Virus record (IMG/VR): IMGVR_UViG_3300034375_005761
Span: 1 to 38,121 of that record
Reading direction: 5' to 3' (one strand)
DNA from: a virus
Length of the DNA: 38,121 nucleotides
This document shows, in pieces, positions 1-38,121 of the stretch; position 1 is the stretch's first letter; each line of letters opens with the position of its first letter. The notes under the pieces were generated by a model that did not search any database, was not told the origin of the DNA, and saw only the letters and a list, made by a program, of their open reading frames with translations. The translations under genes were made by a program, and so were the position numbers.

Positions 1-105
1 TTGAATCGGGCGACATAGCATCGGCCAAGCTGGTGAGTGAGTTTTTGCGTTGGCGGATGGGTACGATGGATGAGCTAATGAGGGAAGCATCGATTGGTGC
101 TAATT
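1..105. repeat. Left copy of the 105-bp window-end overlap
   Basis: Bases 1..105 match 38017..38121 with 4 substitutions and no gaps. The mismatches (positions 17, 77, 81 and 86 by my count) all fall at positions that leave the portal protein unchanged: Ile ATA/ATT, Leu CTA/CTT, Arg AGG/CGG and Glu GAA/GAG. This is best read as the join of a circular or circularly permuted assembly made from a mixed population, not as a biological direct repeat. Confidence 0.9.
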
Positions 106-1775
106 ATTTACTACAGAACGGCCTTACTTTCTTTGGCACATACTGGAAGCAGGAGAAGACTAGGAAGTTTGAGCCTATAAGTTTGGCGCAGATAGAGGAG
201 CAGTCACCCGAATTGGCTTTGGCTATTGAAGATCCCGACATGAAGGAAGGGGTCGAGGAGATGTTTTATCCAATGTTCCCAAAGCTAAAGAAGAGACGGG
301 TCAAGAAGATGCTCAAGGAACTTCGGGAAACAGGTGAGACAGAAATACCTACTGAAAAGATGGTTGTTAATCGCCCGGCAGTTAAAGCGTATGAGCTTGG
401 GCGTGAATTGATTGTGGATAGCAATGTGATCGATTTGGAAAGTGCCAGGTCAATTCATTGTTTGCACTATTACACGCCTGAAGCCTTAAAGCAGAAGGTC
501 AATGAGGGATGGGATGATAAATGGATAGACGAAGCTATCGAAAAGGCTAAAGATTTCTACTCTGAGGAGCGGTACTCCGACAGCATGATGTCGTATGACT
601 ATGGCAACAATTATGGGAGTCAGCACTACGAAGGTTTGATTAAGGTAATTACTACCTATCGTAAGGAACTCGATGAAGATGATGTGCCTGTGGTTACCAA
701 GACCTGCTGGACCGAGGAGATGGACGAGGCTGGGTTCCACGAGCCTATTGGGTACGATGAGGGCAGATATCCATTTGTATGTATCACGAGAGAGCATTTA
801 AACCATCGTTTATTGGACTCTCGCGGATACCCTGAGTTGCTCAAGAGTTATCAGATTGCGGTAAAGACAGAGATGGACAGCCGCCGTGACCGTGCATCGA
901 TGAGTACCCTGCCTCCCATTGAGCATCAAATTGGTCGCCGCCCCGAGCGTATAGGTCCAGGTGCTACCTTGGCAGTAAGGAGGCGTGGAGAGGTAGGATT
1001 CATGGAAATCCCTCGCTACTCACCAGCATCCACAGAGGTGGAGATGCAACTTCGGCAACTGGCCAACCGCATCACCGGTCGGCCGACTGGTCCTGACGAT
1101 GCGGTGGAGGCTAATACGCTCAAACAGCACCTGGTAAATTGCTGGCTTAGTGGATGGAAGGAGATCCTCAAGCGTGTATGGTGCTTGGATCGTACTTACA
1201 GCGGCCCGATGATTTGGTTTCGGGTAACCAATAATGAGCAGGGTGCGCAGTTAATTTTGGATGAAACTGCGGAGTTGTATGATTTCAATATTAGCTGGAA
1301 CTCGATGAATGCAGACGAAAGCAAAGTGATCGAGAAGCTCGATACCGTGGGCAAGCTGATGGCGACTTACGATAGGCAGGGAATAAGCAGATTCGATATT
1401 TATCTCCGCAAGGTACTGGAAGCAATCGATCCTAATCTAGCATCGCAATTAATCATGCCTACTCAGGAGGCCACAACGAAAGAGATTATTGAAACATCGA
1501 ACGACATTGCAAAGATTGCATCGGGTCAGGTTGTTAATGCACCCGAGAAGGGGGCGAATGCTCAACTCAGGTTACAGGTATTGGAATCGTACATCCAAGG
1601 CTCTGAAGCGATACCGGCTACCGATGTTCAGGAGAGACTGCAATCGGACGAGAACTTTGCGAAGAGACTACAGACATATGCTTCTCAGTTAGAGTTCCAG
1701 CAGACTCAACAGCAGAACGCTAAAATCGGACAACTAGGGACTGCACCAGGTAATGTACCAGGCACAAGTGTATGA
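1..1775 (+). CDS. Portal protein, C-terminal 590 residues (5' end is at 37719..38121)
   Basis: This is the main part of the phage portal, the dodecameric ring at the capsid vertex through which DNA is packaged and ejected. Codons are in frame from base 3, upstream of the GTG at 33 where an isolated reading would start, so 33 is not the true start. Joining it to the gene at 37719 across the 105-base overlap gives one frame of 690 residues with no interruption, a normal size for podovirus-type portals. The joined N-terminal part carries the portal-like stretch with FPFDGASDLEASLINPLIDG, and the C-terminal part ends in a Gln-rich helical tail. It lies downstream of TerL and upstream of scaffold and capsid genes, the usual order. 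The stop overlaps the next start (ATGA). The family call rests on this N-terminal motif, size and context. Confidence 0.85.
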   Translation, partial: ESGDIASAKLVSEFLRWRMGTMDELMREASIGANYLLQNGLTFFGTYWKQEKTRKFEPISLAQIEEQSPELALAIEDPDMKEGVEEMFYPMFPKLKKRRVKKMLKELRETGETEIPTEKMVVNRPAVKAYELGRELIVDSNVIDLESARSIHCLHYYTPEALKQKVNEGWDDKWIDEAIEKAKDFYSEERYSDSMMSYDYGNNYGSQHYEGLIKVITTYRKELDEDDVPVVTKTCWTEEMDEAGFHEPIGYDEGRYPFVCITREHLNHRLLDSRGYPELLKSYQIAVKTEMDSRRDRASMSTLPPIEHQIGRRPERIGPGATLAVRRRGEVGFMEIPRYSPASTEVEMQLRQLANRITGRPTGPDDAVEANTLKQHLVNCWLSGWKEILKRVWCLDRTYSGPMIWFRVTNNEQGAQLILDETAELYDFNISWNSMNADESKVIEKLDTVGKLMATYDRQGISRFDIYLRKVLEAIDPNLASQLIMPTQEATTKEIIETSNDIAKIASGQVVNAPEKGANAQLRLQVLESYIQGSEAIPATDVQERLQSDENFAKRLQTYASQLEFQQTQQQNAKIGQLGTAPGNVPGTSV

Positions 1776-2053
1776 GCATAAACTATAGAGGAATGAAGTT
1801 TGCGGGGGTAAATAAGCCCAAGCGTACACCTAATCACCCAACTAAATCCCATGCAGTTTTGATCAAAAACGAGAGGGAGAATTATCAGTTGATCCGATTT
1901 GGCGAACAGGGTGCTAAAACTGCTGGCAAGCCAAAGAAGGGTGAGAGCCAGGCAATGAAGCAAAAGCGTGCAAATTTTAAAAACAGACACGCCAAAAATA
2001 TCGCAAAAGGTAAAACCTCTGCGGCTTATTGGGCTAATAAAGTTAAATGGTAA
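1772..2053 (+). CDS. Small basic conserved phage protein (93 aa)
   Basis: The protein is strongly basic, with the N-terminal stretch FAGVNKPKRTPNHPTKSHAV followed by an IRFGEQGAKTAG motif and a Lys-rich tail. Small proteins with this NKPKRTPxHPxKSH and IRFGxQG pattern are, from memory, common next to portal genes in podovirus-like phages, but I know no proven function; nucleic-acid or head binding is only an inference from charge and position. The start overlaps the portal stop in an ATGA junction, and its own stop overlaps the next start (TAATG), so it belongs to a tightly coupled head operon. Confidence 0.75.
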   Translation: MSINYRGMKFAGVNKPKRTPNHPTKSHAVLIKNERENYQLIRFGEQGAKTAGKPKKGESQAMKQKRANFKNRHAKNIAKGKTSAAYWANKVKW

Positions 2054-2214
2054 TGAAAAAGAAGAAACCTGGATTGTGGGCAAATATCGCCGCTAAGAAG
2101 AAACGCATTAAAGCAGGCTCGGGCGAGCGGATGAATAAACCTGGTGATAAGGGCTACCCATCGGCAAAAGCGATCAAAGCATCACAGCCAAAGCCTAAAA
2201 AACGGAAAGCATGA
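2053..2214 (+). CDS. Very basic 53-aa protein
   Basis: This short frame is tightly packed: its ATG shares a base with the upstream stop and its TGA overlaps the next start. The product begins MKKKKPGLWANI, then has KKKRIKAGSGERMNKPGDKG, and ends in a Pro/Lys-rich tail. The KRIKxGSGERMxKPGxKG core is, from memory, a recurrent motif in small phage proteins of unknown function. The overlaps at both ends and the motif make a real gene likely despite its size. Its role is unknown. Confidence 0.7.
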   Translation: MKKKKPGLWANIAAKKKRIKAGSGERMNKPGDKGYPSAKAIKASQPKPKKRKA

Positions 2215-2438
2215 CCATTCAAGACGCAGTTGCTGGGCTGAAGGACTTAACCGAGTACAAGGCCATTATTGAATTTATAAAGGAACAGAAAGAATCCTGC
2301 TTGGTAGATTTCATGGATTACCAGCACATCGACAGCCCCGAAAAGCTTGCCCGACTATCGGGTGAGATTGCCGCCTTTCACCGCATCATAACATTACTCG
2401 ATGAGAAAGATGACGATCACTCCGCATCAAAAATTTAA
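2211..2438 (+). CDS. Hypothetical protein (75 aa)
   Basis: Not recognised. The predicted protein is mostly helical, with an N-terminal segment QDAVAGLKDLTEYKAIIEFI, a middle part with Cys and an acidic C-terminus (LLDEKDDDHSASKI). No membrane segment or metal site is visible. It starts by overlapping the previous gene (ATGA) and overlaps the next gene by 38 bases, so it is probably translated by coupling in the same operon. Small helical proteins at this place between portal and scaffold could be head-assembly accessories, but nothing in the sequence proves this. Confidence 0.6.
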   Translation: MTIQDAVAGLKDLTEYKAIIEFIKEQKESCLVDFMDYQHIDSPEKLARLSGEIAAFHRIITLLDEKDDDHSASKI

Positions 2439-2604
2439 GAACGAGCATCGTGCTTTATTAAACCGATGGTTGGAGGAGTCCGACATTGAGGATATGGATA
2501 TGGCCAAGATCGCAATGGATGATCTTAACGAGTGGCTGGGTGAGGATGTGCTTGAGTTCGAGAGTGAGATAGAACTTTCGGACGAAGATGAAGAGACAGG
2601 GTAA
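2401..2604 (+). CDS. Small acidic hypothetical protein (67 aa)
   Basis: Not recognised. The protein starts with a short basic part (MRKMTITPHQKFKNEHRALL) and becomes very acidic, with SDIEDMDMAKIAMDDLNEWL and the tail SEIELSDEDEETG. It overlaps the preceding gene by 38 bases and the following nuclease-like gene by 17 bases, all in different frames. The ATG at 2401 is the first start in the frame, and no clear Shine-Dalgarno site is visible. An acidic partner for the basic proteins upstream or the nuclease downstream is possible but unproven. Confidence 0.55.
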   Translation: MRKMTITPHQKFKNEHRALLNRWLEESDIEDMDMAKIAMDDLNEWLGEDVLEFESEIELSDEDEETG

Positions 2605-3001
2605 CCTGTACGAGCAGATATTTTTTACTGAAGCTCTAAGGCAGGGGCTTGAGGTTTTTATCCCGTTAGGAGATTACCTGCCACAGGACTGCATCGTTAT
2701 GAACCAGGCAGGCCGCCCATTTAAAGTGCAGATAAAAGGCACAGGCGGATTAATGAAAGAGGGCAGAGGTGGACTCGGCAGGTACATGGTAACGGTGGCA
2801 ACAGGATCGAAGGAGAAAGACCCAATTGATTGCACCAAGGTCGATGTGGTGGCGGCCTATGTTGAGCCTAAGAACTGTTGGTACTTAATTCCATGCCTTC
2901 AATTAACAGGAATCCGTGCAAGTTTATGCCCTCACAATCCAAGCAGTCGGGGCAAATATGAGAAGTTTTTAGAGTGCTGGGATATATTTAAAATTTCCTG
3001 A
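2588..3001 (+). CDS. PD-(D/E)xK endonuclease-like protein
   Basis: The 137-residue protein looks like the small PD-(D/E)xK nuclease group that includes group I intron-associated enzymes and resolvase-like folds. The supporting features, in order, are an N-terminal helix (NLYEQIFFTEALRQGLEV), an Asp in LGDYLPQDCIV near residue 34, then a strand with FKVQIKG, where Gln48 and Lys50 sit as the usual (D/E/Q)xK pair, and a later strand with DVVAAYV and WYLIP. Such enzymes cut DNA with Mg2+. It sits between portal and scaffold rather than with the replication genes, which is odd; a role in packaging, or a captured homing-type nuclease, are both possible. The assignment is from motif order only. Confidence 0.6.
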   Translation: MKRQGNLYEQIFFTEALRQGLEVFIPLGDYLPQDCIVMNQAGRPFKVQIKGTGGLMKEGRGGLGRYMVTVATGSKEKDPIDCTKVDVVAAYVEPKNCWYLIPCLQLTGIRASLCPHNPSSRGKYEKFLECWDIFKIS

Positions 3002-3019
3002 GAAATAGGTTTTTTTTTC

Positions 3020-3028
3020 TGCTAAAAT
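3020..3028 (+). promoter_or_regulatory. Possible extended -10 promoter for the scaffold/capsid operon
   Basis: TGCTAAAAT fits an extended -10 element (TGn followed by TAAAAT, one mismatch from TATAAT). There is no convincing -35, as is allowed for this promoter type. A transcript would begin near 3035, directly at the first leader hairpin. Confidence 0.3.
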
Positions 3029-3036
3029 TGTCATTG

Positions 3037-3083
3037 GCGGGGTGTATCTACTCCGCAGAACAATGTAAGAGAGTGCGAACTCT
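3037..3083 (+). promoter_or_regulatory. Two leader hairpins before the scaffold gene
   Basis: Hairpin 1 (3037..3056) pairs GCGGGGT with ACTCCGC around a 6-base loop (7 bp with one G-U). Hairpin 2 (3070..3083) pairs AGAGT with ACTCT around GCGA, a GNRA-class tetraloop. Neither is followed by a T-run, so they are not terminators. They would stand at the very 5' end of a transcript made from the extended -10 element at 3020, where stem-loops commonly protect mRNA; that function is inferred. Confidence 0.4.
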
Positions 3084-3101
3084 ACAAACGCAGAGATTAT
3101 T

Positions 3102-4127
3102 ATGGCAGAAACAGTTATAAGCGAGGCTCCGGCTGAATCCACGGGAGCAGAAGACAATCAAGCGCGAGGCCCAATGAGCATGGAAGATTTGGCGGCAAGT
3201 TTTGTCGATCAAGTCGAACAGGATCAGGAGGCCACTACCGATGAGGCGAAAGCAGAAGTCACCGAGAGTTCTGAAGACGCAGAAGCAGAGGTAGAAGAAG
3301 ATGTTCTTTCACAGTCTATTTCCGAAGAGGAAGAAGATACCGAAGAAGAGGCAGAGGAATCTGATGATGAGGAGGACGAAAGCGAAAGCGAAGAACCTCC
3401 CAAGGCAGTAGGCAAGCTCTTAAAGCAAGTAAATAAACTTACCGCACGGGCTAAATCAGCGGAAGAAACCGCAGAAGCACTCAAGGCCGAGATCCAAAAC
3501 CTCAAAACCCAAGGCACTTCTCAAGGAGAACCGGTCAAGCAACCTGAACTGGAAAACATTCAATCATTTGAAGATTTGAAAAAACTCCAACAGGAAGCAC
3601 AAGCCGCCAAGAAGTTCGCATTGCAGAACATCGGTAAAGATTATGTAGAAGTCGATGGCAAGGAATACAGCGATGATGACATCCGTAATATCCTAACCCA
3701 GGCAGACGAGTACCTTACCGAAAAGATTCCAGCACGGGAGAAATACCTAGCTGAAAAATCGCAATGGCAACAGGACACTATCACAACCCATTCATGGTTG
3801 AACGAAGATAGTGAGTTAGCAGAGACCCGCCAGGAGTTATTCGGTAATCTTAAAAAGCAGTACAGTCATGTACTAAACAATCTTCCCAATGGTGACTTTA
3901 TCGCCGCCACTCTCGTAAGGGGTATCGAAGCGATCAAGGCCGACCAAAAGGCAAGCACCGCACCAAAAAAGAAAGTGGTCAAGCCCAAGGCTCCACCTCC
4001 TACCGATGGAGGTAATGTATCTCCTCCTGTGGAGAACGCCGCAACCCGGAAACAGAAACAGAAAGAATCGATTAAGCGCAAAGGACCACTCTCGGCTAAC
4101 GATCTAGCCGCTTATCTCAGCGACTAA
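3102..4127 (+). CDS. Capsid assembly scaffolding protein
   Basis: The 341-residue protein has the make-up of a phage scaffold: an extremely acidic, low-complexity first third (long Glu/Asp/Ser runs around residues 45-100), a predicted coiled coil around residues 100-175, a central helical part, and a basic C-terminus rich in Lys (PKKKVVKPKAPPP and KQKQKESIKRKG) that in scaffold families contacts the capsid shell. It lies immediately before the major capsid gene, the standard place. The protein would guide procapsid assembly and leave before or during DNA filling. The identity follows from composition, architecture and context, not from a conserved motif. Start at ATG 3102; only a weak purine tract precedes it. 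Confidence 0.75.
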   Translation: MAETVISEAPAESTGAEDNQARGPMSMEDLAASFVDQVEQDQEATTDEAKAEVTESSEDAEAEVEEDVLSQSISEEEEDTEEEAEESDDEEDESESEEPPKAVGKLLKQVNKLTARAKSAEETAEALKAEIQNLKTQGTSQGEPVKQPELENIQSFEDLKKLQQEAQAAKKFALQNIGKDYVEVDGKEYSDDDIRNILTQADEYLTEKIPAREKYLAEKSQWQQDTITTHSWLNEDSELAETRQELFGNLKKQYSHVLNNLPNGDFIAATLVRGIEAIKADQKASTAPKKKVVKPKAPPPTDGGNVSPPVENAATRKQKQKESIKRKGPLSANDLAAYLSD

Positions 4128-4162
4128 ACTTTAAATATTAAAATTCAAAATTCTTACTAAAA

Positions 4163-5188
4163 ATGGCAATAGCAACTTCCTACAATGTAACTGCTGGTAA
4201 AGGCGCAAAGGAAAATTTAGAATCACTTCTGAAGACTGTCGAGCCGACAGAAACCCCTTTATATAGCACACTCTCACAATCCGCCGCTCCTAAAGCGACA
4301 CTTAACGAATGGCTCGTAGATAGCCTTGAAGATCCATCCGGCGCAAGTGCAAATATCGATGGTGTTGATCTTACTCTTAGCTCCGCTAAAAACTTGATCG
4401 ACTCTCGCGCTCGCTTGACAAACCGGGTCGCCACGCTCAGAGATTATTTTGCTGTCAGTCGTCAGGCTGAAATGGTTGATGTCGCTCCTGGCGGATCTTT
4501 ATTTTCAAGCAGCAAGGCTAAGTCCCTCATCCAGCTCAAGCGCTCTATTGAAGTGGCGATTGCTTCGGGTAATGACCAAGCTGCTGGATCAGGTTCCGCA
4601 GGTGCAACGATGGCAGGACTTGGTTTATGGTCTGATCCAGCCGCAACTGGTAACACCTTCGACACAACTGCTAAAGAAGCATTCCGCGCAGTAAGTGGTT
4701 CCCGTGTATCCTTGGCATCCTTGACCGAAGATGGTCTTCGTGGACTTCTTCAGTCTGTTTACACCGCTTCTGGCGCTAAGAGCAACTTTAAGTTGTTTGC
4801 CGCTCCTGCTGTGATGAACAAGATCACCGACTACACTCGTGCAACTGTCACCAATAATCCCAGTTATCAATTAACTCAGGATGTTAGTGGTAAGTCCTTG
4901 ATTAGAAGTGTTTTAAGCTATGTTTCGGACTTCGGAACCATTGATATCATCCCTGACCTATTTCTTGGACGATTCGATGGCACTCCATCCGGCACAGACA
5001 CCGCTCTTGGAACTGTAAACACCGACCGTGCTTATCTCATTCCTGACGATGACACCGTATCCTTGAAATTCTTGGAAGGTATCTCCGTAATGGAACTGCC
5101 CGACAACGGTGGTGGAAAGAGAGCTTTCTGTGAGGCTATGTTGACCCTTCGTGTCGGCAATCCACGCGCTCTTGGTTCTATCGTTTAA
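4163..5188 (+). CDS. Major capsid protein, SU10/DUF5309-like
   Basis: At 341 residues, this protein resembles the SU10-type major capsid family (HK97 fold). The N-terminal part has the characteristic TETPLYSTLSQSAAPKA and NEWLVDSL stretches, the family's 'isP.eTPf.s....a....eW..D.L' pattern. Later parts include a segment rich in Gly and Ala (GSGSAGATMAGLGLW) and KLFAAPAVMNKITDY. It follows the scaffold gene and is followed by a strong terminator, as expected for the most abundant transcript. The leader has no Shine-Dalgarno site: about 35 bases before the ATG contain almost only A, T and C. No decoration protein gene is adjacent. Confidence 0.85.
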   Translation: MAIATSYNVTAGKGAKENLESLLKTVEPTETPLYSTLSQSAAPKATLNEWLVDSLEDPSGASANIDGVDLTLSSAKNLIDSRARLTNRVATLRDYFAVSRQAEMVDVAPGGSLFSSSKAKSLIQLKRSIEVAIASGNDQAAGSGSAGATMAGLGLWSDPAATGNTFDTTAKEAFRAVSGSRVSLASLTEDGLRGLLQSVYTASGAKSNFKLFAAPAVMNKITDYTRATVTNNPSYQLTQDVSGKSLIRSVLSYVSDFGTIDIIPDLFLGRFDGTPSGTDTALGTVNTDRAYLIPDDDTVSLKFLEGISVMELPDNGGGKRAFCEAMLTLRVGNPRALGSIV

Positions 5189-5237
5189 TCATTCATATCA
5201 GACAATTAGTAGTTGTTTGTTTCATGTGTTCATTCAG

Positions 5238-5272
5238 GGGAGCCGGTTTAGGGGTAGGCCGGCTCCCTTTTT
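5238..5272 (+). terminator. Intrinsic terminator after the capsid gene
   Basis: GGGAGCCGG (5238..5246) pairs perfectly with CCGGCTCCC (5259..5267) around a 12-base loop, followed directly by five T. It lies 50 bases after the capsid stop. It likely ends or attenuates the head transcript so that capsid is made in excess over downstream tail genes. Confidence 0.9.
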
Positions 5273-5281
5273 CATTTTAAT

Positions 5282-5590
5282 ATGAGTCTAAATATCATCG
5301 TTCGAGGAGGTAAAAAAAGCGGTAACTCGCAAGAGGAGATCGCTTACTACATCCGCAAAGCAAACGAGCAGGCCGCAGTCCGCGAGAAAGCAGGCTACGC
5401 CAAGAGGCAGGAGCAAATCCGCCACGCCGCCAAATCCCTCGAGGGAGGCAAGGGAAACTTTCGTTTGAAACGGGTGACTGATATGACGACTTACTTGAGG
5501 CATGAACAGCAAAAACCTGGTTGTTGGGCGAATAAGGAATGGACGAAAGATTTTGAGAAATCCAACCCTGAGACGGTAGTAAAACACTAA
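5282..5590 (+). CDS. Hypothetical basic protein (102 aa)
   Basis: Not recognised. The protein is basic and largely helical, with NSQEEIAYYIRKANEQAAVR, EKAGYAKRQEQIRHAAKSL and a C-terminal part rich in Trp, Lys and Asp (GCWANKEWTKDFEKSN). It begins 9 bases after the terminator T-run without a Shine-Dalgarno site, so it depends on readthrough from the capsid transcript. It lies between the capsid and adaptor genes, where head-completion or DNA-binding head proteins are found; any of these is possible. The opposite strand is also open over nearly the same stretch, but its predicted product looks like a shadow. Confidence 0.65.
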   Translation: MSLNIIVRGGKKSGNSQEEIAYYIRKANEQAAVREKAGYAKRQEQIRHAAKSLEGGKGNFRLKRVTDMTTYLRHEQQKPGCWANKEWTKDFEKSNPETVVKH

Positions 5591-5601
5591 ATATTTAAAT
5601 T

Positions 5602-6342
5602 ATGGCAAACTACGCGACAGCAACCTATTCGGAATTAAAATCTAGGTTTCGTGCATTAGCTGGACTTGATGCCTTGCAGGCAACTGACGCAAGTTTCCTT
5701 AGAGATTTAGTTAATCGTGCGGCTCGTATTGCCCATGAGCGTTACCCTTGGCCACAGTTTACAGTAGTAGGCGAAAGTGTCGCAGTAGTAACCAGCGATT
5801 CTAATACTTTGAGAATATATGGAACGAGTAACAAATTGGCTAGTGATGCCAATGTGGTTTTCCGTATTCACAAAGAAGACCCAACCACCACACGCTACCC
5901 CGATGAATATACATTTCTAACCGAGATGGACTCAGGTGGTTTTCCATCCGTTAAGATAATTGAGCCTACTGCGTTAGACGGTGTAAATGTTTACATAACT
6001 TACCGCAAAGATTTGCGGGGCGAAATTAACTCAGGATCAGCAACTACTGGTTATTATGGTGATGAAGCTGGGGACGAGCAAAATGTGCCAAACTTCTTTT
6101 TCGATTACCTGGCACATTCCGCATATGCAGGATTTTTGCGAGGGGATGGACAGACTGAGAAAGCATTTGCAGAAGAACAAAACTCAGAAGCTATGCTGGC
6201 TCAGGAAATTAATTTAGTGCGAGAGCAAAGTCGGCAATACAGGAACGACATTTTGCAATATCGCACACCATCACAATTCAGAAGGCACAACATTCAAGCG
6301 GGCGGACAACCTATTAGCCCAACTATCGCTAATGTTCAATAA
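5602..6342 (+). CDS. Head-tail adaptor-like protein, copy 1
   Basis: This 246-residue protein looks like the podovirus adaptor (tail tubular A-like) that plugs onto the portal. The N-terminus is helical with TYSELKSRFRALAGL, FLRDLVNRAARIAHERYPWP and then beta strands (VGESVAVV, NTLRIYGT, VYITYRKDL). The C-terminal half holds DEQNVPNFFFDYLAH and FLRGDGQTEKAFAEEQNSE. The same elements recur in the next gene, so the two are tandem paralogues. Its start is preceded by an A/T-only leader. Position after the capsid and before tail genes agrees with an adaptor or head-closure ring protein. Its stop shares a base with the next start. Confidence 0.65.
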   Translation: MANYATATYSELKSRFRALAGLDALQATDASFLRDLVNRAARIAHERYPWPQFTVVGESVAVVTSDSNTLRIYGTSNKLASDANVVFRIHKEDPTTTRYPDEYTFLTEMDSGGFPSVKIIEPTALDGVNVYITYRKDLRGEINSGSATTGYYGDEAGDEQNVPNFFFDYLAHSAYAGFLRGDGQTEKAFAEEQNSEAMLAQEINLVREQSRQYRNDILQYRTPSQFRRHNIQAGGQPISPTIANVQ

Positions 6343-6977
6343 TGGCAAGAACCACAACATTTGACTCCTTAAAGAAACGCTTCCAAATGGCGGCAGGCTT
6401 GCCGACTTTGACAAGTGTGGATGAGTTCTTTTTTAAGGAGGCAATAAATAGTCGGGCGCAGACTGCATGGCATCGTTGTCAATGGCCTGAACTATTAAAA
6501 ATTGTCCAAAAGAATGTAGCCGCCACATCCAACCCTGCCGCAGATAAAGCAGTACGGATCGATAACGATTTGGAGGTGATGGAAATTCACCAGGTATGGA
6601 CAAAAAACCCATACACGGATCGCAATGCTATCTTAATAGATTTCAAACTAGTCGATGGTTACTTAATTCTACCTGCGGATAGTTCATTAACCTCCGTGTT
6701 TATACTCGGCACAGCAGTTCGACCAACCTATGGACCTGACAGTCCTGATGAGCAAAATATCCCTGAATTTCTAAGCAACTACCTGACAGCCGGGTGCCTT
6801 AGTGACTTCTTGCGGGGCGATGGCCAAACAGAGGCCGCTATGCGTGAGGAGAATAGGGCAGAGGAATATTTATTTTTAGAAATAGATCGGGCAGAACGCC
6901 TACAATCACAAAACAAAATAACCGTAAACACATACCCGAGCTACAGCTTCGGAGTATCAATTTTATCAACCACTTAA
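6342..6977 (+). CDS. Head-tail adaptor-like protein, copy 2
   Basis: This 211-residue protein is a diverged paralogue of the preceding one. It keeps the order TTFDSLKKRFQMAAGL, a helix ending in TAWHRCQWPELL, a beta-rich middle (LEVMEIHQVW, VFILGTAV), then DEQNIPEFLSNYL and FLRGDGQTEAAMREENRAE. The ATG overlaps the stop of the first copy (TAATG), suggesting coupled translation. Two related proteins could form two stacked rings or a mixed ring at the portal; this is an inference. Overall the copies are diverged but these two C-terminal motifs are nearly unchanged, marking the likely functional surface. Confidence 0.65.
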   Translation: MARTTTFDSLKKRFQMAAGLPTLTSVDEFFFKEAINSRAQTAWHRCQWPELLKIVQKNVAATSNPAADKAVRIDNDLEVMEIHQVWTKNPYTDRNAILIDFKLVDGYLILPADSSLTSVFILGTAVRPTYGPDSPDEQNIPEFLSNYLTAGCLSDFLRGDGQTEAAMREENRAEEYLFLEIDRAERLQSQNKITVNTYPSYSFGVSILSTT

Positions 6978-6989
6978 CCACTAAGAAAA

Positions 6990-7256
6990 ATGGGCTTGGC
7001 CAGTGTAAATGTACTCAATTCAATGGGCGCCAATGGATGCGTCTACGTAAACGGAACCTCCGCAGTAAATGGTAGCTTTATCGCTGTCCAATTTACTGAG
7101 CCTTCGGTAATAGGAGCAATCACAGCGGTGATGGACAACTCGGCAGACTTGATTGCCGATGCCACATCCTTCGGAGCAGGACAGGTGATCTATGTTCCAT
7201 TTACTTCTATAACTCTTCAAAGCGGAGCCGCCATACTTTACAAAGGTAGCGTCTAA
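6990..7256 (+). CDS. Hypothetical small virion-region protein (88 aa)
   Basis: Not recognised. The sequence is rich in small and beta-forming residues (GCVYVNGTSAVNGSFIAVQF, AVMDNSADLIADA, VIYVPFTSITLQSGAAILY), consistent with a small beta-sandwich or spike-like structural protein. There is no signal peptide. It begins 12 bases after the second adaptor and overlaps the next short gene (TAATG), so it is expressed with the head-tail genes. Confidence 0.6.
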   Translation: MGLASVNVLNSMGANGCVYVNGTSAVNGSFIAVQFTEPSVIGAITAVMDNSADLIADATSFGAGQVIYVPFTSITLQSGAAILYKGSV

Positions 7257-7405
7257 TGCCGGAACTTGGACTCAGACTCTCCATCGGTGAGGTAGATGCC
7301 GACAGCATCATCGGTCCCATTGCAAGCGGCCCTGACGGCGTTATCCAAACCGAGGCGGAGGACTTTCTGCTCGTGGAAGCGGGGCAATTTTTAGCATTCG
7401 ATTAA
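7256..7405 (+). CDS. Hypothetical acidic protein (49 aa)
   Basis: A short frame whose ATG shares a base with the upstream stop. The product starts MPELGLRLSIGEVDADSIIG and ends in an acidic part, EAEDFLLVEAGQFLAFD. It is not recognised. The tight overlap, and a following Shine-Dalgarno-like AGAGGAA before the next gene, place it inside a translated operon. No other frame covers this stretch, which supports it being real. Confidence 0.55.
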   Translation: MPELGLRLSIGEVDADSIIGPIASGPDGVIQTEAEDFLLVEAGQFLAFD

Positions 7406-7418
7406 AGAGGAATAAATT

Positions 7419-8543
7419 ATGGCAAATAAGCGAATTTCAACATTAGACGACATATCATTAGTCGGAGGAACATCGACACCTGGGTTAACCACTTCTGATA
7501 TTATCCCGGTCACCGATGTAGATGACACCACAGGGTCTTTACAGGGTACAACCAAAAAGGTAACGGTTGCCAACTTAGTAGCCGTTGCACCACAGGGTGA
7601 CTTAGAATCCGCAAACAATCTTAGCGATTTAGCGAATGCCGCAACTGCTAGAACGAATTTAGGGCTAGGTACTGCCGCCACAACCGCAAGCACAGACTAT
7701 GCTACAGCGGCCCAAGGAGCAACCGCAGATAGTGCTACTCAGCCTGGTGATAATATATCGACCCTTACCAATGATAGTGGCTTTATCGATTCATCAGGCG
7801 CGCCTGTACAATCGGTAGCTGGAAGAACAGGCGTAGTTACTTTAAGTAATACTGATGTAAGTGGTCTAGGCACAGCATCAACTCAAAATGTAGGGACTGC
7901 TAATGGTAATGTTGTCCAACTTGATGTCACAGGATTACCCGCAGTAGATGGTTCGCAATTAACCAATGTTAGTGGCACAGACTCTACTAAGCTTGCAATC
8001 GCCAGTAACCTTAGCGATTTAGCGAATGCCGCAACTGCCCGCACAAACCTTGGTTTAGGTACAGCCGCCACAACGGCATCTACCGATTACGCAACCGCCG
8101 CACAGGGGGCAACCGCAGATACTGCTACTCAACCAGGGGATAATATTTCCACACTTACTAATGATAGTGGTTTTATCACAGGATTAACCGCTGGAGCGTT
8201 AAGTGACTTTGACTTTGATGACAATGCGATCCTTGGGTTCGGTGCATCAGTTAACACGCCTACCATAACAGCTAACGCTTACACAGTAACAGATGCAGAC
8301 AACGGCAAGGTATTGGCTCTTGATAACGGTGCAACTGCTATGAATGTTAACATCAATACAGGATTACCCGCAGGTTTTAATTGTAGCTTTATTCAGACAG
8401 GATCAGGTCAAGTTACATTTGCTGGCACAGCTACTCTTAACAACAGACAATCACACACCAAGATCAACGCTCAGTACGGAGTAGCTAGTATAGTAGCTTA
8501 CGCAACCGACACCTACATCCTTGCCGGGGACACTACAGCATAA
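7419..8543 (+). CDS. Tail fibre-like repeat protein
   Basis: The 374-residue protein is rich in Thr, Ala, Asn and Gly and has the look of a trimeric tail fibre. Residues 67-123 and 197-253 are a near-perfect repeat beginning NLSDLANAATARTNLGLGTA and ending ISTLTNDSGFI. Between them lies APVQSVAGRTGVVTLS, a motif common in phage fibre stalks. The C-terminal part (ADNGKVLALDNGATAMNVNI and ASIVAYATDTYILAG) may be a beta-structured head domain. AGAGGAATAAATT before the ATG is a fair ribosome site. It likely forms part of the receptor-binding apparatus with the next two genes. Confidence 0.75.
   Translation: MANKRISTLDDISLVGGTSTPGLTTSDIIPVTDVDDTTGSLQGTTKKVTVANLVAVAPQGDLESANNLSDLANAATARTNLGLGTAATTASTDYATAAQGATADSATQPGDNISTLTNDSGFIDSSGAPVQSVAGRTGVVTLSNTDVSGLGTASTQNVGTANGNVVQLDVTGLPAVDGSQLTNVSGTDSTKLAIASNLSDLANAATARTNLGLGTAATTASTDYATAAQGATADTATQPGDNISTLTNDSGFITGLTAGALSDFDFDDNAILGFGASVNTPTITANAYTVTDADNGKVLALDNGATAMNVNINTGLPAGFNCSFIQTGSGQVTFAGTATLNNRQSHTKINAQYGVASIVAYATDTYILAGDTTA
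7617..8177 (+). repeat. Two 171-bp coding repeats in the fibre gene
   Basis: Copies lie at 7617..7787 and 8007..8177. The encoded 57-residue units differ at one residue (Ser105/Thr235), while the DNA differs at many synonymous sites. About 30 bases at the beginning are identical in both copies. This indicates an old duplication held by protein-level selection. Confidence 0.85.
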
Positions 8544-8546
8544 CAG

Positions 8547-9170
8547 ATGTTCGTTCTTCCAACATTCAATTTTGGCGTAGTAGCTAGTCCTACCGCACCT
8601 CTTGAAACATTCGATACTGCAACGCTTACAGATGGTACTAACTTAGCGAGTGGTTCCAATATCTTTACATTTACTGTTCAACCATCTGCTTCTATCTCCG
8701 CTGGTTCTTCGATCACTCTGTCAGGGCTTACAGGTAGTGCAACAGCGGATAATGTTTCTTTAAGTTTAGGTGGAGCGAACGCTTCTATATTCGGATCGAC
8801 TGGTAACTGGACTCAGTTAACAGGTACACTTGTACTTACAGTAGATAGCGGACAGACTTTATCAACAGGTAGCGACACAGTAGTTACCTTCACTCTTACT
8901 AACCCAGCAAGCGGTAACGGAGTAACTAGTGTTAACTTATCTTCAACAGGTTTTACCACAGCATCGATCAGCGGATTGTTCCTTGAAGCACAAGCTAACC
9001 AATACAACATCCCTGACAGCACGGACCAACAAACAGAAGCTACGATCCTTGCACTTAGCCCAACCAATCCAAGCGGACAAGCAACCGTCAAGTTTGGTAG
9101 CGACACTTACGATCTGTATGTTTGGGACGGCAGTGCTTGGTACATTTATAATAACGATTATACACCGTAA
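8547..9170 (+). CDS. Putative fibre or spike accessory protein, Ig-like
   Basis: This 207-residue protein is Ser/Thr/Gly-rich and beta-strand-like, with FTFTVQPSASISAGSSITLS, LTGTLVLTVDSGQTL and TVVTFTLTNPASGNGVTSVN, suggesting one or two Ig-like or similar beta domains. The C-terminus has VKFGSDTYDLYVWDGSAWYI, a Trp/Tyr-rich module that resembles the N-terminus of the next protein (IIIWDGTNW). It starts 3 bases after the fibre gene stop. A role as surface fibre or decoration of the fibre tip is inferred from composition and neighbours; no exact family was recognised. Confidence 0.6.
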   Translation: MFVLPTFNFGVVASPTAPLETFDTATLTDGTNLASGSNIFTFTVQPSASISAGSSITLSGLTGSATADNVSLSLGGANASIFGSTGNWTQLTGTLVLTVDSGQTLSTGSDTVVTFTLTNPASGNGVTSVNLSSTGFTTASISGLFLEAQANQYNIPDSTDQQTEATILALSPTNPSGQATVKFGSDTYDLYVWDGSAWYIYNNDYTP

Positions 9171-9173
9171 AAC

Positions 9174-10067
9174 ATGAGTACATTCAGCACTTGCACATCA
9201 ACATCACGCCCCCCTTCTCCTAATGACGGGGATGTATTATTTGAAACCGACACCAAGAATATCATCATTTGGGATGGCACGAATTGGAGAGGGTACTCAT
9301 GGGATAGTACGACTGCCAACACTCTTAGTTTAGAGTTTGATGGTAACGACCGATTGGATACCACATATCAAAGTACATCCGGAGGCAATGATTTTACAAT
9401 CTCATTTTGGATGAAGTCTAGCGGAACTGGGGCAACTTATCAGGATATTTGCAGGGACGATGCCGGTTCTTCTTGGGGTCGATTGTCTGTATTGACAACT
9501 CCAGGTGATAGTTCTCCGTTTTATTTGAGATACGGTACATCAACAGGAAGTAATGTTAATGGTAGTATTGATGTTGGAACCATTTACGATAATGCATGGC
9601 ATCACATAGTTATTGTTTTAGATAATAGCGGTACAGATACGAATATTAAAATTTATAAAGACGGTAATACCACACCTGTGTATAATGCTGACGCTACCAC
9701 AGCAAACGGGTGGGCTAATAATGGCAAGCAATCCGCAAATTCACCAACGAATTATTTGATAGGTAACACATCTACTTATTTATATCCTTACACAGGTAAA
9801 TTAGACCAAGTTGCTTTCTTTGGGAGTGCGTTAACTACTCAAAATATAACAGACATATACAATGGGGCTGACATAATGGGTCTAAGTTTATCTCCCGAAG
9901 CTTACTATAGAATGGGTTATTATTACGGGGATACTAATAGTAACGGTAGTGCAGCTAGTGCTGGTCAGGATATTGGAACCGTTAAAGACTACAGCGGAAA
10001 CGGCAACGATGCGTCCCAAGCTACTACCTCCAGAAAACCTAACTATGTAGCAGACCCTGCATCCTAA
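9174..10067 (+). CDS. LamG/concanavalin-like lectin domain protein
   Basis: The 297-residue protein has the pattern of the LamG-type jelly roll: SLEFDGNDRLDT, then FTISFWMKSSGTG, then WHHIVIVLDNSG with IKIYKDGN, and the closing LDQVAFFGSALTTQNITDIY. This is the classic order for secreted and phage carbohydrate-binding domains. The N-terminus contains DVLFETDTKNIIIWDGTNW, a short fibre-attachment-like module also seen in other phage fibres. It probably binds host surface sugars as a tail-fibre tip or side spike. The start is 3 bases after the previous stop with no Shine-Dalgarno site. Confidence 0.8.
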   Translation: MSTFSTCTSTSRPPSPNDGDVLFETDTKNIIIWDGTNWRGYSWDSTTANTLSLEFDGNDRLDTTYQSTSGGNDFTISFWMKSSGTGATYQDICRDDAGSSWGRLSVLTTPGDSSPFYLRYGTSTGSNVNGSIDVGTIYDNAWHHIVIVLDNSGTDTNIKIYKDGNTTPVYNADATTANGWANNGKQSANSPTNYLIGNTSTYLYPYTGKLDQVAFFGSALTTQNITDIYNGADIMGLSLSPEAYYRMGYYYGDTNSNGSAASAGQDIGTVKDYSGNGNDASQATTSRKPNYVADPAS

Positions 10068-10072
10068 TTACT

Positions 10073-10333
10073 ATGAAGAAATTTATTTTATACAGCACAC
10101 AAGAAGAGTGGGACGCTAGTAACGATGCTATGAATACGCTATTCGGATTGCCTGATGGAATCGGAAATGAGCGGTACGCAGAAGTTTTACAAGTCAGTAA
10201 TCCGGATCACAATGATTTCGGCAAGTATATATTCCCAATTACCACATCCGGAAACTATGTCACAATCAACGAGTTTAATGTTAGTGACATGGTAGAGTTT
10301 GATCCTGAGTGGTCACCTGACTCTGTAATTTAA
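10073..10333 (+). CDS. Hypothetical protein (86 aa)
   Basis: Not recognised. The protein begins MKKFILYSTQEEWDASNDAM and is acidic, with GLPDGIGNERYAEVLQ and a C-terminus ending DPEWSPDSVI. There is no hydrophobic signal beyond the short N-terminal strand. Located directly after the lectin protein, it could be a fibre chaperone or attachment protein; small proteins with this location often help fold trimeric fibres, but that is only inference. Confidence 0.6.
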   Translation: MKKFILYSTQEEWDASNDAMNTLFGLPDGIGNERYAEVLQVSNPDHNDFGKYIFPITTSGNYVTINEFNVSDMVEFDPEWSPDSVI

Positions 10334-10335
10334 TT

Positions 10336-10761
10336 ATGCCTCATGCCCTCACATTCGCGATCACCTTCCTACTCGCTGGCTGTTCGCTTCGCTCAACCTA
10401 CCCAACACTTGGCGGCATAGTAGGCGGTGGTGCGGGTAGCTTGGGTGGCCCAGGAACTGCCGCACTAGGGGCTGGGGCAGGGGTACTAGCGGGGGAGGCA
10501 TTAAAAAATGCCGACAAGCTTGTGGAAGCAGAGGAGCGGATCGAAGCTCTTACCCACGGCGATGTATCCGCACTTGTTGCCCAGGGCATGGCAGAACACC
10601 AATCGGGCTTTGAGTCATTCACCAACAAAATAAAACAATGGCTACTATGGGCGGCAATCGCCCTGGGGGCATACCTCGCCATTCCTATTTTTGTCGCCAA
10701 AAAATGCTCGCAGAAAGAAGCGGTAAAAAACCAAACACGCGCACCATTTCCAATTAAATGA
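10336..10761 (+). CDS. Putative lipoprotein with C-terminal membrane segment
   Basis: The N-terminus is a lipoprotein signal: a hydrophobic run ending FLLAGC, with Cys16 as the expected lipidated residue. Residues about 25-60 are a Gly/Ala-rich glycine-zipper-like stretch (GGIVGGGAGSLGGPGTAA), then comes a helical part and a second hydrophobic segment WLLWAAIALGAYLAIPIFVA near residues 105-125, and a basic tail. Such a protein spans or touches two membranes and could be a spanin-like lysis or entry protein. It opens a cassette of three small membrane proteins with overlapping starts and stops. Function is inferred from features only. Confidence 0.65.
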   Translation: MPHALTFAITFLLAGCSLRSTYPTLGGIVGGGAGSLGGPGTAALGAGAGVLAGEALKNADKLVEAEERIEALTHGDVSALVAQGMAEHQSGFESFTNKIKQWLLWAAIALGAYLAIPIFVAKKCSQKEAVKNQTRAPFPIK

Positions 10762-10874
10762 AAAACTTCCTAATTCTAAAAGATAAGTTTCACGCCCTAT
10801 CGAAACGAGGCAAAATGATTACCATATTTTTGGCAATAATCGCAGTTTTGATGCTGCTAGATTCGTGCGGCTAA
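10758..10874 (+). CDS. Small membrane protein (38 aa)
   Basis: The ATG overlaps the lipoprotein stop (ATGA), and the TAA shares a base with the next start. The product has a basic N-terminus (KDKFHALSKRGK), one membrane helix (MITIFLAIIAVLMLLDS) and ends in Cys-Gly. The tight overlaps on both sides support a real gene. A lysis-related role is suggested only by its neighbours. Confidence 0.55.
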   Translation: MKNFLILKDKFHALSKRGKMITIFLAIIAVLMLLDSCG

Positions 10875-11020
10875 TGGACAGGGTGAGCATGGCAGGAATG
10901 GCGGGAACCGCCGCCACCTTTGGGCTAGGCACAGTCAATGAGATTGTGGGCATCGTGGCGGGCGTGGCGACCATCATCTTTATGGGGATTAAGATTTTCC
11001 AAGAGATCCGAAAGAAATAG
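10874..11020 (+). CDS. Holin-like small membrane protein (48 aa)
   Basis: The product has a short N-terminus with MAGMAGTAATFGLG, one predicted membrane helix (VNEIVGIVAGVATIIFMGIK) and the basic tail IFQEIRKK. Small one-helix proteins with a final K-rich amphipathic end are typical phage holins, and the NEIVGIVAG...KIF.E..K pattern is reminiscent of such proteins in aquatic phages. The ATG overlaps the previous stop, so the three small genes form a cassette. A holin would permeabilise the inner membrane at lysis. No endolysin gene lies beside it, which weakens the call. Confidence 0.5.
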   Translation: MDRVSMAGMAGTAATFGLGTVNEIVGIVAGVATIIFMGIKIFQEIRKK

Positions 11021-11024
11021 ATAG

Positions 11025-13466
11025 ATGTCGAGATATCGCAGTTACGGCCAGCTAGACGATCCATTCGTAACAGAAGGGGACACCTTCTTTCTGCGGATGA
11101 ATGCGCGTCTGCGCCCCAACCAGTTGAAGCCTGGTGAGGTTGCCCTGTCAAAGAATGGTCGGATGAACGATGACGGTACTTGGCAACCCCGCAAAGGATT
11201 ATCGACTCTGTTTGGATCAATCACATCGGGAGAAGATGCGATCCGCATACCCTATGTAATTTTATCGGCCTCCCGTTCATCGGGCGTTGTCAGTTTAGTA
11301 CTAGACGACACTCCCAGCCTGTCCTTCATTCCTGGTGATAATATAACTGTGGATGATGTGGACCCCTCAGTAGACGGCACACACACTTTATCTACCGTAA
11401 ACTTTAATACTAAGACCATCACCTTTGCCAATGCCGGGAGTGATGCAACCTTTACCGTGCAGGACTCATCGGTAGGCAACACCTCAGTATGTTCTGTTGG
11501 CAACTCGATTACCACCACCCTGAATTTTACCCTAAACGATGACGGGGTAAATGAGGTTTATGGATCAGCGGTTTACAGCGATGCTTCATCGAACTCGGAT
11601 GACTACATATTTACCGCGACAAATAATGTTTGTGTGATTGTCCGACTAAAAGACACAGCCCTTTTTAAGTGCCGATATGAGGGTGGAGGGGAGACTGTGG
11701 ATGCTCCTGTGGGAATGTCTCAGGGATTTGACAAAATGTTTATCTTCCGCCCAAGGAAAACCGCTTTGTCGGCCAGCCCATCACTTAATGAAATCGGCAT
11801 ATCCTCCGCCTCTCAATCAGGTCAAGTAATAACGGTAAATACATCAGCAAATCATGGTCGGGTAGTGGGTGACTTTGTCACGCTGACAAACCTGGGTAAT
11901 TGGACCATCAATCCCAATAACTGTTATCAGATAGTAACCGCTCCAACTGCCACTCAATTCACCGTGGAGATGGCAGGATCTCAGACAGCTACCTTTAATG
12001 TATCGGGTGCATCGGCTGAATACTTTGAGGATTTTACCAGGGTAGCTCGTGGCACTTATACAGCGCCCGCTTATCTTACAGACACCACCGCTACTGCACT
12101 AAACGGCGTGGTAACTATGGATGTGATTAATCATGGGCTGGAGCAAGGAAACGAGGTAACCATTAGGGATGGGGCATCCCCATACGATTTATTCAAAAAT
12201 CAAAAAGCAATCATTACTTCCACCCCAACAGTAGACCAATTTACTTTTAATTTAGGGGTAGAGAAAGTATCACTTGGTGCATCCCTCACGGTCTCCAAAC
12301 AGTTGGCAATCGGTAAAGGATTTATCCATATGCCATCTGCCCCGTGGGGAGAGTTTCACCAGCGTAGACTTTGGGTGCCGTATTGGTACACTTCGGATGT
12401 ATCACCCAGCACTCGAAATGTTCGGGATGAACTCATTGCCAGCGATATCTTTGATAGCGATACATATGATAGAATCGGAAATCAGTTCCGAGCGAGTGCC
12501 GGGCAGAGCGATTATACCGTGGGGCTTACAGGTTTTACCAACGATTCCATAGTTGTATTTAACCGAAAATCCATCCACCTAATGACAGGCGTGAGTGGAT
12601 CTCTTTCCGATGTGTCCACCAATGTGGTAACCACAGAGATCGGAGCATCCGCAAGGAAGTCAATCGTCCAGGTGGCGAACAAGATTCTATTCTTATCAGA
12701 CCAAGGCATTTACAGCGTGGAGTTCCTCGATGAATACAATTTACGAGGAACAGGCACACCGATATCCGAAACTATTCAACCATTTATAGATCGGATAAAT
12801 CAGAACTATGCCCATCTTTCCACAGGCGTATATTTCAACTCCCGCTATTGGCTGGCTGTCCCATTAGACTCAGCACCTGGTGCGGGCAATGCGACTAAGC
12901 TCAACACCATAATCGTTTATAATTTTATCAACGGCGGTTTTGAAAGCATTGACTCTGTAAACTCTGTAGACTTTGCCATTCGCGATTTACTTGTTGCCCG
13001 CGAAGGTGCGCAGAATGCTTTGTATCTGACAACCGAGGAGGGCGGGGTGCATAAGATAGATGGCAATGAGGGAGGCGATGTGGTTTCGATTACAGCGGGT
13101 CAGGCAAGTCCCTCCACCATCCCTATAATTAGTCAGCTAACCACCCGCCAATACGATGCCGAAAGTATGGACCGTAAAACATACAGCCGCGCAGAGTTCC
13201 ATGTAAAATCAAATACCGGCTTTTCTACTGACGGTAACATCCAATTTATAACCGAAGACCCCGACTCGGTAAGCACAAGCACAGCAATCTCCAGCCTATT
13301 AGGTAACTCATTGCCCGACTCGGAGGAGGCCTCCCTACGCCTTCGGGTAAACAAGAAGGGGTTTGGCATACAGGCAGATTTCCGGCCATCCATAGGCCGA
13401 CCATACCTTCGGGCTACCAAGATAGACGCTAGAATTAGTAACCGATCCACCACATCAATTTCATAA
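11025..13466 (+). CDS. Tail nozzle / tail tubular B-like protein
   Basis: This 813-residue protein is beta-rich and resembles podovirus nozzle proteins. The N-terminus has FFLRMNARLRPNQLKPGEVA and a WQPRKGLSTLFG segment, the 'R.rPgq...N...d..l..R.G' pattern of these proteins. Later come GFTNDSIVVFNRKSIHLMTG, EIGASARKSIVQVANKILFL and LSDQGIYSV, like blades of a beta-propeller. The protein would form the distal hexameric tube of a short tail. It starts 4 bases after the holin-like gene. Size agrees with T7 gp12-type proteins (about 790 residues). No tape-measure or long-tail tube gene is found, which supports a short tail. Confidence 0.65.
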   Translation: MSRYRSYGQLDDPFVTEGDTFFLRMNARLRPNQLKPGEVALSKNGRMNDDGTWQPRKGLSTLFGSITSGEDAIRIPYVILSASRSSGVVSLVLDDTPSLSFIPGDNITVDDVDPSVDGTHTLSTVNFNTKTITFANAGSDATFTVQDSSVGNTSVCSVGNSITTTLNFTLNDDGVNEVYGSAVYSDASSNSDDYIFTATNNVCVIVRLKDTALFKCRYEGGGETVDAPVGMSQGFDKMFIFRPRKTALSASPSLNEIGISSASQSGQVITVNTSANHGRVVGDFVTLTNLGNWTINPNNCYQIVTAPTATQFTVEMAGSQTATFNVSGASAEYFEDFTRVARGTYTAPAYLTDTTATALNGVVTMDVINHGLEQGNEVTIRDGASPYDLFKNQKAIITSTPTVDQFTFNLGVEKVSLGASLTVSKQLAIGKGFIHMPSAPWGEFHQRRLWVPYWYTSDVSPSTRNVRDELIASDIFDSDTYDRIGNQFRASAGQSDYTVGLTGFTNDSIVVFNRKSIHLMTGVSGSLSDVSTNVVTTEIGASARKSIVQVANKILFLSDQGIYSVEFLDEYNLRGTGTPISETIQPFIDRINQNYAHLSTGVYFNSRYWLAVPLDSAPGAGNATKLNTIIVYNFINGGFESIDSVNSVDFAIRDLLVAREGAQNALYLTTEEGGVHKIDGNEGGDVVSITAGQASPSTIPIISQLTTRQYDAESMDRKTYSRAEFHVKSNTGFSTDGNIQFITEDPDSVSTSTAISSLLGNSLPDSEEASLRLRVNKKGFGIQADFRPSIGRPYLRATKIDARISNRSTTSIS

Positions 13467-13479
13467 GGAGAATAATATT

Positions 13480-14259
13480 ATGGCAGTATTACAAACAGGA
13501 CAAAGTTTCGCATCGGGCGACCAGGTGACAGCCCAAAAGTTGCAGGACATCGCTAACCTCGCAACCTTTCGTACAGGTGCTAACAACACCGCAGACGGTT
13601 CAACTATAGAAGTCGATGCCACGGGCGGATATTTAAAAGTCAAACAGACAGGTATTACATCTAACGAACTAGCGGCTAACTCCGTTATTACTGCCAAGAT
13701 ACAGGACGGGGCGGTGACTGCGGCCAAGCTCGATAGTGCGGCAGTAAGTGTACTCATGCCAACTTCCACCATTTTGCCTTATGCTGGGTCAGCCGCCCCA
13801 ACAGGTTATTTCCTTTGTGATGGATCAGCTAAAAGTCGCACAACCTATGCAGGTTTATTTGCAATTATAGGAACGACCTACGGAGTGGGAGACGGATCAA
13901 CCACATTTAATATCCCTGACCTTCGAGGACGAGTCATTGCGGGTCAGGACGATATGGGTGGTTCATCCGCTAATCGCCTAACCGATCAATCAGGCGGATT
14001 AAATGGAGACACTTTGGGTGCTACTGGCGGGAGCGAAACTCACACTCTTAGTATTTCTGAGATTCCTAGTCACAGACACCCGCCTCACGAAAACATAACA
14101 GGAATAACAGGGGGCTTTGTGTACAATACTAATGCAGGTTCAGGGGCAGGAAATGGAGGCGGATTTGAATACGAAACTGACACAGGATTAGCGGGTGGAG
14201 GAGGTTCCCACAACAATGTTCAGCCCACTATCATTTTAAATTACATCATTAAAACTTGA
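13480..14259 (+). CDS. Tail collar-domain fibre protein
   Basis: The protein of 259 residues carries a phage tail collar domain near residues 95-160: ILPYAGSAAPTGYFLCDGSA, then YAGLFAIIGTTYGVGDGSTT and FNIPDLRGRVIAGQDDMGG. The C-terminal part is Gly-rich with GGSETHTLSISEIPSHRH and ends NVQPTIILNYIIKT, the normal end of this family. The N-terminal part (GQSFASGDQVTAQKLQDIAN, ITAKIQDGAVTAAKLDSAAV) is a fibre shaft motif seen in many phages. AAGGAG with 10 bases to the ATG is a good ribosome site. It is likely a short fibre or spike at the tail. Confidence 0.9.
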   Translation: MAVLQTGQSFASGDQVTAQKLQDIANLATFRTGANNTADGSTIEVDATGGYLKVKQTGITSNELAANSVITAKIQDGAVTAAKLDSAAVSVLMPTSTILPYAGSAAPTGYFLCDGSAKSRTTYAGLFAIIGTTYGVGDGSTTFNIPDLRGRVIAGQDDMGGSSANRLTDQSGGLNGDTLGATGGSETHTLSISEIPSHRHPPHENITGITGGFVYNTNAGSGAGNGGGFEYETDTGLAGGGGSHNNVQPTIILNYIIKT

Positions 14260-14266
14260 TAAAGTC

Positions 14267-15679
14267 ATGGAATCATTAGACGCACTTAAACGGCTCATAG
14301 GCATGGGTCCATCAGAAGAAGAGATAGCCGAGGAAGCACAGAGAAGGTTACAGATGCAAAGCCATTCTTTCTTGGGTAATATAGATTACAGTCGGATGAA
14401 AGATCCAGGTGATTCTGCATACATGAAAAATCCCGCAAATTATGCAAAAGAAAAAAACCCTACCTTTTTCCCTGATAGTAACCCTAGTGCATTTAATCAA
14501 AATGTATCACAGGATGATATAGTTAAATATCTAGAATCTAAAGGACCAGCAGGAGAATCCCTCGCATATATCAATCCAATGGAGCGCGAACTGCTCATGC
14601 GTTCAGGCGCTAGTGGAAAGATGACTTCCGAAGGAATAGTATCCTATGCCCCTGAAGACCCCCTCAAACAAGCCGCCACTCTGCTTAATATGGCCGCCCC
14701 AAAAGGGGAAGAGGTAGCCTATATTAACAAGCAGGAAGCAAAACTCTTAAAAAGTAAGGGCGGAGCCGGCGTACCAGTAAACTCATCGGGAGTAAAATCC
14801 TACTTTATCCAAAAACTATTTGGTGGAGGAAAAGATGCACCTCAACTCGAAAAGTTCGATGTTGGGCAATCTGCCCGCGATTATGTAAACGCGATGTCCG
14901 ATCCTCGTTTACAGGATCGAATGCTTCAAAATCGGCAACGCTACGATCCGCAGTATCAGGACTTGCAAATGAGTCTTGCCCGCCGAGCCGCCGACCCGAT
15001 GGCACAGCTTGCGGAGCAACAGGCCATGCGGTCGCAGGAGTTTGGCTCACAAATGGCAGAACGCCAGGCTGGTTCCGATATGTCCCTAATGAATCGATTC
15101 GGGGCAGACATGACTGCCGCAGTTCGTGCATCCGATCCGCTCATGCAAGCCCGCGTTAACCAAGCAAACGAGTTGGCCAATCAGGCATATCGCGATTCAC
15201 AGATGACCGATTTGTCGCCCGAAATGAGACGCAGGGCAACTCAGTCTGCACGCGAAGGCTTAGTATCGAGAGGGCGGGGTATGGACAATGTGGGCATTGC
15301 GGCCGAAGCGATGAGCCGTGAGGATTATTTGCGGGATATCATTCGTGAAAATCGTGACGATGCTATGAAGTTTGGCAGTTATGCCATGCGAGGCAACCAA
15401 GCAACCTCATACGATCCACTCCGAATTACTGGTGGTGGACAAAACTTCGTACAGCAAGGCTATGGCCAACGAGCCGCCCTGTTTGGATTACCACAGGAAT
15501 CAGTCACCCGAATCAATCCCGATGCTGGAGTTAATATCGGTATGCAGGAATATGCGAACCGGGCAAACTACCTGGCGAACACTTATGCGGCTAAAGAACA
15601 AGCGGCAAGTGGTGCGGCACAGGGATTTATGAGTATGCTTGGAACAGCCGCTGGTGGATATTTAGGTAGAGGAAAATAA
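14267..15679 (+). CDS. Putative internal virion protein A (470 aa)
   Basis: Not assigned to a named family. The protein has an N-terminal region with a duplicated motif (residues 96-127 and 147-179, core AYIN..E..LL...G..G), a long helical Gln/Arg/Ala/Met-rich middle (about 200-350), and a small Gly/Ala-rich end (ASGAAQGFMSMLGTAAGGYL). Helical, Gln/Ala-rich proteins between nozzle genes and a giant virion protein are the pattern of podovirus ejection proteins, which leave the capsid with the DNA. The next gene starts 2 bases after the stop, and then the giant gene, so the three are co-expressed. Confidence 0.6.
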   Translation: MESLDALKRLIGMGPSEEEIAEEAQRRLQMQSHSFLGNIDYSRMKDPGDSAYMKNPANYAKEKNPTFFPDSNPSAFNQNVSQDDIVKYLESKGPAGESLAYINPMERELLMRSGASGKMTSEGIVSYAPEDPLKQAATLLNMAAPKGEEVAYINKQEAKLLKSKGGAGVPVNSSGVKSYFIQKLFGGGKDAPQLEKFDVGQSARDYVNAMSDPRLQDRMLQNRQRYDPQYQDLQMSLARRAADPMAQLAEQQAMRSQEFGSQMAERQAGSDMSLMNRFGADMTAAVRASDPLMQARVNQANELANQAYRDSQMTDLSPEMRRRATQSAREGLVSRGRGMDNVGIAAEAMSREDYLRDIIRENRDDAMKFGSYAMRGNQATSYDPLRITGGGQNFVQQGYGQRAALFGLPQESVTRINPDAGVNIGMQEYANRANYLANTYAAKEQAASGAAQGFMSMLGTAAGGYLGRGK

Positions 15680-15681
15680 TC

Positions 15682-17163
15682 ATGGCAATAGGAGACACAG
15701 TTCAGGCGGGACTCATGCGAGTCGATTTCTCACCATTCCTTGAAGCGGGACGGGCAAATGCCGCCGCCAATGCATCCTTTGGTCAGGCACTCGGCCAAGT
15801 GGCAAAGGGATTTATCGAAGGGCAACAGAAAAAGAAAAGGGCAAGCGAGATTGCTGGCTTTTTGATGGGCCAAGGCGTGGCCGAAAAAGATGCAATGGCA
15901 ATCGCCAAGAACCCATTCCTTCAAAACGAGTATCAGCGCAAACAGGAAGCCGAGGCCAAGATGAAGATGGAGCAGTCAAGGCTGGCCACACAATCAAATA
16001 TTGCGGCCCAAGGAAGGGCGGCTAGGCAGGCAGAGATAGATCAGAAAAATGAAAGGGCAGATGCGGAAACTCAGCGACTCATAAATTTTTCAGAAAATTT
16101 GATTTCCGAAACAACCGATCCTGCTGTTCAGCAAAATGCTGACATGGCTAGACCAGGCTTATTTGCACTTGGTGGAGATACCGAAATGCGTAACCGCTTT
16201 TTGGATGCAGAAATTGAGCGACAACCAAAAACTACTGTGGGTAATTTAGGGGCAGAAGATTTCGCAACTGTGGCTAGGGAAACAGGCATGGACCCAAGAC
16301 TATCAGCTAATCGATTTATGAGTTTACAGAAGGCGGAAGCTGAAGCCTCTAAAGGCACAGGTAAGACGATGACTATCAATGACCCAAAAACAGGGCAGAA
16401 TGTTATCGCACTACAAAACTCTGATGGAACTCCTGGTAAGATTGTAGGAATAGCACCTACTCAGCCCCCAAGAATCCCTGATCCAAGAGATGTAAGGCGA
16501 ATAAATATCGACACAAAAGAAGACAATCAAGCGATGGATACAGAGACTGATTGGAGGGAGAGAGCAATTACTGGTACAAATACTATACAGACAGTTAACA
16601 CCATGTTAAGCACATTGGATAAAGTGGATGACACAGGTGGCCTTTCAAACTTTAAAAACACACTTAAAAAATATGCAATGTCAGCAGGATATGATTTTAC
16701 AGATGAAGAAAAGAAGCAATTGGCCAACGCTGAAAAATTTACTCAGTTAAGTGGTGAATTTGTATTTAAAGCAATCTCACAAACAAAGGGATCAATCTCG
16801 GAAAAAGAAATGGATCTTTTCACAGCCATGAGTCCATCGATGGTTAATACTAAGCTAGGTAATAGGCTAATGCTTGAATATGCTAAAAAACGGGCAAATC
16901 GTGATGTAAAATTAAATAAATACATTGAAGGACTAAAGGATGAGGGAATGCTACCACAGGAACGAGTTAAGATGGCAATGGCTTGGCTTAACGATCCAGA
17001 AAATGACATTACACAGGATTTGTATGAACATTTCGGGTCTAGCATAAATAGCCAAAACCCTTCACCTCAAACTCAACCAAATCGACTAGGAGTTCGAGGG
17101 AATAATCCTCAACCAAGTCAAGATTTACAAACTTCAGGCGGATTTAAAATTAAAACAAGATAG
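15682..17163 (+). CDS. Putative internal virion protein B (493 aa)
   Basis: A helical protein with VDFSPFLEAGRANAAANASF and GQALGQVAKGFIEGQQKKKR at the N-terminus, then a long Gln/Ala/Glu-rich coiled-coil-like stretch (about residues 90-145), a central globular part and a Pro/Gln-rich C-terminus. The N-terminal pattern is like internal core or ejection proteins of podoviruses, from memory. AGAGGAAAATAATC before the ATG is a plausible ribosome site. It sits between two other presumed ejection proteins with gaps of only 2 bases. No enzymatic motif is visible. The role in genome ejection is inferred. Confidence 0.6.
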   Translation: MAIGDTVQAGLMRVDFSPFLEAGRANAAANASFGQALGQVAKGFIEGQQKKKRASEIAGFLMGQGVAEKDAMAIAKNPFLQNEYQRKQEAEAKMKMEQSRLATQSNIAAQGRAARQAEIDQKNERADAETQRLINFSENLISETTDPAVQQNADMARPGLFALGGDTEMRNRFLDAEIERQPKTTVGNLGAEDFATVARETGMDPRLSANRFMSLQKAEAEASKGTGKTMTINDPKTGQNVIALQNSDGTPGKIVGIAPTQPPRIPDPRDVRRINIDTKEDNQAMDTETDWRERAITGTNTIQTVNTMLSTLDKVDDTGGLSNFKNTLKKYAMSAGYDFTDEEKKQLANAEKFTQLSGEFVFKAISQTKGSISEKEMDLFTAMSPSMVNTKLGNRLMLEYAKKRANRDVKLNKYIEGLKDEGMLPQERVKMAMAWLNDPENDITQDLYEHFGSSINSQNPSPQTQPNRLGVRGNNPQPSQDLQTSGGFKIKTR

Positions 17164-17165
17164 AC

Positions 17166-20100
17166 ATGGCTGAGTACGAAATCTCCCACCCTCGTATTCC
17201 ACAAATTGGAAGCGTAGTACTTGAAGGGCCAGACGATTTACCCCCACCAACTGAGCGGGATTTTTGGGAGGTAGTTAAGCAACAAGTTCGACCTTTAGGG
17301 CTGTCTCAGTTGACTGATGAGGAGAAGATTTCTGCCTATAAAAATGGATTCTTCGGTGAGACTAAACCTGTAGAAGGACAACCGGAACAACCTGGCATAA
17401 TTGATGGTTTACTCGACTTAGGAGGGAAAGCTGTACTGCGGGGTTTACAAATATCTAAAACTCTAACAGGCGGGACATTGTCTCCTGATTTAGGTATAGG
17501 AATCTCGGGTCCATACGATAAATTACTTAGACTTCCTGACAAGGCAGTACCCTATGAAAAAACTGAAAATGTAGATCAATTTAGGGAGGCGGGAAAATAC
17601 CTTTTTGGCTTTCTTGATAATACCGAGGATAAATTAGACTTCGATCCAATTACTGAAGCTCTCAAGCGGACAGGTATGGCATTCTACTCGAAGAATAAGG
17701 ACGCTCGTGGTCGAGTTAAAACTGCCGCAATGGATTACGCACAGGATTCGATGGTTACTGGAGTGGGGGAGGGGTATGCCCGAGCCGCTAGTGGTGGAGA
17801 GTTTTTATTTAAAGGCGGAAAGTTTTTAAAAGATAAACTTCTGTTGGATGAAACCGATGAAGCTGATGTGTTAGATTATGTAAATTCAGCCATTGAGTTG
17901 GATGGAATAAATCATCGCTACGAAAATTCAGCTGAATTAGCGGCTTTTGTATTGGAGAACCCACAAGAGTCTGCAAAGGCAATGGTCGCGGGATTAGTTG
18001 GAGGACTAACCCCAATTGTTGAGGCAGAAGACTTAAACGAAATCTTAATCGATGAGGAGGATATAAATTTAGATTCTGATCTTCAACAGGATATCCGCTC
18101 AGGATTGGTACAGCCCGATACTGGATTATCTTTCCTTACGGAAGTGGTCGGAGATCCAATGAATATGGCTGGCGGTACATTCGCAAAAGGAGTTACGGCT
18201 CCCCAACGAATCGCACTATCAGGTCGTATTTCTAAAACCTTAAAAGAGGTAAATATTTTAAATAAAGCAAAAGCATCTACAATAAAATATCTAGATAAAT
18301 TACCCGAGCAATCTGCCATGCATCAAAGGGTTGGAAGTAGATTGGTAGAATTAAATGCTGAACTCTTAGAGAAGCAAAAAATTGTAGATAAATATGCCCG
18401 TAATTCTTTATTCTTGCGAATGGCCGCCCAATCATCACCCGATGAACTACTGAAGGTAGCCGCTAAAAATTTAGATACTGCAACTGATGCTGGTAAGTTG
18501 TCCATGAATATGGTCTACAACGCCATGAAGCCCAACGGAAAGATTGGGCTTGTACGCAAAGGAATCGCAATGGGTGCTAGACTGACTCCTGAAATAGCCG
18601 GTGCAACCATTGGGGCATCTTTAGCAGGGCCTGAAGGTGCGGCAGTTGGAGCATTAGCACCATCAGTCTTAAAAGGTGCAAAGATACTTTCTACAATGCC
18701 TGAAAATGTAGCAATATCTTATATTATGAGATCAGCCACCGAAGCGGGTGAGGAGATAACCGAACAAGCGGCAAGGAAACAGTATCGTCAATTTACTAAT
18801 AAAGTTTTATACCCTACAGGTATATTAGGATTAGGTGGTGGTGCTATTTTAAGTAACCAAGAAGGCGGTAGCGGAATATCCGACTCTCTCCTTAAAATTG
18901 GTGGAGGTGCATTCGCATTAAAATTCTTACCCAAACTGGCACAATTCTCCGATGCCGCAATCAGGGATAGTCGAGTGATCGGACCAGAGTTGATCTATGC
19001 GAGGGGTGAGAATAGTCCGTTTTTTAATAGGTTAGCATTGTTGCCATCGGCAGATGAAGGATTGATCGGAGCTAATGCTGACCGCTTTCAAGCACTCACT
19101 CGAACATCTAGTGGCGAGACCATTTTAGAAAAGACGATTGATAAGATTAGACCAATAGGTCGAGGGATCGCAACATCTGTAACAGATGAATTTCCAACCG
19201 GCGCACCATTTCGACCAGGTTTAAGTGACACCAATAAAATGCTGTCCAACCCGACTCGAAAGGTAGCACAATTTTTAGATCGCACACCCACACTTGGTCG
19301 AGGCATTGAGGCACTTGGACGATTCGGAACTGTGGTAACTGCGGGATCAACTTTACCTGCCACCTTTGGCTATGTCGGCTCAGGCGGACAAGTAGAAGGT
19401 GCATTGGCAGGTGCATTAGTATCTGCACCATTCACATCAATTGGAGCGGGCGCTGGGATGTATCAGACCTTTAAAAATAAAGGCGATTTGTTTCAGCAAA
19501 AGATGGGCGATGTTCATTACTATCGTGAACACCTTAATAAGAGTGAACAGGCAGATTTTGATGCATTACCTTTGCATATCCGCATGGCCTTGGCTGGTTA
19601 TAGCCTATCCCATCCCGATGTAATATTCCAACCTGGTACAGAAGGGCAGGGCAACTTTAGTTTTAATCCCGACCTTCAAACTTCTGTAATTGAATATCGG
19701 AGGGACACAGGGGCGGGGTTAATCGAAGGAGTGCTTGCCCATGAAATTGGGCATAAGATAGAAATTCACGGACTTACCCCGATGGTTAATAAAATATTCT
19801 TCGGCGATCCTGTGACTAAAGAAGGTGGGGTATATGGTAAATATAATGACGAAGGTAAAATCGAACCTAATCAAGAGTTCTTAGATTTACGGGATATATA
19901 TTTACAAAAGTTATCTGCCGATAAATCAATTGATCCTGCAAATGCAGACCGATATCAAGGACCGGAGGGTAATCAAATATTTGCATCTGAACTATTTGCT
20001 GATCAAGTTAAAGACTATCTATTAAGCGGAAAAAAAGACAAAGGTAATACAGTCGCACAAAAGATTATCCGTGCATCCTCTGAGGCGATGCTAGGCACTC

Positions 20101-23100
20101 CATTCATTCGGGACTTTCTATTAAAAATGAACTTCCCAATGAAAGCGGATGGTAAATTTATCGAAGGTGGATTCTTTGAAGGTAAACAAAGAAGGATTCC
20201 TGAAATTACTAAACTAATCGACCAGTATTACAAAGACACTCGGGCGATGAGACAGAGGGAAATCCAAGGCGATGAGGTAATCACACCAGGTACAAATCGG
20301 GTGGATAAAGAATTAAGCATAGACTCTCGAAAAGCAAAGCGACCAATCGATCAAGGTGATTTTGAAAACTCGTTCTCAATAAAAGATCAAAACGACCCAG
20401 CCATTAAAGCAAAACTCGACACAGGTGGAATATTCAAATGGAGGCCAACCGCAGATGGAAAAGGATCGGAATTAGAAACTGGTCCAACTGGCACTCCAAA
20501 GAGGTATACCGCAAAAGAGTTGGAAAAACAGAACAGGGCGCAAGGCGATCATGCCATCAAAGTATTTGAGAAAAACGGAGTTGATATCATCACCCATAAG
20601 GACGGGAAGAAATCGACTAGGGATATTACTAACCTAACTCCTGAAATGATTGATGAGTTGGCACAAGGTCCCTGGCATCCTCGTCAAATTCAAACACTTC
20701 GAGAAATTAGTCGATCATTAAGGGAGGGCGATGGTGAGCGAGCAGGCTTTTTAATTGGATACTTTGCCGCATCAACCGGTAGAAAGCCAAAAGCTGTACC
20801 ATTTGCTTTAAGGCAAGAAATGCCATACGGATTTAAACTTACAAAGGATGGAAATATTCTCGCCCTTTTACACGATGTTCCCCAACTCGAAAAGAACCTT
20901 AAATTCTTAAAAGGTGGTAAGAGATTACCAGGTAAATACAGAGACGAATATAACCAACTATTTGATAACGACACAGAAGTATGGGAAGCATTTCGACAGT
21001 ACCGAGTTAATACCGCCAATGGCATGGATGGCCAACTTGGATTAGATGACGATCCTTCCCGAGCAATCCGCAAGAAGAACTTCCTTAATGCATTGCACGG
21101 GGCAATCGATACCGAGCATATTAATTTAAATCCGATACTTTCTGAAATAAGTAAATTAAAAGGGATGGATATGTTTAACCCATCCAAGCGGCAACCATTC
21201 GGACCAGCCACTAAGACTTTCCGCTTGGATCGGATATTTGATGTAACTAGGTCAGGCAACCGAAACTCCAATGTAAATGTCGATAGGGCTAAGAAGTTGC
21301 TTATGCCAACCGAAATCCAAGAAGGTTCACCTGGTAGTTTCTTTAGACCAAAATCTTCAAGGGATAAATCGGCAAAACTTAGAACATTTAAAAGCCCAGT
21401 CTATTTAAAGGATGGTTCTCGTCTATCAGGAGTAGCAGATAATCCCGAGCAGAATCCATTCTATGGTTTCGATAAGAATGGGCAGGAGTTTAGTCAAAGA
21501 CGGGAGTATGTAAACCCACAGGATATTACCAAGTCTAGGGACTCAGATCGAACAGCTAATCAGATTCGTAACGAATTAGAAAGCGGGCAGAAACTCTTCA
21601 TGCCGGCCTCCGAGGCTGGTGCGGGGAAGGGGAAGCAAGCCGAGGCCGCTGATTTAGACTTCAAGATTAGTACAAGGAATCCTACCGCTAAGAATGCAAC
21701 CGAGAATCCAATCACAGAAGATTTAATAATCAATACAGCATCGATTGCTGATGATGTCACAATGCTTGAATCTCACGCTTTAGCACTCCAAGAATATCCA
21801 GGTATTAAGAGAAATTCTAAGGTACCCAAAAAGATTATAGATAGCTTTGTGGACCATGTTGTAGATAATCTTTTATACCTGCACGACCAGGTTCGTCCTG
21901 AAGTTAGAGATCGATCTAAACTTTGGTATGATGGTGCTAGAAATATTACCGAGAAGTGGAATCAACAATATGGTAATGATAAACAATCGATTGCCGCCGC
22001 TTTAGCTTCCTTATCTCCACAAAAAGACTGGTTTATGAATGTAGACTTAGCCCGCAGAATGCTTGATATCTATAAAGATCAATCAGGCTTTGCGTTCGAT
22101 AAAGCTATGGCTAAAAAATATATTCAGCTTTTTGAAAAAGGTATTGGTAAAAAGAAAGCAACCGAGATCGCAGAAGCTATGGTTGGTAAAACTTTGAACG
22201 ATTTAAAGAGTGACTATGAACAAGCCGCTTTTATTCGTTCATACGATGAAGTTTATAATCCAAGAGAGTACCAGGTTGTTTCACCTGAAGGGGATTTTAT
22301 CGGACTTGCGAAATCACTAGATGGGGCAAATAAAAAAGTAGCTTGGGGCAGTATGACTGAAATTTCTAAGGCTGTTAAAGTTTTAAGAAATCCATCTAAG
22401 GAAAGCATTTCAACTGCTTTAGGTAACGCTCATAAAATTAGAAACTTTTACAATAATATCCTTCTTCCAAATGCAGATAAGTTTTCTGTAACAATAGATA
22501 CTCATGCGATTGCCGCGGCTTTACTTCGACCATTAGCTGGTGCAGATTTAGAAGTAGCAAATAATTTCGGGTCCAAGCCTAAAGGTGCAAAACGAAGTAT
22601 TAAGAATAGTTCCGTAAAAGGAATTAGTGGTACGTATGGCATCTATGCAGACGCATACAGAAAAGCCGCAGAAGCACGGGGAATCTTACCTAGAGAAATG
22701 CAAAGTATAACATGGGAAGCGATCAGAGGCTTGTATGAGGCTAAATGGAAAACAAAATCCAATAAGGGTAAAATTGACAATTTGTGGGAAAAATACGAGA
22801 ATGGAGAACTAACCTTAAATGAAACAAGAAAACAAATCCTTGAAGTCGCAGGCGGAATTACAGAGCCTGAGTGGGTTACAGAAAGATCCAATAGTCGGGC
22901 AGATGGAACAAATGAATCTGCCAATAACTCGCAGGAATTATATCGGCCTGAGTTGGGGGGATCGCAATTACGAACCAACCCCCGAGGAGGAAGAACTAAT
23001 TCCCGAGGATCTCAAGAAGTAAACTTTTTACCGGCAGGAAACTTCTCCCGCCAACCCGCCAATCGCATTACCCGCCAAGCACCAGCTATGCCTGGTAATC

Positions 23101-23156
23101 GGTTCATGCTACCTGCGGTAAGTGCAGGTGCTAAATCTGCCGAGCGTTTCCGCTAA
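17166..23156 (+). CDS. Giant virion protein with HEIGH protease motif and possible HhH-like domain
   Basis: At 1996 residues this is the largest gene. The first half is helical with Gly/Ala-rich hydrophobic segments (GATIGASLAGPEGAAVGALA near residue 480, GILGLGGGAILS near 555 and GSTLPATFGYVGSGG near 725) that could enter membranes. LAHEIGHKIEIHG, with His859-Glu860 and His863, is a zinc-metalloprotease motif. Near 1600-1890 is a separate domain with ALASLSPQKDWFMN, GIGKKKATEIAEAM and VTIDTHAIAAAL, in the order seen in helix-hairpin-helix DNA glycosylases. Linkers carry repeated (F/L)MP(A/T)-like motifs. It is probably an ejected, multifunctional virion protein, perhaps cutting peptidoglycan-associated or host proteins during entry; these roles are inferred. 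The 3' end also encodes another protein in the plus-one frame. Confidence 0.7.
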   Translation: MAEYEISHPRIPQIGSVVLEGPDDLPPPTERDFWEVVKQQVRPLGLSQLTDEEKISAYKNGFFGETKPVEGQPEQPGIIDGLLDLGGKAVLRGLQISKTLTGGTLSPDLGIGISGPYDKLLRLPDKAVPYEKTENVDQFREAGKYLFGFLDNTEDKLDFDPITEALKRTGMAFYSKNKDARGRVKTAAMDYAQDSMVTGVGEGYARAASGGEFLFKGGKFLKDKLLLDETDEADVLDYVNSAIELDGINHRYENSAELAAFVLENPQESAKAMVAGLVGGLTPIVEAEDLNEILIDEEDINLDSDLQQDIRSGLVQPDTGLSFLTEVVGDPMNMAGGTFAKGVTAPQRIALSGRISKTLKEVNILNKAKASTIKYLDKLPEQSAMHQRVGSRLVELNAELLEKQKIVDKYARNSLFLRMAAQSSPDELLKVAAKNLDTATDAGKLSMNMVYNAMKPNGKIGLVRKGIAMGARLTPEIAGATIGASLAGPEGAAVGALAPSVLKGAKILSTMPENVAISYIMRSATEAGEEITEQAARKQYRQFTNKVLYPTGILGLGGGAILSNQEGGSGISDSLLKIGGGAFALKFLPKLAQFSDAAIRDSRVIGPELIYARGENSPFFNRLALLPSADEGLIGANADRFQALTRTSSGETILEKTIDKIRPIGRGIATSVTDEFPTGAPFRPGLSDTNKMLSNPTRKVAQFLDRTPTLGRGIEALGRFGTVVTAGSTLPATFGYVGSGGQVEGALAGALVSAPFTSIGAGAGMYQTFKNKGDLFQQKMGDVHYYREHLNKSEQADFDALPLHIRMALAGYSLSHPDVIFQPGTEGQGNFSFNPDLQTSVIEYRRDTGAGLIEGVLAHEIGHKIEIHGLTPMVNKIFFGDPVTKEGGVYGKYNDEGKIEPNQEFLDLRDIYLQKLSADKSIDPANADRYQGPEGNQIFASELFADQVKDYLLSGKKDKGNTVAQKIIRASSEAMLGTPFIRDFLLKMNFPMKADGKFIEGGFFEGKQRRIPEITKLIDQYYKDTRAMRQREIQGDEVITPGTNRVDKELSIDSRKAKRPIDQGDFENSFSIKDQNDPAIKAKLDTGGIFKWRPTADGKGSELETGPTGTPKRYTAKELEKQNRAQGDHAIKVFEKNGVDIITHKDGKKSTRDITNLTPEMIDELAQGPWHPRQIQTLREISRSLREGDGERAGFLIGYFAASTGRKPKAVPFALRQEMPYGFKLTKDGNILALLHDVPQLEKNLKFLKGGKRLPGKYRDEYNQLFDNDTEVWEAFRQYRVNTANGMDGQLGLDDDPSRAIRKKNFLNALHGAIDTEHINLNPILSEISKLKGMDMFNPSKRQPFGPATKTFRLDRIFDVTRSGNRNSNVNVDRAKKLLMPTEIQEGSPGSFFRPKSSRDKSAKLRTFKSPVYLKDGSRLSGVADNPEQNPFYGFDKNGQEFSQRREYVNPQDITKSRDSDRTANQIRNELESGQKLFMPASEAGAGKGKQAEAADLDFKISTRNPTAKNATENPITEDLIINTASIADDVTMLESHALALQEYPGIKRNSKVPKKIIDSFVDHVVDNLLYLHDQVRPEVRDRSKLWYDGARNITEKWNQQYGNDKQSIAAALASLSPQKDWFMNVDLARRMLDIYKDQSGFAFDKAMAKKYIQLFEKGIGKKKATEIAEAMVGKTLNDLKSDYEQAAFIRSYDEVYNPREYQVVSPEGDFIGLAKSLDGANKKVAWGSMTEISKAVKVLRNPSKESISTALGNAHKIRNFYNNILLPNADKFSVTIDTHAIAAALLRPLAGADLEVANNFGSKPKGAKRSIKNSSVKGISGTYGIYADAYRKAAEARGILPREMQSITWEAIRGLYEAKWKTKSNKGKIDNLWEKYENGELTLNETRKQILEVAGGITEPEWVTERSNSRADGTNESANNSQELYRPELGGSQLRTNPRGGRTNSRGSQEVNFLPAGNFSRQPANRITRQAPAMPGNRFMLPAVSAGAKSAERFR
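22819..23022 (+). CDS. Nested plus-one-frame gene in the giant gene 3' end (67 aa)
   Basis: An ATG frame lies fully inside the giant gene, shifted by one base. Its product ends with DPIVGQMEQMNLPITRRNYI, a GLSWGD turn and TPEEEELIPEDLKK. The pattern 'DP.V..M...g.P.TREnYl.l...........E.E..lP..l' is, from memory, that of a widespread small phage protein of unknown function. By contrast, the giant protein is low-complexity here (Asn, Ser, Arg and Gly-rich), as expected when the other frame is the constrained one. No clear Shine-Dalgarno site precedes it. It may be a captured gene over which the giant frame was extended. Its function is unknown. Confidence 0.55.
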   Translation: MKQENKSLKSQAELQSLSGLQKDPIVGQMEQMNLPITRRNYIGLSWGDRNYEPTPEEEELIPEDLKK

Positions 23157-23213
23157 TATCGGACTAACATTCCGAAATATTCCGCACAAACCCTTGCGTT
23201 AAACTATGTAGTT

Positions 23214-23231
23214 TTACGGAGTTTTCCGTAA
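23214..23231. promoter_or_regulatory. Hairpin or operator between late and early genes
   Basis: TTACGGA pairs with TCCGTAA around GTTT (7 bp, 4-base loop). It is not followed by a T-run, so an operator is as likely as a terminator. It lies in the 132-base gap between the last late gene and the first early gene, near repeated TTCCG and TTGCGTT words. Confidence 0.4.
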
Positions 23232-23272
23232 GTTTGCGTTGCTATATTGTAAAAAATTTCATAGTTTTTAAG

Positions 23273-23284
23273 GCAAGCACTTGC
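23273..23284. promoter_or_regulatory. Palindrome just before the 23289 gene
   Basis: GCAAGCACTTGC is an inverted repeat of 5+5 bases with a 2-base centre, ending 4 bases before the start codon. It looks like a repressor site or a translational element that would hide the start. The gene it precedes has no proper Shine-Dalgarno sequence. Confidence 0.35.
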
Positions 23285-23288
23285 ATAC

Positions 23289-23696
23289 ATGAGAAATAAA
23301 ATTAATAAACGAAATAAGTTAGCCTGCGTTTTATCCTATAAAGGACAGACCCGAAAATGTTTTGCACGAGATTGGGACCATTTAAAGCAACGAGGTTCTG
23401 AAGCTATTCGGAGAACCTGGTACTTATGGTGTAATGTTAATCTCGCAGATTTGCATTCAGTCAGTTCTAATGAATGGCATGGAATCGTTTATAGCGTCTG
23501 CGGGAAGTCGATCAATGTGCGGGTATATGACCGCGAGGACAGAGTTAAAGAGGCAGCCAAGCTGTTGGGTTCGATTGGTGGATCTTCAGGAACGGGTAAG
23601 AAAAAAGTTCGTGGAGATTCTAATTATTACCGAGTTCTCAGATATAAAGGGCTTGAGAAACAAAGAAAAAAACACGATAAATCCAATAATAAATAG
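23289..23696 (+). CDS. Hypothetical basic protein (135 aa)
   Basis: Not recognised. The protein is basic, with RNKINKRNKLACVLSYKGQT at the start, a Trp/Cys/His-containing middle (AIRRTWYLWCNVNLADLHSV) and a Lys-rich tail (GLEKQRKKHDKSNNK). It might bind nucleic acid because of its charge. It is the first gene after the late region and precedes the promoter and structured leader of the early genes, so it could be an early or host-takeover protein. The start is the first ATG in frame, and no Shine-Dalgarno site is clear. Its codon use is more A/T-rich than the genes after 24124. Confidence 0.6.
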   Translation: MRNKINKRNKLACVLSYKGQTRKCFARDWDHLKQRGSEAIRRTWYLWCNVNLADLHSVSSNEWHGIVYSVCGKSINVRVYDREDRVKEAAKLLGSIGGSSGTGKKKVRGDSNYYRVLRYKGLEKQRKKHDKSNNK

Positions 23697-23735
23697 GGGG
23701 ATATGTATTTTTTTGAACTTTTTATCACATGAGTG

Positions 23736-23762
23736 TTGACAGGATAAGTTTTATGTTAATAT
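23736..23762 (+). promoter_or_regulatory. Sigma-70-like promoter for the early operon
   Basis: A perfect TTGACA (23736..23741) is followed 15 bases later by TAATAT (23757..23762), an acceptable -10 at slightly short spacing; AATATT lies at 16. Transcription would start near 23769 and give a leader of about 160 bases before the ATG at 23930. Confidence 0.5.
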
Positions 23763-23820
23763 TGCCAAATGTGATTCGTGATGGGATCGCATCTGATCTT
23801 TCAAAATTTAGCCATAAACT

Positions 23821-23928
23821 ACCGGCGGGATTAAAAGTGTGTTCGCACAATATACATTATCGTCCTCACAGGACCTAAATAGTGAACAACTAATACAGTT
23901 TTTTTTCCTGCCGGTGAAACACTCACCG
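23821..23928 (+). ncRNA. Structured leader RNA with competing hairpin
   Basis: An outer stem pairs ACCGGCGGGA (23821..23830) with TCCTGCCGGT (23906..23915): 10 bp with a single G-U, extended inward after a 2x2 mismatch by AAAA/TTTT. Inside lie two hairpins: TGTG-TTCG-CACA (23838..23849, a UUCG tetraloop) and GTCCT-CAC-AGGAC (23862..23874). The 3' arm of the outer stem overlaps a rival hairpin, CGGTGA (23912..23917) with TCACCG (23923..23928), which ends one base before the ATG at 23930. Both folds cannot form at once. The region follows a TTGACA promoter and precedes an HTH regulator. It looks like a riboswitch-like or protein-bound leader; no known class was recognised. Confidence 0.55.
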
Positions 23929-23929
23929 A

Positions 23930-24127
23930 ATGGAAACAGAAAAACTACTAAAACAATATCACCCACTACTCCTTACTCGATCCGAGGTAAAGGAGATTTT
24001 TAGACTCACCGAGCGTCAGTTAATTGATTGGCGTAAAAAATATGGCTGGAGGAAGCTGGGCAATAAATTTATCCGCTCCGACATCGAGTGGACTTTGTCT
24101 CAGATTTTACAGGAGGCAAAAGCATGA
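23930..24127 (+). CDS. Excisionase/MerR-like helix-turn-helix protein (65 aa)
   Basis: The small protein has a winged-helix HTH pattern typical of the excisionase-like group: LLTRSEVKEIFRLTERQLID, WRKKYGWRKLGNKFIR, then a helix DIEWTLSQIL. The 'LGNKFIRSDIEWTL' part matches the usual wing-then-helix end of this family. It would bind DNA and regulate the early operon or organise a replication complex. No integrase was found, so a true excision role is unlikely. The ATG lies one base after a leader hairpin and has no Shine-Dalgarno site. Its stop overlaps the next start (ATGA). Confidence 0.7.
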   Translation: METEKLLKQYHPLLLTRSEVKEIFRLTERQLIDWRKKYGWRKLGNKFIRSDIEWTLSQILQEAKA

Positions 24128-24579
24128 AGCTGTCCATCGCCATCGATCCAGGCAAGAGTGGCGGGTACGCAATCGCTTGGGGAAGTTTGTCTAGAATTAA
24201 TCTACATAATCTCGGGGAGGACTTTGAATTTGTAGAACATTTGCAGGACTTAAAAGACCATCCCGATGTGGACCGCATAGAGGCGTTCGTAGAACTCGTT
24301 CCACCGTTTGCGGGTAAGATGATCCCAAGCTCATCATCGTTCAAATTAGGTAAATCAGCCGGCTACCTGGAAGGTGTCCTTCGGGCATTGGAGATACCTT
24401 ACACCCTTGTCCGCCCACAGGATTGGCAGAAGGGGCTGGGCGGGCTGAGTGGGCTGACATCGGGCAAACGGAAGAAGGTTCTAATGAACCATGCCAAGAG
24501 ACTTTACCCAAGCGTAAAAGGGCTAACGCTCAAAACAGCGGATGCCTTACTGATTCTACACGATTCTATTAATCACTAA
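24124..24579 (+). CDS. RuvC-like Holliday junction resolvase
   Basis: The 151-residue protein has an RNase H-like fold pattern of RuvC nucleases. Catalytic acids visible are Asp8 in AIDPGKSGGYAIA, Glu57 in AFVELVPP and Asp140 in LKTADALLIL. Between them is FKLGKSAGYLEGVLRALEIP and TLVRPQDWQK, the typical 'G...g~L.a~gip~~.v.P~~WK' stretch of phage RuvC. It cuts branched DNA from replication or recombination before packaging. I chose the ATG at 24124, which overlaps the upstream stop, not the in-frame ATG at 24088, because the protein then starts right at the first RNase H strand, as in the family. Confidence 0.85.
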   Translation: MKLSIAIDPGKSGGYAIAWGSLSRINLHNLGEDFEFVEHLQDLKDHPDVDRIEAFVELVPPFAGKMIPSSSSFKLGKSAGYLEGVLRALEIPYTLVRPQDWQKGLGGLSGLTSGKRKKVLMNHAKRLYPSVKGLTLKTADALLILHDSINH

Positions 24580-24618
24580 ACCGAGAGGCCGACTCGTTAA
24601 AACAGGCAACCTAAACAC

Positions 24619-25233
24619 ATGGCAATCCTACAACAATCAACAAGCGGAGAGGGACCTATTACAGGCTGGCCTCTTGAACCTGCCCGCCCTGGTCAATACT
24701 TGGCGGTCTGTCTCGATGTAAAAGACAGCTTTGGTATTCAACGCCCAAAGTATGAAGATCCTTCACAAATCGAAACCTTGGATGTCTGCCGGTTTCTTTT
24801 CGGGACACAGGATGGTCAAATTATCCAAACTGGAGAGATGAAAATCTCTGCCCACGAGAAGAGTAAACTCACAGCAGTCCTTACTTCATGGCTCGGCTCT
24901 GCACCGGGTGCTGGATTCGATACTGAATCTTTAAGAGGTAAGGGAGCAATGATCAATGTCGTTCAGAAGGTAAGTGGCAAAGGCCGTACCTACTCGGACA
25001 TCACATCGGTAACCCCTGTGATGGCAGGCATGGAAGCACAGGTTCCACAGCCCGCACAGTTCAATATACCTGGCGGTGCTTCCGCGCCTGCGCCACAGAC
25101 GACCACACAGGTAACCGTTGAACAGCCCCAAGCAGTTGCACCTGCTCCTGTTGCTCAACCTCAACCCGCTCCTGTAGCACAGCCTGCACAGGCACAAATG
25201 TTTTCCGCTCCATCGGCCCCAGCGCCGTTCTGA
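24619..25233 (+). CDS. Putative single-stranded DNA-binding protein (OB fold)
   Basis: The 204-residue protein has an N-terminal domain of about 130 residues with strand-like segments (PGQYLAVCLDVKDSFG, LDVCRFLFGTQDGQIIQTGE, GKGAMINVVQKVSGKGRTYS) that fit the OB-fold ssDNA-binding proteins of phages. The rest is a Pro/Ala/Gln-rich flexible tail ending SAPSAPAPF; SSB tails commonly end in a short conserved tip, here without the usual acidic residues. It would coat single-stranded DNA during replication. Location between the resolvase and the DnaA-like gene supports this. The leader lacks a Shine-Dalgarno site. Family assignment is moderate. Confidence 0.6.
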   Translation: MAILQQSTSGEGPITGWPLEPARPGQYLAVCLDVKDSFGIQRPKYEDPSQIETLDVCRFLFGTQDGQIIQTGEMKISAHEKSKLTAVLTSWLGSAPGAGFDTESLRGKGAMINVVQKVSGKGRTYSDITSVTPVMAGMEAQVPQPAQFNIPGGASAPAPQTTTQVTVEQPQAVAPAPVAQPQPAPVAQPAQAQMFSAPSAPAPF

Positions 25234-25259
25234 GGAGCGACTACCACATCCACATCATG

Positions 25260-25295
25260 GCGGGTGGCCGATTTTTTGTTTCATCGGTCACCCGC
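25260..25295. promoter_or_regulatory. Strong hairpin after the SSB-like gene
   Basis: GCGGGTGGCCGA (25260..25271) pairs with TCGGTCACCCGC (25284..25295) over 12 bp with one G-U and a 12-base, T-rich loop. There is no T-run after it, so it is not a classic terminator. It may stabilise the upstream mRNA end or attenuate transcription. Confidence 0.5.
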
Positions 25296-25319
25296 TTATA
25301 CCCCAAACAACTACTAATT

Positions 25320-25400
25320 ATGAAATATTTTTTTAACCCATCTATATTATTGATTATCGGACTTCTTGGAGTGGTCGCCGATATGTTTTTCCAGCTATGA
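25320..25400 (+). CDS. Very small membrane peptide (26 aa)
   Basis: The frame gives MKYFFNPSILLIIGLLGVVA followed by DMFFQL, a single hydrophobic helix. Its stop overlaps the start of the next gene (ATGA). An upstream in-frame ATG at 25257 would give 47 residues, but it lies on the hairpin stem. Real translation is possible because of the coupling overlap, but the frame is short. Confidence 0.35.
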   Translation: MKYFFNPSILLIIGLLGVVADMFFQL

Positions 25401-25696
25401 ACGAGCCTACTATTCCGAAAATTAAGAAGGCTGTGGCGGAGGGATTTCAGGTATCTGTTAAGGACCTTAACGGCCGCAGGCGTAAGCAACCAATCGCAGT
25501 AGCGAGGCAGACAGTTTACTACTATGTAAGAAAACTGCTTCGGATGCCATACATGGAGATGGAAGCCAAGTTGGATCGAGATCACACAAACTTCATATAT
25601 GCGGTCAAAGCTATTGAGGATCGTAGGGAGTATGATGTGCAGACTCGTGAAGTGATTGAAGGATTAGAAACCGAGTACCCCTGGCTAAAAGTATGA
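25397..25696 (+). CDS. DnaA domain IV-like DNA-binding protein
   Basis: The 99-residue protein matches the C-terminal DNA-binding domain of DnaA. Visible are FQVSVKDLNGRRRKQPIAVA, RQTVYYYVRKLLRMPYMEME and DRDHTNFIYAVKAIEDR; these correspond to the basic loop, the HTH and the DnaA signature (g.rDHsTv..A...i). The AAA+ domain is missing, so it can bind DNA but cannot itself melt an origin. It may mark the phage origin, borrow host DnaA functions or act as a regulator. It precedes the nuclease and polymerase genes. The start overlaps the previous peptide and the stop overlaps the next. Confidence 0.75.
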   Translation: MNEPTIPKIKKAVAEGFQVSVKDLNGRRRKQPIAVARQTVYYYVRKLLRMPYMEMEAKLDRDHTNFIYAVKAIEDRREYDVQTREVIEGLETEYPWLKV

Positions 25697-25779
25697 AATA
25701 TTTAAAGCGAGCCTTTCATTTTGCATGGTTTCTATGCGTAGTAATTAAGGAGGGAATCAATGGCTATTTTAAGCGCTAA
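25693..25779 (+). CDS. Tiny hydrophobic peptide (28 aa)
   Basis: ATG overlaps the DnaA-like gene stop. The product is MKYLKRAFHFAWFLCVVIKE followed by GINGYFKR, with one short hydrophobic stretch. It overlaps the start of the next gene and contains that gene's ribosome site (AAGGAGGG), so it might be only a translational coupling leader. It begins MKY like the 26-residue peptide before the DnaA-like gene. Confidence 0.3.
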   Translation: MKYLKRAFHFAWFLCVVIKEGINGYFKR

Positions 25780-26569
25780 ACCAAAGCGGGGTAGTGGTGG
25801 CCATTGGTACACCGCTACAGGAGAACCTCGCCACACCATGCCCTTGGCAAAAGGTGACGGGGAAAGAAATACTACCTTGAGGGATGCCAAGAAGCACAAG
25901 CTCTTTCCCAGCGTCACCGGTATACTTGGATTGTTTGCCAAGCCTGGGCTTGATCGCTGGAAACAGGATCAGCTTTTACGGATAGCTTACGACAACCCTC
26001 GTAAAATGGACGAAACTTTTGAACGATTTGCAGATAGGTGCTTGATTGAGCATGAGAAGCCTGTGGAAGAGGCGGCTGACTTTGGTACGAGAATACACGA
26101 TGCAATCGAGAAGTATTTTGAGGGCTTTCCTGTGGATGATGATCTGCTTGAGTATGTACAGCCTGCATTCGATTGGAAGCAGGAGAATCAATTACGATTC
26201 ATTGAGCGGGAGAAGATGATGGTCAATCTTGAGCATGGATTTGCGGGAACTGTGGATATCGTAGGAAAGGGACCCGAGGGGCAGAACTTCATAGTCGATT
26301 GGAAGACAAGGAAGACGAAGAAGGGGGTCAAGGTAACAAGTTACGATTTTCAGATTCATCAGATTGCGGCCTATGGGGCTACCTACTTTGGCGAGGATCG
26401 GATGATGAGCGAGGGAATCTACGGAGCAAATTGCTACCTGTCCTCAACGGAACCAGGTCGCTTTGAAGTTATCAGCTACAGCCCCGATGAACTTCGGGAC
26501 GCATGGAAAGTATTTAAGGGAGTGTGTGAGATATGGCGGAGCCTGAAGAACTACGATCCGAGGGGATAA
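25760..26569 (+). CDS. RecB/Cas4-like PD-(D/E)xK exonuclease
   Basis: The 269-residue protein has all elements of the RecB-type nuclease group in order: FGTRIHDAIEKYF with His113, then EKMMVNLEHGFAGTVDIVG with Asp166, FIVDWKTRKT with Asp180 and Lys182, and the downstream Gln/Tyr motif FQIHQIAAYGATYF. These enzymes degrade DNA ends with two metal ions. Length is normal for single-domain phage members. In phages they produce single-stranded ends for recombination or recycle host DNA. A strong AAGGAGGG lies 6 bases before the ATG, the best ribosome site of the early region. It lies just upstream of the methyltransferase. Confidence 0.85.
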   Translation: MAILSAKPKRGSGGHWYTATGEPRHTMPLAKGDGERNTTLRDAKKHKLFPSVTGILGLFAKPGLDRWKQDQLLRIAYDNPRKMDETFERFADRCLIEHEKPVEEAADFGTRIHDAIEKYFEGFPVDDDLLEYVQPAFDWKQENQLRFIEREKMMVNLEHGFAGTVDIVGKGPEGQNFIVDWKTRKTKKGVKVTSYDFQIHQIAAYGATYFGEDRMMSEGIYGANCYLSSTEPGRFEVISYSPDELRDAWKVFKGVCEIWRSLKNYDPRG

Positions 26570-26814
26570 ATAACACACAGGGTCCACGGAATTGGCGGGA
26601 TGAAACCTTTTTCAAAAAAAGGAAAGTAGTCAATCCAATGCTGACTTATCAGGAGGCCAACGATGGATGGTATCGGGCATTTAATAAATGCCAGTTGGCT
26701 TATGATTTGAAGGGCAGGAAGTACAGAACGGATATCCCGAGGGTACTGCCCAACCCCGATGATTTGGACATAAGGCGGAAAAAAGGAGGCAGAGAAGATG
26801 GCGAAGTTTATTAG
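26533..26814 (+). CDS. Hypothetical protein (93 aa)
   Basis: Not recognised. The protein is charged, with GPRNWRDETFFKKRKVVNPM, LTYQEANDGWYRAFNKCQLA and the tail RRKKGGREDGEVY. It overlaps the nuclease by 37 bases and the methyltransferase by 17 bases in other frames. The end of its coding part carries the AAGGAGG ribosome site of the methyltransferase. Its role may be to help either neighbour, but there is no motif to say so. Confidence 0.5.
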   Translation: MAEPEELRSEGINNTQGPRNWRDETFFKKRKVVNPMLTYQEANDGWYRAFNKCQLAYDLKGRKYRTDIPRVLPNPDDLDIRRKKGGREDGEVY

Positions 26815-28375
26815 CTTATTTGCTGGGGTTGGTGGATTTGACCTCGGTATGGAACAGGCGGGGCATGAATGCGTTGCCCAAGTGGAATGGGATAAGAATG
26901 CGGCGGGTGTATTAAAGCACAGATGGCCGAATGTTCCCCTGTTCTGCGATGTATCAAAAGTAACAGCGGATGATCTGCCCGATGCGGATTTTATAACATA
27001 CGGATTTCCATGCCAGGACTTGAGCGTGGCCGGTAAAAGAGAGGGATTAGATGGAAAACGATCAGGATTATTCTATGAAGCAACTAGACTTATTCGGGAA
27101 CTGCGAACCCGAGGATGCAGGCTACGCTTTGCGGTGGCAGAAAATGTCGGTGGATTGTTCTCCGCAGATGATGGTGTCGCACTTGCAAGGTGCATCCGAG
27201 AGCTACTCGACAGCGGGGCTTGTGAAACAGGATGGCGCTTGGTCGACAGCCAGTATTTCGGTGTGGCCCAAAGACGGAAGCGCGTGTTCATTGTCTCAGA
27301 TTTTGGAGGCGAATCCTGCGATGAAATACTCGCTATCACCGAAAGCCTGCCAGGGTATCCTGCGCCGAGCCGAAAAGCGGGGAAAGGAACTGCCGGAGAT
27401 GCTGGAGCGGGCTTTACAGCGAGTAGCTTCGGAGGGTACGAGCAAGGATGCGGAACCCTGCGAAGCCAAGGCGGAGATTTAGGCGGAGGGAGTGAGACGC
27501 TTGCGGTAAATGCCGCATTCAGCGATGGAAGCCAAACAAGCTCAAGCCTGACCACCCGATGCCATGATCAGTTCATGCCCGACAAGGGCAACTTCTGTGC
27601 GGTGATACAGGCTCAATCCACAGGAAGTGATCCTGACCTAATGGCCACGCTATGTGCGAAGGATAATGATAAGATTGGATCGAACCAATGGGTGAAGGAG
27701 GGGAAGGCGATTATTGAAGGCGTAGATTGGTACAACAATGCAGTTACGGGTGATATAAATCATACCCTTAAAATAGGTGGAGATGTACCTGGTGTAATCG
27801 AGCAAAAAGAAACCTACTGCCTTCAAGGTGGTGGAGAGACTTCGCAGAGTTCGCAAGGTAGCGGAGTAAATAAGGATGTAGCTTTTACCCTTAATGGGTT
27901 GGATAAGCATGGGGTAGCTTACGAGCAAGAAGGTATCGCATTTGAGCCTCGAAGTGCAGACGGCGAACCTAGAATAACAGGTGATATTAAAGAGGTTGTC
28001 AGCCCTACCTTAAACTGCATGGGCGGAGGGCAGCGTGAACCTTCAGTCGTCTCATGGAACGGAGACACAACCCCCAAGGCTTCCGAGGATGTATCGGTAA
28101 CTCTGCGTAGCCAGCAAGGCGGGGAAGGCGTGGGGGTGGCTCATGCTTTAACCGTCCGCCGACTCACTCCAATCGAATGCGAACGACTACAGGGATTCCC
28201 CGATAATTGGACATCGGAAAAGATGGAACTGATCCTTGAGGGGAACGAGTGGAAGGCTACCGGCAAGGTGGTCAAACAGGCAGATGGTCCACGCTATAAG
28301 GCGATGGGCAATGCCGTCACCGTCAATGTGGCTGAGTGGATAGGGAAACAGATTGGGAAGGTTTTAAACAAATGA
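26798..28375 (+). CDS. DNA (cytosine-5) methyltransferase
   Basis: This 525-residue enzyme transfers a methyl group from S-adenosylmethionine to C5 of cytosine, probably protecting phage DNA from host nucleases. Motif I is FAGVGGFDLGMEQAG, motif IV is GFPCQDLSVAG with catalytic Cys72, motif VI is AENVGG (115-119) and motif VIII is QRRKRV (158-163). Motifs IX and X appear as RLTPIECERLQGFPDNW and YKAMGNAVTVNVAEWIG near the C-terminus. Between VIII and IX is a very long target-recognition region of about 275 residues. AAGGAGG precedes the ATG by 8 bases. A second gene is nested in the plus-one frame over residues 85-229. No paired restriction enzyme is seen. Confidence 0.95.
   Translation: MAKFISLFAGVGGFDLGMEQAGHECVAQVEWDKNAAGVLKHRWPNVPLFCDVSKVTADDLPDADFITYGFPCQDLSVAGKREGLDGKRSGLFYEATRLIRELRTRGCRLRFAVAENVGGLFSADDGVALARCIRELLDSGACETGWRLVDSQYFGVAQRRKRVFIVSDFGGESCDEILAITESLPGYPAPSRKAGKGTAGDAGAGFTASSFGGYEQGCGTLRSQGGDLGGGSETLAVNAAFSDGSQTSSSLTTRCHDQFMPDKGNFCAVIQAQSTGSDPDLMATLCAKDNDKIGSNQWVKEGKAIIEGVDWYNNAVTGDINHTLKIGGDVPGVIEQKETYCLQGGGETSQSSQGSGVNKDVAFTLNGLDKHGVAYEQEGIAFEPRSADGEPRITGDIKEVVSPTLNCMGGGQREPSVVSWNGDTTPKASEDVSVTLRSQQGGEGVGVAHALTVRRLTPIECERLQGFPDNWTSEKMELILEGNEWKATGKVVKQADGPRYKAMGNAVTVNVAEWIGKQIGKVLNK
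27051..27482 (+). CDS. Nested plus-one-frame protein inside the methyltransferase gene (143 aa)
   Basis: The frame is fully inside the methyltransferase gene. It encodes YSTAGLVKQDGAWSTASISV, WPKDGSACSLSQILE and YSLSPKACQGILRRAEKRGK. The pattern 'W..D...CSLS.iLe......yfLSpKAc.GILRRAekRGkeLP..L..AL' is, from memory, that of a widespread phage protein of unknown role that is often found with cytosine methyltransferases. AGAGGG lies 5 bases before its ATG. In the other frame the same DNA holds motif VIII and a conserved ESLPGYPAPSRKAGKG stretch, so both proteins are constrained. The role is unknown; regulation or partnership with the methyltransferase is conceivable. Confidence 0.7.
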   Translation: MENDQDYSMKQLDLFGNCEPEDAGYALRWQKMSVDCSPQMMVSHLQGASESYSTAGLVKQDGAWSTASISVWPKDGSACSLSQILEANPAMKYSLSPKACQGILRRAEKRGKELPEMLERALQRVASEGTSKDAEPCEAKAEI

Positions 28376-28482
28376 ACAACTTTAAGAGCTACTTTCCGAT
28401 GGGCGGTAATACCGCGTCAGGAAAACAGAGACAGGACACCTCGGCGACACTCGGTCGGGAGAGTGGCTCTTTTCTTTTTTAA
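28372..28482 (+). CDS. Possible small protein (36 aa)
   Basis: ATG overlaps the methyltransferase stop (ATGA). The product starts MNNFKSYFPMGGNTASGKQR and ends GRESGSFLF. No other frame covers this stretch. Its 3' end is T-rich after a short AGAG/CTCT stem, so the stretch could partly act as a weak terminator instead. Not recognised. Confidence 0.35.
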   Translation: MNNFKSYFPMGGNTASGKQRQDTSATLGRESGSFLF

Positions 28483-28485
28483 CAT

Positions 28486-28707
28486 ATGAAAAAAATAACA
28501 GAATATAAAATGGGATTGGGATTACCCCGTGGATCAAAGGTAATCGTAAAGGCGGGAAATAGGCAGGCAGATATCAGATTGGTCGAGCTTGAGGATGGTG
28601 GACATAATTGGCGTTTGCAGATCGATAGGGATCTCCCCGAAACAGAATATCCAACCCTCGAAAATGCAATCCTATCGGCAGAAACTTTATTTCGGGAAGT
28701 GGTATGA
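28486..28707 (+). CDS. Hypothetical protein (73 aa)
   Basis: Not recognised. The product is a small beta/alpha protein, MKKITEYKMGLGLPRGSKVI followed by VKAGNRQADIRLVELEDGGH and a C-terminal helix NAILSAETLFREVV. It lies between the methyltransferase and the polymerase and overlaps the polymerase start (ATGA), suggesting coupled translation. No Shine-Dalgarno site is seen before it. Confidence 0.55.
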   Translation: MKKITEYKMGLGLPRGSKVIVKAGNRQADIRLVELEDGGHNWRLQIDRDLPETEYPTLENAILSAETLFREVV

Positions 28708-30287
28708 TTGTAGCATTCGACCTCGAAACCTACTGGACGAAGAAATACTCGGTGACCACTATCGGTCTCGACCGGTATGTGAAGCACCCCGACTTCAAGG
28801 TCACCCTGGTATCCATCGTAGCAGAGGATGGATTTGAATGGGTAGGCAAGCCACAGGATATGCCGGCAGACCGCCTAAACGGTCATACCCTAATCTCCCA
28901 CAATGCCGAGTTTGATTCGGTCTGTGCGAGGGCGGCCATAACCAAGGGACAGATGCCCCAGTTTATGCCTGCGGATTGGATATGTACGGCAGACATGGCA
29001 TCGTATCACCAGCTACCCCGACCACTCTCCTCGGTATATAAAGAACTATTTGATGAGGAATTATCGAAGGATGCCCGTGAACAGATGGCGGGATTATCCG
29101 TTGAAGATATTCAGGCGAACTCTAATTTTATCAATTACGCTTTAGAAGATAGTCGAGCCTGTCTCCGTGTATATCGGAAACTCGATGTCGGATTTTCAAG
29201 GAAAGAAAGAACACTTTCTGCCATCACTCGCCGAATCGCAAACAGGGGATTACCGATAGATGGTCCACTGTGCCAGCAGTTCATCGAGAAGATGGAAAAG
29301 GTATTAAATGATACCCCCCGCCAAACAACTCTATGGAGACAGGCAAACCTCGCCCATACCACTTTAGAGAAATTAATCATGGGTCAGCGGATGGACCGCC
29401 GAGTGCCTACCCGACTGAAATATTGTGGCGCTCCCCATACCAAAAGATGGAGCGGTGCTGGCCTGATAAACTTCCAGGCTATTCCTAACGATAAGGTGGA
29501 AGGGATATCGGTAAGAGAGTGTCTGAAGACACCGGCTGGGCGGGTACTCGTATCGGCAGACTTGTCGCAGATTGAACCGCGCGTAATTGCGTACCTCGTA
29601 GGCGATGCAGACTTTCTCGGCCTAGTCCGTGGAGGGATTGATATATACGAAGCACATGGCCGAGCGTCCAAGCTGTACAATGAGGATGAACCAATGGCCG
29701 AGCTTGCCCCTGAGATGAGAAAGCTTTGCAAGGCTAGACTGCTCGGGCTGGGCTATGGATGTGGAGCAGGTAAGTTTTTGGAAGTAGCCAAAAGCTACGG
29801 GGTATCGATGACAGAATCAGAGGCACAAAAGCAGGTGCTTCTATACCGCGCACAGAACCCCGATGTCATGCTCTCTTGGTCCAAAATGGAAGACCAATTC
29901 CGTGAGTGGATGAAAGATACTCCCGAGTGTATTACATTTACCACATTGTATGACAGCCCAGTCAGCTACTTCAATGCCCATGAGAAGGACGGGGATCTTT
30001 ACGCCTCAACCGTTCGGGGATATGAGCCGGTAAAAATCTATGGGGCTAGGCTGTTTCAAAACATGGTACAGGCAACCGCCAGGCAGATATTTGCAGACGC
30101 GCTTGTGCGCATCGAAGATGCGGGTCTGCCGATCTGCCTCCATGTCCATGACTCTGTAACCGTGGAAGTGGCAGAGAATGAAGGGCAGGCGGCACTCGAT
30201 TTACTTATTCAACTACTAACGAAAGAACCCGATGTCATGCCTGGGCTTCCCTTGGCCGCAGAGGGGGAAATTAAAACACACTACTGA
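28704..30287 (+). CDS. polA: Family A DNA polymerase with 3'-5' exonuclease domain
   Basis: The 527-residue enzyme replicates the phage genome. Exonuclease motifs are AFDLET (Asp6, Glu8), SHNAEFD (Asp71) and YALED (Tyr145, Asp149; DEDDy type). Polymerase motif A is SADLSQIEPR with Asp286, motif B is RKLCKARLLGLGYG (339-352), and motif C is HVHDSVTVEV with Asp483. Compared with E. coli Pol I, the position equal to Phe762 is Leu347, and the Glu normally after the motif C Asp is Ser484. There is no 5'-3' nuclease domain, and the polymerase is compact. Leu at this site is a known viral variant tied to slower or temperate replication. It begins by overlapping the previous stop. Confidence 0.9.
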   Translation: MIVAFDLETYWTKKYSVTTIGLDRYVKHPDFKVTLVSIVAEDGFEWVGKPQDMPADRLNGHTLISHNAEFDSVCARAAITKGQMPQFMPADWICTADMASYHQLPRPLSSVYKELFDEELSKDAREQMAGLSVEDIQANSNFINYALEDSRACLRVYRKLDVGFSRKERTLSAITRRIANRGLPIDGPLCQQFIEKMEKVLNDTPRQTTLWRQANLAHTTLEKLIMGQRMDRRVPTRLKYCGAPHTKRWSGAGLINFQAIPNDKVEGISVRECLKTPAGRVLVSADLSQIEPRVIAYLVGDADFLGLVRGGIDIYEAHGRASKLYNEDEPMAELAPEMRKLCKARLLGLGYGCGAGKFLEVAKSYGVSMTESEAQKQVLLYRAQNPDVMLSWSKMEDQFREWMKDTPECITFTTLYDSPVSYFNAHEKDGDLYASTVRGYEPVKIYGARLFQNMVQATARQIFADALVRIEDAGLPICLHVHDSVTVEVAENEGQAALDLLIQLLTKEPDVMPGLPLAAEGEIKTHY

Positions 30288-30289
30288 TT

Positions 30290-31126
30290 ATGAAGTTCTT
30301 AAAAAACTTAGATTACACAGAGGTTCAGGATAATAACTGGAAGTTTTATGCCAGTTATATTTTTAATCCTTCAAATTATGATGACCCAACTCAGGCAAGA
30401 CTTTCAATAGTTTCATTTATATCGAAGCGTTACCATGTGCAATATGGTGAGCAAATTGTAGTCGATAAGAAAGTATCAGACGATTTAGCACAAACCGATT
30501 TAGAGGGTATCACATTTGAAGACTTACCAATACTTAATGAGTCCTTGGAATTTTATTTTGAAGATCCGGAATTAGGAACCTTTTTACTGAATACTGCTGA
30601 ACCTAAGAGTTTTTCAAAATCCGTTGGACTTGATTACAAACAAGAACCAAGTAACGAGAAAAAGTGTGCATTTAGTTATGAAACTAAAGATGCTCCGCAA
30701 ACTCTTATTGTAAGAGGTACAGGTAATGTAACTAAAGAAGCCTTATTGGATGCTGATAGTAATTTTGACTATGCTTACGATATGTTATTCCTCTGCTTCA
30801 AGGTTTTAATTTATGCCTCAATACCTAAGTTAAAGCCCAAAAGCATCAGTAAAAAAGAATTAAGGTTTGGTGGTAAACCAAAGGTAAAAGGCAGACCACA
30901 TTTGCCGATTAAACGAGTGGTTTATTTACCTCGTGAGCAGATCATTGACGGGCAAGGCATGACCGAAAGAACCGGCAAAAAGTATAACTTCTATGGCCGG
31001 CGTGGATTTATGAGAACATATAGGCATGAACGATATACGAAGATGCGAGGTAAGATACAATATATGCCTCCTATTCCACCGAAGGATGAGAAACCTAAAA
31101 CAACTTACAAGGTAGTATGCGCATGA
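30290..31126 (+). CDS. Unknown protein (278 aa), A/T-rich
   Basis: Not firmly recognised. The N-terminal two-thirds are mixed alpha/beta with acidic stretches (DDLAQTDLEGITFEDLPILN). The C-terminal part is basic and aromatic: HLPIKRVVYLPREQII, RRGFMRTYRHERYTKMRGKI and QYMPPIPPKDEKPKT. This end, with 'F.R..RHERY...rGK......P', is reminiscent, from memory, of the C-terminal domain found in AcrVA2-like and other phage proteins; that link is weak. Base use is clearly more A/T-rich than in the flanking polymerase and kinase genes, suggesting separate acquisition. The start follows the polymerase stop by 2 bases; its stop overlaps the next gene. Confidence 0.55.
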   Translation: MKFLKNLDYTEVQDNNWKFYASYIFNPSNYDDPTQARLSIVSFISKRYHVQYGEQIVVDKKVSDDLAQTDLEGITFEDLPILNESLEFYFEDPELGTFLLNTAEPKSFSKSVGLDYKQEPSNEKKCAFSYETKDAPQTLIVRGTGNVTKEALLDADSNFDYAYDMLFLCFKVLIYASIPKLKPKSISKKELRFGGKPKVKGRPHLPIKRVVYLPREQIIDGQGMTERTGKKYNFYGRRGFMRTYRHERYTKMRGKIQYMPPIPPKDEKPKTTYKVVCA

Positions 31127-31245
31127 AAAAACTGGTGGAATGGTTGGCGTATACGGGGTTCTTGCTCCTGGCAATAGGTGCATGGCTGTGGATAGTAACC
31201 GCATTTTTCTGTGCGATTATGGGAGGGTCGGGCATAATAGAATGA
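31123..31245 (+). CDS. Small membrane protein (40 aa)
   Basis: ATG overlaps the preceding stop, and its TGA overlaps the kinase start (both ATGA). The product has a short N-terminus, MKKLVEWLAY, and one long hydrophobic helix, TGFLLLAIGAWLWIVTAFFC, with a small Gly/Ser end. It is likely an inner-membrane protein. Position in the replication cluster does not explain its role. Confidence 0.5.
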   Translation: MKKLVEWLAYTGFLLLAIGAWLWIVTAFFCAIMGGSGIIE

Positions 31246-31751
31246 GGACATTACTTATAGGCCTATGCGGTCCAAAAGGTGTAGGGAAATCGACCTATGC
31301 ACGATCCCTCGGTGGAGTGACCCTGTCATTCGCCACCCCGATCAAGGAGATGCTCAAGGTAATATTACCCCATCCGATTTGGCTCGATAAAAAGGAAGAA
31401 CCGATACCAGGATTCCCCGAGCATATTACTGTGCGCAAGATGCTACAGGAATTGGGGACCACATGGGGTAGGGAAGGGCCATCAGGGTATCCAAACATAT
31501 GGGTCGATGCGGCCAAGCGGATGGCCGAGCCTTACCTCGGAAAACGCCTCGTTGTATTTGATGATATCCGATTCCCCAATGAGGCATGGGCGATCAAGCG
31601 ATGGGCTGACCTGTACAGAATATCGTATAAGATAATCCACATCTCTCGGGAAGGCCATCAAATCGATCCAAATGATTCTCATATCTCCGAGCATGGTATA
31701 CCTGATCATTTTATAACCGAGTGGGTGACGGTGGATAATAATGCCGAGTAG
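31242..31751 (+). CDS. Deoxynucleoside monophosphate kinase-like P-loop protein
   Basis: The 169-residue protein has a Walker A GPKGVGKST at residues 10-18 next to the N-terminal strand LLIGLC, then LSFATPIKEMLKVILP, KMLQELGTTWGRE and the VVFDDIRFPNEAWAIKRW stretch. This order matches phage dNMP kinases, which phosphorylate dNMPs for DNA synthesis. The start at 31242 overlaps the previous stop and puts the P-loop at its normal place; the longer frame from 31140 would add an out-of-place sequence from within the membrane-protein gene. It sits with other nucleotide and replication genes. Confidence 0.75.
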   Translation: MRTLLIGLCGPKGVGKSTYARSLGGVTLSFATPIKEMLKVILPHPIWLDKKEEPIPGFPEHITVRKMLQELGTTWGREGPSGYPNIWVDAAKRMAEPYLGKRLVVFDDIRFPNEAWAIKRWADLYRISYKIIHISREGHQIDPNDSHISEHGIPDHFITEWVTVDNNAE

Positions 31752-31953
31752 ACCATCCAATTCCATCCGCAAGATGGCAACTGATGCCCGTCTACGGCAG
31801 ATGCTCAGAGCATTACCCGAGGACCATAGAGGATTTACTCAGGATGAGATTGCCCGAAAGGCAGGAGTCGCAAAGCAGACGATTTCCAAGATCGAAAGAG
31901 GGGCAATGCTAAAGATTACTGAGCAGATCACACGGTTACTGGCAGACGAATAA
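31741..31953 (+). CDS. XRE-family helix-turn-helix regulator (70 aa)
   Basis: The protein contains one Cro/CI-type HTH: FTQDEIARKAGVAKQTISKI followed by ERGAMLKITEQITRLL. It is a compact one-domain repressor-like protein that would bind DNA as a dimer. Its start overlaps the kinase gene by 11 bases, and its stop shares one base with the primase start. The palindromic sites in 35210..35254 would be candidate targets. There is no divergent partner or integrase, so a lytic/lysogenic switch is not shown. Confidence 0.8.
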   Translation: MPSRPSNSIRKMATDARLRQMLRALPEDHRGFTQDEIARKAGVAKQTISKIERGAMLKITEQITRLLADE

Positions 31954-32804
31954 TGGCCACCCTAAAAGGAGATTTACGCAGGTGTCTAGAAAACCTGCCA
32001 GGCGGACTTTTGTCTCATCACGATGTGATCCTAAAATTGTCCCTCGTAGTTACAAAGTATACACAGGACGAACAGACAGCCATAAATATTATTGAGCGAA
32101 TACTCTCACAAATATCCCATCGGCCAAACCAGCCGTATGAGATACGCAACGCAGTACGAGGGGCATACATAAGGCATCACAATCCAAACCTGCCTACCAA
32201 TCCAATACAGATAACACCTCCCGATCCATCGCTAAAAGAAAACAACCTAGGCGAGCATGGGCTATTCGAGAAGTATGTCCTGCGCTCTGACCTCATTCCT
32301 CAGAATGCGGCTCAGGCGGTTGCCAAACTCTTCAGCCCCAACGAATCAATCTTTATACAAAAAGCAGTAGCCGAGCGTGGAGCATTAATGGCTGTATCCG
32401 ATTGGATAAACCAGCCAAACCTCGATGACTATCAATTCATCACTTATAACTGCTTCCCCGCCCAGGCGACCAACCGGTCGGAGTCACAGGTGGAAGGGAG
32501 AAAGTATTTACTCCACGAGACAGACGATCCATCCCTTTCCTTCGAGCAACAGCTAGGCCTCATCAAACGCCTAGAAACCGAGGCCGAGCTCAAGATGATT
32601 GTAAACTCAGGAGGGAAGTCTCTACACGCTTGGTTCCATTGGACACCAGGTAATAAAGCATCGTTCCTCGAACTCTCTCAAAAGCTGGGCGGAGATCCAC
32701 GATTCAAACTAATGAACCAGCTATGCCGGCTACCCTGGGGAACCCGCAAAAAGGAATGCGAACCATTCCCTGTCAGGCAGGAGGTAATCTTTTGGAAGGA
32801 ATAA
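31953..32804 (+). CDS. Archaeo-eukaryotic primase-like protein
   Basis: The 283-residue protein looks like a small AEP-type primase. Motif-like elements are LLHETDDPSLS (acidic residues near 189-192), VNSGGKSLHAWFHW (219-230), which is the SG-K-H pattern of the second AEP motif, and the later FKLMNQLCRLPWGTRKK. A first part of about 100 residues looks helical and separate. It would make primers for the polymerase. It is directly followed by a RepA-like helicase, a normal partner. The pairing replaces the DnaG-type primase of other phages. Identification rests on motifs, not a full alignment. Confidence 0.7.
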   Translation: MATLKGDLRRCLENLPGGLLSHHDVILKLSLVVTKYTQDEQTAINIIERILSQISHRPNQPYEIRNAVRGAYIRHHNPNLPTNPIQITPPDPSLKENNLGEHGLFEKYVLRSDLIPQNAAQAVAKLFSPNESIFIQKAVAERGALMAVSDWINQPNLDDYQFITYNCFPAQATNRSESQVEGRKYLLHETDDPSLSFEQQLGLIKRLETEAELKMIVNSGGKSLHAWFHWTPGNKASFLELSQKLGGDPRFKLMNQLCRLPWGTRKKECEPFPVRQEVIFWKE

Positions 32805-32980
32805 ACGCATTCCTCCTTAAAAAAACCATCGCAAGACGGTTTATTAATTTAGGCGTTCCCCTCGAAGATGCCTGCCAGTTTGCCGACCGAATGACGGAAG
32901 GCACACAGGTGATAATCGTCCGCGACCCCGATACCCGCAAGCCCGACTTTATTATATTAGTAAAAAAATCAAACAACTAA
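32792..32980 (+). CDS. Small hypothetical protein with TTG start (62 aa)
   Basis: The frame can be extended to an ATG at 32723, but a perfect AGGAGG at 32779..32784 lies 7 bases before a TTG at 32792, inside the 3' end of the primase gene. I prefer this TTG start. The product begins EGINAFLLKKTIARRFINLG, continues with VPLEDACQFADRMTEGT and ends in a strand, KPDFIILVKKSNN. It is not recognised. Placement between primase and helicase suggests a replication accessory, without motif support. Confidence 0.6.
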   Translation: MEGINAFLLKKTIARRFINLGVPLEDACQFADRMTEGTQVIIVRDPDTRKPDFIILVKKSNN

Positions 32981-32990
32981 CAACAATAAC

Positions 32991-34139
32991 ATGGCCTATA
33001 AAGAAGACTACTTAAACGAGCGTACCATACCCATTATAGACGAGATCGACCGCTACTTATCCACCCTCCCAAAGGTAGAATATCCTACCGCCTCAACCGG
33101 TGATCATCCATCCACCTATTCCGTGGCCATCGATGATCCGCTCCCCCCGCCCAAGTTCCAAACGCTCCCCCAAATGATGAGGCACAATAACGATCCCATG
33201 CCCAAGCAGGTGATCGAGAATGTCCTCCACAAAGGATCAAAAATGATTATATCAGGCTCATCCAAGGCGGGAAAAACACTATCCCTCCTCCACCTCGGCC
33301 TTGCCGCCGCCAACGGGTCCACCTGGTTAGGCCACCGCACCGCCACCTCCAAGGTAATCTACCTCGACTTCGAACTTAAAAAGCGAATAGCCTCCCGCCG
33401 GATTGCCGAGATGGTAAATGCCAACCCCCAATACGACCAAAACAGCCCAAACTTCCTATACTGCTCACTCCGTGGCCAGTCCCGTACCCTCGAAGACCTC
33501 GTCCACCACATAGAAGACCTCGAGGACTTCCAGCCCGACCTCGTAATCGTAGACCCATTCTATAAGCTCGCCACAGGGGCAGATGAGAATGATGCCGGTG
33601 CGATCTCCGAAATAGTTAACCGTATGGAGAAGTTCTCCGAGCGACTCGACTGCTCATTCGTCTATGCCCACCACTTCTCAAAAGGAAATAAGTCTGACAC
33701 AGACCACATCGACAGGGCAAGCGGGTCAGGCGTATTTGCCCGTGACCCCGATGCCATCCTTACCCTAACCCCCCACGAAGAAGAGGATCACCTCGTCCTC
33801 GAAGCCACCCTCCGAGACTTTCCAACTCCCTCCCCCCAAGTGGTAGAATTTTCATGGCCAAACTTTATCCATAAGCCCGATATGGAACCTAAATTAAGAA
33901 AGCCAGGGCAGACTAAAGAGTCGAAAAGATTAAACGATAAGCTCACCACAGCCCTGATCGAATTACTAAAACCTAACTCAATTATGGGTCTAAATAATCT
34001 CCGAAGCAAACTGGAGGAAACTACAGGCGAACAAATTCACCCAGATAAGCTCCGAAATCTTATTAAAAAGACTCGAAATATTAGTGAACTAAAGACTCAA
34101 AAGGGTAAAGAAAACATTTACTCTTACACCGAAAAATAG
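32991..34139 (+). CDS. RepA-like (AAA_25) replicative helicase
   Basis: The 382-residue protein belongs to the RecA-like hexameric helicase group. Walker A is GSSKAGKT (89-96), Walker B is DLVIVDPFYK (Asp188), and YAHHFSKG follows as the sensor-type motif. A C-terminal helical domain (about 310-382) looks like a winged helix. It would unwind DNA ahead of the family A polymerase, with the primase just upstream. The first two-thirds are very C-rich on the coding strand while the last part is A/T-rich; the change comes near 33870, at the domain boundary, so the C-terminal domain may have been swapped. No Shine-Dalgarno site precedes the ATG. Confidence 0.85.
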   Translation: MAYKEDYLNERTIPIIDEIDRYLSTLPKVEYPTASTGDHPSTYSVAIDDPLPPPKFQTLPQMMRHNNDPMPKQVIENVLHKGSKMIISGSSKAGKTLSLLHLGLAAANGSTWLGHRTATSKVIYLDFELKKRIASRRIAEMVNANPQYDQNSPNFLYCSLRGQSRTLEDLVHHIEDLEDFQPDLVIVDPFYKLATGADENDAGAISEIVNRMEKFSERLDCSFVYAHHFSKGNKSDTDHIDRASGSGVFARDPDAILTLTPHEEEDHLVLEATLRDFPTPSPQVVEFSWPNFIHKPDMEPKLRKPGQTKESKRLNDKLTTALIELLKPNSIMGLNNLRSKLEETTGEQIHPDKLRNLIKKTRNISELKTQKGKENIYSYTEK

Positions 34140-34140
34140 C

Positions 34141-34159
34141 TGTCTCAACTTTGTCTCAA
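34141..34159 (+). repeat. Two direct TGTCTCAA repeats
   Basis: TGTCTCAA occurs at 34141..34148 and 34152..34159, one helical turn apart, right after the helicase stop. The spacing would put a bound protein on one DNA face. They may be iterons or remnants. Confidence 0.45.
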
Positions 34160-34160
34160 A

Positions 34161-34280
34161 ACTAGTAGTAAACGCCTTATATATACAACGACTACTAGTA
34201 CTAAAAGGCTAGAGGTAGTAGTTGCCCGCCCTGCCGGGCACAACTACTACACTTACCTAGCCGTAAAGGCGTTTACTAGT
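34161..34280. repeat. Nested inverted-repeat block between convergent operons
   Basis: The outer arms TAGTAAACGCCTT (34166..34178) and AAGGCGTTTACTA (34266..34278) are perfect over 13 bp. Inside, GGCTAG (34207..34212) pairs with CTAGCC (34257..34262), and GTAGTAGTTG (34215..34224) with CAACTACTAC (34241..34250), closed by CCCG/CGGG. An alternative stem pairs ACTAGTAGT (34161..34169) with ACTACTAGT (34191..34199), so the left arm has two rival partners. It lies between the plus-strand early operon and minus-strand terminase genes. It could be a bidirectional terminator, a replication origin or a stable RNA; the sequence cannot decide. The rest of the gene-free stretch to 34561 holds smaller hairpins and repeats listed separately. 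Confidence 0.7.
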
Positions 34281-34414
34281 CAGATTATTCAACCAATAGA
34301 TTTACATCGGGATAACAGAATGCATCGAGTACATCGTAAAAGCCTCTTACACCATGCCTATAGAGACTCGGGTGATCGAAATAAGCGATTAAAAGGCTTT
34401 AGGCTCGTAAAGAT

Positions 34415-34462
34415 GAGTCAGAAGACTCGCGGGGTAGGGAAAACGCTCTCAGCGTCCTCTAC
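34415..34462. repeat. Two hairpins in the 34.4-kb gene-free stretch
   Basis: GAGTC-AGAA-GACTC spans 34415..34428. A second, longer one pairs GTAGGG (34434..34439) with CTCTAC (34457..34462, one G-U) and ACGCT (34443..34447) with AGCGT (34451..34455) around CTC. No T-run follows either. They add to the structure of this stretch and may belong to one RNA or an origin. Confidence 0.45.
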
Positions 34463-34501
34463 GGGGCTTTAAAGGGTATCTCAGGGATATTACCTTAATG
34501 C

Positions 34502-34576
34502 ATCTGACACAGCCTACTAGGATATCTGACACAGCCTACCAGCCAATCCAAAGATTGCAGGTCAGGCGGTCAGGCG
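34502..34576 (+). repeat. Short tandem direct repeats upstream of terminase genes
   Basis: ATCTGACACAGCCTACTAG (34502..34520) recurs at 34524..34542 with one change, a 22-bp period. GTCAGGCG is doubled at 34561..34568 and 34569..34576. Two copies each are too few for a CRISPR array. They look like protein-binding iterons, possibly for replication or packaging; the second pair overlaps the 3' end of a small minus-strand gene. Confidence 0.55.
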
Positions 34577-34684
34577 AATAACAATCTCAATTAAGGCAAA
34601 GCAGAGATCCATAATCATATCCCGCTCTAAGAAAAAGAAGAACAGGGCGATTATCCAGCGCCATTCATGCTGAAGGTTCGACAT
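34562..34684 (-). CDS. Small membrane protein downstream of the small terminase (40 aa)
   Basis: On the minus strand a short frame begins within the last codons of the TerS-like gene and runs beyond it. GAGGTG lies 5 bases before its ATG. The product starts MSNLQHEWRWIIALFFFFLE and continues RDMIMDLCFALIEIVIRLTA, a hydrophobic two-segment or long-helix protein. The ribosome site and coupling overlap favour a real gene. It might be a membrane partner in packaging or lysis, but no family is recognised. Confidence 0.45.
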   Translation of the reverse strand: MSNLQHEWRWIIALFFFFLERDMIMDLCFALIEIVIRLTA

Positions 34685-35186
34685 CTCTCACCTCTGCTTC
34701 AATAACCTGCTCATTCTTTAGGTTCGCAAGCTCGGCTCGGATCTCATCCAGGCTTAAAGATTTCTTCACCTCGATGGTTTGGGTCGGCTCACCTTCGTAC
34801 TGGCGATGCTTATCGATTAGGATACCGGTAGCGATTGGGAGAACTCCTGATGGTATCTCATCGTCCTGTAGCTTCGTTATGAGCTTTTCCACGGCAAGAT
34901 GAGTCGCAGTACCTATTAAGGCTCTTAAATGCTTTTTAGACTCCTTCAAGGTATCTCCTTCACGAGATTTGACTATGGCTATCGTATGAGGAGAAACCTT
35001 ACAGGTTTTACATATCTGTTTGATAGTCGATCCCTCTGCTAACATCTTAACGACCATCGCATAATCCTGTGGCCGTTGATCGAAGAACTTCTGACCTGTA
35101 AATATATTTGGGCAGGCTTCCTCGACCTTTAGATTTGCCGGCAGGTTCTCAGCTTGTTGGTACACCCTGGGTCTTGTAGTCGGCAT
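34665..35186 (-). CDS. Putative terminase small subunit / HTH protein
   Basis: The 173-residue protein has an N-terminal HTH (MLAEGSTIKQICKTCKVSPH followed by TIAIVKSREG), a helical oligomerisation-like middle and the motif GVLPIATGILIDKHRQYEGE, which in small terminases and related phage HTH proteins precedes an acidic tail. It would recognise the packaging site and activate TerL. It is on the minus strand, divergent from TerL, rather than directly before it. The intergenic region holds several palindromes that may be its targets. A regulator role is the main alternative. No Shine-Dalgarno site precedes its ATG. Confidence 0.6.
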   Translation of the reverse strand: MPTTRPRVYQQAENLPANLKVEEACPNIFTGQKFFDQRPQDYAMVVKMLAEGSTIKQICKTCKVSPHTIAIVKSREGDTLKESKKHLRALIGTATHLAVEKLITKLQDDEIPSGVLPIATGILIDKHRQYEGEPTQTIEVKKSLSLDEIRAELANLKNEQVIEAEVRDVEPSA

Positions 35187-35209
35187 ATAAAATCAATCGG
35201 TGAGATAAT

Positions 35210-35270
35210 TTGAGAAAGTATTCTCAATAAGCCTCGAGGCAAGTCTAATTAGACATAATCATTATTAGAC
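35210..35270. promoter_or_regulatory. Operator-like palindrome cluster between TerS-like gene and TerL
   Basis: Three inverted repeats follow each other: TTGAGAA-AGTA-TTCTCAA (35210..35227), GCCTCGAGGC (35231..35240) and GTCTAATTAGAC (35243..35254). A third half-site ATTAGAC lies at 35264..35270. They lie 24-85 bases upstream of the minus-strand TerS-like start. This looks like repressor or TerS binding and could be part of a packaging site. The rest of the 319-base gap holds the A/T hairpin and G/C-rich part listed next. Confidence 0.6.
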
Positions 35271-35276
35271 GAACCC

Positions 35277-35298
35277 GTAAAAAAATCAGATTTTTTAC
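35277..35298. promoter_or_regulatory. A/T hairpin between divergent terminase genes
   Basis: GTAAAAAA (35277..35284) pairs with TTTTTTAC (35291..35298) around a 6-base loop. It has no G/C core, so it is a poor terminator. An easily melted site or bent DNA is possible. Confidence 0.35.
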
Positions 35299-35381
35299 AC
35301 ATAGTAATATAAATCAGCTACTTACGGAACATTTTTGATTATACGCCCAATAATTTTTATTACATTTTTTCCATTCAGGTA

Positions 35382-35415
35382 GGGGGGGAGGGGGTCCGGC
35401 GAACCGCCCCGCCGG
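35382..35415. other. G-tract and G/C hairpin before TerL
   Basis: Seven G, one A and five G (35382..35394) are followed by CCGGCG (35396..35401), which pairs with CGCCGG (35410..35415). This G/C island stands in A/T-rich DNA 90 bases before TerL. It may be part of the pac or cos site or a replication pause site. No promoter for TerL is certain: TGCTATCAT at 35491 looks like an extended -10 but lies too close to the ATG. Confidence 0.4.
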
Positions 35416-35505
35416 CCACCGCGACCGATTATTAGCCACAAAAAAATTTCAACAAATTGCCCGCCCCGAGGTTACCCGCAACTGATAATCTGCTATCATT
35501 AAGCC

Positions 35506-37143
35506 ATGCCACTAGAATGGTCACCGCATCCCGCCATCCCGCCTCTCAGCAAGTCGGAGATGCTGCGGATGTCGCCTGAGAAGATCCTCGCATATTGGGA
35601 AAGGCGTGAGGAAGCGATCAAGCTGGAGAAGGATGACCCATATCGTCATGGGTTTGAATTGGAGACATGGAAGTTAGCAGATGAGCAGTTAAAGAATCAC
35701 TCAGAAATTCTCCTTATGGGGGGTAACAGGGCTGGAAAATCGTTTTACGCGGCCAAGCGGGTAGTTAAATGCCTCGTTGAGAACCCTGGAGCGATTATTT
35801 GGTGCTTAACTGAAACATCGGCAAATTCGATCCAATTTCAACAAGCCCTTGTGTACAATGCACTACCTAAAGAATTAAAGACACTAGGCAGGGGGAAAGT
35901 TGGATATGTGATGTACAGCCTTCGTAATGGCTTCACAGCGGCTAAATTCACGCTAAATAACGGAAGCCAATGTATCTTTAGGAATTGGAGTCAGGACATT
36001 TCTACAATCGAAGGAGGAGAGATCGGATGTCCGCGACCTCCGGTCAACGGGACATTTAATATTGGTTTTTGGGCAGATGAATTGATACCTATGCCCTGGG
36101 TTGAAACGCTAAGATTTAGATGCGTAACACGCTCCCATGCGAGCGAATATGATGGAGTCGTTCGACCAGCAACCGGAATCATCAGCTTCACCGCTGTGGA
36201 CGGGTGGAACTCGGTAGTAAAGAGTATGCTTACGGGTGCAAAGACTGTGGAATCGACAAAAGCTGACCTTTTGGACGGTGAGGAGGTTCCATTGGTCCAA
36301 CAGCCATTAAGAAAAGCCAGTTCAGTCGTTTATTTCCACACAGCGGCCAATCCGTTTGGCGGTTGGTCGGCCATGAAGACACAATTGGAGGGCGAAAAGC
36401 GTGAAACCATCCTTTGTCGGGCGTATGGAGTGCCTGTTAAAGCGTCAAAGACTGTGTTTCCCGCCTTTTCGGACAAGAACATCGTGCAGGCGAAGGATGT
36501 GCCTGTCATGGCGGACGATGCGGATGCCTCGTGGGTACTTTCGATCGACCCTGCTGGGGCGAAGCCCTGGACGATGGTATTATTTGGTATTGATCCACAT
36601 GGGGTAGCCTGGGCGGTTAAGGAGTTTCCTGATTTTGACACTTATGGTGGATGGATTGATATGACGAAGGGAGATAAGGTTAGCCCAGGCGAGGCCGCCC
36701 AGCCGAATGGGTTTGGTTTACGGGATTATGCGGAGGTCATTCGGAGAATGGAGGGTGATCGGATGGTGGATCGTATAATTGACCCTCGTTTAGGGGCGGC
36801 GAGTTATCAGAAATCGGAAGGATCTTCTAATATAATTGATGATTTAGCGGATGAGGGCCTGCCGGTAAACCCTGCGGAGGGGTTGGACATCGAGACTGGA
36901 TTACAGGCGATTAATAATTTGCTGGCATGGGATCGGACAAAGGAGATGGGATTGGAGAATCATCCCAAGCTGATGATTTCGGATGAATGTCAGAATCTAG
37001 TGGCCTGTATGCAGGAATATCAGGTTGGTGATTTGAAAAATCCCGCCAAGGACATGGTCGATTGTGTTAGGTACTTCGCTGTGGGGAACTTTGAATATTT
37101 TGACGCAGATGAATTAATTGCAACTGGAGGAGGGGGATATTAA
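35506..37143 (+). CDS. terL: Terminase large subunit
   Basis: The 545-residue motor protein packages DNA into the procapsid and cuts it. The ATPase domain has a Walker A GGNRAGKS at residues 72-79 and a Walker B-like segment NIGFWADELI. The nuclease domain starts with WVLSIDPAGAKPWTMVLFGI (a catalytic Asp in a RNase H-like strand), followed by DRIIDPRLGAASYQ and a late acidic part KDMVDCVRYF. Length and order match podovirus TerL proteins. It begins the late operon that goes on through the portal gene. Its stop shares a base with the next start. The divergent partner TerS-like gene lies upstream on the other strand. Confidence 0.93.
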   Translation: MPLEWSPHPAIPPLSKSEMLRMSPEKILAYWERREEAIKLEKDDPYRHGFELETWKLADEQLKNHSEILLMGGNRAGKSFYAAKRVVKCLVENPGAIIWCLTETSANSIQFQQALVYNALPKELKTLGRGKVGYVMYSLRNGFTAAKFTLNNGSQCIFRNWSQDISTIEGGEIGCPRPPVNGTFNIGFWADELIPMPWVETLRFRCVTRSHASEYDGVVRPATGIISFTAVDGWNSVVKSMLTGAKTVESTKADLLDGEEVPLVQQPLRKASSVVYFHTAANPFGGWSAMKTQLEGEKRETILCRAYGVPVKASKTVFPAFSDKNIVQAKDVPVMADDADASWVLSIDPAGAKPWTMVLFGIDPHGVAWAVKEFPDFDTYGGWIDMTKGDKVSPGEAAQPNGFGLRDYAEVIRRMEGDRMVDRIIDPRLGAASYQKSEGSSNIIDDLADEGLPVNPAEGLDIETGLQAINNLLAWDRTKEMGLENHPKLMISDECQNLVACMQEYQVGDLKNPAKDMVDCVRYFAVGNFEYFDADELIATGGGGY

Positions 37144-37499
37144 TGAAACCAAATAAGGTGATGCCTGGGCATCGTAATCAGATTGTATTGTTAAGACAGG
37201 CTGGGGAGACATGGCCGAAGATAGCCAAGGCGGTTGGCTTTAGTCGGGCAACTGTTCAGAAGGTCTACAAGGAGGAGAAGGAGAAGGAAGAGTTGCCTGT
37301 TATTGAGGATACCAAGCCGAAATATGAGAAGGCTCGGGTATTATCAATGGTCCCGAATCCCCGCTTGATGAGGATATATTTTGAGGATCGTGAGGAGATT
37401 GCGATATGTGTGAAGCGTCCACAGGACAATCACCCTCCAAAGAGTCAGCTATTAGTAAAAAAGGTGGAAGGTGAGGAGAAGCTCTACAGATTGGTCTGA
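37143..37499 (+). CDS. HTH DNA-binding protein (118 aa)
   Basis: The N-terminal 45 residues form an HTH of the resolvase/Hin-like type: RNQIVLLRQAGETWPKIAKA followed by VGFSRATVQKVYKEE. The C-terminal half is beta-rich (NPRLMRIYFEDREEIAICVK) and not recognised. It may regulate late genes or help packaging, as it lies between TerL and the sigma-like gene. It begins by overlapping the TerL stop and overlaps the next gene by 29 bases. Confidence 0.7.
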   Translation: MKPNKVMPGHRNQIVLLRQAGETWPKIAKAVGFSRATVQKVYKEEKEKEELPVIEDTKPKYEKARVLSMVPNPRLMRIYFEDREEIAICVKRPQDNHPPKSQLLVKKVEGEEKLYRLV

Positions 37500-37716
37500 G
37501 ACTCCCGAGGAGATGGATAGGCGGATCGATGCGATGCTTCGTGAGTTAGTGGTGGAGGAAGGGATTAAATGTCGGGAGCATGGGCAGGATGCCCGTTCTT
37601 TTACTCTACAGGAGATCGCTGACTTTGTTGGCGTGGGGAAGGACACCATTGATCGCATCCAAAACAGAGCGATGAGAAAATTAAGAAATAAAATGTTAAA
37701 CTTGGGGGTTAAGTAA
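37471..37716 (+). CDS. Sigma-70 region 4-like transcription factor (81 aa)
   Basis: The C-terminal half is a close match to sigma region 4: SFTLQEIADFVGVGKDTIDR followed by IQNRAMRKLRNKM, compared with the standard 'TL.Eva..fgVsrerVrqIe..AlrKLR'. Regions 1-3 are absent, so it cannot serve as a full sigma factor alone; it might recruit host polymerase to -35-like sites of late promoters or act as an anti-sigma or repressor. I use the GTG at 37471, preceded by AGGTGGAAG; an in-frame ATG at 37513 is also possible. It lies just upstream of the portal gene. Confidence 0.7.
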   Translation: MRRSSTDWSETPEEMDRRIDAMLRELVVEEGIKCREHGQDARSFTLQEIADFVGVGKDTIDRIQNRAMRKLRNKMLNLGVK

Positions 37717-37718
37717 TT

Positions 37719-38121
37719 ATGGAAAACAACGAGGTACAGGTATTTGAGAACAAGGCGGATGTGGATGCCTTGAAGGAGGAATTTGAGCGGGCAAAAGCGA
37801 ATTTAAGCTGGTGGATGGATAAAGCCGAGGATGCTCGGGAGGTTCGTTTTAACGAATGGGCGGGCAAGTCTGGAGATGGCAAGAAGCATGGACCTGAAGC
37901 GTTTCCATTTGATGGCGCAAGTGACCTCGAGGCCTCGCTTATAAACCCTCTAATTGACGGGGATGTGGCTACCTTGGTGCAGTCTTTGACTAAGGCCAAC
38001 CTGGTCGCCGCCCCGGTTGAATCGGGCGACATTGCATCGGCCAAGCTGGTGAGTGAGTTTTTGCGTTGGCGGATGGGTACGATGGATGAGCTTATGCGGG
38101 AGGCATCGATTGGTGCTAATT
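37719..38121 (+). CDS. Portal protein, N-terminal part (continues at base 1)
   Basis: An ATG at 37719 opens a frame that runs off the window end and matches the frame at base 3 through the 105-base overlap. This part gives 134 residues, including EDAREVRFNEWAG and FPFDGASDLEASLINPLIDG, a pattern typical of the start of podovirus-like portals. Counted with the C-terminal part, the full protein is 690 residues. It follows the sigma-like gene by 2 bases. The ribosome site is weak (GGGGGTTAAGTAATT). Confidence 0.85.
   Translation, partial: MENNEVQVFENKADVDALKEEFERAKANLSWWMDKAEDAREVRFNEWAGKSGDGKKHGPEAFPFDGASDLEASLINPLIDGDVATLVQSLTKANLVAAPVESGDIASAKLVSEFLRWRMGTMDELMREASIGAN
38017..38121. repeat. 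Right copy of the 105-bp window-end overlap
   Basis: This stretch matches 1..105 with 4 synonymous substitutions. It closes the map, so the unit genome is 38,016 bp. See the left copy for details. Confidence 0.9.

Follow-up and report, generated by a model that had tools for sequence, protein, structure and literature searches.

The C5 cytosine DNA methyltransferases M.AquI and M.EcoHK31I are made as two polypeptides, the larger of which carries motifs I-VIII; the small subunit holds motif IX in M.EcoHK31I and motifs IX and X in M.AquI, and the pieces of C5 enzymes that were split artificially after motif VIII, ahead of the target-recognition domain, can complement (PMC3404938). Reading frames hidden within phage methylase genes have also been described: mycobacteriophage DNA methylases can contain the ShiLan domain, a homing insertion of sporadic occurrence whose product is an HNH nuclease, or other HNH insertions that lie out of frame (PMC11855218).

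Here we describe a gene nested in the +1 frame of a C5 methyltransferase gene in a virus record of 38,121 bases, which is referred to as the window. Its product is given the working name P1p, which is distinct from phage P1. Comparison of sequences indicates that P1p is a real, ancient and unannotated overlapping gene, new within the open-access literature searched. That literature yielded no earlier report of a nested gene in C5 methyltransferases. The setting of P1p is known, in overlapping genes and in two-polypeptide C5 methyltransferases, but its split has not been described there.

As in M.AquI and M.EcoHK31I, the large chain of the P1p system carries C5 motifs I-VIII. Unlike in those enzymes, the large chain also keeps motifs IX and X, while P1p, which has neither, is nested in the +1 frame over motifs VI-VIII and appears to carry the entry segment of the target-recognition domain. 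Since motif IX is not found in P1p, we do not assign the system to the M.AquI/M.EcoHK31I type, and only propose that it works like one. The nearest case in that literature is ShiLan, which like P1p is an out-of-frame ORF concealed within the gene of a phage DNA methylase; P1p differs from it in having no HNH, in lying over conserved catalytic motifs, and in its presence in 77 of the 77 relatives tested.

Results

A reading frame nested in a phage methyltransferase gene

The methyltransferase gene of the window (26798-28375, plus strand) encodes a C5 cytosine DNA methyltransferase of 525 residues, identified by PF00145 (E=1.2e-58), TIGR00675 (E=2.5e-56) and PHROG 116 (E=1.5e-79). Around it lie phage replication and packaging genes: an exonuclease (25760-26569), a DNA polymerase (28704-30287), a dNMP kinase, a primase/helicase and a terminase. 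Motifs I-VIII occupy residues 1-168 of the enzyme and are followed by a long variable region, with motifs IX and X at the end; the PF00145 match spans residues 3-167 and thus marks a large chain with C5 motifs I-VIII. Motif VIII (QRRKRVF; 27269-27289, plus strand) is placed by the translation and by the alignment to canonical enzymes, which stops at this motif. Motif IX (RRLTPIECERLQGF; 28157-28198, plus strand), placed by translation and profile alignment, belongs to the methyltransferase frame and not to that of P1p.

The P1p gene (27051-27482, plus strand) starts with ATG and encodes 143 residues. A nested protein of this length had been proposed in the initial annotation, and we verified the ORF, the relation of the frames, the motifs CSLSQILE and LSPKACQGILRRAEKRGKELP in the +1 reading of the overlap, and ESLPGYPAPSRKAGKG in the methyltransferase frame. 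The overlap begins just past motif IV, takes in motif VI (ENV) and motif VIII (QRRKRVF), and goes on for about 60 residues more. The Shine-Dalgarno-like site AGAGGG that had been noted five bases before the P1p ATG is found at 27040-27045 (plus strand), and an in-frame TAG directly adjoins the ATG in the window sequence. The conserved C-terminal core of P1p (CSLSQILE...LSPKACQGILRRAEKRGKELPEMLERAL) lies at 27285-27425 on the plus strand, its start overlapping motif VIII of the methyltransferase.

Both frames of the overlap are under purifying selection

Synonymous-codon shuffles of the window methyltransferase had a mean of 5.3-5.4 stops in the +1 overlap, and only 0.05-0.15% of them were open. 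For the AT-rich gene of Clostridioides phage phiCD27, 8.2 stops are expected in the +1 stretch and none of 3000 shuffles was open; in GC-rich members the +1 frame is open by chance in up to about 30% of shuffles. To estimate dN/dS, substitutions were classed according to what they change in each of the two frames; the underlying pairwise counts are non-independent, so intervals were taken from bootstrapped codon columns. In the window clade the +1 frame has a dN/dS of 0.41 (0.29-0.55) across the overlap and 0.27 (0.13-0.39) in the core, against 1.00 upstream and 0.97 downstream in the flanks of the same gene. The Bacillota prophage clade gave +1 values of 0.60 for the overlap and 0.42 for the core against 1.08 and 1.02 in the flanks, and viral loci selected by their methyltransferase gave 0.67 and 0.55 against 1.27 and 1.11. 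In the +2 frame dN/dS is at least 1.1 in the window and Bacillota prophage clades.

The methyltransferase frame within the overlap is constrained too (0.42; 0.29-0.55), and its third positions, the freest positions outside the overlap, are suppressed only inside it (0.13 in the core of the window clade compared with 0.26 and 0.33 outside). As both frames are constrained, the overlap DNA encodes two selected proteins, in keeping with the earlier claim that it codes for the motif VI and VIII parts of the methyltransferase together with a second constrained protein; the synonymous-site suppression that had been suggested as a check is seen alongside the low dN/dS of both frames. The first P1p ATG has a Shine-Dalgarno site before it in 61% of the methyltransferase-selected viral loci and 95% of the genome loci, compared with 7% and 11%, respectively, of control out-of-frame ATGs. 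With purifying selection in both frames and its own Shine-Dalgarno-preceded start, P1p is, on the evidence of these comparisons, a same-strand overlapping gene, and its coding status as a genuine nested gene is near certain.

P1p occurs with a methyltransferase across phages, plasmids and bacterial genomes

Loci retrieved with P1p as the query all showed the same +1 relation to a methyltransferase; this set is biased by its query, and the search was therefore repeated with residues 1-84 of the methyltransferase only, which lie upstream of the overlap. This less biased search gave 80 viral loci, of which 77 were long enough, and in all 77 of these methyltransferases P1p was present in the +1 frame, with E of at most 1.1e-23 and at roughly the same distance. 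The suggestion of an ancient conserved two-gene unit, locked together, thus gains support from methyltransferases picked without regard to P1p, and the sequences indicate that P1p and the methyltransferase are such a unit, with obligate pairing. Among 238 loci with the +1 protein, the full methyltransferase frame runs over P1p in 232; in the remaining 6 the methyltransferase sequence is still there, but a frameshift, a stop or a codon that is putatively recoded interrupts it. One locus (L225) is a chimera that retains only the motif VIII part.

No standalone P1p homologue free of methyltransferase sequence was found among the best-scoring loci of each scan, and the earlier expectation that the P1p pattern is often separate from a methyltransferase did not hold. 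A lack of homologues outside methyltransferase overlaps had been named as one half of what would count against the gene, and that half is what the best-scoring loci give; however, no separate copy is to be expected of a partner that seems to be part of the enzyme itself, and the lack of one is no argument against the gene.

In tblastn searches the window protein as query found P1p in 136 phage records and a Bacillota query in 173, the hosts including Vibrio, Mycobacterium, Escherichia, Caulobacter, Streptococcus, Ruminococcus and others. By the same method it is present in 531 plasmid records, chiefly from Escherichia; in bacterial genomes and prophages it occurs chiefly in Clostridia and Bacilli, and in some Pseudomonadota. 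In E. coli phage P1 (L246) P1p lies, unannotated, inside dmt at 2222-2710, with GGAG before an ATG at 2240, which lies near position 66728 of NC_005856. The P1 dmt stretch is matched in 493 of 5426 complete E. coli genomes, 488 of them over at least 80% of the stretch.

Some loci depart from the usual arrangement. In L065, L084, L175, L181, L192 and L208 either the P1p reading shares one frame with an N- or C-terminal portion of the methyltransferase or the enzyme itself is split, and in L192 and L208 the frame switches near a short G run; assembly errors, decay and phase variation could each account for these loci, as could enzymes that are truly split. In L110 and L111 a stop in the methyltransferase frame replaces the invariant Q of QRR in motif VIII, about 270 bases into the P1p ORF at 2748, which suggests that this stop is read as glutamine in those phages.

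Sequence family and predicted fold of P1p

The N-terminal half of P1p is weakly conserved and predicted to be disordered, and the C-terminal half is strongly conserved, with the consensus LSxILExxxPxKYxLSPKACxGILRRAxxRGKxLPxxLxxAL; SPKACQGI served as a search pattern, and its invariance is in part a matter of ascertainment. An AF2 model made from a 24-row alignment (pTM 0.31) has the last 50 residues helical at high confidence and most of the protein at low confidence. Pfam and NCBIfam hold no family for P1p, and Pfam searches with 24 relatives gave nothing beyond chance and no HNH. A Foldseek comparison of the model with the PDB, together with VIA-align, gave no meaningful match, the best being sigma-factor and ParB-like helices with E of at least 3, and the P1p profile matched the sequences of solved structures only at chance level (Sm D3, E=1.5). 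Among the anti-phage defence models of PADLOC there were only weak matches: two were with models of Type II methyltransferases, in line with the segment match described below, and one with a Cas5 model.

PHROG 16143, a family of 139 residues labelled 'DNA methyltransferase', is matched by 20 of the 24 aligned P1p members (best E=1e-13; E=1.5e-4 for the window protein) and is the same protein family as P1p. Its label seems to fit the overlapped gene and not the +1 reading; P1p has no methyltransferase domain.

P1p resembles a segment missing from the frame of the enzyme

In ordinary C5 methyltransferases the entry of the target-recognition domain, about 30 residues past motif VIII, is formed by an in-frame segment that the C-terminal half of P1p resembles. 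In-frame examples of this canonical segment are LGDILELDVDEKYTISDRLWEGHLRRK in L256 and, further on, LREILEDFVDEKYYLNEEK in phi3T. The multi-target C5 methyltransferases of Bacillus phages (phi3T and SPR type) likewise have the C5 motifs and, separating motif VIII from motif IX, a long variable region; unlike the P1p-bearing enzymes, phi3T has this related segment in frame and no +1 protein.

In profile-profile comparison P1p aligns to canonical columns 227-255 with a score of 38.4, while 500 column shuffles scored at most 20.8 (0/500 as high). In P1p-bearing enzymes the alignment of the methyltransferase frame covers just columns 49-218 and 303-361, and P1p therefore fits the missing part. 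The match is short, at about 30-40 residues, with an hhalign probability of 62-74%, and its first residues overlie motif VIII and cannot descend from the canonical segment. An HMM built from in-frame canonical segments only gave a median of 16.8 bits on the +1 frames of 187 P1p-type genes and at most 1.8 bits on those of 76 other C5 methyltransferases, and when it was applied to the DNA beyond motif VIII alone, 181 of the 187 scored above 3 compared with none of the 76 (0/300 shuffles).

The ordinary C5 methyltransferases used here were gathered from whole genomes, as a scan with the methyltransferase of Enterobacter phage EC-W2 gave four loci only. Across 263 distinct enzymes the segment is found in the +1 frame in 187, in frame in 30, in neither place in 46 and in both in none. 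As 170 of the 187 come from P1p-bearing sets, these fractions are not frequencies, although the mutual exclusion is still informative; the 46 enzymes with the segment in neither place, at the thresholds used, mean that it is not universal in the family. Taken at the level of sequence, P1p thus resembles a carrier of the enzyme segment that is absent from the methyltransferase's own frame.

The variable region and cassette exchange at the end of the P1p core

The stretch of the methyltransferase between P1p and motif IX (27482-28153, plus strand) is a variable region with repeated 'TL' units. Among the close relatives of the window that were listed, the distance from motif VIII to motif IX ranges from 117 to 289 residues with one to six 'TL' units, both flanks being nearly identical, and it is probable that the region consists of exchangeable target-recognition modules. 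In the AF2 model of the window methyltransferase only residues 1-180 and 453-525 are confident, and all those in between are at pLDDT <50; this low-confidence middle fits an incomplete target-recognition domain, though it is not proof of one.

In the relatives of phage P1 (L246 and L396-L405) recombination in dmt takes place where the P1p core ends, and three alternative, unrelated cassettes follow there. Each intact cassette variant keeps an LPxxL ending in the +1 reading (LPPLLQMALQ, LPEMLEMALK and LPDILQTSLS). Because the cassettes are swapped at this point and LPxxL is kept, the C-terminal end of P1p appears to behave as part of the recognition region.

Discussion

Our comparisons suggest a model for the action of P1p, which we consider more likely than not, in which P1p is a small second subunit that restores the target-recognition entry segment in trans. 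Ribosomes would start internally on the methyltransferase mRNA and thereby produce P1p as a small second polypeptide. Its helical C-terminus would then dock at the transition from the catalytic to the target-recognition domain and replace the missing segment, so that the active enzyme would be a two-polypeptide C5 methyltransferase, for which M.AquI and M.EcoHK31I are precedents. The position of the segment suggests that the arrangement probably arose through an out-of-frame deletion, which would have moved the segment beside motif VIII, where its own start codon would then have kept it alive; convergence is the alternative. For the wider proposal, that a large lineage of phage C5 methyltransferases including P1 Dmt consists of obligate two-subunit enzymes, with a frameshift-born nested subunit over a catalytic motif and a shared core with exchangeable target-recognition modules, we see the chances as evenly balanced.

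P1p could instead be real without being a catalytic subunit, acting as a regulator, an inhibitor, a specificity switch that mimics the segment, or a co-expressed protein with a separate role in infection. Selection on P1p shows that it has a function and not which one, mimicry of a methyltransferase segment would suit an inhibitor as well, and the weak conservation and predicted disorder of the N-terminal half also fit such roles; nevertheless, a subunit is the simpler explanation both for the obligate pairing and for an enzyme whose own frame lacks the segment, and we regard this alternative as rather unlikely. The likeness between the P1p core and the canonical segment might also be due to convergence or chance, in which case P1p would have been overprinted de novo and its role would be unrelated to target recognition. 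The shortness of the match, and the fact that its first residues lie over motif VIII and are not of canonical descent, speak for this reading, but the match persists when only the DNA beyond motif VIII is considered and falls exactly on the stretch that the enzyme's own frame is missing, which makes such a coincidence improbable.

It is more doubtful still that P1p is made mainly as a fusion, an alternative isoform reached from the methyltransferase frame by programmed ribosomal frameshifting. Five loci (L065, L175, L181, L192 and L208) do join methyltransferase parts and the P1p reading in one frame, yet they look like the result of single-base indels, and several are in metagenome assemblies; no common slippery site is evident by eye, a fused product would lose part of motif VIII, and independent P1p starts with Shine-Dalgarno sites are conserved. 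Programmed frameshifting was set aside on the grounds that the joined loci fit indels and the internal starts carry Shine-Dalgarno sites. The idea that constraint on the methyltransferase and codon bias keep the +1 frame open as a by-product, with no protein made, is already contradicted. The codons of motifs VI-VIII do restrict the content of the +1 frame, and GC-rich members are fairly often open by chance; against this stand the frame-specific contrast in dN/dS with the flanks and with the +2 frame, the suppression of third positions only inside the overlap, a +1 frame that is open in AT-rich genes where about eight stops are expected, and the failure of ordinary methyltransferases with motif VIII to show the segment in +1.

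With P1p, a family of enzymes that has been studied heavily gains a same-strand overlap that is long and deeply conserved; P1p has gone unannotated even in phage P1, a standard laboratory phage. If the two-subunit model is true, phage methyltransferase genes that were recoded for synthesis may have seemed inactive with their second subunit erased, and gene callers and PHROGs mislabel P1p. The model would also suggest a route to overlapping genes in which a frameshifted domain is saved by an internal start, as opposed to a protein overprinted from nothing.

A different division of a C5 methyltransferase is seen in Mycobacterium phage Nyxis (L248), which has no P1p. Its enzyme is annotated as two genes, at 1977-2510 and 2485-3072, which overlap by 26 bases, and the first carries motifs I-VIII in an arrangement reminiscent of M.AquI. 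Elsewhere in the window, two plus-strand ORFs of 135 and 101 residues (23289-23696 and 23434-23739) overlap in different frames, and the neighbouring ORFs at 3102-4127 and 4163-5188, of 341 residues each, are possibly a duplicated gene.
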